Below are positions 1 through 64,000 of a stretch of 64,000 bases of DNA, piece by piece (within the stretch, counting starts at the first letter, position 1; every line of letters starts with the position of its first letter). The notes below the pieces were generated by a model. It had not been told where the DNA came from. It saw only the letters and a list, made by a program, of their open reading frames with translations, and searched no databases. Source of the DNA: Hyaloperonospora brassicae (taxonomy: Eukaryota > Oomycota > Peronosporomycetes > Peronosporales > Peronosporaceae); contig CANTFL010001406.1 of NCBI GenBank assembly GCA_947650285.1, forward strand, positions 124,001 through 188,000, written 5' to 3'. A program made the position numbers and the translations under genes.

Positions 1-3000
1 TGTGATGCGCTAATTCGTACAGTGACGGCCTTACAGGAGGAGACCAAGAGCGCATTCGGCGTTAAAGCTTTGACGGTTGCAAAACGCAAGGATGGAATCA
101 ATTAGCAGGAAAAGAGAAAAGTCGATCAGGGTGATAACAGTTAAGGTTATCATGCTGTAGACGACAAAGGATGCAATGAGGCGATGGGCAAACACAGGAA
201 GTATTACACGTTCGGCAGCACCGAGAAATAAAAAGGGAACATTCGACATGTGCTGGACATGAAGACAAGGCAGGTGCAAACAAAAAAAATGATCGCGATG
301 ACTCTAGACGTAACGTGAGGACAAGCCTTTCCCAATGTGACGTACTTAGGATATTTCGCGAGGATCAAGGCGTGAGTAACCTTAACTACGATCCCCTGAT
401 CGATGTCGGAGATGGCGCCCAAGTAAAATAGAAAGTTATAAATGCTATTGGGCGCCAAGAGTGGCTCATAGACACTGAGCCAATCACGCATGTGGTAGGT
501 GACCAGCAAGACTTCACCGATATCGGGATCTTTTGATCAACAAAGCGACTGTGCGTTGAGTCGCATCAAATTTTAAGAATCAACCTGTAGGGATGTGGAA
601 TGATTGTACTGGAGACGATTGATGATGGATGGACAGTGTATACAGTCATCGACGACGTGATTTATATGCCTGGAGCGTTGTACCCGCTTCTGGCGATGGG
701 TAGTGTCGTCGACGATGGATCAGATTCGGATAAAATTCAGACTCGCACCGGCTAACTCTCTTAAATGAAACCTAATTGGTGGCAAAAGCCGGTAAAGTCG
801 GAGCTATTGGAGGTATGAGAGAAAGGATATATCGATGAAAGATGACAAAAATAGGCTAAAGACGCATAAAATAAATATAACGGCTCGAGATGGTGTTGTT
901 GATCTAAAAATATTGGCACAAGTGTATTGGTCACGTGAGCCTGCAGTATATTATATTAATGTTAGATCGGAAGCTAGTCGATGGAAGGATGCTCTCAGAC
1001 CGTGAAGTACATGACTGTGATACTTTGATATAGCTAAGCAAGCATAAAATTCTATAAAAAAGACGCTGTTTCACAATATTGAAACGCTAAATCAATGTGT
1101 ATGCAGAGTTGCTTGTCCCGGGCGTTCACTGTGGGACTCATATTGGAGCAATTTTAATATTGATGGACGCTTCTAGTAAGTTTGTGACAGCGTCCATGCT
1201 AAAAAGTAAGCTTTTGTTCGCAGTGACTGCAGCGCTTAATCAATACTTTGCATGGGTAGAGCAACTAGTTTGACAATCTGCAAGCGGTATTAGTAATGGA
1301 AACAATCATAAGCTTTTCACTCGACAGATGCCTGTGGATAACGAAAGAGAATCTGCGAGAGCTGATTTCCAGGACTGGTTGATTAAGCAAAGCATTAAAC
1401 ACTTTTTTTGGGCCAACCATTTCATCACAAACACAAATGAGAAGGTGCACATGACCTAAATGAAGATGATGCGAGCCATGGTACATCACTCGGGAATGTC
1501 ACGGTCTCTTTCGATGGACGCAAAAATTAATACGCCATTTAAATTACCATAGCACCGTTGCTGGTGGATGTGTAAACACATCGTATAGATTGATTTTCTC
1601 AGTACACGTCCGAAGGTTCACCATCTCTATATTATTGGATCCCTGGCGTATGCGCATAATAAAGCCGATGCATGACATCGCGAGCTGCATTTTAATACTA
1701 AGATCGGATATAAATTGAGTTACGCAAAAGATGTGAAACGAAAACTTTTCTTTCCCGATAAATGTACACGCGAATTTGTAAATGAAGTTCGTGTGGATAA
1801 ACAAGATCTTTGTCGAGACAGGAACCAAAACAATCACGCGCTATCCTTTATCTATTAGCAAATGATGTTGCGGCGATGTGTGTAAGGTATATGTTGTATA
1901 TTTGGAGTTGTTGCGGGTTTTATCTGTTTAGTTTTTTTACCACAACGAAGACAGCGATATGGCATAGTCTCGGTTCGGGCAGGGCAAGTCTGTGAAAGGT
2001 ACAGTGAGACCATTCTGGATAAGCGGAGATGTTACGACAGATATCTGACAAGAAGCAATTACTCGATAGTAGGACTAAAGTGAAGTAGGAGAAAGGAGAG
2101 ATATCATCGGTGGTTGAGAGCCATCGACTTCTGACAGCCATTGGTTTCAAATCGAAATCTATAAACAATACAACCCACTTTTTATTTAGCAATCCCGGTG
2201 GAAAGCCATCTACATCTGACCAAGAACGCTCGAACAACCGGGGATTTAAAAATTACCGACTCCTTTTTCAATTGATTTAAAAGCTGGATGAGTGTATTGT
2301 CAGTACTAACGATTCTATTGATGATGCAGGAACTGATGATACTTATTACGCTACCAAAACATAAGATTATTATTCATAATGCAGATGATATACCTGAAAA
2401 TGTGCAAGGCATTCGTGACCAAATTTAAAAATAAATAAATGTGATTAAACATGATGCTAATATATCACTGATGCCTGCGGTGGAACGGTAAAATTGACTT
2501 CAGAAGCAGTAAACTGGACATAAGTTCAAACTTGGATGAGAATACGGTAGTGGAAGTCCGTATCTCGGTGAAATGTTTTTTATTTTTATTTTGTAATTGA
2601 GGTATCCTACGGAACGATGAAAACCTACAATATACTATCTTGAGTTGTGCAATCAAACCTAATTCGATAATTTATAAGGTTAGCGGGGGTTGAGAGTATT
2701 CCAATCCAAATGTTGTTGCTCTTGGTTAAATTTAGCACGTTCAACAGACAGCAGATGTCTTTGGAGCTGAGAACGCGGGCGCTCTATCTCGAATGTATGG
2801 GTGGAATCGTCGTTTAGCCAATGTGAGATGTCGCTTTTTAATTTTGGCTCGACTAATTGTACGATCGGTCTTTCAAAAACCACTCCATTCGCTGTGAGTG
2901 CATGCTATCCATTGCAGCATCTTCTGCAGCATCCTCCGTCGTATTTAAGTCTCAATAGTGTTGTCCCCGGCTAGATACACACAGCTCGTGTAGCGTTATT

Positions 3001-3990
3001 TGCGCTTGTCGGTAGCGGATACAGAGCTGACGATCTCGGCGTTCGACGATGTCGTAGATGATGTTTTATCAATTAGAGGTCTCCGACAATGTGCAGCGGG
3101 TACAATTTCATGTTGCGCACGTGCCGCAATCCGTGGATTAGCTCACGATGTGTAATGATACCTTTCGTTGTCCTTCGATTGCGAAGCGCCATGCTGCTTG
3201 CTCACTACTGAACAGTCACTTGTACGTGGGATGCGCAGACACATGCTTCAATGGACCCTTAGCCGCCGGAGCCTGGGTTGATACGTGATCCACCATTAAA
3301 TAGGATTTAAAAATTGGTTGGTAGCCATTCTCCAGATCTCGGCAAATTAGAAGCAGGTTCTACGAGCTTAAGATGTTTAGTAGCAAGGGCTCTCGTTACC
3401 ACGCTTTCTGCTTCCTTCTCAATATTCCGATTGCGGGATGCAGCAAGTCATCCAATACTTTGTAGCATCATCTGCTGTGTGGTAGCAATCACCACTTTTG
3501 TGGATGCAGTACTACGCTGCGGATCATCTATCTTGCGTTGCCGCTTAATACAGATACCCTGAATATTATCAACATCTTGTGCTTTTCATATCAGCGTCAC
3601 ATTAAATTGCGACTAAGTAAGCAGACGCATCATCGTGGCATGAGAAGGCGTACCAACAGCTCACGCGCACTGCCAAGGGAAGAGCCGTACACAGCGCTGT
3701 GGTTTCTTCGAGTAGTAGACACGGTACGCACTTGCGGGGGCCTCCCACGCCGAAAGATTTGAGTTGCCGGGTTTGAATGGATATGGAGGTGAGTACCCAC
3801 CCATTAGTCCCGGTGCCGATCGGAAAGGGCACGGACCAAGGGTCAGGGCCTCGTATTTAAGGAAGCAGCCGGATGACATTCATACGCGGCAGCGTTCAGA
3901 GAGCCCGTCGAGCACCCTACTTAAACGATATTAGCCAATTGGAACATGGCGATTTAATCCATCCCCAACTTGACGAATTTTGCTGACAGA
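1..3990. other. AT-rich region with no supportable gene
   Basis: No reading frame here shows a domain, a credible start context or a splice-joined extension that I can recognise. All open stretches are about 105 codons or shorter and overlap in several frames, as expected for decayed repeat DNA. Base composition is more AT-rich than in the gene blocks further right. I see no tRNA or rRNA gene by eye. It is probably old transposon debris, but I cannot name a family. Confidence 0.5.
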
Positions 3991-4020
3991 TAATTGTAGG
4001 TTACGCCTTCAGGGTCTAGA

Positions 4021-4092
4021 CGAGTTTCGCCGACCGGAACTCGACGAGTTTTATTAGCCGAACCTCGACGAGTTTTGCCGACCGAAATTCGA
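4021..4092. repeat. 24-bp tandem repeat, three units
   Basis: Three adjacent 24-bp units (4021-4044, 4045-4068, 4069-4092) share a CGAG-TTT start and a TCGA end, with differences in the middle. Looser relatives lie just upstream (around 3970) and downstream. The unit contains short self-complementary pieces (TCGACGAG-like). No reading frame uses it. Confidence 0.8.
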
Positions 4093-4933
4093 CAAAAATC
4101 GCGGACTTACGCCGCCAATTTAAGCCTCCCTTCGGAATCCAAAATATGCCTTGCCTTAGTGGTCACGTCTACTGGATAAGCTTGGGCTAAAACGTATATA
4201 TCCGCCCGGAAACCGCTATGTACTTAAGGGTGGGCCAGCTCGTGCGACCGATCCGGCTCCAGTGCGATGTGGTCGGGTGCGTCGCAAGACAGCAATGCGT
4301 CCTGCCACACGCAGGACGCACGATGATCTGCGCCGATGACTCCGCTTGACGAGAGGGGTTCAGCGAAATGAGTGATGAAAAGCATCATGATCGCGTCTCC
4401 GCCTTGGTTTCTGGTCTGCACGCACCCGCGTGCTACACGGCAAGTGCTAATTGATTGTTTTTGATGGTACTTAGAAGGTAAGGTCATCGCGATCGTATCT
4501 CCGTATGTGCGCATGACTTATTATATTGTGGAGATGACGTTGCTACTCTAGCTATTGGGACGCAAAGAGATAGAGAGACGAAACTCGGTATTCTGAGTCG
4601 GGAATTGATGAAATATGTCAAAAGAAACAGTAACGTTGTTACCACGAGACGAATAACTAGTATCATGCCGGATTCAGCGACTTCTGCGAGTTTGGCATGC
4701 AAAGTCCATTTGTTTCCAGAAAAACTTCTTCACCTTTTGTTTTCGGATACTATGGAGCGCGATGAAATAACTTGACCTTCGACAACAGCAACGTCAGCCG
4801 GTCGCAAACTACTTCAATATTAAACGCGGGATTTCGTCATGGAGTTGTGGCGACGCGCTTCCAGCAATTTCGGCATCAGGTGTGTCCTGTGCAATGACAT
4901 CGGTGCATCGTGGGTGCTCACACGGACCAGACA

Positions 4934-5323
4934 TGTAACGGGGCACACCCTTGCGTGAACTTAACGCAACGGTATCGGTGCCCCGACAGACGTACACAAG
5001 GCAAGCGAGGAAGCGTAGGTAGGGTAAAAGGAGAACTGTTATATTCATATAATTAAGTCGTTTAACTACTGTCTCTCTGTTTGACCTAACTTAATTATGC
5101 TAATATAACTGAGTGTATGGTGACGTCTCGTCACCACTCATTGAGCGCGTCATGCGGCGATTGGTGGGTTGATATCATCAAGATATCAACCAATGAGCAG
5201 ACTCTTTGGTCGACCCTTCAATATCACCGCTTCGGTGATATTGTTTAAAGAATATTCAACTTCATATCTTTATTGTCACTTTTCTTAAAGTGACAATTCC
5301 ATGTAACGGGCTGCCCCGTTACA
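4934..5323 (-). repeat. LTR (3' LTR relative to gag-pol), copy C
   Basis: It starts TGTAACGGGGCAC and ends CCCCGTTACA, the TG...CA boundary expected of an LTR. The two ends are imperfect inverted repeats, so orientation is ambiguous from the LTR alone. It aligns with the LTRs at 12445-12914 and 47680-48146, best around the conserved ATGTAACGGGCT block near the right end. It contains a chain of hairpins: 5167-5191 (9-bp stem), 5219-5243 (11-bp stem, 3-nt loop) and 5272-5297 (11-bp stem, 4-nt loop). Confidence 0.8.
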
Positions 5324-5455
5324 TCACACCCATTTTAACTGATAGTCACCGTGTGACTATCGAAAATATGGTGGCCACCCGTTGGTCACCATTGGGACAG
5401 GGAGCACTTGTTGGGTCCGTTTCATTCACTTTCCGCTCGACCTCGCATAGTAAAC

Positions 5456-7048
5456 ATGTCTATGCAGGGTGACTTAAGACCTACACAGCCTCTGTGCCTG
5501 TGCCAGCTTCTGCGGCAGCCGATTCGTCGTCTGCTGCTCGTTCTTCGCCTGCAGCAAGAGGTGCTGCAGGTGCACGCGGTAGAGCACCGTGTGCGCATGA
5601 TGACCCCGACATTAAGGTCATCTACTCTGGCGAGTCAGACGTGTCTGAATCCGGCAATGCTGCAGAGGCGTCTCGCTCACCGGCGACGCCTCAGTGTTCG
5701 CCAAGACCACTGCCGAACGAACGGACTCGTGAGTTACAACACAGTCTGTTCGGCAGTGATGACGAATCTAGTGATGAGTATGTTTGCTCATCACCGCAAT
5801 TAGCTCGTGCTCCTTCGCACGAGCGATTTGACGATGGTGCAACCCATCGTCATACTGACAACCGTGGTACCAACAAAGGTATCACCGTGAAGCGTGATGA
5901 GCTGAAGCCGTGGCGTTTGCCCGAACGGCTCATTAATGGCTTGTCTTACGAGACAAGCCAACACCATCGAATACCCTTTTCGATGCGACTGATATTCACG
6001 GCTTGAGTTCCAGCGCGAAGAACTTTCGCGCTGAAGAAGATTTTTATCTCGATGTCTTCCTTAGACATCGATGGTACAATGGCAACCAAATGCGTGACAA
6101 GTCCTCGCTTTTGGCTGCGTGGAACGCGTTCGTCCAAAACGTAAAGAATTTTGGACGAGAAGGGTGGCTCAAGATACTTGAGGCAACACGCCTCAGGTTC
6201 GAACGGCGAACGCCAACCGGTGACAGGTACCGATTGCACTGTTTGTCGAGTGAGGCAGACATTTCTTGCCTCACAGGGGGAGACCCTTGTGCGAGTTGTG
6301 TTGACAACTCGCAGCGTGCACATAGGGATGTTTATTCCCTAAGTTCGCCCTGGGGAAGGGCACACATTTCGGCTGAGATGCAAACTTGCAATCCGTCTAC
6401 AGGCTCCTAGGGCGCGTGTTTACCGATGGGCTCCAGGACCAATAAGATGAGGTTCTTCATACTGGCGGACTGGACCTTAAACGTCCATCAACAGCTGAGA
6501 GCAAAGCTACCAGCTGTTCCAAGAGGGTGGATACCCCCGCCACTGGACGAGGTAGCTCGTCCTTGATCCTGAATCGTCACGGTGATTCAAGATACGCTCC
6601 ACGAGAAAGCGTTGACCACTGTGAGTATCCACCAATTGATTCGGTGGAGGAGGACAGACCTCCTCCAGATGATTCGTCTCACCATCTCGACCCTTACGAG
6701 CTGGATCGCGCAAACAATGAATTGCGCGATGACTCGAAGCACGAGCGCGACCGGCGCTACGCTTTGACTGATACTGTGCGGAAGAAACGCAAGGATCACG
6801 AGGCTTATCGGGCGAGGGATCGCGCCGATTATACCACAGCGCAGCTTTAGGTCGAGCGGGATGTCCGCTCCCATTACGGCGAGCTGGCGACAGCTCGCGG
6901 GGAGATATCTCGGTTGAGTTCCGAGGTATCATATCTGCACGACCAGACGGATCGTCTGGAGCGCAAACGCAAGAACTTGATGGATGTTCTTGAACTTGGG
7001 GGCTATCTTCATCGGAAGAAGAAGGCTCGTACTGACAGTACGACCTGA
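5456..7048 (+). pseudogene. Antisense ORF of the Ty3 element (coiled-coil protein), frameshifted
   Basis: This frame lies on the strand opposite to gag-pol and starts inside the 3' LTR side. The likely start is the ATG at 5456 (MSMQGD). A frameshift near 5485 leads into an Ala/Ser/Pro-rich acidic region (to about 5990). A second shift leads to a Cys-containing block (about 5985-6410) with the motifs RRTPTGDRYRLHC and TGGDPCASC. After another shift comes a charged, coiled-coil C-terminus ending at 7048, with one in-frame TAG at 6848. The last 540 bases overlap the 3' end of pol on the other strand, chromodomain included. I recall similar proteins from Peronosporaceae repeats, but I know no function. 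The coherent composition over three blocks argues for a real, now decayed gene rather than a chance shadow of pol. Confidence 0.6.
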
Positions 7049-10000
7049 GCCTCCCCACGTAAAACGTAGGATGCGTGCGCATCTTACGTGGCAATTCGGT
7101 CGTGTATGCATTGCCCTTGCGATGCAACACTCGAAATGGCCCAATGTACTTCGGCAGTAGTTTACTACTGCCGACACTAGTGACTGCGTGTCCAGGTAAG
7201 TTTACCGTAGACAGTAGCACTAGGTCATTAACTTTAAATGAAAGAACATTTGCTCTTCCATTCTTGTCTGCAGTCCTTTTCTGACGGTCCACCGCATTTG
7301 CGATGGAGTCCTGAACGAGACGGACTACCGCTTCTCGAGTCAGCAGGAAGTTCTCTGCTGACTCTTTGTTTTGTCTATCAGTGCGCTTCGTGCGCACTGC
7401 TAAGAAATTGTTCTCTTCTTCAGCGAGGTTGTCTTCTTCCTCGCTGGAATAATCGTTGACGATGCTGAATATACCAGCATCGTCATCATCATCCGATTCA
7501 ATAATAACGTCGTCGCTATTATTGAGGTGATCTTCTTCATCGATGTCGACCTGATCGACGTCGGCATCATACGTGACGACGTTAGCGTCGACACGTGATG
7601 AGCAAGAGCCAAAACGGTTTTTGCTCGAGCTAGTCCCTTCCCCCTTATCCAAGCGTTACACTCTAGAAGGGAGGGCACACGTTGATGGCGTGAGCCATTC
7701 ACGTAGAACGGTGTGTGCTGTGTGGAAGCATGCACCGAATTATTGATTGCAAATTCCACCATGGGTAGGAATTCGCCTTAAATCGGAAACGAGTGGACAT
7801 ATCCTCGAAGAATCTCTTCGAGGACACGGTTCGCACGTTCCGTCTGACCATCTGTTTCGGGATGGTCGAAAGTAGACATCTTCAATCGTGTTCCGAGAGA
7901 ACGGAACACGGTTTGCCAAAATGCCGCCGTGAACCGAGGGTCACGGTCGGATACGAGTTCACGGGGTTAACCGTGGAGTCTAAAGACCGTGTCGAGAAAG
8001 ACACGACCACAACCGGGTGCCTTGATGGACTCGGGCACTGCAGCAAGATGCACCATCTTGCTGAACCGGTCAACGAACATAAGAATACCATTATTCTTGT
8101 GGGCGTCTTCGGGAAAAACGAAGACGAAGTCCATTGAAACGGACTGCCATCACTCTGCGGAACAGGCAGAGGCTGCAATGGCGCTCGGGATGAAGGACTA
8201 GGCTTTACCCGTTGGCAAACCTCGCAAGCACGTATGTACTTGCGGACAAACAGATACTGGTGGGGCCAGTAAAAGTCACGACTTACCGTGAGGTAAGTCT
8301 TTTCTCTACCACGATAGCCGCTTGTTGGGCATCGTGACACTCATACATGATGCGTAAACGCAAATCATGATGAGCGGGTACGACGACACGAGGCGTGTCG
8401 TCGGCAACAGCTGTTTAGTACAGCAATCCGTTGTGTGTACTGTACCGATCCGATGAGGATCGGTACAAAGCTGTTAAATCCCTCATGCATTACTAGATGG
8501 ATTCACCAGATGATTCATCAATCGCAGAAGATCCTTATCTTCCGCGTATGCCTTTCGTACGTCGTCAAGTAAACTTGACGACGGGACACTGACTGACAGT
8601 GTCGCAACAGTGGGCTTACCCTCACTGTTGGATTGTGCGTCCGGCTCGAAATCGGGCCGGCGCGAAAGCGCATCAGCGACGACATTAAGTCGTCCTGGTT
8701 TATGCTCCACGGAGAAGTTATACTTCGCGAAGAAAGACAGCCACCTCGCCATCCTTTGCGAGAGGTGTGGGCTGTTTACGGCCGTGCGTAATGACGCATG
8801 GTCCGTATAGACAACAAACGGTCTATCTCCCAAGAGATAGACGCTAAACATAGCCAGTGTATATTTCATGGCATGAATCTCCTTGTCATGCACTGGGTAA
8901 TTACGTTCATCTACTTGCAGCTGACGCGACTGATAACAGATGACGCGCTCCGCGCCATCTGCATCGAACTGCATTAACGCACAGCCGATTGCAAAATCGC
9001 TGGCGTCACAGACCACATGAAATGGTATGTCCTGATCTGCAATAGCCAAGATCGGCGACTGCATCAGCCCCTCCGCTTGATACCTTCGAAGGAACGCTGG
9101 CACTCAGCGTCCCATGACCACTTGACATTTTTTTTGAGCAAGCAAGAAAGATGAACAGTCATCTTGGCGTAGTTGCGCGAGTACTTGTGCAAGTACGCCG
9201 CTAGACCAAGGAACTTCCTTAGTCCCTTGACATCTACTGGCACTGGCCAGTCGGTAATCGCCTTGATCTTTTCGGGATCAGGAGGTACGCCGTGTATACC
9301 CACGATGCACCCAAGAAGTGGTATTTCGCTAGCCGCGAATATACACTTCTTGAGGTTGGTGTACAACTTATGCTTGCGCATAAGTTGGAGAGCCCGATGA
9401 ACGTGAGCTATGTGAACATCATCGTTTGTTTTCCCGTCCATATCCCGGCTATGGACGAACACATCGTCGAAGTAACTCGGTGCGAAGTCTCGCACCGGTC
9501 TCAACAGATTTGTGACGCATCTGTTGAATGTCGCAGAGCATTGCTCAGCCCATGTAACATCACTAGCCACTTCCACAGCATCCCGCTGGGGGTACTCACT
9601 GTTGTGAACGGGATATCCCGTTCACGCATGAGGATCTGATAGAATCCATGCATCAGATCCATGGACGAGAAGATGGTACTCTTTGACATACCATCTATGA
9701 TTACGTCCTTCCTCGGTATCGGCGTCTGAGCCGGTACCGTTGCAGCATTCAATTTGTTATATGCGTGCACTATCCGCCTTTCTCTTGGGGCATTTTACAC
9801 ACAGAAGGTCGGAGAGCGGTGAGAGAAAGTTATTCCCTCACACGGCCCGCTGCAAAGCGATCGGCAAAGAACTTGTCGATCGCTAGTACTTTTTTCACGA
9901 GTCAGTGGCCACTGCTTCATGACACAGTACTTCGAGCCTGATCTGAGCCCGATCTCGTGTCGATTGCGTTTGTCCTTAGACAACTCGCATGGTACGGATT

Positions 10001-10547
10001 TAGGGAACACATCCTTGACTTCGATCAAATACTTATACATTGGATTTGCCTGAATCGACTCCCAGGATTGAGATGTGTATCGTTCAGTCCAAGTCTTCTC
10101 ATCGAGGACACTTTCTTCCATCTATGAGCTGCTGAGAATTCGTTCGTTCTCAGCAAATACTGTTGCCGACCGAATATCGGCCACATACTCATCCTCTGTG
10201 ACGAGTATGCATATCTGCTCGACCTTGCCACTAAGCAGATCACGCAAGAATCGTTTGGGTTCAAGAGTTGTCAAATTAGTTATCTCCGAAGTTAACTTCG
10301 AAGGCACAATCAGATCGAGCGTATAAGCGCCTACGCTTGATCCTTCATTGACCAAGACGTTCAACGTCTCAGTTCTATTCCTGGATATCTTTTCCGCAGG
10401 CTGATGAGGGCTTGTCCACTGAGGTTGATGAGAGCTTGATCTCTCAGCAAGTACCTCTTGAGGAATTCCTTTTTCTAGCACGTGGGGATAGATCCCTCGA
10501 CGTCTTCTAAATGTATCTGTGAAACCACAGTCAGGTCCCGATTCCAT
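6507..10547 (-). pseudogene. Ty3/Gypsy pol relic: RT, RNase H, integrase, chromodomain
   Basis: Reading right to left on the minus strand: a pre-RT segment (10547-9795); RT (9770-9064) with NKLN, MDLMHGFYQI and the active-site YFDD; RNase H (9103-8483) with VVCDASDFAIG and TDHASLR; integrase with the zinc-binding HHCC part near 8340-8190 (RACEVCQRVKP), the DFVF and SKMVHLAA core near 8140-8040, and VEFAINNSVHAST at 7760-7700. A C-terminal chromodomain lies at 6620-6507 (FLVERILNHRDD, YLVQWRGYPPSWNSW). At least four frameshifts are visible, for example between GLSNA and TFNRC in RT (about 9545) and before WQSVSMDFVF in integrase (about 8150). A TAG ends the frame just after the chromodomain tryptophan. 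The enzyme would be inactive. Confidence 0.88.
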
Positions 10548-11003
10548 ACGGTCGACTCTCCAGTCGACCTAGGATAACCGTGTTGCCGTTTCTAGACATC
10601 CATTCAGTATACCTAGGGTGTTGCCTGCTCGCCATGTATCTATGTCTCATTCCACTCGACTTTTTTGATTAGTATACCCTCGGCCTGCCTGTACTTTTGT
10701 ACAAACTCCGGGAGCTTGCTTCACAGTGTAATTATCAGCTACACTTAAGTCTTGTGCAGTCGTGCTAACGACCGTACCGCAAGTGAGGCAATAGCCGTCA
10801 CTCGCAGCACAATAACACGCTTGCGTATGCTTCAAAACGTTTATAAGTAGGCTAATTTGATGGGCCAGAGGCAGAAATCTTCACGGATCGATGCTGCCAG
10901 CTCACTCGTGGATCGTACCTTCTGAGCTAAGAAAATCCTAATATGACATCAAACTTATCACCGAGATCCAGTACGATGAAATCATCATCGTAATGTGTCC
11001 CCT

Positions 11004-11210
11004 CTAATGTGTAGTGGATTCCAATATACTTTTCTCAACGGTTATCGATACGCCTGAGCCAAGGCTCACCGTCGTCCTCGTTCGGGGAATATGGCGCCCA
11101 ACGAACTTGAGCTTACGAACCTCTATTGACTGGCGAAGAACAAAATTGTTCCACATCTCACAGTCAACAAGAGCACGTAGTGAGAAATCTTCTGTCACTT
11201 GTAAATTCAA
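11004..11210 (-). pseudogene. Aspartic protease remnant of the Ty3 element
   Basis: The frame contains RALVDCEMWNNF, a damaged form of the retroelement protease active site (expected D-C/S/T-G-A), followed by LRQS and VSLGSGVSITV, which match the flap side of oomycete Ty3 proteases. The Gly after Cys is replaced by Glu and the frame ends early, so the protease is dead. It lies between the gag remnant and RT as expected for gag-pro-pol order on this strand. Confidence 0.7.
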
Positions 11211-11379
11211 TGTGATGAGATCCTTGAGGTTGCTGGATCAGTAGGGCGCTCCGCCTCCATTGATTCTGACAATTTCTAAATGGTCCGATTTGCTGTTGTG
11301 GTTTCTCAGCAGCGTTCGACTCACGCCCGTTGCCCCTTTTTGGCAAATGGACGACCATTCCGCTCAGCACTGTTTGGTA

Positions 11380-12420
11380 CTAGGCGTGTGACACTAAACT
11401 CGTAAGCGTATAGTTCAAACTTATGGAAGCAATTGCACTTCTGCAATCGCCTGTCGTGTGAAGAAAGAGGTTCTCGCTCTCAACATAACAGATATTCATT
11501 GGTTCTGTACCTTCAGTCTCTTGACGTCTCGGTGGACAATGAGAGCTTGTGCTATCATGATCTTGTCTCATGCTTAAGTCTTCGTGTTCCGCTGCTGCAA
11601 TAGCATCTTCTAGAGTATTCACAGGTGGTTCCTGACGGGACCGTCTTCGAGCCCTCGTGTGAACACAGTAATCAACGTGTGTTCTTTTATCGGGTTTGCA
11701 GTTATACTACTCGCAAGGAGTCTCATATGCTGAGCGTAAGCGTGCACATCACACTTACCTTATTAAAGTTTCACGAGCTCTAATTGAGCCCTAAACTCAG
11801 CCCTTAGCGGCTTAAATGAGAGTTTGAGCCGGGTTATGGGTAACTCGAGCGCCTCAAAAGCCTATGGGTCGCTCATCTCCAGCTCTAAGGTCCAAGTCTT
11901 GGCACTTCCTGCCAAGTGGGATCATGCAAATATTATTTTCGTTTGCTCATCGTTGATGCGACCTGCCTATATGTATATGTATAGTTCGACGGACAATGAT
12001 AACAGGAAGTCTTTTTCGACTCCTCTGTACTTAGAGATGTCAACCTTCAAGATTTCGAGACGATGCGTGTGTCGTCCCGCCCACAGCTTCCTTAAATTGC
12101 TGCTGTCTCAACAGCTATGTCTGTTGAGCACCTAGTTCTCTCAACTACTCAGCCTGTTGAGATCCTTGTTGGTGAAGCGAGGTTACTTTCTCTCGATCAG
12201 CGCCAAGTTCATGTTGAATAAACCTGGTGATGGCGGCTTGTTGGTGGTCTCTGTCACGAGATACCAACATAGCGGTAACGCCAATGTAGCCCACAATAGA
12301 GATCATTCACCCTACCGCGGCCCATTTGAGTTCACTCAATGTGGTGAAGCCTTCACGTGTGGCGTGAAAGCTCTGTCCTTCATCTCTCATGTTCATAATA
12401 AATAAGGTGGGTGGTCGTTG
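11380..12420 (-). pseudogene. Ty3 gag remnant
   Basis: The recognisable part is 11680-11380 on the minus strand: TVFTRGLEDGPVRNHL, then NTLEDAIAAAEHEDLSMRQ and PRRQETEGTEPMNICYVE. These are the C-terminal part of an oomycete Ty3 Gag, normally followed by a zinc knuckle. The knuckle is lost in frameshifts. The rest up to the primer-binding site (about 12420) has no long frame left. Hairpins are sparser in this decayed part than in pol. Confidence 0.65.
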
Positions 12421-12423
12421 GAA

Positions 12424-12442
12424 GGACCACAAAGTGCTACCA
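12424..12442 (-). other. Primer-binding site (initiator tRNA-Met type)
   Basis: Two bases inside the 5' LTR (LTR A) the minus strand reads TGGTAGCACTTTGTGG. The TGGTAGCA start is what a primer-binding site for initiator tRNA-Met looks like; later positions have decayed. Its position supports the minus-strand orientation of the element and LTR A as the 5' LTR. Confidence 0.6.
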
Positions 12443-12444
12443 GG

Positions 12445-12914
12445 TGTAAAGGGGCACTCTCTTGCTCAGATAACTGAGCAAGGCCTTGTATTGATAACAA
12501 TACAAGGATGCGTACGCCCTACGTCACGTACACGCGGCATGAGGGAGCGAGACCAAGACAATAGAGAAATAAAAGCTCTGTCTTGAGGGAAAAGTATAAC
12601 TGTTATTTAATATAGTTATTTTCTTTCTGAATCATTTTTCGTCTTAAACTAACTATACACAACTACTGTTTCCTATGTGGGTCTTCTGTCCACCACCTGT
12701 TGCCCGCGTCCAGCAGCGATTGGTGGTTAAATTGGTTGATGTACACGGTAGATCAACCAAGTAGTGAACCCCTCCACGAATATTACCCTTAGAGGTAATA
12801 TTCCGACATCATCACTTTTCTCGAATGATGTTGATTAAATATTATTAGAATCGATAATATTCAAAAATTGGTACTTTTGTGCCAATTGTTATGTAACGGG
12901 CTCACCTCGGGACA
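12445..12914 (-). repeat. LTR (5' LTR relative to gag-pol), copy A
   Basis: Related to LTR C and to the solo LTR at 47680-48146. The left end reads TGTAAAGGGGCAC; the right end is damaged (CTCGGGACA instead of CCCCGTTACA). Hairpins: 12461-12482 (9-bp stem, 4-nt loop), 12484-12507 (10-bp stem), 12732-12760 (9), 12778-12803 (10), 12806-12831 (7), 12838-12861 (8) and 12866-12887 (9 with one T/G mismatch). They are nearly contiguous, so much of the LTR is stem. Confidence 0.8.
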
Positions 12915-13446
12915 GGCAATAATCATGTGTCGAAATACCAGTTGCTTGAAATTAAATCCTATGATGTGAACTGTACAATTTATCCTTTCAGCACGTCACT
13001 CTTATCTGCTTGCGCATTTTACCGCATCGGAGGCTCAACCTTTTCTATTACTTTCGCCTTTCTACCAGAATTGACGTTCTTTGCGTGAGCACCTTTTCGA
13101 TCAAGTAACTTTTCCTCCTTAACAATTATGGGCAATACCTCTTGTAATAGAATTTGCCTTCAGGATGATATCACTCATGATTATTCTTCTTCTTGACAGT
13201 TCTCTTCGTGTCACCTCTTAAGGTTTGCCTCATGACACCTGTTGATGCAGTAGCCGGGCTACTATGCTTCTTCTTCCGTTGTGCTCATGAATGCACAATT
13301 TATCCAGTCTTTACTGCGCGACTAGGCTGTGAGAATCATCTCGCGAGCTATCTCAGCTGAAGATTTACTACTATTTGATCGAGATTGAACTTTTCTTTTT
13401 GGTTCATTATAACAAATCTGCATGGGGAGGCTGCGCAGCATCCTGT

Positions 13447-13998
13447 CTACCATCTTAAATCATACACAGGAGAATACGAATTCTTGACTTGGTCTTTGAT
13501 GTCGAATAAAGTATGCAAATGACTTTGCTCGTCACAATTTAGACATAAATGGGTCCTGCGTAGCTCGCTTTGGAAGCGGTTTACTTTCTGCGCAATCATG
13601 GCTGAGTTTAAATCCCATATAAATTGAGCAGGGCTCGTGACACATCTCTGTACCAATCTTCATCGACACTGCTTGCTTGGTCAGCTTCATCCACAACTAG
13701 CCATGAATAAGAATATTCGAGGTGAATATCTCATATCGAGGCTTCTTGAATTTATCCTTCGTTGCTTAATCCTAGGATGCGTCTTTCACCATGATTCCCG
13801 CTGCGGTCTCATCTAGTAGGTATTGCTCAAACGCTTGGAGAGTCGCATGCTATTAAAAGCTCCCGTCTTCTCTCCATTCCATTTTAATGGAGTGCCTTGC
13901 GATCTCAACGTAACTTCCTTGAACATTTTTCTCTTGCCGTCCTCAGATTTCGATTCTAAATACATGATGCAGTAGTTAATGCTGTCTAATTTATTCAC
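13447..13998 (-). pseudogene. Ty1/Copia gag relic
   Basis: On the minus strand, near 13900-13850, the frame reads GTPLKWNGEKTGAF, matching the LKWNGEKW start of oomycete Copia Gag. Further on (13600-13450) LNCDEQSHLHTLFDIKDQVKN resembles the H-x3-F-x-I-KDQL part of Copia Gag. Several stops and shifts separate the pieces. No integrase or RT of the same element is seen next to it. Confidence 0.45.
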
Positions 13999-14258
13999 TA
14001 CTTAGTAGCAGGTCGTCCCTGGGCTCAAAATCCTAATTGAGTATGGGTAAGAAGAAAAACGACTTCTCACTCAAAAACAACTTGTTATGTTGGGGTTGCA
14101 TTGGTACTGAGTCTACGCAAAGCATGTATATACATATCAAAATGAACCTTATACGAAATACCTCATAGAAGACCTTCGCTGTAAAAGTTATTATCAACAG
14201 ACACCCTCTACATCATTGTCCGACGGTGACTTGGATCCGGTTTCCAACTAATTATGCA

Positions 14259-15503
14259 AATGAAAGAGATCCGGTAAACCAGTGTGTACAGACGACCTGC
14301 ACAGCGGGCATTACCGAAGTTTCCTGTCACCTGCGCAGCGACTCGATTGTCGCCATCAAGCTCGATCCACCACTTGTGCTCCAAAAGCAGTTAGGCTGGC
14401 CTGTCATGCTCAATACGGCACATCCTCTGCTCCCTGCCGAACGGTGTCCAGGCGCACCAGGCGCACGTTCGATATCGAACTGTAGATGCACTTTTATAAA
14501 CTGCACGTCATGGCCACGTCCACCACCACCTTCGCACGAGATATTCCGAGATCGAGCAGAACTGGATCGGATGTTTTCGCGCCCCGGGTGCTGACGTCTG
14601 CTTCGGCGTGCTCTCGACTGCGATCAGGGAAGGCTGCGTCATGATTACTGCCACCAGCGTGCGGGTCACCGACAGCCACATGACGACTGATGGAGCGATA
14701 CGGCAAGATACTGCAGACGCCTGTGTACCTGACTGCCTGTGGCATCAAAGTTGCCAGTGAGTTCGGTGCGACGGCGGTAGCGGTTTGCGCACCAAAGAAG
14801 AGAGTGCTCATGGCTTTGTGGCTGCTCTGTCAATTGAGACTTCCAAGCTGAAGCACCACTGTGCTGTTGAGCCAAACGAAGTGGACGTGATGCCATGTCA
14901 TGAACGGCTTCTTGCAGAGCGCATGGCATAGCATCTTGCTGTCGATAGATACCACGGAGTCGCTTGACCCGTACACGAAGAAGCCAACGCGATGAACCCG
15001 TAGATGCTGCTTCTGTAGCTTGTCGATGCACGTCCCCGTGGACAATGGACCACTTGTTGCGTGAAAGCGCCACCAAACCCCGCGATGGTACTCCATTGAG
15101 GAACCGGCGGAAGACGTCAATCGGATCCGCCATCCGTGATGCAATGAACAGTATGCTCTGGTCTCGCGATGAGTCCGATCTGGTGCTGAACTGTGGATGC
15201 GTCACGACGTCGGATGAACTGCCCGCGAGAGACTGAGAAGCGACTGTAAGTGCTGTAAACACGAGAGCGGGTTGTTATGCATACCAATGGGCTTGCAGTC
15301 CCACGAACTTGGCGAGTATCTGATTGCAAGGCCGTCAGTCACTGATCGGAAGGCAAATGCCGTGCAATGACCGGCGCGTCGATGTCGTCGGTAGAGTGCG
15401 ATGTGTACGAACGATGCGGTCGTCCTAAGACACGTCCATGGCGCCCTCTTGTTTCATCCGAGGCAACAGCAATGACTGCCTGGTCCGGTGCTGCTTCATT
15501 CTG
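14259..15503. repeat. Long direct repeat, copy 1 (with 361-bp deletion)
   Basis: This segment is duplicated in the same orientation at 18674-20279. The right part (14508-15503) pairs with 19284-20279 at an offset of 4776 bp and is almost identical by eye. The left part (14259-14507) pairs with 18674-18922 and is more diverged. Copy 1 lacks the 361 bases that copy 2 has at 18923-19283. A 198-codon minus-strand frame (15262-14666) is preserved in both copies, but I recognise no domain in it. No terminal inverted repeats were seen. Confidence 0.85.
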
Positions 15504-16640
15504 GCACACGACATGTGGGTGCCTCAGCATCTTCGACGTTGGCTTCAGACGATTTCCTCGTGACAGATACGTGATCAATTGCATCGCTGCACCGCACTCG
15601 TATCGTACCATCGCTCTCCCTCTCCTGTTCATTGTATGACTACTGCGAGAGAAAGTAGGAGAGAGCGAAAGCCAAAGACAGAGAGAGAAGAACAGAGAGA
15701 GAGAGGGCAAGCGCGACCGCACAGCGAGTGTCACTGGGACGTCGCAATCCCAACTCAGTCTACACCGGCCGCGCGTCTTCTGGTCGTTCACGTTCCATCC
15801 TGTGATGACGTCGTGACGCGTCCAAACAGCGCCTGCAGACCCCACTGAAGTGGGATGGCAACATGACGGACCTTCTTGATGCTGTGCCCACCCGCTCGTC
15901 TCCGCGTGAACGCCCGAACTCGCTCCGCTCTCGCCAACTGTCGCACCGGATCAGTCGGTCGGTCGGTCGGTCGATCGATCGGTGACAGACCCGACGCCAT
16001 CCGCTGTGCATTGGCAGTGGCTCGACGTGTGTGCGACGGACTGCACGACGTGCACATTGTACCACCCGTCGCTGCGAGTCGGAAGCAGCGAAGTCGGTTG
16101 CCCTCGATACCGCAGATCGACGAAAAGGGGGAGGGGAAAGACAAAGACGGACGCACTGCTGTTGATGCACTCATCAAATGAACATGCGGTCGCATCAACG
16201 AACGACGTCGTTGCGTTACTGGCAAACTATGAAAGAAAAGAGTGCATCTTGTCGACGTGGCAAACGATATCACGCTCTCTGGAACGGCAGCTGTTTTCGA
16301 TTATAAGTGGCTCATCACCCACGACATTTGGCAACAGCAGTTATTGGGAATCTCTTTCGCAGGAGACTTGATCATTGTCAACGATTGTCGATCACGGACT
16401 GCTCCACATTGTCGAGTCCTTTCGTGGTGGTGATACACTGTCTTGGCGATGCGGTTACCACGCGGAAAAGGCAGAAAATGCCGACCCCACGCTTCAGTTT
16501 CCCAACGATGGGATGGAAGGATGACTCGTCGAAACGACAGCTCGACATGCTCGTAGAAACGAGACGGCACTGCATTGTCGTCGTGGCGTCGGGGTCGCAC
16601 GCATTCATCGAGTCAGCCTGAACACAAGTGAGTATCCTAA
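15504..16640. other. Unassigned spacer with GGTC/GATC simple repeat
   Basis: Several overlapping frames of 60-160 codons exist on both strands, but none has a recognisable domain or a consistent composition. A short simple repeat (GGTC units passing into GATC) lies at 15953-15982, and a purine-rich GAGA tract at about 15645-15712. I do not call a gene here. Confidence 0.5.
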
Positions 16641-16796
16641 GATGTATTCATGGTAGCAGATAGGTTGAGAAATGTCCGGCTGGTACAAAGGAACTATGTG
16701 TTTCTCGCGTCGAGCTGTTGCAGTCGACGTTTGTCTTGCGCCACGAGCTCATTGTCAAATTTGCTCTCCGTCCGAAAGCCCGCCACCAGTACGACT

Positions 16797-17318
16797 ATGC
16801 GACACCGCGTTGCGCTTGCGCTGCTCGTGGCCACCTGCGTCGCACGCTGCGGTAGCTCCACCTCTATGGACGACCATGTCAACAAGAAGACCGAGGCCGC
16901 GGACGAGGACGACGAAATCGAGGAGTCGAGAATATTCGGTATCAATACCGCAAAAGGTGTCTGGTCTAGAGCGTTTGGAGGCACGAAAATTGCTGGTGCC
17001 ACGGACGACGCGGCTGCAAAAACAGTGAAAGCTGTTGGTACGGGGAAAGCTGTTACAAACCGAGTAAAAGTGGAGAAAAAGCACGTAGCGTGGGCTGCGA
17101 CTGTGATAGCAGGAATCCTCGGGGCGCTTACCTTGTTTGCCTATTCAAAGGCGCAAGAATCCGAAAAAATGACGCCTTTGGAATCCCTGTCGGCCTCGGA
17201 AATGGGAAGTACGACGGGCTCAGCCATGGGCGGCTCGTCGGGCTCAGCCATGGACTATCGGGCTTTATCGGGCTTGTCTATGGACGAATTGGCGGCCTTG
17301 GGTTATGACGATGCGTGA
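16797..17318 (+). CDS. Small secreted/membrane protein, candidate effector
   Basis: 173 residues from the ATG at 16797. The open frame extends 49 codons upstream, but this ATG opens directly into a hydrophobic signal-peptide-like stretch (MRHRVALALLVATCVARCGSS). Then come an acidic segment (ADEDDEIEESR, EER-like, about residues 34-44), a basic Lys/Ala/Thr-rich middle, one hydrophobic segment (WAATVIAGILGALTLFAYS, about residues 99-117), and a Ser/Gly/Met-rich tail ending LAALGYDDA. There is no RxLR, LFLAK or Cys-rich pattern. Secreted oomycete effectors often combine a signal peptide with an EER block, sometimes without RxLR, so effector is a reasonable inference; a plain type I membrane protein is the alternative. 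It sits between two copies of a duplicated repeat. Confidence 0.55.
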   Translation: MRHRVALALLVATCVARCGSSTSMDDHVNKKTEAADEDDEIEESRIFGINTAKGVWSRAFGGTKIAGATDDAAAKTVKAVGTGKAVTNRVKVEKKHVAWAATVIAGILGALTLFAYSKAQESEKMTPLESLSASEMGSTTGSAMGGSSGSAMDYRALSGLSMDELAALGYDDA

Positions 17319-18673
17319 GAGTTGACATGCAGGTTGGGCTTTGCCTGAGTGTAGCCATGTATCAGCCGTTTTGTTCAAGTCACTGGAAAAGCTTTTGCCG
17401 CTTTGTTTGTTGCGCCTTTCGACTCCTTTGCTTTGTGCACAAGCGCAGACCCCATGACCAGCACCGACCGAACGGACACACAGACCCCTTCGTCTCGTGC
17501 GTAGTGGTGTCCAATGCGTCTGTGGTACTTCCTTCCCTCAAGTCTCGCGCTGCTCCCGTCTCGATGTGCTCCGTCTCCGGCGTCTCTGGTCGATGCTGCA
17601 GTCTCCGAGCTAACAACAGAGCGACCGCATACCTCCAGCAGCCAACAGATTGCCGACCAGCAGCGCGGCAGCGACCACATCGACGAGAAGCCCTGGCAGC
17701 CATTTGTTCGATCACTGCTGATGTGCTACAGAAGGAGACGACCGACCGATCGATTGTCTGTTGCGCTGCGGTACGAGATGAAAGCACAGAGACGAATCTG
17801 TTCGGAAACGCCAACTGTATAGCTGACAGCGGCACATGTCGTGCCATTCTTCTCCTCTCTCTCCCTCTTTCTTTCTCTCCATCTGCTCCTGTATAGAGAG
17901 AGCAGAGAAGAATGCAGGGAGTACGTGGGACATTGATCCGGCTGCGGTTGGTGTCTTGAGTCCATCCAAAAAGGGCGTCGATGTCTTACGCACTGCCTGC
18001 ATTCTTTTTGGGGCAGCTTGACGACTGGCTGATGATGCTGTTGTTGCAGTGTCATCGGACTTTGACTTTGCTCAAGTTGGGGACGTGTCGTGGCGACTAG
18101 ACCATGTGCTGCGTTCGAGTGGGGCCGGAAGTGATCATGAATCTCTGTATGTTGTGCAGCTGCATGTGCAGTCGCCTTGTCCTCTTCATGGCTTGGGAAC
18201 TCCAGACGGCCGTGTTGACGTGTTGAGTGGAAATGTCGCGAGTGCTCATGTATCGCATCCACAAGCGACTGACTGCTCATGAGGTGGAGAAGTTGATGAC
18301 GGGAACGGTGTCAAAGGTCCGACTCACGAGAACAGGAGCGCGTAGACATAGGCACTTATGTGGAGAAGCGAATAGTAGCTCCATCGAGCGAGTCTTGGTC
18401 AGGAAGGCTGTGTTGTCGGGGCTGGCCAAATTGCTGCAGCAGTCGTGTCGGTCTAAGTCGAGAGGTGTGGCACTGCAAACAGGCTGATATCAGTTGACAA
18501 TGCTTTTCGACAATGTCGTGGCTGCCGTTTGCAGTAAGACGTCCGTCCCTCGATTCACAACAGCTCTTTCTTAGCGGTGGACGGTCAGTGAGCAAGTCGT
18601 GTGTACCTTCCTTGACCATGACGAATCACGCTTCTTGACAACGACAGTGGTGACACCATGGTCACCTGTGCCG
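17319..18673. other. Spacer without supportable gene
   Basis: Both strands carry frames up to 193 codons, but they overlap each other, are Arg/Ser-rich and lack domains. A CTCT/TTTC-rich tract lies near 17850-17885 and an AGAGAG tract just after it. Nothing here is called as a gene. Confidence 0.45.
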
Positions 18674-20279
18674 ATGACAGAGATTCGGTCAACCATTGTG
18701 TACAGGCGGCCAGCACAGCGGGCACTCAACGAAGTTTCCCGTCATCTGCGCAGCGACTCGATTGTCGCCTTCAAGCTCGATTCACCACTTGTGCTCCAAA
18801 AGCAGTTCCGCTGGCCTGTCATGCTCAATACGGCACATCCTCTGCTCCCTGCCATACGTTGTCCAGGCGCACCAGGCGCACGTTTGATATGAAGCTGTAG
18901 ATTTACTCTTATAAACTGCACGGGTCTGGTCACTACCCCATCGATCCGATCGATGACGTCTCGGCTTGGACGATCGTTCCATGCGCGAAGGACACGTTGC
19001 ATGCCAGAGCGGATCGGCTTTCGCTGTGAGCACACTTATACGTGGCCAACTGCCATGCGCGTCACACATCACTTGCAACACACTGCACTCGACATACGAA
19101 GCGTTTGTCCTCTTTAACGCCAAGTCCTGCTTTCAGCTGGCTTGTCTTCGTGGTTGGACAAGCACCACGTCAGGTCGTGCTAACATTGTCCGGGCAACAG
19201 GCTCGACCAACTCAGCATGCACGTTTCGTTCCGTGTGCACTATGAAGCCAGCACTCGCCATCCCGTCAGCAGAGAAGTCGTTGTCATGGTCACGTCCACC
19301 ACCACCTTCGCACGAGATGATTCGAGATCGAGCAGAACTGGATCGGATGTTTTCGCGCCCCGGGTGCTGACGTCTGCTTCGGCGTGCTCTCGACTGCGAT
19401 CAGGGAAGGCTGCGTCATGATTACTGCCACCAGCGTGCGGGTCACCGACAGCCACATGACGACAGATGGAGCGATACGGCAAGATACTGCAGACGCCTGT
19501 GCACCTGACTGCCTGTGGCATCAAAGTTGCCAGTGAGTTCGGTGCGACGGCGGTAGCGGTTTGCGCACCAAAGAAGAGAGTGCTCATGGCTTTGTGGCTG
19601 CTCTGTCAATTGAGACTTCCAAGCTGAAGCACCACTGTGCTGTTGAGCCAAACGAAGTGGACGTGATGCTATGTCATGAACGGCTTCTTGCAGAGCGCAT
19701 GGCATAGCATCTTGCTGTCGATAGATACCACGGAGTCGCTTGACCCGTACACGAAGAAGCCAACGCGATGAACCCGTAGATGCTGCTTCTGTAGCTTGTC
19801 GATGCACGTCCCCGTGGACAATGGACCACTTGTTGCGTGAAAGCGCCACCAAATCCCGCGATGGTACTCCATTGAGGAACCGGCGGAAGACGTCAATCGG
19901 ATCCGCCATCCGTGAGGCAATGAACAGTATGCTCTGGTCTCGCGATGAGTCCGATCTGGTGCTGAACTGTGGATGCGTCACGACGTCGGATGAACTGCCC
20001 GCGAGAGACTGAGAAGCGACTGTAAGTGCTGTAAACACGAGAGCGGGTTGTTATGCATACCAATGGGCTTGCAGTCCCACGAACTTGGCGAGTATCTGAT
20101 TGCAAGGCCGTCAGTCACTGATCGGAAGGCAAATGCCGTGCAATGACCGGCGCGTCGATGTCGTCGGTAGAGTGTAATGTGCACGACCGCATCATTCGTC
20201 CTGAGACACGTCCATGGCGCCCTCTTGTTTCATCCGAAGCAACAGCAATGACTACCTGGTCCAGTGCTGCTTCATTCTG
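18674..20279. repeat. Long direct repeat, copy 2 (longer version)
   Basis: Same-orientation partner of 14259-15503, with an extra 361 bases at 18923-19283 that copy 1 lacks. The minus-strand 198-codon frame (20038-19442) is kept with only a few substitutions relative to copy 1. The right boundary falls 16 bases before the stop codon of the carboxypeptidase gene. In the 361-bp piece a minus-strand frame contains LQVMCDAHGSW, reminiscent of the first Asp of DDE transposases, but that is too little to name a family. Confidence 0.8.
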
Positions 20280-20294
20280 CCACTTCTGGACGAA

Positions 20295-23200
20295 TCAGTA
20301 CGTCAACTCTGTTTCAAAATCGCCACAAGTATTTTTTTCTCCACATTTAGCACCCAATAGACCGTTTCCTTTGCTTTCTTCGTCGAAGTGGACTAGTTCA
20401 TCCTGCACCGGCGAGTGTGCACATTGTTCATCAATGCGCGAATACTTCACTTTACGTCGTCCCTTTCGAACCTTTGGAGCTGCTTCTGCGCTCGCGGGCT
20501 TCATATGTCGTCGACGATGACGACAGAAATATAGGATGGCCACCACAAGTAGCGTGGTGCCTACCATAATTGCCAGTGAAACTATGCTGGACGATGACAT
20601 GGATGGCAGTGAAGCCCATGATGTCCATCGCTTGGCCGCCAAATCTGCTGGCACACCATCCGCGGATTCAATGTTGGAAGCAGGTGTGTGAGCTGCAGTC
20701 TCTGGTTGTACAACATGAAGTGCAGAGTCTTTGACACGATGCTTAAACGTTTTGATGACGGAAATGGCACGGCCGATATTCCGAGTGCGAACCGGCTCCA
20801 GCATAGCAACATCTTCTGTGCCGAAACATGCTGGAGAGACGTGCTGGGAATTGTTGGCTTTGTCCGCATTTGCTGAAACACCAAACACCTCGCAAATTCC
20901 ACAGCGAGGCAGCGGTAGCGCGATCCATGTTCGAAAACTTGGATGATGGGCGTTCGTATGAAAATGAGTCGCTAACAACCCACACGAAGGACGATTATAA
21001 CAAATAAGTAGTTTAGTAGAACACTCGACCTCGCACTTACGTTAGACTGCTTCACGACGTACCGACGCGAAAGAGATGACAGCTAAACGCGTCCCTTACA
21101 ACCAAATACAGTGACTGGGTCTGTAGTACAGACTGGCGACCATCTCGTCCAGAATAAGGTATTATGAGTGTATGGCTTACTTCGGCCGAATTCCCTGAGC
21201 CCCTAGGTACTGCATTGAGCTCCAAAGGAACAGTATCGCTGGCATTTGATCCGTTGACAAACATAGACCCTACCAACTCCGCTGCAGCAGAGCGCAAACC
21301 ACTATTCCAGAGCGTCACATCGACGGAAACAAAGGATACTGTCGACCCTTTACCATCAATGGGGCTCATTAATTTAACGTGGTTCACCACCAATCCATAC
21401 ACGGGGCCCGCCATGCGCGATATATACAGGTTTGAATAATGAAGCTCGGCGGATAGCTTAGGAACTTCGTCGCGGTGTGGCCAAAATCCAACCACGGACT
21501 CCACGTCAAATGCCGGGCCAACCTCAGGTGACATAGCAAAGATACCGTGAGCCTGCCACATCCAATCGCTTGTCTCGCCGTTTACCGTGTACAAATTGCT
21601 TTCCTTCCATGCCTGGCCATGCTGAAATCCGTTGAACCGGGCCATTTCCTGAGCCAAAGCTACGAAGACCGAATTGCTTGATCCGCTTGGTTCTCCCTCA
21701 ACCCGGCAAGCAAATGGAATGTTAAAGAACTTGCCGTGCGAGTGGTAGTTGAGCGCTACACTGAAGTTGGAGGTAACGCGCCTCACGAGATCGCGCACAG
21801 CCTGTGTCTCTGGTTCCGAGAAAGCGTTAGGCCCGTTGTAGTCATCTCCACAAGGTTCGTTGCTACTGCCCTTATTATCCTGTGCAAAGCAGATGTCGTA
21901 ATTGCGGTTCAAATCCACTCCTGCATCCGCAGAACTATTATCACAAGTCAGCGCTGCGCTTTTGCGTTGCCCGATTTTGTCATGTTCCCACACGCGCAAG
22001 ATCTCGTTACGTGCATATCCATCCGGATTAACAACTAAAATGAACCAGAGCTGACGGGAAGCAAGTAGCTCTAAAGCTGCCAAGTCTCCGTTACGATAAT
22101 CGGAGGTCAATATGTCGATCGTGTAGACCAAATTCTTAACAAAAGGATCAGCGAAAAACGAGCGTGAGATCGCACAGAATTGGATGAGTCCACACACAAG
22201 ACTTACCATCATGGAGATGGGCTAGACAAACGAAAAAAACACGAAAAATACGAGAAACAGGATTGACTTGAGCTTGTGATACGAAAATAAGTGTATGCTC
22301 ACACCCCCACTTCTGCAGGAGTACCTCGCGGGCGTGGTGCATGCCTGTGAAAAGCGCTTGTGGGACCTTTTTCTCTTGAGGGGCATAGCATGCACCGAGG
22401 CAGAGTGCACGAAGTGGCCGTTTCTCGACTGATTGCCCGAGCTGTTCAACTTTTGTTATCAAGGGGAACGTTGCAGCTACGTCGTCAATAAAGGCTTCCA
22501 CTTCGTCCACCGACAGCGAACCCCGTATGGATCCAAGACGGGGAGAAAACGCTAAACATTGATTGCCAATGGGTTAGAAACGACATCATGTACCTGACAA
22601 AGAAGCTATCCACGTACGTTTTTGCACGCGACAATTACTCGCATTCGAGTGGCTAGGAGCACATAAAGGATCCGAAGAGTTTCCCTTGCTCAGCGCTATC
22701 CGTTCGACAGCCACCGCTGCACCAGACCTTGTGACGCTCAAGTCCACAACAAATCTAGGGTCCTCGACACTCGCATCTTTCTCACTGCCATCTACCTCTC
22801 GAATGATCTCCTCCAGTAGCAGCACGTCGTTCACGTACCAGCGCATCCACTTGTCGTCCCATACAAAGTCCACGCCGAGGAACGCGTCCGCTACATTCTG
22901 GAACACGACACGAGCGATAGTGCACACAAGACGACGACACAACAGAGGCAAAGCGTCTATCGTCAAGCGAGCAACTCCTTTATCTCCCTTGTCACGATGC
23001 AACGCACTGAAATACATGGCAACTCCGCGACTATCGACGTGTTGAGCTGCGACGAGCCCACTTGCACTTCGTTCAATGCTGCAGGGAAAGGGGCTGAGCC
23101 CAGGGCCATCGTCAGTCGATTTCGTGCTGGGAGCTGCACTCGAACTGTCGCTTGTCCAGTCTGATACACAATCGTAGTTACGTGTAAAATTAGTGCCACG

Positions 23201-23547
23201 TCGATCTCTGCAGTTGCTTTGGTATGCCGTCAGTCGGTCGTGCGAGAGAAAAGACGCCGTCAAGTGCCTACCTGTGGAAATCGCACCTGCAACGAGAGAC
23301 GGTACAACGTATCCGTTTCGGTACAGTTTGCAAGTGAGAATTGGAAACTCGAGCCATGGCCACTAGCTGGTGACACCACCATGGCGCCGTGTGTGAACGA
23401 GATGGCCGACACGTCGACATCGGACCACACTACGCGCTGCTGCTGCTGCTGCTCGTGCAGAGACGATCGGTTCGAGATCGTACGCGCGTCGAGTTCCCAC
23501 AGGCGCGTGAGCGCGCACACGGGCGCGCGGTGGATCTCGAGATCCAT
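20295..23547 (-). CDS. Membrane-anchored zinc carboxypeptidase, peptidase family M14
   Basis: Seven exons rebuilt by hand: 23547-23272, 23205-23008, 22897-22618, 22551-22325, 22221-22207, 22134-21063, 20971-20295. They total 2745 nt and 914 residues, in frame throughout. The M14 domain has the zinc motif HARE (exon 4, at a splice junction), NPDGY, the DLNRNYD loop, the zinc His in NYHSHGKF and the catalytic Glu in SPEVG. The last exon adds a C-terminal region with one transmembrane helix (IVSLAIMVGTTLLVVAILYF) and a basic tail, so the enzyme should cleave C-terminal residues outside the cytosol or in the secretory lumen while anchored. The fifth exon is only 15 nt (PISMM); it gives the family spacing between HARE and NPDGY. 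A ~240-residue N-terminal part has a poly-Gln run and no known domain. Exon 1 and its acceptor (GAG at 23206) are the least certain. Confidence 0.85.
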
Positions 23548-23752
23548 TGTGACCTGTGCTCACGCGCACACGCGATTGGTGGAAACTCGACCGACGCGTA
23601 GCGTGGTCAACACGCACACATCAAACACCTCTCGTGCTGAACTTTACGGCGTGCGGATTCGTCGATGTCGTCGAAATTAATTTCATCCAATCGCACGTCG
23701 CCTATCGCGCAACACAGTGTCCTTATTCCATCGCAACCGCACCGTCGTGGAG
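23548..23752. promoter_or_regulatory. Divergent promoter region
   Basis: Only about 205 bases separate the start codons of the minus-strand carboxypeptidase and the plus-strand anoctamin, so both promoters must lie here or inside the genes. A CTTATTCCATCGCA stretch at 23721-23734 loosely resembles an oomycete initiator; I do not consider it proven. Confidence 0.4.
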
Positions 23753-26700
23753 ATGGAGGCCCCGCGAGCGTTGGAAGCGACTGAACAGGCGCTACGGACG
23801 CGCGTGCAGGCCGTGTCCATGCGGCGACGGCCTACAGATGACGACAAGATGTCTGTGAAGTCTGCGCCGGGTTCCAAGTGGATTCGTGGTCGTCCGAAAC
23901 AGTCGCGAAGTCGTGAACCGCTGGATGACGACCGCTGCGGTGTACCAACGCTGGAGAGTTGTGCGTCTCCCGGTCGAGTGACGTCTGGCTCGATTGTGTC
24001 GAATGACAGCAGCACGAGCAAAGCGAGTGGGTGGAAACACAACAAGAAGCAGAAGCAGAAGAGCCACGACCAGCGCCTGGGGAATTACTGCACTACTGTC
24101 AGCAGTAGCAACAACAGTTTCACTAGTCGAAGCAATGACATTTACTTTGCTCCGCACTCGCCCGTGCCATCGATCGTCTATTCGGTACAATCACAGACGG
24201 GAAGCAGCATCTCGCACGTCTCTGAGAGAAGAGGAGCAGTCTTGACGGACGTGGCGGGCCCGAGCTTTGCTCTGCCATTGTTCCAAAAGGAATCAATATC
24301 GAAGGCGTCCACAGGTACGAGATCGTATCGTCGAGGGCGGGATTTGGAGCGAGGACACGAGTTTAATGAGAACGAAGACGAGGAAGTGGATGATGACGAT
24401 GACGACCAGCGAGCGCTCGACGACACCACAGGAGATAGCATACAGTTTTTTCTGCATGGACCGCCTCATGTTTCCATCGAAGAAGCGCAAAAGTACACGT
24501 TTGCAATTGTTCTGAAACACACGGAGCAGATTTTTCAATTGCTGAAGCGGCGCTTTCCATCGCGCTCGGCGGCTTCGATACGACGGGATTTGCCGCACCA
24601 CGTCAGTATGCTGCAGCAAAAGTGTGTGCGACGACTGATCCAAGCTGGACTGGGCGTGATTCTGCTGGATGATGGGCTGTACGATAGCTATTTGGACGCC
24701 CAGCGGGTAAATCGCAACGACCAGGACCCTAAGGGCGGAGAGAAGAAGGATGTGGCCAGAAACTTGTGTATTTTGGTTGACCCCAAGAAAAATCCGGACT
24801 TGCTGCTGCATGAGTTTAAACGTGAGCTGGACGAGTTGTCCATCAAGCGTGGTGACGCACTCGGGCGGCTGGCGGAAGAGTCTCTTGACTCGCTGAAGGG
24901 GATGTGTTTCTCGCCGGCGTTGGAGCTGCAACTCACGCACAATATCATAATGAACGCTTTTAAGGATTACGACAAGGAAGAATGGGTTATTGACGTCAAC
25001 AAGGAGCTCACCGTGACCGACGTCATTGTCGAGTGCTTCCCTCTGCACGATCGTGCGTTCAACAGAAAGTTTTTCGACGAGTATCGCAAGCGGACGTTTG
25101 AGTTGAATTTGCGTAAAGCTGCAGCGGGTAACAGCGATCGCTGGGCAGTGGAGGAACTCCGCCTTCACTTCGGTGAACGCGTTGCGTTCCTCTTTGCATT
25201 CATGCACATTTACACCAAACACTTGTTGCCGCTTACGGTGTCATGCCTTTTCTACTACCTGTGTTTCCGCTTTACGTCAGAACCGCTGTGGAAGGAGTAT
25301 ATGGAAGGGCTGGCAATCATTGGTGTATTTGTGGTCTGTTTCTGGGGGCCGTCCTTTCTCGTGTGCTGGGCGCGCGAGACGCGTTTGCTCGTGGAGAAAT
25401 GGAATTTGGCCAAGTACAAGAATACTGTGTACGAACGCAATGACGATAATCCTGGTTTCAAGTACATATGGGTGAAGAATCGGCTCACGCATGAAATGGA
25501 GAAGATTCCCAAGCAGCGCAAGAATCACTGGATCCAGCTCACCATGTTGGTCTTCGTTCTTATATGTGCACTCATCCAGTGCGTGTGTCTTGTTCCGTTT
25601 ATCCAGTGGTACGTGTACGCCAAGAATGCCCCTACATGCGATGCGTGCAATGGCGACAGTGATGAGTCCTACCCTTGCATCTGGTTTATGACGTGCTTTA
25701 ACTCGACCACTTCAGCATTGGGTACAGATCGGTGGGTGTACATTTTGATCCAAGGCATCATCCTCGGCTTGCTCATTGACATCATTTTCTTTGAGCTCTT
25801 CAACTGGATGTCGGAAAAGTTTGTGCAGTGGGAAAACTATGCGAAAAAGTCTGACCACGAAAACCGTCTCATTCACCGTCGCTTTGTGTTCGTGTGGAGC
25901 AATTGGTTTTTCTGGTTTCTTTTCATCTCGTTTGTCTACATGCCATTTGGCGATACGATTTTGGAGCTCTTTCATAAGTTCGGCCTTGGCGCGCTGGCAC
26001 CATACGATTGGAACCCAAATCTCTTGACGGTCGACACATTATTTGTCACCCCGCTTGTGGTCACGCAATTGCTTAACATGATTCTGGAGACGATCGCCCC
26101 CTATTTACTCCGCAAACTCCGAGGTCGCCCTTCTATTGGCTGTCGCCAGGCTTCACCGTTTACGTGGTGTGTGCGCCACCTATCGCGGTGTTTCCGCTTC
26201 CGGGCACGCCCGCCACAGTCCATGCAACCTGCCAATGGTAACATTCCGGAGACAAGCAGTGTCGTCAGCGGCCTTGTTAAGCCTGAAGTTGTTGAGAACC
26301 GCGTCCCTGTCACACATCTGACAGCCACCCGTCTAGCGCACTCAGTTGAAAAGAATACGGGCTTTCTTGTGAATGTGCTGCCGATGTCAGATGACTCGAA
26401 CAAATATTCGGCATACGAGATTTTGGCAGAGGTAAAGCTACCGATATTCGACCCGGTGCTGGATTACTTGGATGCTTGTATCCAGTTTTCGTATGTAATG
26501 ATGTTCACGGTCGTTTGGCCGTTGCTACCGTTTCCAGCTTTTCTCAACAATATATTGGAAGTACGCGGCGATGCGTTCCGCCTGCTGTTTGCAAACCGGC
26601 GGCCGATGCCGCGGCGAGACACATCAATTGGCGAGTGGGCCACGGTGCTTGCGTATGCTAACATCATCGGCGTGACGGTAGTGTCAGCTTTCGTCGTGGT

Positions 26701-27445
26701 GTACCATTACGGATACTTTCGAACCGATTGCAACTTTACGTTTACTAACGCGTACGTTGTGCCATTTGGAATTATCGAGCGTGACGAGACTGCCGATCCT
26801 AGCTCGTGTGTGAATGCCAGTGAATCACCGCGATGGCGCATGTTTCAGATTGTGCTGTTTGTCGTGCTCGAACATGTGAGTTTCTGCGTACGGTACTTGG
26901 TGATGCAAGCCGAGAAGACGCCTGCCTCCATTCGAAGCTCGGGTTACCAGCGACTGAAGCAGATTCAGCATTTGACGGCGACCCCTGCTGCTCCCCCCTC
27001 TCAGCTTGAGTACGTGCAGCGTCTGCGTGTGCTGTTTGAAAAGCACGACGTCGATGGTGACGGCCACCTGGGGGAATTTGAGCTCATTCAGCTCCTGGCG
27101 GCCTGGTTATGCAAACACCCGTCTGAGTTACTGCCGTTCTCGGGACTCATCTTTCGTTACATGGATAAGAACAAACTGGGTAAAGTGCCGTTCTCAACAT
27201 GCTGTCTCATGATGCAGCACGTGAATCATGACCGGTTCTTTTCGTGTTTGCTGGGCCTATACGACCCGCTTCACGGAGCCTACAACGACGAAATACGTCG
27301 TACGTGCGATCCCATTGAGCTGCATCGTGTACTGAGCGAGGCATCATCCGAGGCACAGCTGCGCCGCAGCACCATGAGTCGCGCTTCTGAGGCCACGGAC
27401 ACCTCACGATTGCGTGACTCGACCTTTTTTTACGTAGACAATTGA
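23753..27445 (+). CDS. Anoctamin (TMEM16) family protein with C-terminal EF-hand
   Basis: One uninterrupted exon, 1230 residues from the ATG at 23753; an upstream GTG at 23717 is not used as start. Anoctamins are calcium-gated chloride channels or phospholipid scramblases. Seen in order: a Ser/basic-rich cytosolic N-terminus with an acidic run (EDEEVDDDDDD, about residue 205), then the multi-pass anoctamin domain beginning with FAFMHIYTKHLLPLTV and including WNLAKYKNT, NPGFKYIWVKN, FQ/WENYAKKSDHENR and the late TM helices (FSYVMMFTVVWPLLPF). Near the C-terminus is a canonical EF-hand loop DVDGDGHLGEFE (residues 1099-1110), followed by a degenerate second one (MDKNKLGKVPF). The EF-hand is not part of animal anoctamins, so calcium control may be duplicated. 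Longer than most family members because of both extensions. Confidence 0.88.
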   Translation: MEAPRALEATEQALRTRVQAVSMRRRPTDDDKMSVKSAPGSKWIRGRPKQSRSREPLDDDRCGVPTLESCASPGRVTSGSIVSNDSSTSKASGWKHNKKQKQKSHDQRLGNYCTTVSSSNNSFTSRSNDIYFAPHSPVPSIVYSVQSQTGSSISHVSERRGAVLTDVAGPSFALPLFQKESISKASTGTRSYRRGRDLERGHEFNENEDEEVDDDDDDQRALDDTTGDSIQFFLHGPPHVSIEEAQKYTFAIVLKHTEQIFQLLKRRFPSRSAASIRRDLPHHVSMLQQKCVRRLIQAGLGVILLDDGLYDSYLDAQRVNRNDQDPKGGEKKDVARNLCILVDPKKNPDLLLHEFKRELDELSIKRGDALGRLAEESLDSLKGMCFSPALELQLTHNIIMNAFKDYDKEEWVIDVNKELTVTDVIVECFPLHDRAFNRKFFDEYRKRTFELNLRKAAAGNSDRWAVEELRLHFGERVAFLFAFMHIYTKHLLPLTVSCLFYYLCFRFTSEPLWKEYMEGLAIIGVFVVCFWGPSFLVCWARETRLLVEKWNLAKYKNTVYERNDDNPGFKYIWVKNRLTHEMEKIPKQRKNHWIQLTMLVFVLICALIQCVCLVPFIQWYVYAKNAPTCDACNGDSDESYPCIWFMTCFNSTTSALGTDRWVYILIQGIILGLLIDIIFFELFNWMSEKFVQWENYAKKSDHENRLIHRRFVFVWSNWFFWFLFISFVYMPFGDTILELFHKFGLGALAPYDWNPNLLTVDTLFVTPLVVTQLLNMILETIAPYLLRKLRGRPSIGCRQASPFTWCVRHLSRCFRFRARPPQSMQPANGNIPETSSVVSGLVKPEVVENRVPVTHLTATRLAHSVEKNTGFLVNVLPMSDDSNKYSAYEILAEVKLPIFDPVLDYLDACIQFSYVMMFTVVWPLLPFPAFLNNILEVRGDAFRLLFANRRPMPRRDTSIGEWATVLAYANIIGVTVVSAFVVVYHYGYFRTDCNFTFTNAYVVPFGIIERDETADPSSCVNASESPRWRMFQIVLFVVLEHVSFCVRYLVMQAEKTPASIRSSGYQRLKQIQHLTATPAAPPSQLEYVQRLRVLFEKHDVDGDGHLGEFELIQLLAAWLCKHPSELLPFSGLIFRYMDKNKLGKVPFSTCCLMMQHVNHDRFFSCLLGLYDPLHGAYNDEIRRTCDPIELHRVLSEASSEAQLRRSTMSRASEATDTSRLRDSTFFYVDN

Positions 27446-28642
27446 ATGAGCATGGGGAGACCGAGCAGCGTAGCTGATAGAACAAGCAGCTGATAAAATC
27501 GTGTGCGCTTGGAGTCTTGGCTGGAAGCAATCGCAGCTCCACTGTTGACGCAGCATGCTTCGCCAAGACCAAGTACCTGGTGTTGTCACAGGATGAGGCT
27601 TCGACTGCGAGGCGAGCGTGCATTTTCGAATTGTTGTCTTGATGTTTGCGTCAGCAGATTGTATAACAGTTGATGGACGAATCTCGCCCGAATGCCTCAT
27701 GCAAGTTGTGAGAGATTGGGAAAAGGATGGATAACGTCAATGTGGGATAGATGATCTGACGGTCCTTGGTAGTTTGACTACTACTGCCTTGAAGCAGCAG
27801 TACGCAAGAAAGGCAAACGAACCTTTTGCTAGCAAGGTACCTTCTTTGATCGGATACAGTGAGTATCCGAACAAGAATGGTGCCCCGCACACATATAAGT
27901 ATGACTGGTGCCGCATCGATTTCGCGTACCTGCAGCACCTCGCGAACCGCACGCTTCGCAACACTGGACAATGCAGGACTTATCTCTAGCTGTCAATTGT
28001 ATTTGCGACCGTTTTACATCAAGAGGCCATTTGCAGGTGCCGGTTGACAGTTTCGACAACTATGGAGCGTATATCACGGCAAAAGCTCAGGTAGCCGCAA
28101 TACATACATCTTGGCGCTGTCGGGCTCTTGTTGCGCACGCTGTTTGCTCGCACCACGTGATAGGTACAGACTGACTGGCCTCGTCACCCCTCTCTTAGAT
28201 CGTCGCTATTCAGGTCGACCAAAATGCTGGGCAATCCCAGTGCAGCATCGGACTTGGCGCCTAGCCACCCACATACTACTGATCGCGTACTTTGTTTTCC
28301 CCGCATGGAGCTGCTCGCCTTTGCCTGTCGTCAGTCGATCTGTGTGTGTACCAACGCCGCTTTCACGACCGGACCATTCATTGCTTGGCCCCCAACGACC
28401 TTTCCACATCGTACGTTTTCTACAACGTCGTCGGGTTTCCATCCGAGGACGAGTGACACGCGATGCGTCACGCAACGCCGCTCAGCCGCTCATCACCACC
28501 CAAACCCAAACGTCGTATCGTAAGATCCAGCGGATCCATCGCAATAGATCGCATCGTCTCGCTCGTGTGCGCCCAAGTGGTCACTTGATCACTCAGTCAC
28601 TCGCGGAATCCCTCAGTCACGCAGCCGGCCGTCACGACTGTC
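27446..28642. other. Intergenic region and 5' leader of the transporter gene
   Basis: Contains no domain-bearing frame. A long plus-strand frame (from 28111) overlaps the start of the transporter in another frame and is a composition shadow of its GC-rich coding sequence. Confidence 0.5.
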
Positions 28643-30484
28643 ATGGCACCCCCTTCCAGGCAGCAGCCACGAGCGCCTCACGCGGCGGAGCGCGCGCGGC
28701 TCCTCCCGACAAAAGCGTCCCCCAGCGTCCGCGCCCCGCCCCGCTCCATCATTCTCAGCGTCTGCTCGTTCATCCTCGTGACGGAATTCTGCGAACGCCT
28801 CGCGTACTACGGCCTCGCCGGGTCGCTGCCCATCTTTTTCCACCGCAACTTGGGCCTCAGTACGGTGCTCGCGACGGAGCTCAATTCCACGTTCACGTCG
28901 CTGTCGTACCTCACGCCGCTGCTTGGCGCCTACGTCGCGGACCGGCACCTCGGCCGCTTTCTGACCATTGGCGTCTTCTCGGCGCTCTACGTCGCGGGCC
29001 TCGCGCTCTGTGTCGTGGCGTCCTTGCCAGCCGTCTCGTCGCAGCCGCTCTTTCTCCTCGGCCTCTTTGGGGGCGTGGCCCTCGGTGCCGGAGGCATCAA
29101 ACCCAATGTCGTCGTGCTCGGCGCCGACCAATTCGACGTGACGATCCCCGCGCAGCGCACCGAGAAGGACAGTTTCTTCAACTGGTTCTACTGGGCCATC
29201 AACATTGGCGCGACCTTTAGCTACGGCGTGCTCACGAACTTGGCCGTCAATGGTCTCCCGCCCTACATCGCGCCCGACTTTGGCTTCTTTGCGTCGTTTG
29301 CCATCCCGGCCGCGGCCTTTGTCCTCGCCGTTGCGGTGTTTTGCGCCGGGCGACACCGGTACCGTCGCGTGCCGCCGAAAGGCAGTGCCTTGGCCAAGTT
29401 TTTCCACATTTTGATGCAGGCGGGGGCGCGTTCCAAGCGTGGGGCACTTGTGCTGAGTGGCGGCCTGGCGTTCGTCCCGGGGATCGTGCTGACGACCGTG
29501 TCGTACTTTATCCAAAGTGACGCGGGGCACGTTGCGATGGCGCTCGCAGGGGCAGGAGCAGTCGCCTACGGCACGTTTGTCCTCATTTTCTCGGGGGCAG
29601 CGACCACGTGGCTCGAGCTCGCCACGCGCTCTAGAGGCGGGTCGTTCTCGGCGCAAGACGTGCAAGACGCAGCCCAAGTGATGCGCCTCGCGCCGTTTCT
29701 TGGGATCATCATCATCTTCTGGGCTGTCTACGGCCAAATGAGCTCGAACTTTGTGGTCCAGGGCTGCCAAATGGACCTACGCGTCAAGGGCAACGACCGC
29801 GTGCTCATTTCATCCGCCATGCTCAACGTAGTCGATTCCGGCGTCATTCTCGTGTTCATCCCCGTCTTTGATCGCTTGCTCTATCCGCTGCTGACGAAAG
29901 TGGGCATCTATCCGTCGCTGTTGCGCAAGATCGGAGCCGGCCTCGTGTTTGCTCTGTTGGCCATGTTGACAGCAGGCTGGATGGAGCGTCTTCGCAAGAA
30001 CAGCTCCATGGTTGAAGGCGTGTACTCCAACTGCAGCGCAGCGGGCGAAGCGCTCCCCATGTCGACGATCAGCGTGTGGTGGCAAACGCCGCAATATGTG
30101 CTTGTGGGCGTGGCCGAGATCCTGACGAGCATTTCGTCGTACGATCTGTTTTACTCTGAAGTGCCCGAGTCCATGAGGAGCGTGTGCCAAGCGCTTAACC
30201 TGCTGACAACGACGCTGGGGTACATCGTGGCGGGGGCGCTCAACAGCATCTTCTCCTTTTGGATCACAAGCGACCTCAACGACGGCCACCTCGAGTACAT
30301 TTACTTCATGATGGCGTTTCTCGTGCTAGTGATGCTGGTGGCCTTCATGTTCGTATCGCAGTCTTTTGAGTACCATGTACCTCCGCCAGGCCTCGACACC
30401 GTGACGGGTTTCTCTCCTGCGCTCTCTCGTGCTGCCCGAGACTTGCGAAAGAAGTTGCAGTACCAGCGTAACGGCAGTAAGTAA
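28643..30484 (+). CDS. Proton-coupled oligopeptide transporter (POT/PTR2, SLC15 family)
   Basis: 613 residues, one exon, start ATG at 28643. Plasma or organelle membrane symporter for di- and tripeptides (some relatives carry nitrate or amino acids). The proton-coupling ExxER motif is EFCER at residues 48-52 in the first helix; the PTR2 signatures are GGIKPNVVVLGADQFD (150-165) and FNWFYWAINIGA (179-190). About 12 hydrophobic segments follow, with a large hydrophilic loop before the second half and the C-terminal PTR2 signature region PQYVLVGVAEILTSISSYDLFYSEVPESM. Strong third-position GC bias, unlike the neighbouring intergenic DNA. It is followed on the opposite strand by the BEACH gene, tail to tail, 144 bp apart. 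Confidence 0.92.
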   Translation: MAPPSRQQPRAPHAAERARLLPTKASPSVRAPPRSIILSVCSFILVTEFCERLAYYGLAGSLPIFFHRNLGLSTVLATELNSTFTSLSYLTPLLGAYVADRHLGRFLTIGVFSALYVAGLALCVVASLPAVSSQPLFLLGLFGGVALGAGGIKPNVVVLGADQFDVTIPAQRTEKDSFFNWFYWAINIGATFSYGVLTNLAVNGLPPYIAPDFGFFASFAIPAAAFVLAVAVFCAGRHRYRRVPPKGSALAKFFHILMQAGARSKRGALVLSGGLAFVPGIVLTTVSYFIQSDAGHVAMALAGAGAVAYGTFVLIFSGAATTWLELATRSRGGSFSAQDVQDAAQVMRLAPFLGIIIIFWAVYGQMSSNFVVQGCQMDLRVKGNDRVLISSAMLNVVDSGVILVFIPVFDRLLYPLLTKVGIYPSLLRKIGAGLVFALLAMLTAGWMERLRKNSSMVEGVYSNCSAAGEALPMSTISVWWQTPQYVLVGVAEILTSISSYDLFYSEVPESMRSVCQALNLLTTTLGYIVAGALNSIFSFWITSDLNDGHLEYIYFMMAFLVLVMLVAFMFVSQSFEYHVPPPGLDTVTGFSPALSRAARDLRKKLQYQRNGSK

Positions 30485-30628
30485 GTTCTGGCAAAGTGCG
30501 TACCTTGCCTGGCTTCTGAGGTGAACTGTTGTTGCGTAGGCAGGCAGTAAGAAACCCATTAGTCGTGGTGCGAAAAAGTATCAATAAAGATGCATAATTT
30601 CTGCGAAGCTGACCAGCGGTACTTGAGC

Positions 30629-33600
30629 TTAGCTTTTTTGCAAGTACGAGATGAGGCCTCGCATCATGACTTTGGCCTCGCCCAGCGCTTCGCCGGCGAT
30701 ATCGCGCGCTGTGCTTGTCACAGCTTTGGCATTGTCCAGCGTTGACATGGCCAATGTTTGAGCGTGTTGCACTGTCCCCTTGACACGCTTGAGCTTGGAC
30801 GAAACGCCGAGCAGTCGACGCACGTTTGTTAAAAACGACACGGACCCACTGGCGTCTGGAAGCATCTGTAGCGACAGTGTACCGTCCTCGTGACCAGAAG
30901 CAAGCAGGATCACCGCCTCTTCAGGACCGAAACACGTTGCAGTGATCATCGAACCTGCGGGCGACGAGGAAACATATTCCTGCACCATGGCAAAGCTGAA
31001 AGAACAAAAGTGTTGTAAGTCGTACATCCGAAAAAGACTAAACGCAAGCTGTCCACAACTGACAAATGACGAGCGACTTACTCGTCGATGCGGTAGATGC
31101 GAACGATGCCCGGATACAAAGTGAAGAAAATCACGTCCCCTTCAGCGGACACTTGCACATCCACTACCTCCTCCGACGGAAAATGGTGCGACTTTATCAT
31201 CACGCCTGATAGATTGAAAATCTGGCAGGTAGTGGAGACCATGACGCGCTGTTGTGAGTCACTGCTGTTCGTCTCACTCGTGTCAGTCGCGCGTTGAACA
31301 ATGCTGGTAACAGCTATCACGTATCCTTTGACTGATAAGCAGACGCGAACGATTTCACCCCCTTCTTCAGCGGGCTCGAAATTAAACGCCACCTGTCCCT
31401 CGTCGTACAGAAAGTGTACTATGCCAACAGCATGTGAGCATGACACCACGACCCCAATGTATGTACTAACGCAACAATCCACGACCGGCGTCGCGTGTCC
31501 ACGAAAGATCTGGATAGGACGCGGAGATACGCGCGGCAAACGGAAAAGAATGTCAGGCTTAAGACGTGAGAGGCGCCATAGTGCAAGAGTCCCATCCTTC
31601 GATCCGGACACGAGCAACTCCTCATCTCTCTGCGAGGTAGAGACGGCAGTCTGGCTATGGTCATGATAGCTCCAGCGATCCAGGCTCAGACACGTGACAG
31701 CGGCGCTGTGCCCTACGACACTGGCCTTGCCGATCACGTGGCCATTGTCCAGATCAAGCAAACGAAAGTGAAGAGCTCCGCTACGTGCTCCTCCAGACAC
31801 AAGCACACGCCCGTTGCGGGATATACTCACAGGGAATCTGCGTGGTCGTCTGCGCAGATTATCACTTTCGTTGTCAAGGGGAACGTGATCAAACACAGGT
31901 ATCCTTGGAACATACTCAAATGGAGAGTCATCACGAACAAACTCCAGAAGCCACGGGCAATCGGTGGCTAGATCCGCTTCACTTTCTTCACCGCCGTCTG
32001 GCACACCATTGAAATCACTGGACAACGTGGCCCTCTCGCTATCCCGCTGTGAGTCGGTTGCAAATAGGAAGCTGTCTCGATCAGTGTTTACAGCCTTACC
32101 AGGCTCAACAGCAAGCGTTATCGGAGGCACCCCTTGTAGATTTGACGACGCAAACGCAGATTCTCCGTGAGGCGAAGTTGGCCACGGTGGCGTTGGCTTT
32201 GGCAACAGTCTCCAGTAGTAGATTTCGATGACGCCGAGCTCGTTCACACCGACAATACGACCTGGAAGAATTTTTAGCAGCTTCATACCGCTTTGAACGA
32301 TTGGCTTTACTGTAGCGACGGGGCTCCAATTTCGACGCTTCTCTTGTGCAATCGGTGAGAAATCTTGAAAAGCTTGTGAAAGCGGGCGGAAAAGATTGCT
32401 GGATGGTCCATTAGAGACACCTTCTTTTCCTGGCAACCCTCCACTACGCGGTGGACTTGTCGTTTCCGAGTTGGATAAGCTGTTCATTCCAGAAGCAACT
32501 GCTTTTCCGACAGTATTACGGGCGAAAGCAGTGTCTCGCGCGAGGTGGGGGGTAGCAAAAAGCTGCATGGGACACTGACCAAAGTGTGCGATTTGCAATT
32601 CCATTGATTCTCTCAAACATGGATCCTCCACTTTGTCCAAATCCACGACACCGTAGTACGTCAGGTAGTAGAACACGTTGTTTGCTTGGAGTGACGCTCG
32701 CCCTCTTTGCTTGTAGCCAAAAATGAGATCAATCCAAGAGTGCAAATGCGAAGAGACGTACTCGCTCTCGAGCGCGGCGCGGTGAATGCGTACGAACTCT
32801 TCGGGTGTACTCGCCCACTTCGGCAATTGTACGTTTTCCACAGCTTTTTGGTCATGGCGCTTTCCCAGTGCGTAGCCGTTTCGATTGCACAGAAACGTAC
32901 CATCACCGGAGAAAAACTCTGGAGTCAGCTCTTTGACCTCAGACATCTGAGAGTTGCACATTCGCCACGTTTCCTGGATGGAGAAAAATAAGCGGTCTGG
33001 CAAGTCAAAGGTGCCATTCTGCATTTTTCGATGCAGGCTTGCGAACGGTTCTAATCGGAAGAGGAAAAAAAGCACAACTCCAGCGCAAGTCGAATAGTGA
33101 GAGCCGTATAAGAATCTGGGAATCACTGGGTCGTCGAAAGAGTAATATCGCTCCCAATATTCCTCCAGTCGATTTGCATTTAACGCACCAACAGGTTTGG
33201 ATAGGTCACGAAAATTCGCCGGGTCGCTCAGATCCAATGTAGAGTCTCCGTAGTTTGAAAGCACCCATGGAAACACCGGGTACTGCGTCAGATCATTGAA
33301 GCTGCGTCCCGCAAAAGTATTCAGTGCCATGAGGTAGTCGAAGTTACTGATCTGCCGGTTTTGCCAAGCCTTAGTAGTAGTAGCCAAGTGTGGAATAATG
33401 CGCCCGGGCCACTGCTTAGGAGTACTTCGGGGAAGGAAGGAATATAAGACACGAACGACCTCGTTGCGCCGCTGCTTGGTCGTCAGCGGCCAGTCCAGAA
33501 AGTGAGTACTGCCATTGCGCAGAAAAATCTCAATCGCCGAGTCACGTAGTCGATAGCGACGGAGGTAAACACCAACAAGATGGGTGTACTTCCATCGCCA

Positions 33601-36600
33601 ACATCGGTGTAGCCCCGGCGCCGCTTCGTCCACGTTCGTGCTCGATAGTGCAGGAAGAGTGCTATCGTCGAAATCTATTGTACCGGCATTAGTACCACCT
33701 CCAGGGTTCCAGGCGTTTTCAGGTATCTCCTGTCGTGGCTCAAAGGCGATGTACTTGCCGCAGAAAGACAGACGGCCGAGAATAACTCCTTCTGGAACCA
33801 CTCGTATACACGTTACGCAGGCGTACACTTGATCGCCCGGTACAACAGCAACTCCAGCACCGGGGTCTAGTCCCTTGTCGCCCTGCCCTAAAACTGTTCC
33901 CTCAGAAGCTGCAGGACTAGACATACAAGAACTTGCCTTGCTCTCATCGCCCTCCGGACTGACTGCCATGGCACAATCTTTGTACTCGTCGAAATGCTCT
34001 TCATCTACTAAGGAACGGGCTTCTGCCTCATCAACAACTTTTTCACCGATGCCTGTGCTAGAAACGTAAGTGTCTGCTAAGCCGGAAAGTGAGAGAGAAT
34101 CGTCAGATGTGATGTCCCGAATTTCGCCACCACGCTGCTGCGCAACTACTCGACCTACTCGCGTTAGTAAATTTTCGCTGGATACTGCGTCACGGTTACG
34201 TACTTCACGTTTTTCTGCACCATGAACCATCTCGAAAGGCACGACCAGACCTGACAGATATCCTACCTCTGAACTTCTCTTTGCTTCAACTCCGCCATCT
34301 ACGCTTTCCTTAGCGATCAATGCCAGCATCTTCTTCGAGCTCAACTGCAAATTCACATCGACAGTACGCCGCACCCGGGAAGGAAATGGTGTCTCGTAAC
34401 GTCCAACCTGCCACATAAGCGTCTTCTGCATTGCAGCCAATGTGTCGGGCGCCACACGTCGCAGTGCATTGTGTTGGTTCTGCGATCGAAAGGTAAGCTC
34501 GTGCTTCAGCCACAGTTTTTGGGTCCACCCCTGCTCCTGCTTACGCTGGACAGATAGCGCGGTCACTGCACGCTGATTTTCTCGATTTGTTACATCCCGC
34601 AAAATCGCCAACATCCTATTCTCTTCGACTTCAAGTGCTGCCCAGAGCACCCGCTCGGTGTCATCAGCCTTATCTACGTCAGCGTATATTTCGTACGGTT
34701 GTGATGCCACTTCCGTAGAATTATCGGAAACATTGGCAGCGTTCTGCGACGAGCTTTGCAGTTCCTTCGCTACCGGAAAGTAAGGCACCATGTCATCCTG
34801 CTCCTCTCGTTCATGCAGTTCCGTGTCATTGATCGCTAGCGCCAGTGTATCTAGTACCACTTCAACAGCTTGTGCTTCAGTGAGCTTGCCAAGCTCGTAA
34901 AGCGATAGCCCAGCGGCGTCCAACTCCTCATTAAAAGATCCGGACGTACATATCCGTAGAGTCAATCTTCGCAACAACTCCAATAGCTCCTCCCTTTCGT
35001 GGACGACCAATGCGCGGCGAAGATCGACAAGGGCGCGGAGGAACACGTCACGCGTCGGCAGCATTGCATACACACTCAGCGCAGAACCAGTAGCCATCTC
35101 CTGCTGAAAGCTTTGTATCAGCACCTCTACTACGCGCTCCATCATGCATTTACCATGGATGTACGGTAAAGCATGCTGCAATATTTGTAAGCCTGGCAAA
35201 AGCCCTATACGATGATTATTATGAGTGCTGTCAATCAACCGGGCGCAGATATCTAACACCGCGTTCAGCAGGAAAAGTTGCGCATCAGACCACGTGTACT
35301 TATTCGACGGAGCATCCGACGATGAAGTCGCGTATTCTGCAAGCGGCTTCAATGGCGCGATCAATAGTGTCTCATCAGCAAGAAACAACAAACGCTGCAC
35401 ATTCTCGGCAAGCGTCCGAGACAAAATTGTCCGGCTTCTTGCCATGCGTTGTAGGACAATGCCAGCCACACGACAAACCCAATTCAGTGGTGAGCAGAAG
35501 AGTTCCGAACGATTAACATGTGGAGCCACGTGAGCCAATGGGGGTAAAGAAGACAGCGTGTGTGAACTTGTGGCCTCACACTTTGTTTCGTATTTCGTCT
35601 GAATCCCTTTCAGTGCCAGCAACAGATGCGTGAACGATTGCCATCCGAGGTGGTTGCTCATTGCCATGGATAGCAACGACACAATTGTGTCAAGCACTAG
35701 ATCCTCGCCGGTCTTACTGGCATCAAAACTATACGCGCGACCGCAGTTCTCATCCTGTCGATCATTGCCGTCATCTGTGTCTCCGTACGACGACTGACTT
35801 AGCTCTGCAGAAACAGAGCAGGTCAATGACAGCTCCAACAGCGCATCTGCCCAGCTTTTCTTCATTGATAGTAACTGCTGTTGCAGGTCATTGTCTGTCT
35901 TCAGCTTCACGTTGACGTCCATGAGAACCTTTTCACGGAAATACGAAGTACTCTTGCCCAGCAAAAATGGTAAAAATGGCAAAATGCTTTTCAGCGGCAG
36001 GCTTAATATACCACGAATCCCCTCGTCAAACACATTGGCAACAAGCGCCGAGCTCCTTTTACCGTCGCCCAGATCTTGATCCTTCACACCTACGTTGTAT
36101 AGACTTCGCAAAGCTATCAGACGAATGACAGCAGCCCGCTTTTCCCATGTTAGCTGTAAGCGCTTACCGACAGAATGGTTAGCCATCTTAATCCAGTCAA
36201 TCAAACCATCCAGTCCCGTGCTTACTTCTCCTGTAGCAGTGAGAGTTGACGATACGGCTGCTGCAATGCCATCTTCGACCCCATTTTTCTGCGCTAACGT
36301 AACATTGCTCGCTACCGCTGGCGCGATTGGAAACAACAACGAGTCCTTTTTGGAGGGATCATTCATGATAATACTGTGTTGGACACCCAGAAGCCATGCT
36401 GGATCAAAGTAAAACTCCATCATAAGCTCTAAAAAACCAACCGAGAAGCTGCCTTGGCCATTGAGCACCAATCGCAAATGCTCTTCAAGTCCACACCAAA
36501 CAGTGCGACCTTCAATTGACTCGAGCCAATCTAGCAAGTAAATGAACAGCGGAACGCAAGCCAACCGGACATGGACAAAAGCATGCGAGCTCTCTTCATC

Positions 36601-39303
36601 GTTCCGTTTGCTTATACCGCTGCTACCGAAGTCAGCCCGCCGATCACGCATCAGATAAAGCAAGCAGTCCATGATGCTGGAGCTGACTAGTGCGAAGCGC
36701 ATGTCCAGAAACGACACCGCCAGTCGTCGCAGCAACAGCAGTATAGACGTGCAAACAGTTGCATCGTGACTCGTCATTAGAAATTTGGTTACTGCACGGA
36801 TATCTCGAACAAGTGAGAATCGAACTTGGACAGAGCGCAAAACGCTCTTTTCGGTAAAAGACTCTCTTCCATCCGAAACACGAGCATCAGGAGTTCTAGG
36901 CGAACCAGGACATGCCGCCGTCTGGTCACTCCATACAATGCTTTCGAGATTGATACTAAACACACCTCCTCTACGGGCGGGTACAGCTATTGAAGGCGAA
37001 GCCGAAGATAAAGAGGGAGTTGACGTGGAAAGTGACGGGCCAGCCCCGCCAGCAATAGAACTTCCTCCGACTCCTGTGGACGCGCTTGCCCGAGCAAAAG
37101 TCGTCTCCATAACTTCCTGCTCCAACACTTCGTAAACATGTGTGCTCTGGTTTGTCAAACACACCTCGATAAGCTCAACCAGACTTAGAATACTTTGCTG
37201 CTTCCAACGGTGTTCTTTGTCGTCAGGCTCGGTCAATTGCTGCGTGTTCTGGCTTGTTTCACCTTCGCTGGACGTATGCGAAGAGTGTGTAACTGAATAA
37301 TGATTGCCGAGAATCTCCAGTACCTTAGCAACAGCTTGCATATTGTTGAACGCTCGCGGGTACTCACACGCAAGCACATACATCTGGCGATTGTAAATGG
37401 ACTGAGCCTTAAAGTCCGCTTGCGTCCACAGTCGGTAGTCCATTAGAATAGCTCGCACCCCGGAGGCAAACAGTGGATTTGTTGTCCAGATGGACGCGTG
37501 AAAGGGATGGTTGTCGTCAGTTTCGAGACTCTGCCTCGGCCGCGGCATCATCATGTATAAACTTTTTACAAATTCAACACAGAGGACAAGACTTCCAGGC
37601 GTCCAGACTACCGAGAGGCATTCGTTGTGACGTACCAGTACGTGAGAGAGCATGTGAAACACATAGTTCCTCAGCACTTCTTCTTGATTGGCCACATTGC
37701 TGAGCAACATGCCCTTGCATATCCACAACAAATCGATCACCACACTTTCCATGACAGCTGGAAGAAAACGCCCACCCTCTCCTGCTGCTGTATACTCAGT
37801 CGACTCTGCACGCTTTCTTGGGCTTTCTTTTCTAGCGACTCTCTCGTATGCAGTCAAAATGTAATCCAGCAGTACTGGCAACGACGACACGCCTACTGAC
37901 TGATGCCATGCCGACTGATAATCTGGAAAAGTCACTTTGTGTGTGCTCTTACCCAGTCGGGCATTTCGTTGTTGGATCTCGGCAGACGCGTCTATACTGT
38001 TCTCAAAAGTCAGCCACTTTCCGTTTGAGGTCGGCGTTGTTCCTTCACACACCCATTCCACTCCAAGATCAGCATAGTCCTCATTGACAGTATTTTGTGC
38101 GTTAAAGGCAAACACGACCTGCAATTTACAGAATGCTGTAAACGATTCATTTTCCGGCACAGCCAACGGTGATAACCCCAATGCACACTCGCGGCTACCG
38201 GCGATCAACCGACTTGACTGACTGGGCAGTGCTGCAGACCATCGGTTAAATGAAGACATTGTGGGCCCCAGCGCGTACATCAACTCGATTGTCCCTCTTG
38301 AGAGCTCATCGTGGTACATCGAGACACTGGCGATCTTTGCCTTCGCATTACGACCCCCTCCTACAGTGCATTTTGACGCAGTAACCAATCCGGACGGATA
38401 CACGAGCTCTTCCCGAAATTGAAATTTGTTGTCCACGTAACACGTCACGCTGCTCTTTTTTACATAATGCAGCGAATGCGATATCACCAGCAGATGCCAT
38501 TCACCAGGCACCAAGTCGATCTTCTGCTGAATCGTTCGCCACTCTGAGCAGTGCGCAAACGAAGCTGCAACCGATGCCGACTTTTTCGCCTCACTCGATG
38601 TGTTTGGGGCACAGCACCTGACATTCAGCAACACTCCACGTCCACCATGACTAGCACCTTCTGCCGCGCGCTCGAGCGATGCCTCCACTCCCAATGTATT
38701 TGACCCGTTGGCGAACCGAAACACGTTGAACTTGCCGTGCACACTGTCTTGCACGACGCCTTCCACTACAGAGCTTCCTCTCTTGACCTGCGGCAGCTGG
38801 AAGTCCACATTGATCCACACAGCAACGGCATATCCCCGAAACGCCCCCCAGTCCACGATCGGAAGGTGCATCTGACTGTTGCCGCGGAAAGAGAAATAGG
38901 CCGAAGGAGGTACCACAGCTTTACAGGGCAACACATATTGCGACTGCGAATCTCTGTGCTCAGGTCCTTCTTCTTCTTTTTGTATACTGCTTTCTTCGTC
39001 TGGAGGCAGCAGCCATTTCGTGGCAAATAGTCGGGTGAGCTTCTGCACGTCCCGAATCAATTGCTCCCTCTCGCGCAGCGAGCACGCCGATTCGTCTACA
39101 AAACAGGCCAACATGGCCTTGTGCACCAATTCGCGAGCAGCTTTGGACGGCGATAACTTGCTCGATTGCGGTGCCTTGAGGACGTCACGTGGACGCGTTG
39201 CATTGTTGCGTTTCTCTCCTACTTGGGTGTGGTCCGACCTGTTTCTGTTGGCTCGGGAGCTTCCTTTTGCTTGCGATGCCATGCGAACGTCCGGTGTAGC
39301 CAT
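30629..39303 (-). CDS. BEACH-WD40 domain protein (LRBA/neurobeachin/LYST-like)
   Basis: Two exons, 39303-31082 and 30995-30629, joined across an 86-nt intron with donor GTAAGT and acceptor TTTCAG; the total of 8589 nt gives 2862 residues. The long N-terminal part is armadillo-like with a concanavalin-type segment near residues 150-330 (GVVQDSVHGKFNVF, CYVDNKFQF). A PH-BEACH region lies near 1820-1960 (KYTHLVGVYLRRYRLRDSAIEIF). The BEACH domain begins near 1975 (ISNFDYLMALNTFAGRSFND) and includes YSTCAGVVLFFLFRLEPF and WIDLIFGYKQRG. WD40 repeats run from about 2500 to the end (VSGSKDGTLALWRL, and ASGHEDGTLSL in exon 2). Such proteins are scaffolds in vesicle traffic, lysosome-related organelles and autophagy. 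Without exon 2 the last WD blade is missing, which supports the splice. The plus-strand frames inside are shadows. Confidence 0.92.
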
Positions 39304-39673
39304 GTGCGCTCTTTTCGAGATTCAAAAGTGTCGTGTACATTTGTGAAAATGGTGCGAAAAAATGGGGTCTATAACTGTCAAAGGGTTTTTCCGCCTCACG
39401 ACACAAAAGTCGCCTGATCGCATCTACTGAATTACCGTGAAGGATAGAGGTAAAAGGCCGTTTTGAGCGTAAGATCAGTTTAGTCAGCCTATTTTCTTCA
39501 TTGGGAGAGAGATTTTAATTATGTGTAGGTGTTGGCTAAAATATAAATTGAGAAGGCTCTTCAGATGTAATGTCACACTATGATACGGGGTGAGAATATT
39601 CTCATACCCGTTTATTCCGGTATCGTGGTACTCTTTGTACCGGTATTCTCACTTATAATCTAGAAAGGAGATA
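39304..39673. other. Spacer between BEACH gene and pogo-like element
   Basis: No gene. Two inverted repeats lie at about 39590-39650: a GAGAATATTCTC palindrome and TACCGG...CCGGTA arms close to the left end of the transposon. Confidence 0.5.
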
Positions 39674-41900
39674 CACTCACTCCTCTCCATAAGAGACAAC
39701 TTTGTGCTCAAATTTTACAGTGTGTCTTATTAAAAGTTTATTATAACGAATCTAAAAGAAAGAAGTTGCATAATATTTTTTGAAGCGTGACCCGCCGAAT
39801 TTAATGAAATGTAACGTTTTTCTACTACACGAAGTCTCTCATGTCGAGCTGTTTCACCCTAACGTGCCAAATCTTGCGAATAACCGACGACATCTTATTC
39901 AGATCTGAATGTATAATTCGCGTGTCTTCATCTGAGCGTATGAAGTACGAACGCAAAAGCAGGCAGCACTTAAGTGCTTCTTTTGCACTAACAGGCGCTT
40001 GATCTTCGTCGCTTTCGACTTCCGCGGGGTCCACTTTTGCTTCAATCAGAGCTTCTTCCTCTTCGTGAATCTGCTCGTGGTCCTCGATATCGACGTAATC
40101 ATCCACGCTAACGGTCACACCAAGCTTTTGAAACATATCAGCCAGATCGCAGCGGTCTTGTTCGAAGGCGAGGCTGGACTGTCGATAGCTGTTTAGTTCA
40201 CGCAAATCCGTAACCTGTGGCGCTTCGATGATCCCACTCTTGATCCAGCAACTTCGAATGGTCTTCCCGCCAATACTGCTCTCTCTCTCAGCTGCAAACT
40301 CAATGGCTTCTAGGACAGTAAGTCTGCGTTCCATTTTTGCTTCGATCAGATCCATGCGCCATCGCATATGAAGTTTCTTGTAGCGAGCTTTAAGCAATCG
40401 GATGATACCTATATAACATATATCTAGGTGATGATATTATTGTAGATTTTAGACGCACATATATAAATGATGAGATTAATGTGTACCTGCATCGAGCGGC
40501 TGAATAGTGGAAGTCATGCTAGGCGGAAAATACCACATTGACGTTGTTGAGTTCTCGTTGGACCTTGTGACTGGAAGCATTATCGAGAAGTAGCAGGAAT
40601 TTGCGACCATGCGTTCGAAAATTAAATTGATGCAGCCACTTATAAAATATAACAACAGTCATCCAGGCGTTTGAGTTCGCAGCGTATACGAAGCCACGCT
40701 TCTCGATCTCCACACCCTTGAATTGCCTTGGCTTTTTGAACTTCTCTATGATCATATGCTCCAGATTTACAGAGCCACTTGCGTTGCAGCACAGAGCAAG
40801 TGTTACGCGTGACTTTACGCTTCTCTTGCTGTTGTTTCGACCCGTGGATAGGGTTTCGTTCGGTGGCAAGTCGTAAAATAAAGATGTCTCATCAAAATTA
40901 AACACATAACTCGGAGAACATTGTTCAATCAGAGATTTGATCTCAGACTTTGCTGCTTGCGATACATAAGCTCCCGCTTTCGCCTGTCAACGCGCGGCTT
41001 TTAATGTTGTTCCGCTTCTTAAAACTCTGGATTCAGCCTTTAAAAAGCTTGAGATCGTGATCTTCGATATCATGGCTCACTCGCAGTCGGTCCGCTTTCT
41101 CCAGGACCAGGTCTCCAGATAACTAGTCACTCTCTCGCTCGAGAGCGATTTATAGCAGCTCCTTGCCGAACTCAGGATGCTTTACACGTTGTTTCTTTTT
41201 TACATTAGGGCTAAGGCCCTCAAAGTCGATTTCTTTCATGGCCATGAGCCGATTCGTCGTTGATTTACTAATGCTGTACTGCAACTTAATGCTCACATAG
41301 GTCTGCACTTCGTAAAAGCGGATGTTTGGGCGTTCTTTGCAGTGTTGAAATACCTCGTACTTCTGCTCTGGAGAGAGGGATACTCGCTCTGTTGAACTCA
41401 TTGGTTGCATGGGCTTGATGTTCTTGGGTGGACGTGTTGTATTCGTGGTGTAGTCGAGTACGTACGAAAATTAAATATTATTTCTCCCTATCTATTGCCT
41501 CACGAAGTTATTAAATTTCGTCTTCTGTATCTGTCGTCCTGACGTCATCAGTAATATGGGCCTCGTAATCTCGCCTATTATGACATGCTCTATGTCTTTC
41601 CCTAGGTCACGTCTGTGTTTCTATGGCGTTGCTGAATAGGTTTGAGGCAAACCTTCTGCTAGAACAACTGTCACATCATATGCCACGTACCTCTTTCAGC
41701 ATCAGAAGTAGGGGTAGTGAGTCATATAAAGAGGGTTTTCACCTCAAATGGGCGAGTGTTTTTGGTGTCTTATATCTTACTCGCTTATAAAGAGAACGGT
41801 ATGCAAATTCCTATATAGCTTGAAATGTTCGGCGGCACTGTGACCCTTATATAGAGGGTATCTCTTATAGAGAGTCTGTTATTATAGTGAGGGGCGAGTG
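39674..41900 (-). mobile_element. pogo/Tigger-like DNA transposon (Tc1/mariner superfamily), inactive
   Basis: The ends are TA|CACTCACTCCTC at 39672-39685 and GAGGGGCGAGTG|TA at 41889-41902. This gives imperfect terminal inverted repeats of about 14 bp flanked by a TA duplication, as expected for pogo-type insertion. A second pair of internal motifs (ATAAGAGACA on the left; complement of ATAAGAGATA on the right) is also inverted. The length is 2227 bp. It encodes one broken transposase on the minus strand. Confidence 0.82.
39825..41410 (-). pseudogene. pogo/Tigger-type DDE transposase (jerky-like), broken
   Basis: Pieces on the minus strand: an N-terminal helix-turn-helix-like segment (41410-41150, SLSPEQKYEVFQHC, ISKSTTNRLMAM); a middle part with in-frame stops (41150-40910, SFLKAESRVLR); and the DDE core (40905-40519) with the first Asp in FNFDETSLFY and the second in LLLLDNASSHK. 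A one-base shift leads to MTSTIQPLDAG, the usual third-Asp region. An intron-like gap (donor CAG|GTACAC near 40485, acceptor TATAG near 40410) restores DAG-IIRLLKARYKK in the C-terminal part (40397-39825), which ends with a helical tail. In-frame stops before the core and the shift make it non-functional. Confidence 0.8.
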
Positions 41901-42720
41901 TAACACACTCGTACTTGGTACACTGCACTAAACACAATTATACACTTTGTGTAGTATGTAAAAGCAAACTACCACGTGCAGATTGTGTCGTACATATCCA
42001 TCGTGTGGATCAAACGATGTCAAGAGGCATATAATGATGAAGTGAAAAGACTTAGGGTGAAGCAGATACTAGTATCATGGAGATGACTCGATATTAAATT
42101 ATAATTATTGGTGCTATGACATGTTCGTCAATTTCTTCAAAATAGTAGCAAGTTCAATAACACCGCTACTTACTGCTTCTGACATGCTGTAGAAGCGATC
42201 AAAAGCTAAATATTTCCCAAAGGCCTGTCATCTTAACAGATTTACCACTTATGGCAATGGGGACAGGACTTTAAATTGACACTCAAATTTCCGCTTATGT
42301 GTCAACTGTGTTTTAAGCGTTGCATTCTACTGTAGATTATCTTTGCATGATGATGTTGTAAGTGTGCAGTTATCCCAGGAAACTTGTGATGATGGGTTAA
42401 AGTGCGACGGCTGCACGCGGACAACGTGAAATTACCCAAAGAGGGTATGCAATCCAAGATTTGCTTCACGTCTTGATATTTTAATATTTCCAATGATGGC
42501 ACGTCATTCAAATGGTCAAATTTACCAGTGCACACAACTTGCTGCTACCATGGTATGAGTGACTTGTGATGCTGAAAAAGTATCTGATTTCATGCATTGG
42601 TTCAGTAAAAATAAAGCGAAAGAACCGCGTAATTGTAATGCATACATCAAGTATGAAATAAGCTCTTTCCATTACGAAGCGTTGTATCGCAGTAATTAGC
42701 GTACGATAATCGAAAAGATT
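41901..42720. other. AT-rich spacer, no supportable gene
   Basis: Just outside the transposon a short hairpin (CGAGTGT-AAC-ACACTCG) overlaps its right end. The remaining sequence has no frame with recognisable content and may be the decayed front part of the Copia element detected further right. Confidence 0.4.
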
Positions 42721-43059
42721 GTCAAGGTGTCGCGAATGGGAGTCTACAGTATCATGCTGAAACCATACATCAAAACATCATCGTTTACAATCTGCTTCAA
42801 TCAAAAGTATACGGTAGTTTCTATCGCGGCGATAACGTGCAATTGCCAATTAAGAGGAAGAGCATACCGTATGATGTGGAGATATCGAACAACGTCCTTG
42901 GTGTACGCATACAGAAGAAGAACCAATGTAAAGAACATAGAATAAATTCTGATGATGATGACTTGCAACGAGGTAAAAATGACGCACGATGTAGAGCGAG
43001 ACACATTGATGTATTCCCACCATCGACTAGGGCATCAAATTTACCGATTGTACTCAGCT

Positions 43060-43530
43060 AAGTACCCTTCTTCATATATTGTCGCTAATGATCTGACCCG
43101 TTAAAATTGTCTAGTTTGCGCGAAATGTAAGCAAGACAAAAGTGGAGCTCGCGAAAGAACACTGGCAGCGAATTCTTCATTGACCTGATTGTAGTAGCCA
43201 TTCTTTTGCCCGATAGCGACCAGCGACTCTGAAATGCCGACAAGGCCACAGCTATGTGCTAGACTTTGTTGACCACCGTACCGATTACTGCAGGATCTTC
43301 TATTATGCGACCAAGTATTCCACTGGATAAATGATGAACCACTTATTTTGTTTCTTTGCGAGGCAGTTCAATTTACGAATTTACGCGGTTTAAATTGACA
43401 GGTGCGTGCTGTATCGCAATTTGTATTTGCTGTGCAAAGATTCAGGTTTAGCGCGACAGATAAGTCAAGGTCGAAACCAAACCCGCTATAATTTAGTAGA
43501 GAGGATGCAATGCCTAGGAACAAAACGACG
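43060..43530 (+). pseudogene. Ty1/Copia integrase relic
   Basis: Three separated frames on the plus strand match consecutive parts of a Copia pol: VCAKCKQDKSGARER (end of the pre-integrase zinc region, 43113-43160), then YVLDFVDHRTDYCRIFYYATKY (integrase core, about 43255-43320), then CKDSGLARQISQGRN with VERMQC (about 43435-43512, the region with the conserved Asn and Glu of integrase). Stops and shifts separate all three. No RT or LTR could be assigned. Confidence 0.6.
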
Positions 43531-45417
43531 CAGATAGAACTTCTGACCTGCAGATGGCTGATGAGGTTTTAGGGCACATCGCCAAATTAAGCTGCCTACA
43601 TCTTGCATAGAAGCATATACATAGGGGTATCAAGCGTCTGTACTGACACCATACGATCTACCTACACTGACGACAGTGTCAGTAGATGCCTCAAAGTTTC
43701 AGGTACTCGTACGTGCAAAGAGAGGATATTCTGCTAAACGAAGGTGCTTAAGGAAGATAAAGTAGAACTAAATTTGAATACAGTTAACGTCTTCTTACTA
43801 CAATCTCACTGATTTCATTTGAATTACATGAAACTATAAAACTATAAAGATGTAATATAGATAAATACTCACAACCCATTAACCGCATCTGGCAGCATTT
43901 TGTGAAAAATTGGTTGCTGTTATGGCCTAGATTTACCAAGAAATGGATCAGTAACAACTATAGCCTTCAGCAGTCATTAGTTTCTTCTACATTTTCTTGG
44001 CAACGTAATTTCGCAAACAACTATCACTCAAGATAATATTCCCATCAATCCACCGTTGATTTCAACGACATGAAAGCATCTTATCCCGTCACAAGAATCC
44101 ACGCCGGGTATATAATTCTTGCTCTATGTGCTCGTATGAAGTACGCCAGTATTTAGGCAAAATTGTGGTATTCAGATTGACATCGTGAAGTACCGTGATA
44201 TGTAGAAAGTAAATCACTATGTGATAGGTGTAGCTGGCACGAAAATGCCAAAAGGGACGAGAGTACGGAATATTATGTCTGTACGTTTTTATTAGAAATA
44301 TTGTTGTAGTACCTCAGCACGCTCGGAATTTCGGAATGCTTGCATTTCGCTAAAACTGTCATCTCCTAATTGCGCATTTTGAGGATACAGAAGAGACTCT
44401 CGCTATGGCGGCTTCAGTACAGATATAGAGCCAAAAACCATAGTGAAACATGAGGTAAATGGATCTCTCGGAAAATCGGGGGTCACATCATCCGTGTGGC
44501 TGCGCGTATGGAAATATAAGGTGGTGCAAGAAGATTTTTGGAGCTCGTAAAAAAGGTCGTAGTGTAGTGAGCATCGAAGGGGGTATGAGGACAAATTTAT
44601 AGGCACGACGTAAGCATCATTTGCAAGGTATCATTGTAAATTTCGATCAAAACATGTGTTGATACTTTCCATCAAAATTGAATACGGGCTGCATCCAGTT
44701 ATTCAAATTTATAGGCAGCTGTCCGTTGTATATCAGGTGGGTTTTCGAGACAGAACCCGACGGTGACGGAATCATAGAGCGTTTTATGCCAGGCTTTTGG
44801 ATTGCTCTAAAAAAAGACATAAGCGATTGATATTGTTGCAATTGTTTTAAATCAGTGGTGATTGTGAATTGCGATGCAGCTAATATAGAGATGCACATGT
44901 CCGACTCTACTGCAACCTGTTATGTAAACGAATGCTCTTAGTTCGCCGAGAAAATACCACACGTGGACGCGGAAAGCTTTATTTTCATTATTGTACATTA
45001 AGCTATTGTTTTATGTTTTTTCCTGGGTACGAATACGCTCGTCCGACATCATGGGAACATACATCTATGTGTCGATATCCTACTGGCTAAATTTGGGTCT
45101 GGATTTCTGGTAATAGCGTGAAAGAATGCGACGATCTATACCCATTGATTCGAATAGTTGTTAATTGACGGCTATATGGACTACGCCTTGTGAGTTCTCA
45201 TCTCTTACTATTTGTATTGTACAGCAGTGAATGGTTTGACTAGTCACCTCACCGGCGATCAAGTGGCCGATGTGAAATAATAGATAATACCTGGAATATT
45301 ATCGAAGCAATACTCAGGAATACTCAAGAGGTTGCGTAGAATACTGACAGGAACGAGAGCTGAAACATCGCGAGCTGCCAAAAGACGCGGATAGCGGTGC
45401 AAGACGACCCCTCCTCT
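43531..45417. other. Spacer, no supportable gene
   Basis: Short frames only, with no recognisable motif on either strand. Composition is AT-rich and similar to the rest of the repeat block. Confidence 0.5.
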
Positions 45418-47663
45418 TCATTCCGAGCGTAGAATGTTCACAATCGTGGTAGGGGAGCTTTGTGACATGGACTCCGTGCGACCACTAAATTGGAGATGGT
45501 CCTCAAATGTAGTAAAATGCTTAAGCACTTGCTGGGTAAGCGACAGAGGTCTTCGGTTGTCGAAAATAATTGCATTACGTTGAGTCTGGAGCTGGTGTAG
45601 GGTGATGGCACGGAAGAAGTACCAAACCAGGCGTAGCGCTTCAACGTCAATGTTTCGGGAAGCATTAGTTAGGATGGTAGATGGGTGTACGAAATGCACC
45701 AACGTAACTGTAAAACCGGTGAGAGGATACCAATCGCGGTTAGCAATCAAACAAAGTCGGGTCGCTGGGGCACACGCTTAGAAAAGATGACGTTACGTCT
45801 CAACTACAGCATCGCAGCCTGGGTATTGATTGACATTGCATCACCCCTGGCAGATTAAACGGTAAAAAGGAGAAGCGAGATCCGACAGGTGGCAGTCGAA
45901 ATGCTAGATGAAGCTGGAGATCATGGATAAACGGAAGCAAGTTCCCCTGGGCTTCACGGTCAAATCTAACGACGTACAAGGCAGCCTTTATACCCGCTGA
46001 ATCGAGAAGCCTTATATTGGGTGAGGTCTCCGACGAGGCAAAAAATACCACGGACGACTGAACGCAGAGCAAATCTCGGTATGCGGGAACAAATAGATTC
46101 TGGAACCACGAGAGACGCCGACAGAGAGATGTGAAACGCGGTAACACCGGAGCGTAGAGCATCCACAGCGACCGTTGGTGCAGTCAATTTGAAGTAAATC
46201 TGTATGCTTTGTTGTATTAGGCCCGCACCCTGTTACGCTGTCGAGACAAGGAAAGGGATACGCCATCAAGCCGGAGAAATTGATCTACAAAATCATCTAG
46301 GGAGAGGAATCGACCCAAAGAAGGAATGAAGTCGACGAGGCACCGAGACCGTGTAAATTCCATGAGACCAAAGCGGCACTTTTAATAAGGGTCAATAATA
46401 TGGCCAAGGTATCGAGGACGAGCCGTTGACGCAGTGGACACCTAAAGCAGTGGGTCACTGGGGAAAAATAAACGGAATGAGTCAGGATATGAATATCTCG
46501 GACGCAATATGGAAGGTCTGAGAACCTGACCGACCACGCATAGGCAGACTAAATGTTCCATGATGAGCGGCATCAGGGAGAGCGCTATTGTAACTTCACA
46601 AGATTGCTGTGTCGATAAGAGGACATTGTAGGTAGACCTCACGGACGGAAAACACTGCCAAGCGGCAATAACCTGATAGTAGAATGGACCAGGTCTAGAA
46701 TAGATAAGAATAATTGACTTCATCATCGAAGCTACGTTCTGTTGGGTAAGAGGCACGCGCTGTCGTAGAACAAAAGTACTCAACGGAGGAATCTACAGAC
46801 GGCCTTGTCTAGGTGATCGATTAGTAAACTCGCGTGGGATTGGACGGACGGGTGTCTCTTCAGGCCTAGTACGTCGATATAGAACAAATTTATCCAGGAG
46901 TCGCTGGCATCGATGAACGGTCATCTCAGGTATATCGAGATGAGGTGTTAAGGTGCCACAGAACCGAAAAAATGGCGGTAGTAGCAAGGGTAATGTGCCC
47001 TGCTAGTGTTCGCGCATGGTACCGCCAAAGACGCGATTGATCAACAAGTCTCTTGTCGATATGCACAATATGAAGAGCTGAGGAATCTTGTCGGCCAAAC
47101 AAAATACTAATAAATCTAACATGTTAATGTAGTAGAAGGATTTTATGCCGGAAAAGAAAGAATGGTACACATGCTCGGTTAAGCGAAATAATACAGCACT
47201 TGGACCAATTCAGCAGCGCACCCGATACGGAAAAGTAGACGTGCACTAATTACAATTGTTGTATAGCAGCGGATGGAGGATGTGCCAGGAGTGCAGAGTC
47301 CATCGCAAAGAGAAGTCCTGTCGGACGCATAGTCGTCGATATGGGAATGCCGATATCAAGTAGAGATCGGAAAAGGTTCAAGATCGGCTTGATGCAGTAA
47401 CAGACAGTGGGTCTCCTTGCCACACTCCACGGGTAATCAGCACCGAATCTAGAAGCTAGCCATTGAGATAAAACGAAGCTCAGGGTCACGATAGAAAGCT
47501 TAACCCTTGGAAAAAAACGAGGTCCGACTCCCATCCGAGAAATTGTTCGAAGCATGTATGCCCGGTCAACCCAATCATAAGCATTCAGAAAGCCAAGACA
47601 CAACTCGACACCATCATCGTCAGACTCCGTCAGCAAGCGCTGAAGACCACTGTAAATATACAC
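45418..47663 (-). pseudogene. Non-LTR retrotransposon (LINE) relic
   Basis: The minus strand near 47600-47450 reads LGFLNAYDWVDRAYML and ISRMGVGPRF, the reverse-transcriptase motif of L1-like elements (normally F-x-KAYD-x-V). Downstream pieces at 46783-45800 have no clear motif. At 45750-45418 RLVWYFFRAITLHQLQTQRN with IIFDN resembles the W-x-H/Q-RN-x-x-F region at the C-terminus of oomycete LINE proteins. Many stops and shifts; no poly-A tail or target duplication could be defined. Confidence 0.6.
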
Positions 47664-47679
47664 ACAGTGTTACGCGGGC

Positions 47680-48146
47680 TGTAACGGGGCACGCTCTTAC
47701 CAGATAGCTGGCAAGACCTTGTGATGACTGAACAAAAGGCTGCGTGCTACCGACGTCCCGTACACGTGGCGTGAGGAAGCGCGAGGAAGTAGACCGAACT
47801 AGAAAGCTCTGTCTAAGGGAAAGTAGAACTGTATTTAATATAGTTCGGTTTCTTCAATAAACCATCTTTTGTCTTGATCTAACTGTATCAAACAACAATC
47901 TCTTATGTGGGTTTCTTGCTCACCACCCATTGCGCGCGTCCAGCAGTGATTGGTGGCTAATTTGGTTGATGTACCGTGTACATCAACCAAGAAGTGAAGC
48001 AACCACGAATAACTAACTTCGGGGGTAATAATCTGCCAACATTACCTCTTATCGAGTAATGTCAATTTAATATTATCTAAATGGATAAATATTTATAAAT
48101 TGATACATTCGTATCAATTTTCATGTAACGGGCTCACCCCGGTACA
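47680..48146. repeat. Solo LTR, copy B, related to the Ty3 LTRs at 4.9 and 12.4 kb
   Basis: 467 bp, starting TGTAACGGGGCACGC and ending CACCCCGGTACA. No retroelement coding sequence is attached on either side, so it is a solo LTR or fragment; it abuts the LINE relic. It aligns along its length with LTR A. Hairpins: 47962-47990 (13-bp stem, 3-nt loop), 48039-48062 (7-bp stem) and 48097-48120 (10-bp stem, 4-nt loop). Some hairpins that are perfect in LTR A are damaged here, for example the one corresponding to 12484-12507. No target-site duplication is visible. Confidence 0.8.
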
Positions 48147-50028
48147 GAGACCATCCCGAGATAAAAAAATATGTTCAGCGCTGATCAAACGTGGCGCAAG
48201 TGGTCACATCCGATGCGTGAACGTTCTAGTGAAATTATGGACATCAACTTGAATCAATAAGATGGTTATGTGATTGCCAGGGTCCGACCAAGATCCGGCC
48301 TAATGCAGGAGCGCCACATCTGACTTCCGCTGAGATGGCAGAAGGATACACGATGAAATGATAGCGAAACTCGAAATGCAAGGATCTCATTAAAAATGGC
48401 CGGATGAAGTTTGTAAAAGGCTACTTCAAATACATCGCGTCCTGGAACAGACGATGGGCGAATGTGACGACTAGTGGCAGCGAATTCCTCTGCAAATATA
48501 TCTTCTTCGAGTTCTAGCGACTGAGAAGAAGGCTGGTGCTTCTATACGGTATTGAAAAGAAGGTCTTGAGATACTGAGTCGATACCCAAGTTGCACGGTG
48601 AGCAACCGGTGTCACCAAAGATCGCACCCCAATGCTGGCGAAATACGTCCGCGATATCAGCAGTTTTTGTAACTTCGCAATCATACGAGCAAAGAGCTGA
48701 CGATGTCGGCCCCGACGAAGGTCCGAGAGCTGAGGTCGAAAGAACTGCCGCGTCGATTGTTCCATCTGAACGGCATGGTAATTAGACTCATCATCCTGGT
48801 TAAGCTCACTGAAGTGTTGTTGTCGAAATTGCAGGATGGCACGCGCTCGCTCAAGCTATTACAGGGACTCGGGATTGCGCGTACATGCATAATCGTCCAC
48901 CGCATAGTGAACGAGGTCACGGGCTGCGAAGTTCACGGGCACGATGTCGGCGAACCTCGATATGACAGCGATCATTGCTTTGAAAATATTGCGCGCTTCC
49001 ACCCGTCCCAGAACAAGCCAAAATCAGTCGCTGTGCGAATCGTGTCACGCACGCGCACGTAAATGCCTCGTACTGAGTGGAAGCCACAACATCAGATAGT
49101 TTATTAGTTAATAGGGAACCGCCAGTAATCCCGTGTACGATCGAGATGGGTTGTGTCAAGGTGCACCTGATGAAGGAGGTGGCCCCCACCATGCGGGTGT
49201 TTATAATATGAGGCAGCTGTATAATGATCGTCTGTAAGCGACTCGTACAAAAATTATAGTCAACAAATCATACGCGGAATTGGGCTACTGTAGATATTGT
49301 CGGTTGAATGGTGTCGGCGCCAAGCGTCATCAACGCCAATTACAGCAAGCAACGATTGAAGTGAAGTCTGGCACCACTGTTGCACTGGTGACCTGACCCG
49401 CTGTCCATCGATACAATGTGGGTTGAATAAAAATTAGCAAGAAACAAGTGGTGGCACCCTTCGGGTAACTCTGACTAGCTAGAGCCAAGTAAAATGCTAT
49501 CCACTCGTGGTTGTAGTAAGGTACGTAGACAATATGAATGAAAATAGGCCGTTTGAGGCAAGCAAGTATAACGATTAAGCTTTGGTATATAAATTGGACA
49601 CTAGCACGTTGCGTGTACACAGAAGTAAGTTAGCCAAAGAGTCGAAGGGTGCGCTAGATAACCTTTGACTGCTCCAAAAGCAGACAAATATGCCTGGTAG
49701 GCCGCATATTGTTTGTGTCTGCGCGAGCATTTGTGTCTATTCTATAACTTATTGCTATCGACTTTTAGCACATTGGTCATAATGTTTAAAACAGCTCCTT
49801 GAGCACGTCGGGAAACGGCTGGAATCAGGTGACACCCATGTCGAAAATTGATGGAAAACATGTGGATCAGCTATTGTAAGTCTTAAGTAACTTGCTGCCG
49901 GTGAAAAATGAGTACAAAGGTGCACTAAAATGGGCACTGTCACACTTCGAGCCTCTTTGTCGGGAGGGTAGCAAGACGTCGTACGAACGCTATACAGTAC
50001 ATCATTGCGCGTAGTGTAAACTTCCTAC
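48147..50028. other. Spacer, no supportable gene
   Basis: Frames of up to 119 codons (48703-49062, plus) have neither a domain nor a supportive context. It is probably more decayed repeat DNA; nothing is assigned. Confidence 0.45.
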
Positions 50029-50710
50029 TCACTCGGGCCGCCATCGTAGCGATGTCGCCAGCTCTTTAAGCCACGCATGAAGTTGCGTGTGTCCTTGCAC
50101 GTGCGAAAGCAAAAAGGACGACTGCAACTGTGTAATACCACCATTTACCCCAAGAAATACGTCCGTCCTCCAAGGACCCGACATGCACATGGCTGTTCGT
50201 AATGCCAACTCCTTCATCTGTATTTCCTGCGACGTATTCGACTAATGTACACGCCGCTACGACAGCAGAAACACCGACAATGCAGCCTCTAGCCCGCTAC
50301 CACGCGACTTCCTCGTCTACCCGTTGTGGTAGCCGCCGCATCAAGCGCGCACGGCGCCACGTCCACATGGCTTTGGTCATGGGAATCCTGACGCCTGCGA
50401 CGGTGTTGCTGATAGCTCGGGGCGTGGCCAGCTCGGCCGGGATCTGTACGGGCGGAACCACAACGTGCCGCAGCTTGGAGAAGCTGAAGCGTAAGTGTTG
50501 CTTGTATGACGACGAAGCAAGGAGCAAGTCCTTCAGGTCCCGTGCGTCTCCAGACAGGAGGTGTTTGTGACGGTTGTTCCCGTTGGGGTCGTAGAGCTGC
50601 GTCGACTCGTTGGCGCGGCGACGGGAGTGCAAGATCTTCGTTGCAGTGGCGTCCAGGGAGCTCGCGGTCGCGAACTGGCCGCTGTTGGCGCTTCGCTCTG
50701 CTAACGCCAT
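50029..50710 (-). CDS. Conserved-looking hypothetical protein, two exons
   Basis: Exons 50710-50321 and 50217-50029, intron of 103 nt with donor CGG|GTAGAC and acceptor ATACAG; 579 nt, 192 residues. The protein starts MALAERSANSGQF, is Arg/Leu-rich with a stretch PPVQIPAELATPRAISNTV, and ends GHTQLHAWLKELATSLRWRPE. I recognise no domain. The splice removes an in-frame stop and joins two compositionally similar parts, which is the main support. A longer minus-strand frame continues upstream of the chosen ATG and an earlier start is possible. It is transcribed away from the INTS4 gene, with 557 bp between start codons. Confidence 0.45.
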
Positions 50711-51267
50711 CTTGCAGAGTGAGCACCACCTGAACATCATCCACAATTTATCCGACATATGGTCACAAGTACGTGGCAAGAAAAAAGAGGGCAAGAGCTG
50801 CAAGCAGATGGCAAGTGGGCTCGACAGTCTGGAGGTGCGGTGCATATCTCGTGACACAAACGCTGGCGTACCACAGATATCGCGATGTGTGAGCTGGTGA
50901 CGATCACTTTCGCGTACGGGTTCCACGTGCGCAACACAATGTCTGGCCATGACGAAAAAAAGTGTCGGCATGAACCGTTGACTTGCGGGCATTGAGAAAC
51001 AGCAGAGAGCGATCGATTTGAGAGCGGTTTTCATTTCAAGTGCATGGAAACCCGTCGTGCCATCTGGTACGTCGGCCCAGACCCTTCCAGGTCTCCGCAG
51101 CTGCGAAATGGCAGAGCACACAATGTCGGCGTGCGACTCGATATTGACGATGGCACACCACACCCTACACAGCTGCTGCTGTTTGGTTTTGCTTTTTTGG
51201 AAGTCACTTCATGTTCTTACTTCAACCCCCCTGCGTTTTCCTGCAACTTCACAATCGGCTCGAAAAC

Positions 51268-54200
51268 ATGAGCACGACGAGCAAGCGCGAGCGGGAGTGC
51301 ACAGTGTCGACTTTGGGCTCTGACAGCGAGGCCGCTACGGCCGATGCAGAGTGCAAACGTCCACGCATCTCTCATCGGTCGTCTGGTCTTCCGCCCGATG
51401 TGTTTTCCACCGTTCAGCGCCCTGTCTTCATTTCAGGAGAACAAGGACTTCAGACGTTCCCAATGGCGGCGTTGGATGCCATCCGCACAAAGCTGCAGAT
51501 CACGTCCGATCCTCATTTACAAGCCCGTTTACTGCTACAATACAGCTCCACGGCGTCCTCTCCAGGCTGCAAAACCGCAGCTGCCATCGACTTTCTCTTT
51601 TCGTTTTTACAGCAGCATCAGACGCAATCAGAGGCACCGAACGAGCGAAAGCAGACGAGCAAGAGCGGGGCAATTGTTGTGGGAGCCACCGTTCGTGGAC
51701 TGCGACAGCTACTGGCGGTAAAAGATGCTGTGGTGGAACCTATGATCCAGGTGGACGCGATGGCCGAGCAGCTCATGCAGTGCATGAGTGTGGGCGAAGA
51801 CTTTAAACTCCGTCGAGACATGATGTGCATTGTCGTGGACTGCCTCCTGCTTACAAAGAAATACATGCAGGTGGAGGCACTGCTGCACGCGTGCGTGCAA
51901 GACCACGACAGTGGCCTGCAGGTCATCTGCTTACGTGGATATCTGAGATTACTTGACGCTGGTCAAGACTTCTTTACTGCTGAGAAGAATTTGACTACGG
52001 AGATGCCGGATGTTATTGTGGGACATTTTGACCGATTGGCGGGGGTTGTGCAATTTGCAGAGAGTGACGAAGTGAAAGTGCTGGCTGCCCAAGTGCTGGT
52101 TGCGCTGGCAGATCTGCACCCGCAACATGACGTTGCCCGCAGCAAGACGTTTCCGTCGTTGTCGGCAATGAAAAAACTAAAGACGCCGTTGCTGTTGCCA
52201 GAAAAAGTGTTTTTTGTGCTTTGTATGGCTGGAAATGATACGTCAGATATGGTGCGGGCTGAGGTTGCAAGGTGTTTGCGACGTTTTATGCGGGTGCTTG
52301 CAAGCGAGGTTGTGGAACACGCCGTGACCAAGTCGCAGATAAATGAAGTAGTGGAGGACTCCGCGCCTGAGGACGGGGAGATGGACACGCGCTATATGAT
52401 GTCTAGCGGCGTGCTGCTGTCCCTTTTGGAGGACGTCGACGCAAACGTGGCTGCAGAAGCCTCGCGTACTATTGCTACATTGGGTGAACTGGCGATCGCT
52501 CCCGATGCTGGTGCTGGGCAGTGGAGCGTACGAGCGCTAGAGCGAGCAATCACGGCTCATTTCGACGTTCTACCTCGTGTGAAGGTGTCGAGCACTGTGC
52601 AGCTCCGCCAAGTGGCGGTGAACTCTCTGAGCCGCCTGCTGCTGTGTCGGCAGAGACTCGACACAGCGACAGATTACCCTATTTCCAGCGCAGACATGAG
52701 CTGTTTGGTTCGCAGTGCTATGTCATGTGCAGACGGTGGTAATGCCGTGGTGGTGGAAGCCTTGCTTGTGTTTCAAGGTTGTGATCTGTCAAGTGTCTGG
52801 GCAGTCCAGTGCCTCATCGATTTCGTTATCGAGATTGGAACTTCGCCCTTGATCGGCCACTCTCTTCGCAACGGAGACGACAACGTTAGTGCGGGGAGCC
52901 GCTCAGACGAGCTGCTTCTTAACGCAGTACAAGCGCTCGGCAAAAAGTGTGCAAAAGTGCTGCAAACGGACGTTAGCTTGTCAGATCGCGTTCGACAGGA
53001 GGCATGTATCCAGCGCAATGGTAAGCACCGTCTTTTGGGACGCATGTGCCGAGCTTTGCTCGGTCATGCAGAACTTACAAATGGCGTAGCTGCAGGATGT
53101 GTAGACAAACCAAAGACCACGTTCGTCGGTCCTGGCTTGCTTTTTCGACAACATTGGCCTTCGGAGACATCCCACGTTATCTCGCAGAGTTCGCCGAGCA
53201 TGTGTACGGGAGCAGTTAGTGCAATGAAGAACTTGCAAGTACCTCCAGCAGATGAGAACGTTGCTGCCTTTTTGAAAGAGGTGGGCTCTGCATGTACCAT
53301 ACGTTTGTTGGAGTTTTTGAAATGGCTAACGCTCGTTTACTTATACTTCAGACCCAGCGGCTTCTTTCATCTTCTTCTGCAGATGAACTTGATGTTACCG
53401 TAAGAATAGTGGACATCCTCGTACGCCTGCGCCAAGACGTGCTTTCGTTTCCTGATCCGTTAGCCGCCCCAGCGCTGACAACAAGCAAATACGTATCGAT
53501 GGAAGCGATGCTGAGCACTAGTCCATGCGTGAGCTCTGGTCGCACCGTTGGAAGTAACGAAGGAATGCAAGATCAGAAGGAAGGGCAAGCCTTTGCCCAT
53601 CTCCACTTTTCAATCGAAATGCAGAGAGGATGTCAAGAGATTATCGACGTCGCCTCGGAGGTTTACATCAAATCTTTTGCTTTGTGTTTGTTGCTCCGCA
53701 CAGAGCTGCTGCAGGTTCGTGCGTTCATCTGTGCTTGTGGAGTGCTGTGGGTTGTCTAAAATGACGCACTGCTCTTGTCGATGTGTACCAGCTGATCATG
53801 CTTGGTCGCATAGGTCTCGTGCTCGCCTTACTGCAAAACGCCTCCGACAGTATTTCTGTCTCTGACAAGCTGCGGTGGCTAGCCAAAGAGACAGCCCGGC
53901 TGCGATTCTTGGCTCACGACGAACAGGTTCAAGACGATCTTTGGTTACCGATCCAGTCGTTGTCGGGAGTTGGTTCGGTAAACGATTTAAAGCGTACCTT
54001 CGTCGCTATCGTTCGAAAAGCTTGGCCTGTATCGCTTATCAATGCTACGGCCTTCCGCTGCGCGCTTCCTACCAATGGTTCCAGTGGCCGATTCCAGCAT
54101 TTGTCTACTGCGCATGCCTCGATTTTGGAACCGACTACGAATGCAAGTGGAAAGTCTGAGCCGCGCGAAATTACGGCAAACTGGCCGTTCCAACAGCGCG

Positions 54201-54648
54201 TGCGGTTCTTGTTGGCGAATGTCCGGGATGTCACGCGAGTGTTCGTAAAAAGCGTGCTACCCAATGGCGATGTGGTGCATCATCATGTGCCAGCAAATTG
54301 CATTCGCAACCGAGGCCTGCGGAAATACTCGGTCGAACACACGATTCGGCTTACAGTGGCGCCTTTTTCGGACCCAACTTCATTTGTTGTGGCAGTGTGC
54401 ATTAGCCATCCAGCCTTGCCTGGCAGTGTCAAGGTAAGCAATTGTGCGGCATGTCGGCGTTGATGTAAGTGATCACTGACGTAAATGCGATTCCATGTTC
54501 CTACGCACAGCAAAACGCTGCTCATGAATGTAGCGCGGCGGGTCACGAGGTGTTTACAGAGATATCGGCCCCGGTTCAAGTCTCCATCTTTCATCGCACG
54601 AGTCTCTTGTCAAGGCCTGCAGCCGCAAAATCGTCGACAGGGGCATGA
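51268..54648 (+). CDS. Integrator complex subunit 4 (INTS4)-like, HEAT-repeat protein
   Basis: Four exons: 51268-53280, 53352-53714, 53792-54433, 54511-54648; introns of 71, 77 and 77 nt, all phase 0. The CDS of 3156 nt gives 1051 residues. Start ATG at 51268 (MSTTSKRERE). The protein is a long alpha-solenoid: HEAT-like repeats are visible as DEVKVLAAQVLVALADLHP, DMVRAEVARCLRRFMRVL and DANVAAEASRTIATLGELA. The C-terminal exons carry the beta-rich end typical of INTS4 (VRDVTRVFVKSVLPNGDVVHHHVP, EVFTEISAPVQVSI). INTS4 is a scaffold of the Integrator cleavage module with INTS9/11, acting in the nucleus on snRNA 3' ends and paused polymerase II. The assignment rests on overall architecture; other HEAT proteins remain possible. 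The third donor is GTAAGC; branch-point-like CTAAC precedes the first acceptor. Confidence 0.7.
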
Positions 54649-54663
54649 CTGCGAAACGGTTTC

Positions 54664-56112
54664 CTATCGTGCCTGATGGTGCAAGAGCTCATACAGCAAG
54701 ATTGCTGACGCAACGCTGACGTTGAGTGAGTCCACGCGCGTGTTGTCTTCTACAGCTTGTCCTGTTTATCGAGCGAGTTAGCGTGTGAACGACAGAAAGC
54801 AAGGCAACTGAGCGCATACCTGGAATAATGACAATGTCCTGGCAGCACTGACGGATGCTTTTACGAAGACCGTGATGTTCATTCCCCTGTTTGCAGACCA
54901 ACAATCAAGACCGTGTGACAAAAGTCCGTTGTCGCCGCTTGCAATGCGTTCCACGCAAGCTTACCATGACCAGGATCGTAGGTTGGGTGTCATCTGAAGA
55001 CAGTCTAGTGGAGGTGATGGAGTTGGGTCCGCTGCTAGCGCCAACGATACGCCAGCCGAGATCGCCGCTGATTGCAAGTGCTTCATGCAAATCTCGCGCC
55101 TTCAGCAATTTGTCCTGCAGCGGTCCACAGTCATGAGTATATATATACATATGTACAAGTAACGAGCGGGATAAAGCGACCCGCACGCACATTAGCGACC
55201 AGGACTTCCAGTGCTCCGACGGATGCGCGCGAGACCGCTGGAGACAACGGCGCACTGTTTCGATCGCTCACAACAACGGCAGCACAGCCCAAGAAATGCG
55301 CAGAGCGGAGGATCGCTCCAAAGTTTTGCGGGTCGTGGATCTCGTCCAAGGCCAAAATCACCGGCGAGCGCGTGGACGTGGCAAGACCTTTACCATTCAC
55401 GGGATTTCCCCTCTGTTTGTCAACGATTTTGGCTCCAGCAAGAAGGCGGCGGGACGCAGAGTAACTGACCTGACGGTTTCGCCGGGACAAACGCTTTTAG
55501 TTGAAGTGGCGCCGCGTCCAGAACAACACCCTACAAATCGCACAACGTGGGTGGTTTGTTGACAAATTATGACAGCCCACGGGGTGTGCTAAAGAACTCG
55601 CTCACTTGATGCGGTTTGTCCCCCGTTATGTGATTGAGCATCCACTTGCTCGTCGCGTGGACCGGCACGCCATTCGCTTGCGCCAGCTCCTTGACGCGGC
55701 CCAGAGCCTGCGCTTCCAACGCGCTCTTTGTCAGCGACCGACGCCCATCGGTCGTCCGCAAGAGCTCTTCTCTCACGTACAGAGCGTGCACGTTTCGGTG
55801 GCCGCTCTCGAGGGCCTGACGCACGCTGTGGAGGCCGTAGACGCCTTCGCCCGCCAGTTGGGGCACGTCTTTGCCATCGTTCGTGCGCACGAGACGACGG
55901 GGCGGACGGCGGTCGTCGCGCCAGCGCTCTCGTCCACGCCCTGTCACGGAATGCGCGAGTTTCGCGCCACCCATACGCAGGAGAGACGCGCAACGCGGCC
56001 GACTGGAGACGAAAGCGGCAGAGGCGAGACGAGACGGCGGGAGAGAGGACAGCGCACATGCAGTAGGTGCGCTTTGGCGCTTCATTGGCTGCCGCAGCAC
56101 GTACGACGCCAT
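54664..56112 (-). CDS. Mitochondrial-type SpoU rRNA 2'-O-methyltransferase (MRM1/TrmH family)
   Basis: Exons on the minus strand: 56112-55606, 55530-55191 (internally uncertain), 55114-54965, 54886-54820, 54761-54664. The enzyme methylates a ribose of large-subunit rRNA using S-adenosylmethionine. Seen: an Arg/Ser-rich N-terminus fit for mitochondrial import, the substrate-binding part EGVYGLHSVRQAL, GVVLDAAPL after the first splice, SpoU motif 1 LALDEIHDPQNFGAILRSAHFLG, motif 2 GNEHHGLRKSIRQCC, and motif 3 VDSLNVSVASAILLYEL. Exon 2 changes frame between about 55495 and 55410: either a further short intron or a one-base frameshift. Candidate introns are 82 nt (donor GTTTGT) or 37 nt (donor GTCAGT). 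The stop at 54664 faces the INTS4 stop at 54648, so the two genes converge 15 bp apart. Confidence 0.82.
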
Positions 56113-56360
56113 GTCCTTCCGTGCAGAATAGGAAACGTCCTCCTCCAGTCGAATCGACCATCATTCCGTGCACGATAAAGTTTGACAGAGCATCGAAAAG
56201 CAGAGTCACATCAACTAGAAGGTGCGTTTCAACCGACACCCCCCCGCTCTCGACGCCCATCACGGCATTTGCGCATTGTCCGGTATCGCGGCATTTGCGC
56301 GTTGCCCCTTATCGCGGCATTTGCGCATTGTCGTGCAACACAACAGTCGCGGGGGAAACG
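56113..56360. promoter_or_regulatory. Divergent promoter with 26-bp triple repeat
   Basis: 248 bases separate the ATG of the methyltransferase (-) from that of the ZNF598-like gene (+). Three 26-bp tandem units (56261-56286, 56287-56312, 56313-56338) share the core CGGCATTTGCGC and end 22 bp before the plus-strand ATG, so they are in the 5' leader or core promoter. Confidence 0.6.
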
Positions 56361-58700
56361 ATGGCAGCCCGCACGAAGCCCGCGGCTGCGCTCGCCACGT
56401 GCATGCTGTGCTGCAACACGATCGACAACGTGTCTCGCTTCAACACTGTCGGCGTGTGCAACCACACGGGGTGCTGCAGTATCTGCGCGCTGCGGCTGCG
56501 CCAGCTGCTCGGCCAATCCGCGTGTGTCGTGTGCAAGACCGACATGCCGCGCGTGATCTGCATCGCGCACGAAGACGAGAGCTTCGCGTCGTTCCAGGAC
56601 TGGGGCGACAACATTGGCCCAGCGCACGTGTTCGACGAGGCGTCGGCCATGTTCTTCTACACGCACGACTACGCGACGCGCGTGCACGAGCTGCGCGACC
56701 CGCTGTGTCCCAAGTGCGCCAAGCAGTTCGCGACGCCCGCTGCCCTGCGCACGCACGTGCTGGACGTGCATGGACTGCAGTACTGCAGCATCTGCATCGA
56801 GCACAAGCAGGTGTTTCTCCAGGAGCTCGAGCTGTTTACAAAGGACGGCCTCAAGCGACACAACACGCGCGGCAAGACGCGGGACGGGTTCCTCGGCCAC
56901 CCGCGATGCGACTTTTGCTTCCAGCGGTTCTACTCGACCACCGAGTTGTACGAGCACTTGCGCAAGAACCACTTTGAGTGCGACATTTGCCTCTACGAGC
57001 TCCACGTCCAGAACCGGTACTACAAGGACTACAACGACTTGGAGAACCACTTTCGCGCCGAGCACTTTCTCTGCGAAGAGCGCGAGTGCCGCGCGAAGAA
57101 GTTTGTCGTGTTCAAGTCCCATTTGGACTTGCAGGCCCACATGACGGTCGACCACCCGCACATGAAGACGAGCCGCAAGATTGACGTGCACTTTACCGTG
57201 CGACGGGCAGGTCAGGGCGACGCACTTGACGCTGGCGAGGGCAGTGTGTGCCAGCAGCAGCAGCAGCACATGTCGGGCAACCGCACGATCAACGTGGCCG
57301 ACTTTCCGTCGCTCTCTGCATCGGACAGCGCTGCGGCCGGTCCATCGTTCTCGTTGTGGGAAAATCAGACTGTGTCCCACCGGTCGACGGCTGAGGACTT
57401 TCCCGCCCTGGCATCGAGCTCGTGTTCAAACAGAGGTGGCTCGACTTTTCGAAACGCGCTCGCGCCACCGCCTTCAGCAGCTCTTCGCGCGCATTTGAGC
57501 ACGAACGGCTGGGAGTACGCGAGTGCAGACATGGCTTCCGCTGCTGCAGTGTTAGGCGCGAACAATCCACTGCTGGGGGTGCTGAAACCGGCTCGGAAGA
57601 ACGGCAAAGGTAGAAAAAAGGGTTGGAAAGCAGGTGGCGGTTTGGAAGACAAGCTAACTGCTGCCGCGAGTACAGCAGACGAAGACAAGTCAGAGTTGGA
57701 GGAGGAGGACGAACCTGTAGGTCCTGCACCGTCTAAGACTGCAGTGGTGCTCAAGATCCGCCAGGTGCTGGGTAGCGATGCGAAATACGAGGTCTTTCGC
57801 GAACACTGCAAGCGATTTCGCTTGGCGGCGATGGAAGTTGCGGACTTTTACGCCAAGATGCGTGACATGTTTTCGCCTGCTGACTTTTCGCAGCTTTTCC
57901 TGCCGCTGATGCGACTGTCCCCTGACAAAGAGCAAGTCGGAACGTTCTTTGCGTATCACAAGCAATGCAACAAACAGCGCGGAAAGACCGCGTGTTTCCA
58001 GGAATCCTCGTCGAAGCGAGATAAGAAGGCTGCCAAGAAGCAGCAATCGGCACTTGAGCGGCAGCCACCGACTCCGCGCCGAAAACAGGACTTTCGTCAG
58101 CCGTCAGTACCGGCGCAATCTGGCTGGGGAAACGCTATGAAAGGAATTGGCGTGAAGTCAGCTGCTGGACGCGAACCTGCTGCAGTCGTGCACAATACAG
58201 ATATGCGCGCGATGGTGGGGCGAGATCCTCAGCCGACTGCAACTTGGAGCTCGTCTGCGAGCTGGCAGACGCCACCACCAGCCGCGTCCAGAGGGTCTGC
58301 ACGTCCATTGTCAGGTCGCGCGTCAATGGGCACGGAGCCTCCGACTGTTCCGACCGATTCGTTCGCTGGTTTGGGTGTCGCGTCGTCGTCGCCATCGTCG
58401 GCGAGGATCAGTGCTGCAGTGCCATCCTACGCGTCGAGTTCCTTCGCGGCGCCCCGTGAGATTACGGCGCCCCCTGCAGCAACAAGTTTTAAGTCTGCTA
58501 AAAGCGACTTTCCCGAGCTGCCGAAAGCTGCCAAGCCCGTTGGTATGCAGCCCGTGACGCGCGCGACGTGGGACGATCAGGTGCAGGCAATAGCGCAGAA
58601 CCGCGTTTCGCAAGCTTCTGGCGATGGCCGCAGCAATGGCAAGAAGAAGCAAAAGAAGAAGACAATGTCCCTTCAGGAAATGGCCATACACTTTGGGTAA
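56361..58700 (+). CDS. RING-type E3 ubiquitin ligase, ZNF598/Hel2-like
   Basis: 779 residues, single exon. The ATG at 56361 (MAARTKPAAALATC) is chosen because the RING begins 13 residues later; the open frame upstream to 56067 runs antisense through the neighbouring gene's first exon. The RING finger spans residues 14-63 (CMLCC, VCNHTGCCSICALRL, CVVCKTDM). A tandem C2H2 zinc-finger block follows (CPKCAKQFATPAALRTHVLDVH, CDFCFQRFYSTTELYEHLRKNH, CDICLYELH, CEERECRAKKFVVFKSHLDLQAH), then a low-complexity tail with FPxL-type motifs (ADFPSLSASD, EDFPALASS) and a Lys-rich end. The order is that of ZNF598/Hel2, which marks the 40S proteins of collided ribosomes for quality control in the cytosol. 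About as long as the family norm. Confidence 0.9.
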   Translation: MAARTKPAAALATCMLCCNTIDNVSRFNTVGVCNHTGCCSICALRLRQLLGQSACVVCKTDMPRVICIAHEDESFASFQDWGDNIGPAHVFDEASAMFFYTHDYATRVHELRDPLCPKCAKQFATPAALRTHVLDVHGLQYCSICIEHKQVFLQELELFTKDGLKRHNTRGKTRDGFLGHPRCDFCFQRFYSTTELYEHLRKNHFECDICLYELHVQNRYYKDYNDLENHFRAEHFLCEERECRAKKFVVFKSHLDLQAHMTVDHPHMKTSRKIDVHFTVRRAGQGDALDAGEGSVCQQQQQHMSGNRTINVADFPSLSASDSAAAGPSFSLWENQTVSHRSTAEDFPALASSSCSNRGGSTFRNALAPPPSAALRAHLSTNGWEYASADMASAAAVLGANNPLLGVLKPARKNGKGRKKGWKAGGGLEDKLTAAASTADEDKSELEEEDEPVGPAPSKTAVVLKIRQVLGSDAKYEVFREHCKRFRLAAMEVADFYAKMRDMFSPADFSQLFLPLMRLSPDKEQVGTFFAYHKQCNKQRGKTACFQESSSKRDKKAAKKQQSALERQPPTPRRKQDFRQPSVPAQSGWGNAMKGIGVKSAAGREPAAVVHNTDMRAMVGRDPQPTATWSSSASWQTPPPAASRGSARPLSGRASMGTEPPTVPTDSFAGLGVASSSPSSARISAAVPSYASSSFAAPREITAPPAATSFKSAKSDFPELPKAAKPVGMQPVTRATWDDQVQAIAQNRVSQASGDGRSNGKKKQKKKTMSLQEMAIHFG

Positions 58701-58877
58701 GCCACAGGAACGTTGCTAGCTGCCTTATAAACGCACTGCATCTGCTGTTGCGCATGTGATTATTCACTGTCTTACAGCGTCTGCGACAAACTGATAACGA
58801 GCACTTTGGAAGTAAAGATCATCTTTATGGCTTGACAACTCCGTAGCACATGCCTGCGCTATCCGCACTGACCTGTG

Positions 58878-59729
58878 CTAACTGATGCCCAGATGGGCCA
58901 TAATCTTGTCAAGTTTGCCCTCGATTGCTGCTAACCGCATCTCCACTGCGCTATTGCCATTCTCGGTGCTCCTCGAATTTGTAGCGAACGGCACTTGACG
59001 TGGCGTCGAAGGGGCCGAGCTGTAAGAGTGCGTCGGCGGAGTTGAGCCGTTCCCGGACTTTCGCGCCGCCGCTTCGCGATTCTTCCGCATGATCTCTGCA
59101 AATCCACCCACGCTGCTCGATGTGCCGCTCGAGCCACTAGCGCTACTTTCTCGCTCAGCACCTGAGCTTGCAGCCTTTTTCAAATTCCCTCCAGCCTTGA
59201 TAGCCGCCATCATGCCCCCCATGCCTCCACCTCCACTTGTAGCTGGCGCAGCAGCTGCGTCTGTGGGTCCAGCTCCTCCTCCACCGCTCCCTCCACTAGG
59301 ATGACCAGCAAATAACGTCTTCTCCACCGTACTGACCTTTTTCAGACTCGTTCCTAGCTGGATCTGGGCCAAAAGGCCACCCCGTCCCGCTCCTCCCGTG
59401 GGCAAAGCCGAAGCGCTGCTATTCTTCTGCTTGGGTGCCGATTTGCCGGATGACGCCGACGACGACGACGACGATGAGGATCCTCCAGCAGGCCGCGTCC
59501 ATGTCGTCACTTTTGTCTGGGGGTTATAGTAGTATTCCTGTAATTGGATAGAGTCAATGACGGGATCCAGTTAGTCGCACGATTCGTTTACCGAGTCTGA
59601 AGCGGTTACTGCGTCCATTTGTAGCGGTCGTGAGAGCATCAACAGCCGTGCAGAAAACGTCGACTCGCAACTCACTTTGCCGTCCTTTGTCTTGTACGAT
59701 AGCCACGGAGCGGGGAGGGCCATTGTCAT
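58878..59729 (-). CDS. WW-WH2 actin-binding protein
   Basis: Exons 59729-59676 and 59537-58878, joined over a 138-nt intron (donor AAA|GTGAGT, acceptor TTACAG, phase 0): 237 residues. The splice falls inside a WW domain and completes it: PWLSYKTKDGK from exon 1 plus EYYYNPQTKVTTWTRP from exon 2. A Ser-rich linker leads to two WH2 actin-binding motifs: GLLAQIQLGTSLKKV (about residues 63-77) and GMMAAIKAGGNLKKA (about 115-129). The C-terminus (MRLAAIEGKLDKIMAHLGIS) looks like a short coiled coil that could oligomerise it. WW domains bind Pro-rich partners; WH2 motifs bind G-actin. The arrangement suggests a small cytoplasmic actin regulator, similar in logic to VASP or WIP but not orthologous by sequence. 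The start could be either of two Met codons six bases apart. Confidence 0.82.
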
Positions 59730-61250
59730 GCACTTGCTCGGGGCTTTTGGCAATGAATCGCGCAATGCGTCGAAGCGACGAGGACACGGGACCCCATCAA
59801 ACCCGATATGTGGGCTCAATGTATTATGTCCAAGAGGTTCAGCAAAGCGCTTCGATGGGACAAGGTGCAACTTACTCACTTGTTCAGGCATGTGCGGGGC
59901 AATGGCATGGAACATGCGGCAAGTCAACGAGGAGGTGAAGCCTATTGAGGTACGCTATAGCGACCCGCTAAAACATCCTATCGGACGAAGACCGACATCG
60001 CCGTGCCGACGCCTGAATATATCTATAAAACTCGTATGCACATATACGGTGGTGGAATGAGACGTGTAGACTGTCATCAGTGTAGGAGTAGCTCACCTCG
60101 TTACCAGCTCTCTTGTCCTTTGCGCTTGACAAGTCAAGTGGAGCCACTTACGCTACAAGTTAATCGCTGCGACCACTTATGGTCACAGCACTGGCTTTCT
60201 GAAGTAGTTGTTCATAGAGTGCACAGCTTGGGTACACTTTATTACATAGGGACAACGATCTTCCCGATACGTACAGTGACGCGGGCACGTCGCTACGGTC
60301 GCTGGTCGTTGACGTGAGATACGAACGATTTGCTGGAATGTTCTGTCTCGTCGAAACGAAATGGTGCACTGTTTATAGACCGTAATTTATCGATTGCGAA
60401 TCGCGCGTTCGTTCATCTCGCAGGAAGGCGCGGAAAACTACGATAGTTTCTACGGAAAAAGAGAAGTCCATGTTTCGACATTGACGTTTTCCTGCGGACC
60501 GCAGAATCTAAAACCACAACTCGTGTGTCGACTTGCACGGCTGTCTTTGTGCAACCGTGAGTCGTGAATCTCGTCCTACTGCAGAGCAACTACGGTGTAT
60601 CCAACAACTGTAGTACTCGATTACGCTGGAATGAGCCGATTCGCATGCTGAAGTGCGACAAGATGATGTCGCATGACGGCTCAAGCTATGGTCGTGTCCT
60701 TCTCCATTAAACGCACTCTCGATCGCTGTACAGCGAGCAAATTGATGCCACATGGTTTGCCATTGGCTTTACTCGTCGGAGCTCGTCGCCTTCTTGACAC
60801 TTTCTTCGCCGTTTTACTGCCTTGTACAGCGAGACATTCTCCCTACAATATATCGAAAGACCTCAACGACCAAAACATTCAGTCAACGTATTGATTCAAT
60901 GGCGATGGACGACGACACTAAAGCGACCACACTACATTCGCCTTCAGCATCCTTCTCACGTCTTCGCGCCTTTGTTTACGAACGCTACAGACCAAAGTGT
61001 GGAGCTAAACGCCACTTACCTGCAAATCGCGGGACCAAAAGCCACTTTTCTGGACATTGTGGAGCTAAAAGCCACTAGCTTGCCTTAAAAATCTTACAAT
61101 TGGTCTGTCAAAAGAAATGAAATTGCTTACAACGCGCGACGTACAATTGTAACCTTTATCCAATCTTGTCTCGGTTCGGGCGGTTTGGTGTACCGGTTTA
61201 TGGGCACCTCTCGGCGATGCCTCCGCTGAGCCAGCCATTTGAGACGCCAA
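59730..61250. other. Intergenic region, no supportable gene
   Basis: No domain-bearing frame on either strand. The right end carries a 30-bp imperfect tandem repeat (60999-61076) just upstream of the cysteinyl-tRNA synthetase gene. Confidence 0.5.
60999..61076. repeat. 30-bp imperfect tandem repeat
   Basis: Units at 60999-61028, 61029-61058 and a partial one at 61059-61076 share a G-x-GGA-(G/C)C-(T/A)AAA-(C/A)-GCCACT core. It lies about 175 bp upstream of the CysRS start codon. Confidence 0.7.
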
Positions 61251-63332
61251 ATGCTGCGTCGCCTCTCCTCCTCGTCACGCGTCTCTCTCCGCGTGACGGC
61301 ATCGATTCCGCGCGCTCTCAGCCTCTCTATCTCCTCCGCTTCTTTCTCGACCACTGCTCGAGATCTTGTGATCTTTAACGCTTTATCGAACCGTTGCGAG
61401 CCTTTCCCGCGAGCGACATGTGCCACGCCAAACGTCCTGAAGTGGTACGCGTGTGGCCCCACCGTGTACGATAAAGCGCATCTGGGCCATGCACGAGCAT
61501 ACGTTAGTCAAGATATTCTGCGTCGAGTGGCGGAGCGCATTGGCGGCTACAAGGTGCAGCTCGTCATGGGCGTCACGGACGTGGACGACAAGATCATTCA
61601 ACGCGCTCACGAGCAGAAGGTGCGTTTCCAGACGCTCGCTCGAGAGCAGGAGCAGCAGTTCTTTCAAGACATGTCGAGTCTGTATGTGAAGCCCCCGACA
61701 GCCATTACAAGAGTCAGTGAGCATTTGCCGGACATCGTCCGGTATATTCAAGAGATTGAGAGAAAAGGGTTTGCGTATCGAGCCGCAGACGATTCAGGAG
61801 TGTACTTCAGTACGCAGAAGTTGGGAACTCGCTACGGCAAACTGGATCCGAGGCGGCAAGCGCAACAGAGTGTTGCGACGCAGGCAGCCACAGTGGAGGA
61901 GGAGAGTCAAGTTGTGGATGAAGCAGACAATCTGAAGAAGGATCAGAGAGACTTTGCACTGTGGAAAGCAGCAAAGACGCACGACGAACCGGCGTGGTCA
62001 TCGCCATGGGGAATGGGGAGACCCGGTTGGCATATTGAGTGCTCGGCAATGACGCACCACGTGCTTGGGGATAAGTTGGACGTGCACACGGGTGGAGTGG
62101 ACTTGCGGTTTCCACACCACAACAACGAGATCGCGCAGTGTGAAGCGCATAATTACGGCTGTGGACACGACGGAGAGTGGTGCAAACACTTTGTGCATTT
62201 CGGACACTTGTACATTCGTGGACGGAAGATGTCGAAGTCGCTCAAGAACTTCATTGGAGTGAGGGACTTCTTGGAGGATGGACACTCTGCAGACGCTTTT
62301 CGTCTGTTTTGTCTGCAGTTTAAGTATCGCGCAAACTTGGTGTACTCTGAGGATCGGATTCGGGATGCCGAAGCGATTGTCGATCGACTTCGAGGTTTCT
62401 TCCGAAGTGTCACGGTATACGGCAGTGACCATACCATTTCTAGCAGGAATGCTGCTTTACGAGACTTCAAGTCAAAGCGTTGCGAGAAAGAAGACTTGCA
62501 AATGTTGGATGCACTTTTTAAGACCCGAGCGCAGGTAGATGAAGTTCTGCTTGACGATTTAGACACTCCGCGTGCGTTATCACTTGTATTGGAGCTAGTA
62601 TCACGTGGAAACATGTACTTGCTCGCTCAACGAGGCGAGAACGAAGCCCCCGACGAGGTGCTGGTGTCACTGGCTGACTACGTGCTTGACGTGCTTGACC
62701 TTTTTGGACTCGAAGGACTGCATACCGAGTTTTCAGCCATGATGCACCGTCGGTTTGCAACTCCACACAAGAAGCAGTTGAATCAAACTGACGGTATGCT
62801 TCGTTGGGAAGAGCAGGAGACTTTGCTCCATGCGTTGCTGAAATTTCGCACCTCAGTGCGAGAAGAAGCTTTGCGTGATCCCAAGCAGTCGGTCAGTGCA
62901 CGCGTCCTCGACTTATGTGACACCTTGCGGAACAAAGAACTACCTCAGCTGGGTATCCAGGTCGAGGACCTGGCACCGGGGCAGTCTGTGTTCAAGTTCC
63001 TCTCACCGGCTGAACGTGAGGCAGCTCTAGAGGATATCGACGATCAGACGAGGTGCAAAGCAGTGGCAAAACACGACGATCAGGATGCGCTGGCGTTGAG
63101 GAAAAAGCAACAAGAGTTTGAAGCAATGATGCAGATCACTCCATCTGAGCTGTTCATGAAGTCACCGGAGTTTGCAGATCGACTCTTCTCGCTAGACGTC
63201 GATGGGTTCCCGACGCACGAGGATCACGTGCCACTTACAAAAAGTCAACAGAAGAAGCTTGCGAAAAAACTGGCCAAGCATGAACGATCGTATGCCAAGT
63301 ACTGGGAAGGCCGCAAACATAATGGGCAGTAG
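61251..63332 (+). CDS. Cysteinyl-tRNA synthetase, probably organellar or dual-targeted
   Basis: 693 residues from the ATG at 61251; the frame extends upstream only through a TTG. Class I aminoacyl-tRNA synthetase that charges tRNA-Cys. Seen: an Arg/Ser-rich N-terminus (MLRRLSSSSRVSLRV) resembling a mitochondrial presequence; WYACGPTVYDKAHLGHARAY, containing a zinc-ligand Cys and the HIGH motif as HLGH (77-80); GVTDVDDKI; GWHIECSAM; HTGGVDLRFPHHNNEIAQ; and the KMSKS loop GRKMSKSLKNF (about 325-335). The C-terminal part holds the DALR/anticodon-binding helices and a Lys-rich tail. An insertion of about 40 residues (RQAQQSVATQAATVEEESQ) lies between the Rossmann halves. If this is the only copy in the genome it may serve the cytosol too. 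Confidence 0.93.
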   Translation: MLRRLSSSSRVSLRVTASIPRALSLSISSASFSTTARDLVIFNALSNRCEPFPRATCATPNVLKWYACGPTVYDKAHLGHARAYVSQDILRRVAERIGGYKVQLVMGVTDVDDKIIQRAHEQKVRFQTLAREQEQQFFQDMSSLYVKPPTAITRVSEHLPDIVRYIQEIERKGFAYRAADDSGVYFSTQKLGTRYGKLDPRRQAQQSVATQAATVEEESQVVDEADNLKKDQRDFALWKAAKTHDEPAWSSPWGMGRPGWHIECSAMTHHVLGDKLDVHTGGVDLRFPHHNNEIAQCEAHNYGCGHDGEWCKHFVHFGHLYIRGRKMSKSLKNFIGVRDFLEDGHSADAFRLFCLQFKYRANLVYSEDRIRDAEAIVDRLRGFFRSVTVYGSDHTISSRNAALRDFKSKRCEKEDLQMLDALFKTRAQVDEVLLDDLDTPRALSLVLELVSRGNMYLLAQRGENEAPDEVLVSLADYVLDVLDLFGLEGLHTEFSAMMHRRFATPHKKQLNQTDGMLRWEEQETLLHALLKFRTSVREEALRDPKQSVSARVLDLCDTLRNKELPQLGIQVEDLAPGQSVFKFLSPAEREAALEDIDDQTRCKAVAKHDDQDALALRKKQQEFEAMMQITPSELFMKSPEFADRLFSLDVDGFPTHEDHVPLTKSQQKKLAKKLAKHERSYAKYWEGRKHNGQ

Positions 63333-64000
63333 CAGCTGTGCAAGAGAAGAACACAAAAGGCCATGGGGGCGTGGGCGTAAACGTTGCAATGGGAAGTGAA
63401 GCTCATTGGAGGGATAAGTGACTCACCCCTCTAGCTTGGAGACCGTCGTAGACGAGTCCGTGTCAATGCGCTTGACCACTTTTGGCAGCGTTGTCAATTA
63501 ACACGTGAGATGGGCCCTTGGATAGAATCTTGGGTAACCAGAGAGCCGATTTTTGGGATTATGCCGTATGTAGGCGCCGACAGCGACAACGGGTTCAGTC
63601 AATCTCATGGCAAAGACGAGCGTACGCACCGAGCATTCGTTGGACGTGCTGCTGCCTCTACGCATTGTGACGCACGATGACAGCTGATCGTGGCAGTTTA
63701 CTTGGACGTGTTGACACCGCTGCATGAAGAAGTGTGCAGTCAGTGGTCACAAAACTTGCCTCTACTGAGGTGTGGGTCGTGCAATGCTTTCGTGGTCTTC
63801 ACGTCTCCTTCTTCACATTGCCGGAATGCGTTGCTGCTTATACGCAACGTACTGGACGTGGAGTGTCAGGCGTTGAACAAGGAGAACGAGGTCCTGCGTC
63901 CGCAATACTGGCCGTCAAAATCAGGTGTTGCGAATCTGGATGGTCTTCGAGGGTTCGACGCAGACATGTGACGTTTTCGATGACATAATGCACTGCTATG
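63333..64000. other. Unresolved right end of window
   Basis: Frames on both strands (plus 63690-63971; minus 63725-63498) are short and show no domain. The minus strand could hold the last exons of a gene that continues beyond the window, for example a frame ending LPKVVKRIDTDSSTTVSKLEG before 63420, but I cannot join the pieces by splice sites. Confidence 0.3.

What the first reader, a model, noticed from the sequence alone, without database searches (positions are those of the whole stretch)
4934..12914. A Ty3 retroelement built from a near-continuous chain of short hairpins
The element is packed with nearly perfect inverted repeats with tiny loops. Examples with stems of 9 bp or more and loops of 2-11 nt: 5167-5191, 5219-5243, 5272-5297, 5938-5959, 6011-6033, 6130-6158, 6290-6313, 6705-6730, 7337-7364, 7802-7824, 8041-8063, 8381-8403, 8441-8467, 8560-8583, 8821-8842, 9364-9387, 9604-9625 (22-nt perfect palindrome), 9632-9660, 10130-10155, 12461-12482, 12484-12507, 12732-12760, 12778-12803. 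Dozens more have 6-8 bp stems. My rough expectation for random DNA is 8000 positions x about 10 loop sizes x 4^-9, well under one 9-bp stem, against 23 listed. The pattern spans LTR, antisense frame and pol, and I did not notice it in the flanking single-copy genes. Possible explanations: selected RNA structure (packaging, resistance to small-RNA targeting), or quasi-palindrome correction by template switching during reverse transcription.
Basis: seen in the sequence. Interest (0 to 1): 0.9.

Follow-up and report, generated by a model that had tools for sequence, protein, structure and literature searches.

The report
Retrotransposon woven from perfect hairpins
A mobile element of a plant-parasitic water mould is built almost end to end from short perfect hairpins, fitted into its genes largely through silent changes and seemingly kept by selection while it multiplies, an architecture for which I found no earlier description.

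Summary
All 23 listed hairpins exist; shuffled sequence gives almost none. The window copy is decayed: a young copy of its family has 136 perfect hairpins in 8.0 kb, one per 59 nt, ending at the LTRs. Synonymous shuffles of pol give 4.7 on average, against 69. Four other sampled elements of the same chromodomain Ty3 clade in this genome (55-60% nucleotide identity) share the trait, mostly at other positions. Six sampled elements outside the clade do not. Stems are Watson-Crick only; G-U is no commoner than A-C in the main count. Variants private to one copy ignore stems; shared variants avoid them and tend to create new ones. Compensatory double changes occur, mostly transitions; changes are not confined to one arm. 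I read this as selection, through mostly synonymous single steps, for local self-folding of both strands. Fold-back copying by the reverse transcriptase is the main rival. The benefit is inferred: perhaps keeping sense and antisense strands from annealing or from small-RNA targeting.

The parts
4933..12914 (-). Ty3 chromodomain LTR retrotransposon, decayed copy; 4933-11219 is 89.6% and 11223-12465 is 77.6% identical to copy L032
   Evidence: BLASTN; Pfam
4934..5323 (-). 3' LTR (91% identical to the LTR of L032)
12466..12914 (-). Presumed 5' LTR of another subfamily; no BLASTN match to the LTR of L032; a 36-nt 78% match to the left LTR
   Evidence: inference
5494..6006 (+). 170-aa ORF overlapping the place of the antisense ORF (535 aa in L032) between chromodomain and 3' LTR; presumed remnant, frame not checked
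   Evidence: position correspondence
6507..7652 (-). SH3_Tf2-1 and chromodomain part
7882..8340 (-). Integrase H2C2 zinc-binding part
8483..9103 (-). RNase H part
9064..9576 (-). Reverse transcriptase part
11223..12465 (-). gag side (77.6% identical to L032)
5118..9696 (.). Chain of perfect short hairpins, dense part
12461..12861 (.). Chain of perfect short hairpins at the 5' end of the element
5167..5191 (.). hairpin, stem 10 loop 5
5219..5243 (.). hairpin, stem 11 loop 3
5272..5297 (.). hairpin, stem 11 loop 4
5937..5960 (.). hairpin, stem 10 loop 4
6011..6033 (.). hairpin, stem 9 loop 5
6130..6158 (.). hairpin, stem 10 loop 9
6290..6313 (.). hairpin, stem 10 loop 4
6705..6730 (.). hairpin, stem 9 loop 8
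7337..7364 (.). hairpin, stem 10 loop 8
7802..7824 (.). hairpin, stem 10 loop 3
8041..8063 (.). hairpin, stem 10 loop 3
8381..8403 (.). hairpin, stem 10 loop 3
8441..8467 (.). hairpin, stem 11 loop 5
8560..8583 (.). hairpin, stem 11 loop 2
8821..8842 (.). hairpin, stem 9 loop 4
9364..9387 (.). hairpin, stem 10 loop 4
9604..9625 (.). 22-nt perfect palindrome, stem 11 loop 0
9632..9660 (.). hairpin, stem 9 loop 11
10130..10155 (.). hairpin, stem 9 loop 8
12461..12482 (.). hairpin, stem 9 loop 4
12484..12507 (.). hairpin, stem 10 loop 4
12732..12760 (.). hairpin, stem 9 loop 11
12778..12803 (.). hairpin, stem 10 loop 6

Best explanation
A clade of chromodomain Ty3 retrotransposons has been shaped, mostly by synonymous single-base steps, so that its nucleic acid folds on itself about every 59 nt into a perfect Watson-Crick hairpin, usually 20-28 nt long, from LTR to LTR. 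Shown here: the density, its restriction to this clade among the elements sampled in this genome, its partial loss in the older window copy, and the avoidance of stems by variants shared between copies. Inferred: that selection during the element's replication maintains the hairpins, and that both strands matter, because wobble pairs that help only one strand are not favoured. Proposed benefit, not tested: self-folded sense RNA and antisense RNA (this family carries an antisense ORF with relatives in other species), or single-stranded cDNA, anneal less easily to complementary strands and to small-RNA guides, so the element escapes double-stranded-RNA silencing.
For: Density: 136 hairpins in L032. 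Pol: 69 against 4.7 on average and at most 11 in 100 synonymous shuffles. The excess lies in inverted repeats with loops <=14 (116 against 1.6); direct repeats up to 50 nt apart number 7 against 4.8. 26 of 26 300-nt windows fold with z below -4.8 on either strand, mean -9.8 and -9.3; three copia stretches, two RVT_3-type Ty3 stretches and a host CDS average -0.3 to +0.7. Selection, over 52 loci: of 865 private variants 226 lie in stems (null 247 +- 14) and 33 create or extend stems (null 32); of 341 shared variants 63 lie in stems (null 101) and 20 create or extend stems (null 11); at third codon positions 37 of 212 shared variants lie in stems (null 66) against 107 of 378 private ones (null 114). 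Compensatory double changes, Watson-Crick of all doubles, with doubles of any kind expected: 5 of 6 (0.5), 9 of 11 (1.9), 13 of 16 (2.6) among L032, L048 and L037. Codon phases in pol 31:10:28 resemble the stepwise-synonymous simulation 122:48:88. Both strands: 136 stems allowing G-U, 137 allowing A-C in L032. An antisense ORF with relatives in Hyaloperonospora and Peronospora; family B has an antisense ORF at the corresponding place.
Against: The benefit is untested: no transcript, small-RNA or probing data were available. Host-wide silencing should press on copia and other Ty3 elements too, yet those sampled lack hairpins. The subfamily comparisons share sequences; with the more divergent L069 and L070 the double changes are 3 of 5, 3 of 6 and 5 of 9 with 1.9, 3.1 and 2.6 expected, a weaker signal. 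The excess of hairpin-creating shared variants is modest. The codon-phase pattern is clear in pol only: gag gives 8:5:8 and ORF3 4:8:6. One flank count favours G-U: the second pair outward from stems is G-U 15 and A-C 4 in L032. Loops of L032 are A-rich on the sense strand (32% against 25% in spacers; purine test p 0.007). Both hint at a sense-RNA role. A mismatch-correcting copy process would also deplete stems of shared variants.
Confidence: 0.55

Rival explanations
1. Mutational drive: the element's reverse transcriptase folds the growing cDNA back on itself at small quasi-palindromes, copies a few bases from the other arm, and so perfects hairpins cycle after cycle. Purifying selection on the proteins filters the result.
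For: Stems are Watson-Crick, as copying would give. The trait is confined to one clade among the elements sampled in one host, as a property of its reverse transcriptase would be. Positions are mostly not shared between families. Stem coverage is about equal in coding and non-coding parts.
Against: Private changes are no more often hairpin-creating than chance (33 of 865 against 32), though most of these are probably post-integration. Several one-sided changes in one stem are not confined to one arm (two changes: 15 one arm, 13 split; three or more: 1 one arm, 10 split, overlapping pairs of copies). Creating shared variants fall 10:10 on the arms. Watson-Crick double changes are mostly transitions (4 of 5, 9 of 9, 12 of 13) against 116 of 190 and 139 of 236 outside stems. 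Protein deviations are not clearly concentrated in stems.
Confidence: 0.25
2. Selection for sense-RNA structure only, such as many dispersed Gag-binding stem-loops for packaging, or genome-scale ordered RNA structure.
For: Very low folding energies throughout; A-rich loops on the sense strand of L032; second pair outward from stems G-U 15 against A-C 4; packaging by many dispersed signals is described for RNA viruses (PMC6281560, search listing and start of abstract only).
Against: No preference for G-U over A-C in stems (136 and 137; in subfamily copy L037 47 and 59), interior mismatches (12 and 10), nearest flanks (22 and 21) or one-sided changes (16 and 25 over three copies). Folding z-scores are alike on both strands. 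No common tetraloop: GNRA 2 and UNCG 0 of 23. Positions mostly not shared between families.
Confidence: 0.15
3. Chance, base composition, assembly artefact or an ordinary property of retrotransposons.
For: None found.
Against: Dinucleotide and codon shuffles; 29 of 29 other places with 64-71 hairpins per 4.2 kb; six control stretches of the same assembly at background.
Confidence: 0.01

Closest known systems
Ty3/Gypsy chromodomain LTR retrotransposons (Metaviridae; label recalled)
   Same: gag, protease, RT, RNase H, integrase, SH3_Tf2-1 and chromodomain, LTRs with TG...CA ends
   Different: Chain of about 136 perfect hairpins and a long antisense ORF before the 3' LTR
Genome-scale ordered RNA structure of RNA viruses (label recalled; five papers in the listing)
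   Same: Structure spread over the whole genome through coding regions
   Different: Here helices are short, perfect, local, without favour for G-U pairs, equal on both strands, and sit in a retrotransposon
Yeast Ty3 genomic RNA (PMC11381356, passages read)
   Same: Ty3 element with a folded genomic RNA; a palindrome used for dimerisation
   Different: The passages describe six 6-nt palindromes in 5' UTR and GAG, not a chain over the element
Chronos elements of oomycetes (PMC5348765, passages read)
   Same: Oomycete LTR elements with a chromodomain
   Different: Chronos has an extra archaeal-type RNase H; no second RNase H was found in this pol, and two Ty3 elements of this genome with an RVT_3-type RNase H lack hairpins
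Quasi-palindrome correction by template switching (recalled)
   Same: Would give perfect Watson-Crick hairpins
   Different: Arm and spectrum tests do not show its marks

Membership tests
Ty3/Gypsy chromodomain LTR retrotransposon | Gag with zinc knuckle; pol order protease-RT-RNaseH-integrase; chromodomain at the C-terminus | tested here: met
   on L032: Retrotrans_gag, Ty3_capsid, zf-CCHC_3 (below its cut-off), RVP_2, RVT_1, RT_RNaseH, Integrase_H2C2, rve, SH3_Tf2-1, Chromo
Ty3/Gypsy chromodomain LTR retrotransposon | Two near-identical LTRs with TG...CA ends and target-site duplication | tested here: met
   LTRs of 391-397 bp, 96.2-99.7% identical in 5 of 5 copies; TGTAACGGGG...CCCCGTTACA ends; 5-bp duplication read by eye in 3 of 5
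Chronos (oomycete LTR element with aRNH and chromodomain) | Additional archaeal-type RNase H | tested here: not met
   only RT_RNaseH models hit in pol
Genome-scale ordered RNA structure | Folding energy below shuffled controls along the whole genome | tested here: met
   26 of 26 windows on each strand of L032
Genome-scale ordered RNA structure | RNA helices with G-U pairs on the genomic strand | tested here: not met
   136 stems allowing G-U, 137 allowing A-C; one flank count (15 to 4) goes the other way
Genome-scale ordered RNA structure | Structure forms in the cell | not testable with these tools
   no probing data
Template-switch (quasi-palindrome) mutation | One arm overwritten, multi-base clusters in a single arm | tested here: not met
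   split arms; 10:10; small numbers
Template-switch (quasi-palindrome) mutation | Excess of hairpin-completing changes among new reverse-transcription products | tested here: inconclusive
   private variants show none, but most are probably post-integration

The most novel reading that the evidence does not exclude
A lineage of retrotransposons that carries genes on both strands has recoded its entire genome into a chain of minimal, perfect, both-strand hairpins, too short to be cut as double-stranded RNA but stable enough to stop sense and antisense strands, or small-RNA guides, from annealing: a whole-genome structural shield against RNA silencing written in synonymous codons.
Probability: 0.25. 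Interest if true: 0.95.

Novelty: new variant of a known kind. Interest (0 to 1): 0.82.

Why it matters
It is a genome-length structural code laid over coding sequence, with many natural copies (150 RNase H matches scored of 3,630 first-look candidates, families not separated), elements that lack it in the same nucleus, and decayed copies as neutral controls. That makes the question of how far genome-wide folding protects mobile elements from RNA silencing directly testable. If the copying rival is right instead, it would be a reverse transcriptase that writes hairpins into its own genome. Protein relatives bear the names of Peronospora, Phytophthora and Globisporangium species (120 of 2,890 hits listed), so the trait may be widespread; that is untested.

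Tried and rejected
Relatives' DNA was sought in viral contigs twice and genome contigs once: 1, 41 and 35 pattern matches, no confirmed relative; so the trait could not be checked in another species. A search of this genome with a Phytophthora protein (P0067) gave 50 matches that look like family A by place and frame length, and one with P0040 gave A and B, so no third branch of the clade was found here. Copied hairpin units: 68 of 716 7-mers of stems recur in more than one stem; the two LTR copies account for an unknown part, not separated. Stem and loop lengths are negatively correlated (rho -0.25, p 0.003), but chance pairing at the loop edge gives this trivially, so I do not use it. Hairpin size near the 25/26-nt transposon small RNAs of Phytophthora (PMC3804510, passages read) is suggestive only. 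Loop purine bias is significant in L032 (p 0.007) but not in the five other sequences. Pooled single one-sided changes lean to the 5' arm (72 to 47), but pairs of copies overlap, so I do not rely on it. The element L075, presumed non-LTR, folds below shuffles on average (z -3.6, one window -9.1) though it has 1 hairpin in 1.7 kb: unexplained. In one search, before duplicates were removed, private variants of young copies created stems 3 times in 180 (null 7.0 +- 2.6). Dropped rows: 7 of 59 loci were left out as the reference itself, the same place fetched twice, or presumed segmental duplicates (52 left); sites where more than half of the loci differ from L032 were left out of both. That the three copia stretches are three families was assumed from their different frame lengths. 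Papers: the listings (no hits) showed no earlier report; these are the searches behind that statement.
Full report
WHAT IS THERE. The window stretch 4933-12914 is a minus-strand Ty3 chromodomain retrotransposon (Pfam: reverse transcriptase, RNase H, integrase zinc domain, SH3_Tf2-1, chromodomain). 23 of 23 listed hairpins are present with perfect stems of 9-11 bp. In the five 2-kb bins of 4001-14000 there are 73 perfect hairpins with stem >=7 and loop <=12, against about 7.7 in dinucleotide shuffles, and 35 with stem >=9 against about 0.6. The remaining 27 bins hold 46 (shuffles 37) and 4 (shuffles 2.2).

THE FAMILY. The window lies in a genome of 100.6 Mb in 898 contigs. A 1.2-kb probe gave 2,013 first-look candidates, of which 40 were scored: the window itself and 39 places 93-94% identical to it. 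Of the 39, 29 were fetched with flanks (L002-L030): each has 64-71 hairpins with stem >=7 in 4.2 kb, against 37 in the window copy and 1.4-5.0 in shuffles. The window copy is thus a decayed one and has lost about half. Thirty further loci found by an RNase H model have 7.5-16.6 hairpins per kb against 0.2-1.3 in shuffles (at least three are places fetched before). Five complete copies (L031-L035) have LTRs of 391-397 bp that are 96.2-99.7% identical. In L032 there are 136 hairpins with stem >=7 and loop <=14 in 7,988 bp, mean centre spacing 58.9 nt. Density falls off outside the LTRs in four of five copies; in L033 a second dense stretch follows, where a neighbouring copy lies on the same contig. 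Of the 136, 110 are 20-28 nt long; 22-35% of bases are in stems in each part measured: LTRs, leader, gag, pol, ORF3, antisense ORF. Inverted repeats of 8 or more with loops up to 14 nt number 116 against 1.6 in shuffles; with loops of 15-99 nt 26 against 9.6; direct repeats are near background.

CODING. Shuffling synonymous codons of pol leaves 4.7 hairpins on average and at most 11 in 100 shuffles, against 69; with stem >=9 it is 0.44 against 37. The pol frame of L032 is open over 1,339 codons, and many of the 150 scored matches have the same open length. Compared with 18 related pol proteins, the family deviates at residues conserved in 90% or more at 2 of 92 stem codons and 8 of 275 non-stem codons; at 60-90% conserved residues 18 of 64 and 37 of 170; at less conserved ones 32 of 57 and 84 of 147. 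The hairpins were therefore fitted into the code without visible damage to the protein. Codon phases of hairpins in pol are 31 (positions 1-1/2-3), 10 (1-2/3-3) and 28 (1-3/2-2), while chance hairpins in shuffles split 116:154:198. The two classes that allow a wobble base in two of three pairs are the enriched ones. The shorter frames are less clear: gag 8:5:8, ORF3 4:8:6. A simulation on random artificial ORFs in which single synonymous steps towards pairing are accepted gave 122:48:88 over four runs; one in which whole arms are overwritten and only fully synonymous results kept stalled at 8-11 hairpins.

WHO HAS IT. A search with a protein named Phytophthora ramorum reverse transcriptase found related families in the same genome. 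Four sampled copies (L071 = B, L072 and L074 = C, L073 = D, which is 90% identical to C) have 11-16 hairpins in 2.0 kb against 1.2-1.6 shuffled, and the 3' end of B has 13 in 1.4 kb against 1.1. At 55-60% nucleotide identity, at most 2 of 33 hairpins of A share pairs with those of B, C or D; between B and C it is 4 of 17. The shift control averages 0.04-0.15, so a few positions may be old. Controls from the same assembly: three copia stretches 0, 0, 1 in 2.4 kb each; two Ty3 stretches with an RVT_3-type RNase H 0 and 1 in 1.7 kb; one further RVT_3-bearing element, presumed non-LTR, 1 in 1.7 kb. A tree of the RT region places A with Peronospora sequences and B/C with P. ramorum, with Globisporangium and other Phytophthora sequences between them, though nine of 26 inner forks are open. 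If the trait is ancestral to the clade, it should be common in oomycetes; this I could not test.

FOLDING. 26 of 26 300-nt windows of L032 fold better than shuffles on each strand (mean z -9.8 sense, -9.3 antisense; least negative -4.9). The window copy averages -5.3 (range -12.6 to -0.1), family B -2.6 to -3.2, family C -2.0. Copia, RVT_3-type Ty3 and a host coding sequence average between -0.3 and +0.7; L075 averages -3.6.

STRAND. An RNA fold kept by selection on one strand should contain G-U pairs more often than A-C. In most counts it does not. Stems of 8 or more pairs number 136 if G-U is allowed and 137 if A-C is allowed in L032, 139 and 138 in L033, 47 and 59 in L037, 56 and 56 in L048, 18 and 17 in B, 16 and 17 in C, 15 and 18 in D. 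Interior mismatches in L032 are 12 G-U and 10 A-C; pairs next to stems 22 and 21 outside, 18 and 15 inside; one-sided changes between subfamilies 16 and 25 summed over L037, L048 and L042. One count goes the other way: the second pair outward is G-U 15 and A-C 4. Loops of L032 are A-rich and C-poor on the sense strand (32.3% A against 25.2% in spacers, purines p 0.007), not significant by that test in five other sequences. On balance the stems look made for both strands, or for DNA, or by copying.

EVOLUTION. Old and young copies give a natural test. Over 52 loci, 865 variants seen in one locus only fall in stems 226 times (null 247 +- 14) and create or extend a stem 33 times (null 32 +- 6). 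Variants seen in 2-4 loci fall in stems 48 of 244 times (null 73 +- 8), in 5 or more loci 15 of 97 times (null 28 +- 4). They create stems 13 and 7 times (null 8.0 and 3.1). At third codon positions the stem counts are 28 of 149 (null 46) and 9 of 63 (null 20). So new mutations ignore the stems, and those that pass through replication avoid them and tend to add to them. Among L032, L048 and L037, double changes in paired bases keep Watson-Crick pairing in 5 of 6, 9 of 11 and 13 of 16 cases where 0.5, 1.9 and 2.6 double changes of any kind are expected. With the more divergent L069 and L070 it is 3 of 5, 3 of 6 and 5 of 9 (1.9, 3.1, 2.6 expected); with L038 1 of 3; with the window copy there is no double change. 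Watson-Crick double changes are transitions in 4 of 5, 9 of 9 and 12 of 13 cases of the first three, against 116 of 190 and 139 of 236 substitutions outside stems. Where a stem differs by two one-sided changes, they lie in one arm 15 times and are split 13 times; with three or more, 1 and 10. This is the mark of independent compensating steps more than of one arm being copied onto the other. These comparisons overlap in their sequences and the numbers are small.

MECHANISM. My best reading is selection on the replicating element for short local self-pairing of both strands. The clade restriction points to something the elements themselves bring. Family A carries a 535-residue antisense ORF before its 3' LTR whose protein has 12 relatives at E <= 0.001, among them Hyaloperonospora arabidopsidis and Peronospora matthiolae entries at 37-49% identity; that those relatives also lie antisense in Ty3 elements was not checked. 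Antisense transcription is therefore likely but inferred. Family B has an antisense ORF of at least 404 residues at the corresponding place, overlapping a frame in which I recognise a chromodomain by eye, without clear similarity to that of A. If both strands are transcribed, the element risks long double-stranded RNA; self-folded strands would anneal less. In Phytophthora, transposon loci yield 25/26-nt small RNAs (PMC3804510, passages read). This purpose is a hypothesis. The main rival, fold-back copying by the reverse transcriptase, explains Watson-Crick stems and clade restriction well, but lacks support in the arm and spectrum tests.

NOVELTY. The element belongs to a known kind; the hairpin architecture I did not find described in the searches, which cover open-licence papers only. 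On re-checking the calls I added counts that go against the reading (second outward pair, gag and ORF3 phases, L069/L070 comparisons); I left the odds as they were because the main tests are unchanged.

Noticed in passing
window 12466-12914 and 4934-5323: The two presumed LTRs of the window copy match each other only in short stretches, and gag is 77.6% identical to L032 while the rest is 89.6%; the copy may be a mosaic of two subfamilies or two elements.
   Followed up: partly
window 47962-48120: Two strong hairpins (stems 13 and 10, loops 3 and 4) 135 bp apart in a stretch outside the element; possibly a relict of a related element.
   Followed up: no
window 4296-4320: A stem-10 hairpin about 640 bp left of the LTR.
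   Followed up: no
L032:1193-2800 (+), window 5494-6006 (+): Antisense ORF whose protein relatives occur in Peronosporaceae; one is labelled RxLR effector candidate and one Core-binding domain protein by their sources, so element proteins may be mistaken for host genes.
   Followed up: partly
L078:2-1213 (-): Family B has an antisense ORF at the corresponding place without clear similarity to that of family A.
   Followed up: partly
LTR ends of L031-L035: LTRs end in a 10-bp inverted repeat TGTAACGGGG/CCCCGTTACA.
   Followed up: no
rows: Some copies have an open frame of 1601-1666 residues at pol, others 1339 residues with an overlapping chromodomain ORF.
   Followed up: no
L075: An RVT_3-bearing element, presumed non-LTR, has strong folding in one 300-nt window (z -9.1) with only one short perfect hairpin in 1.7 kb.
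   Followed up: no
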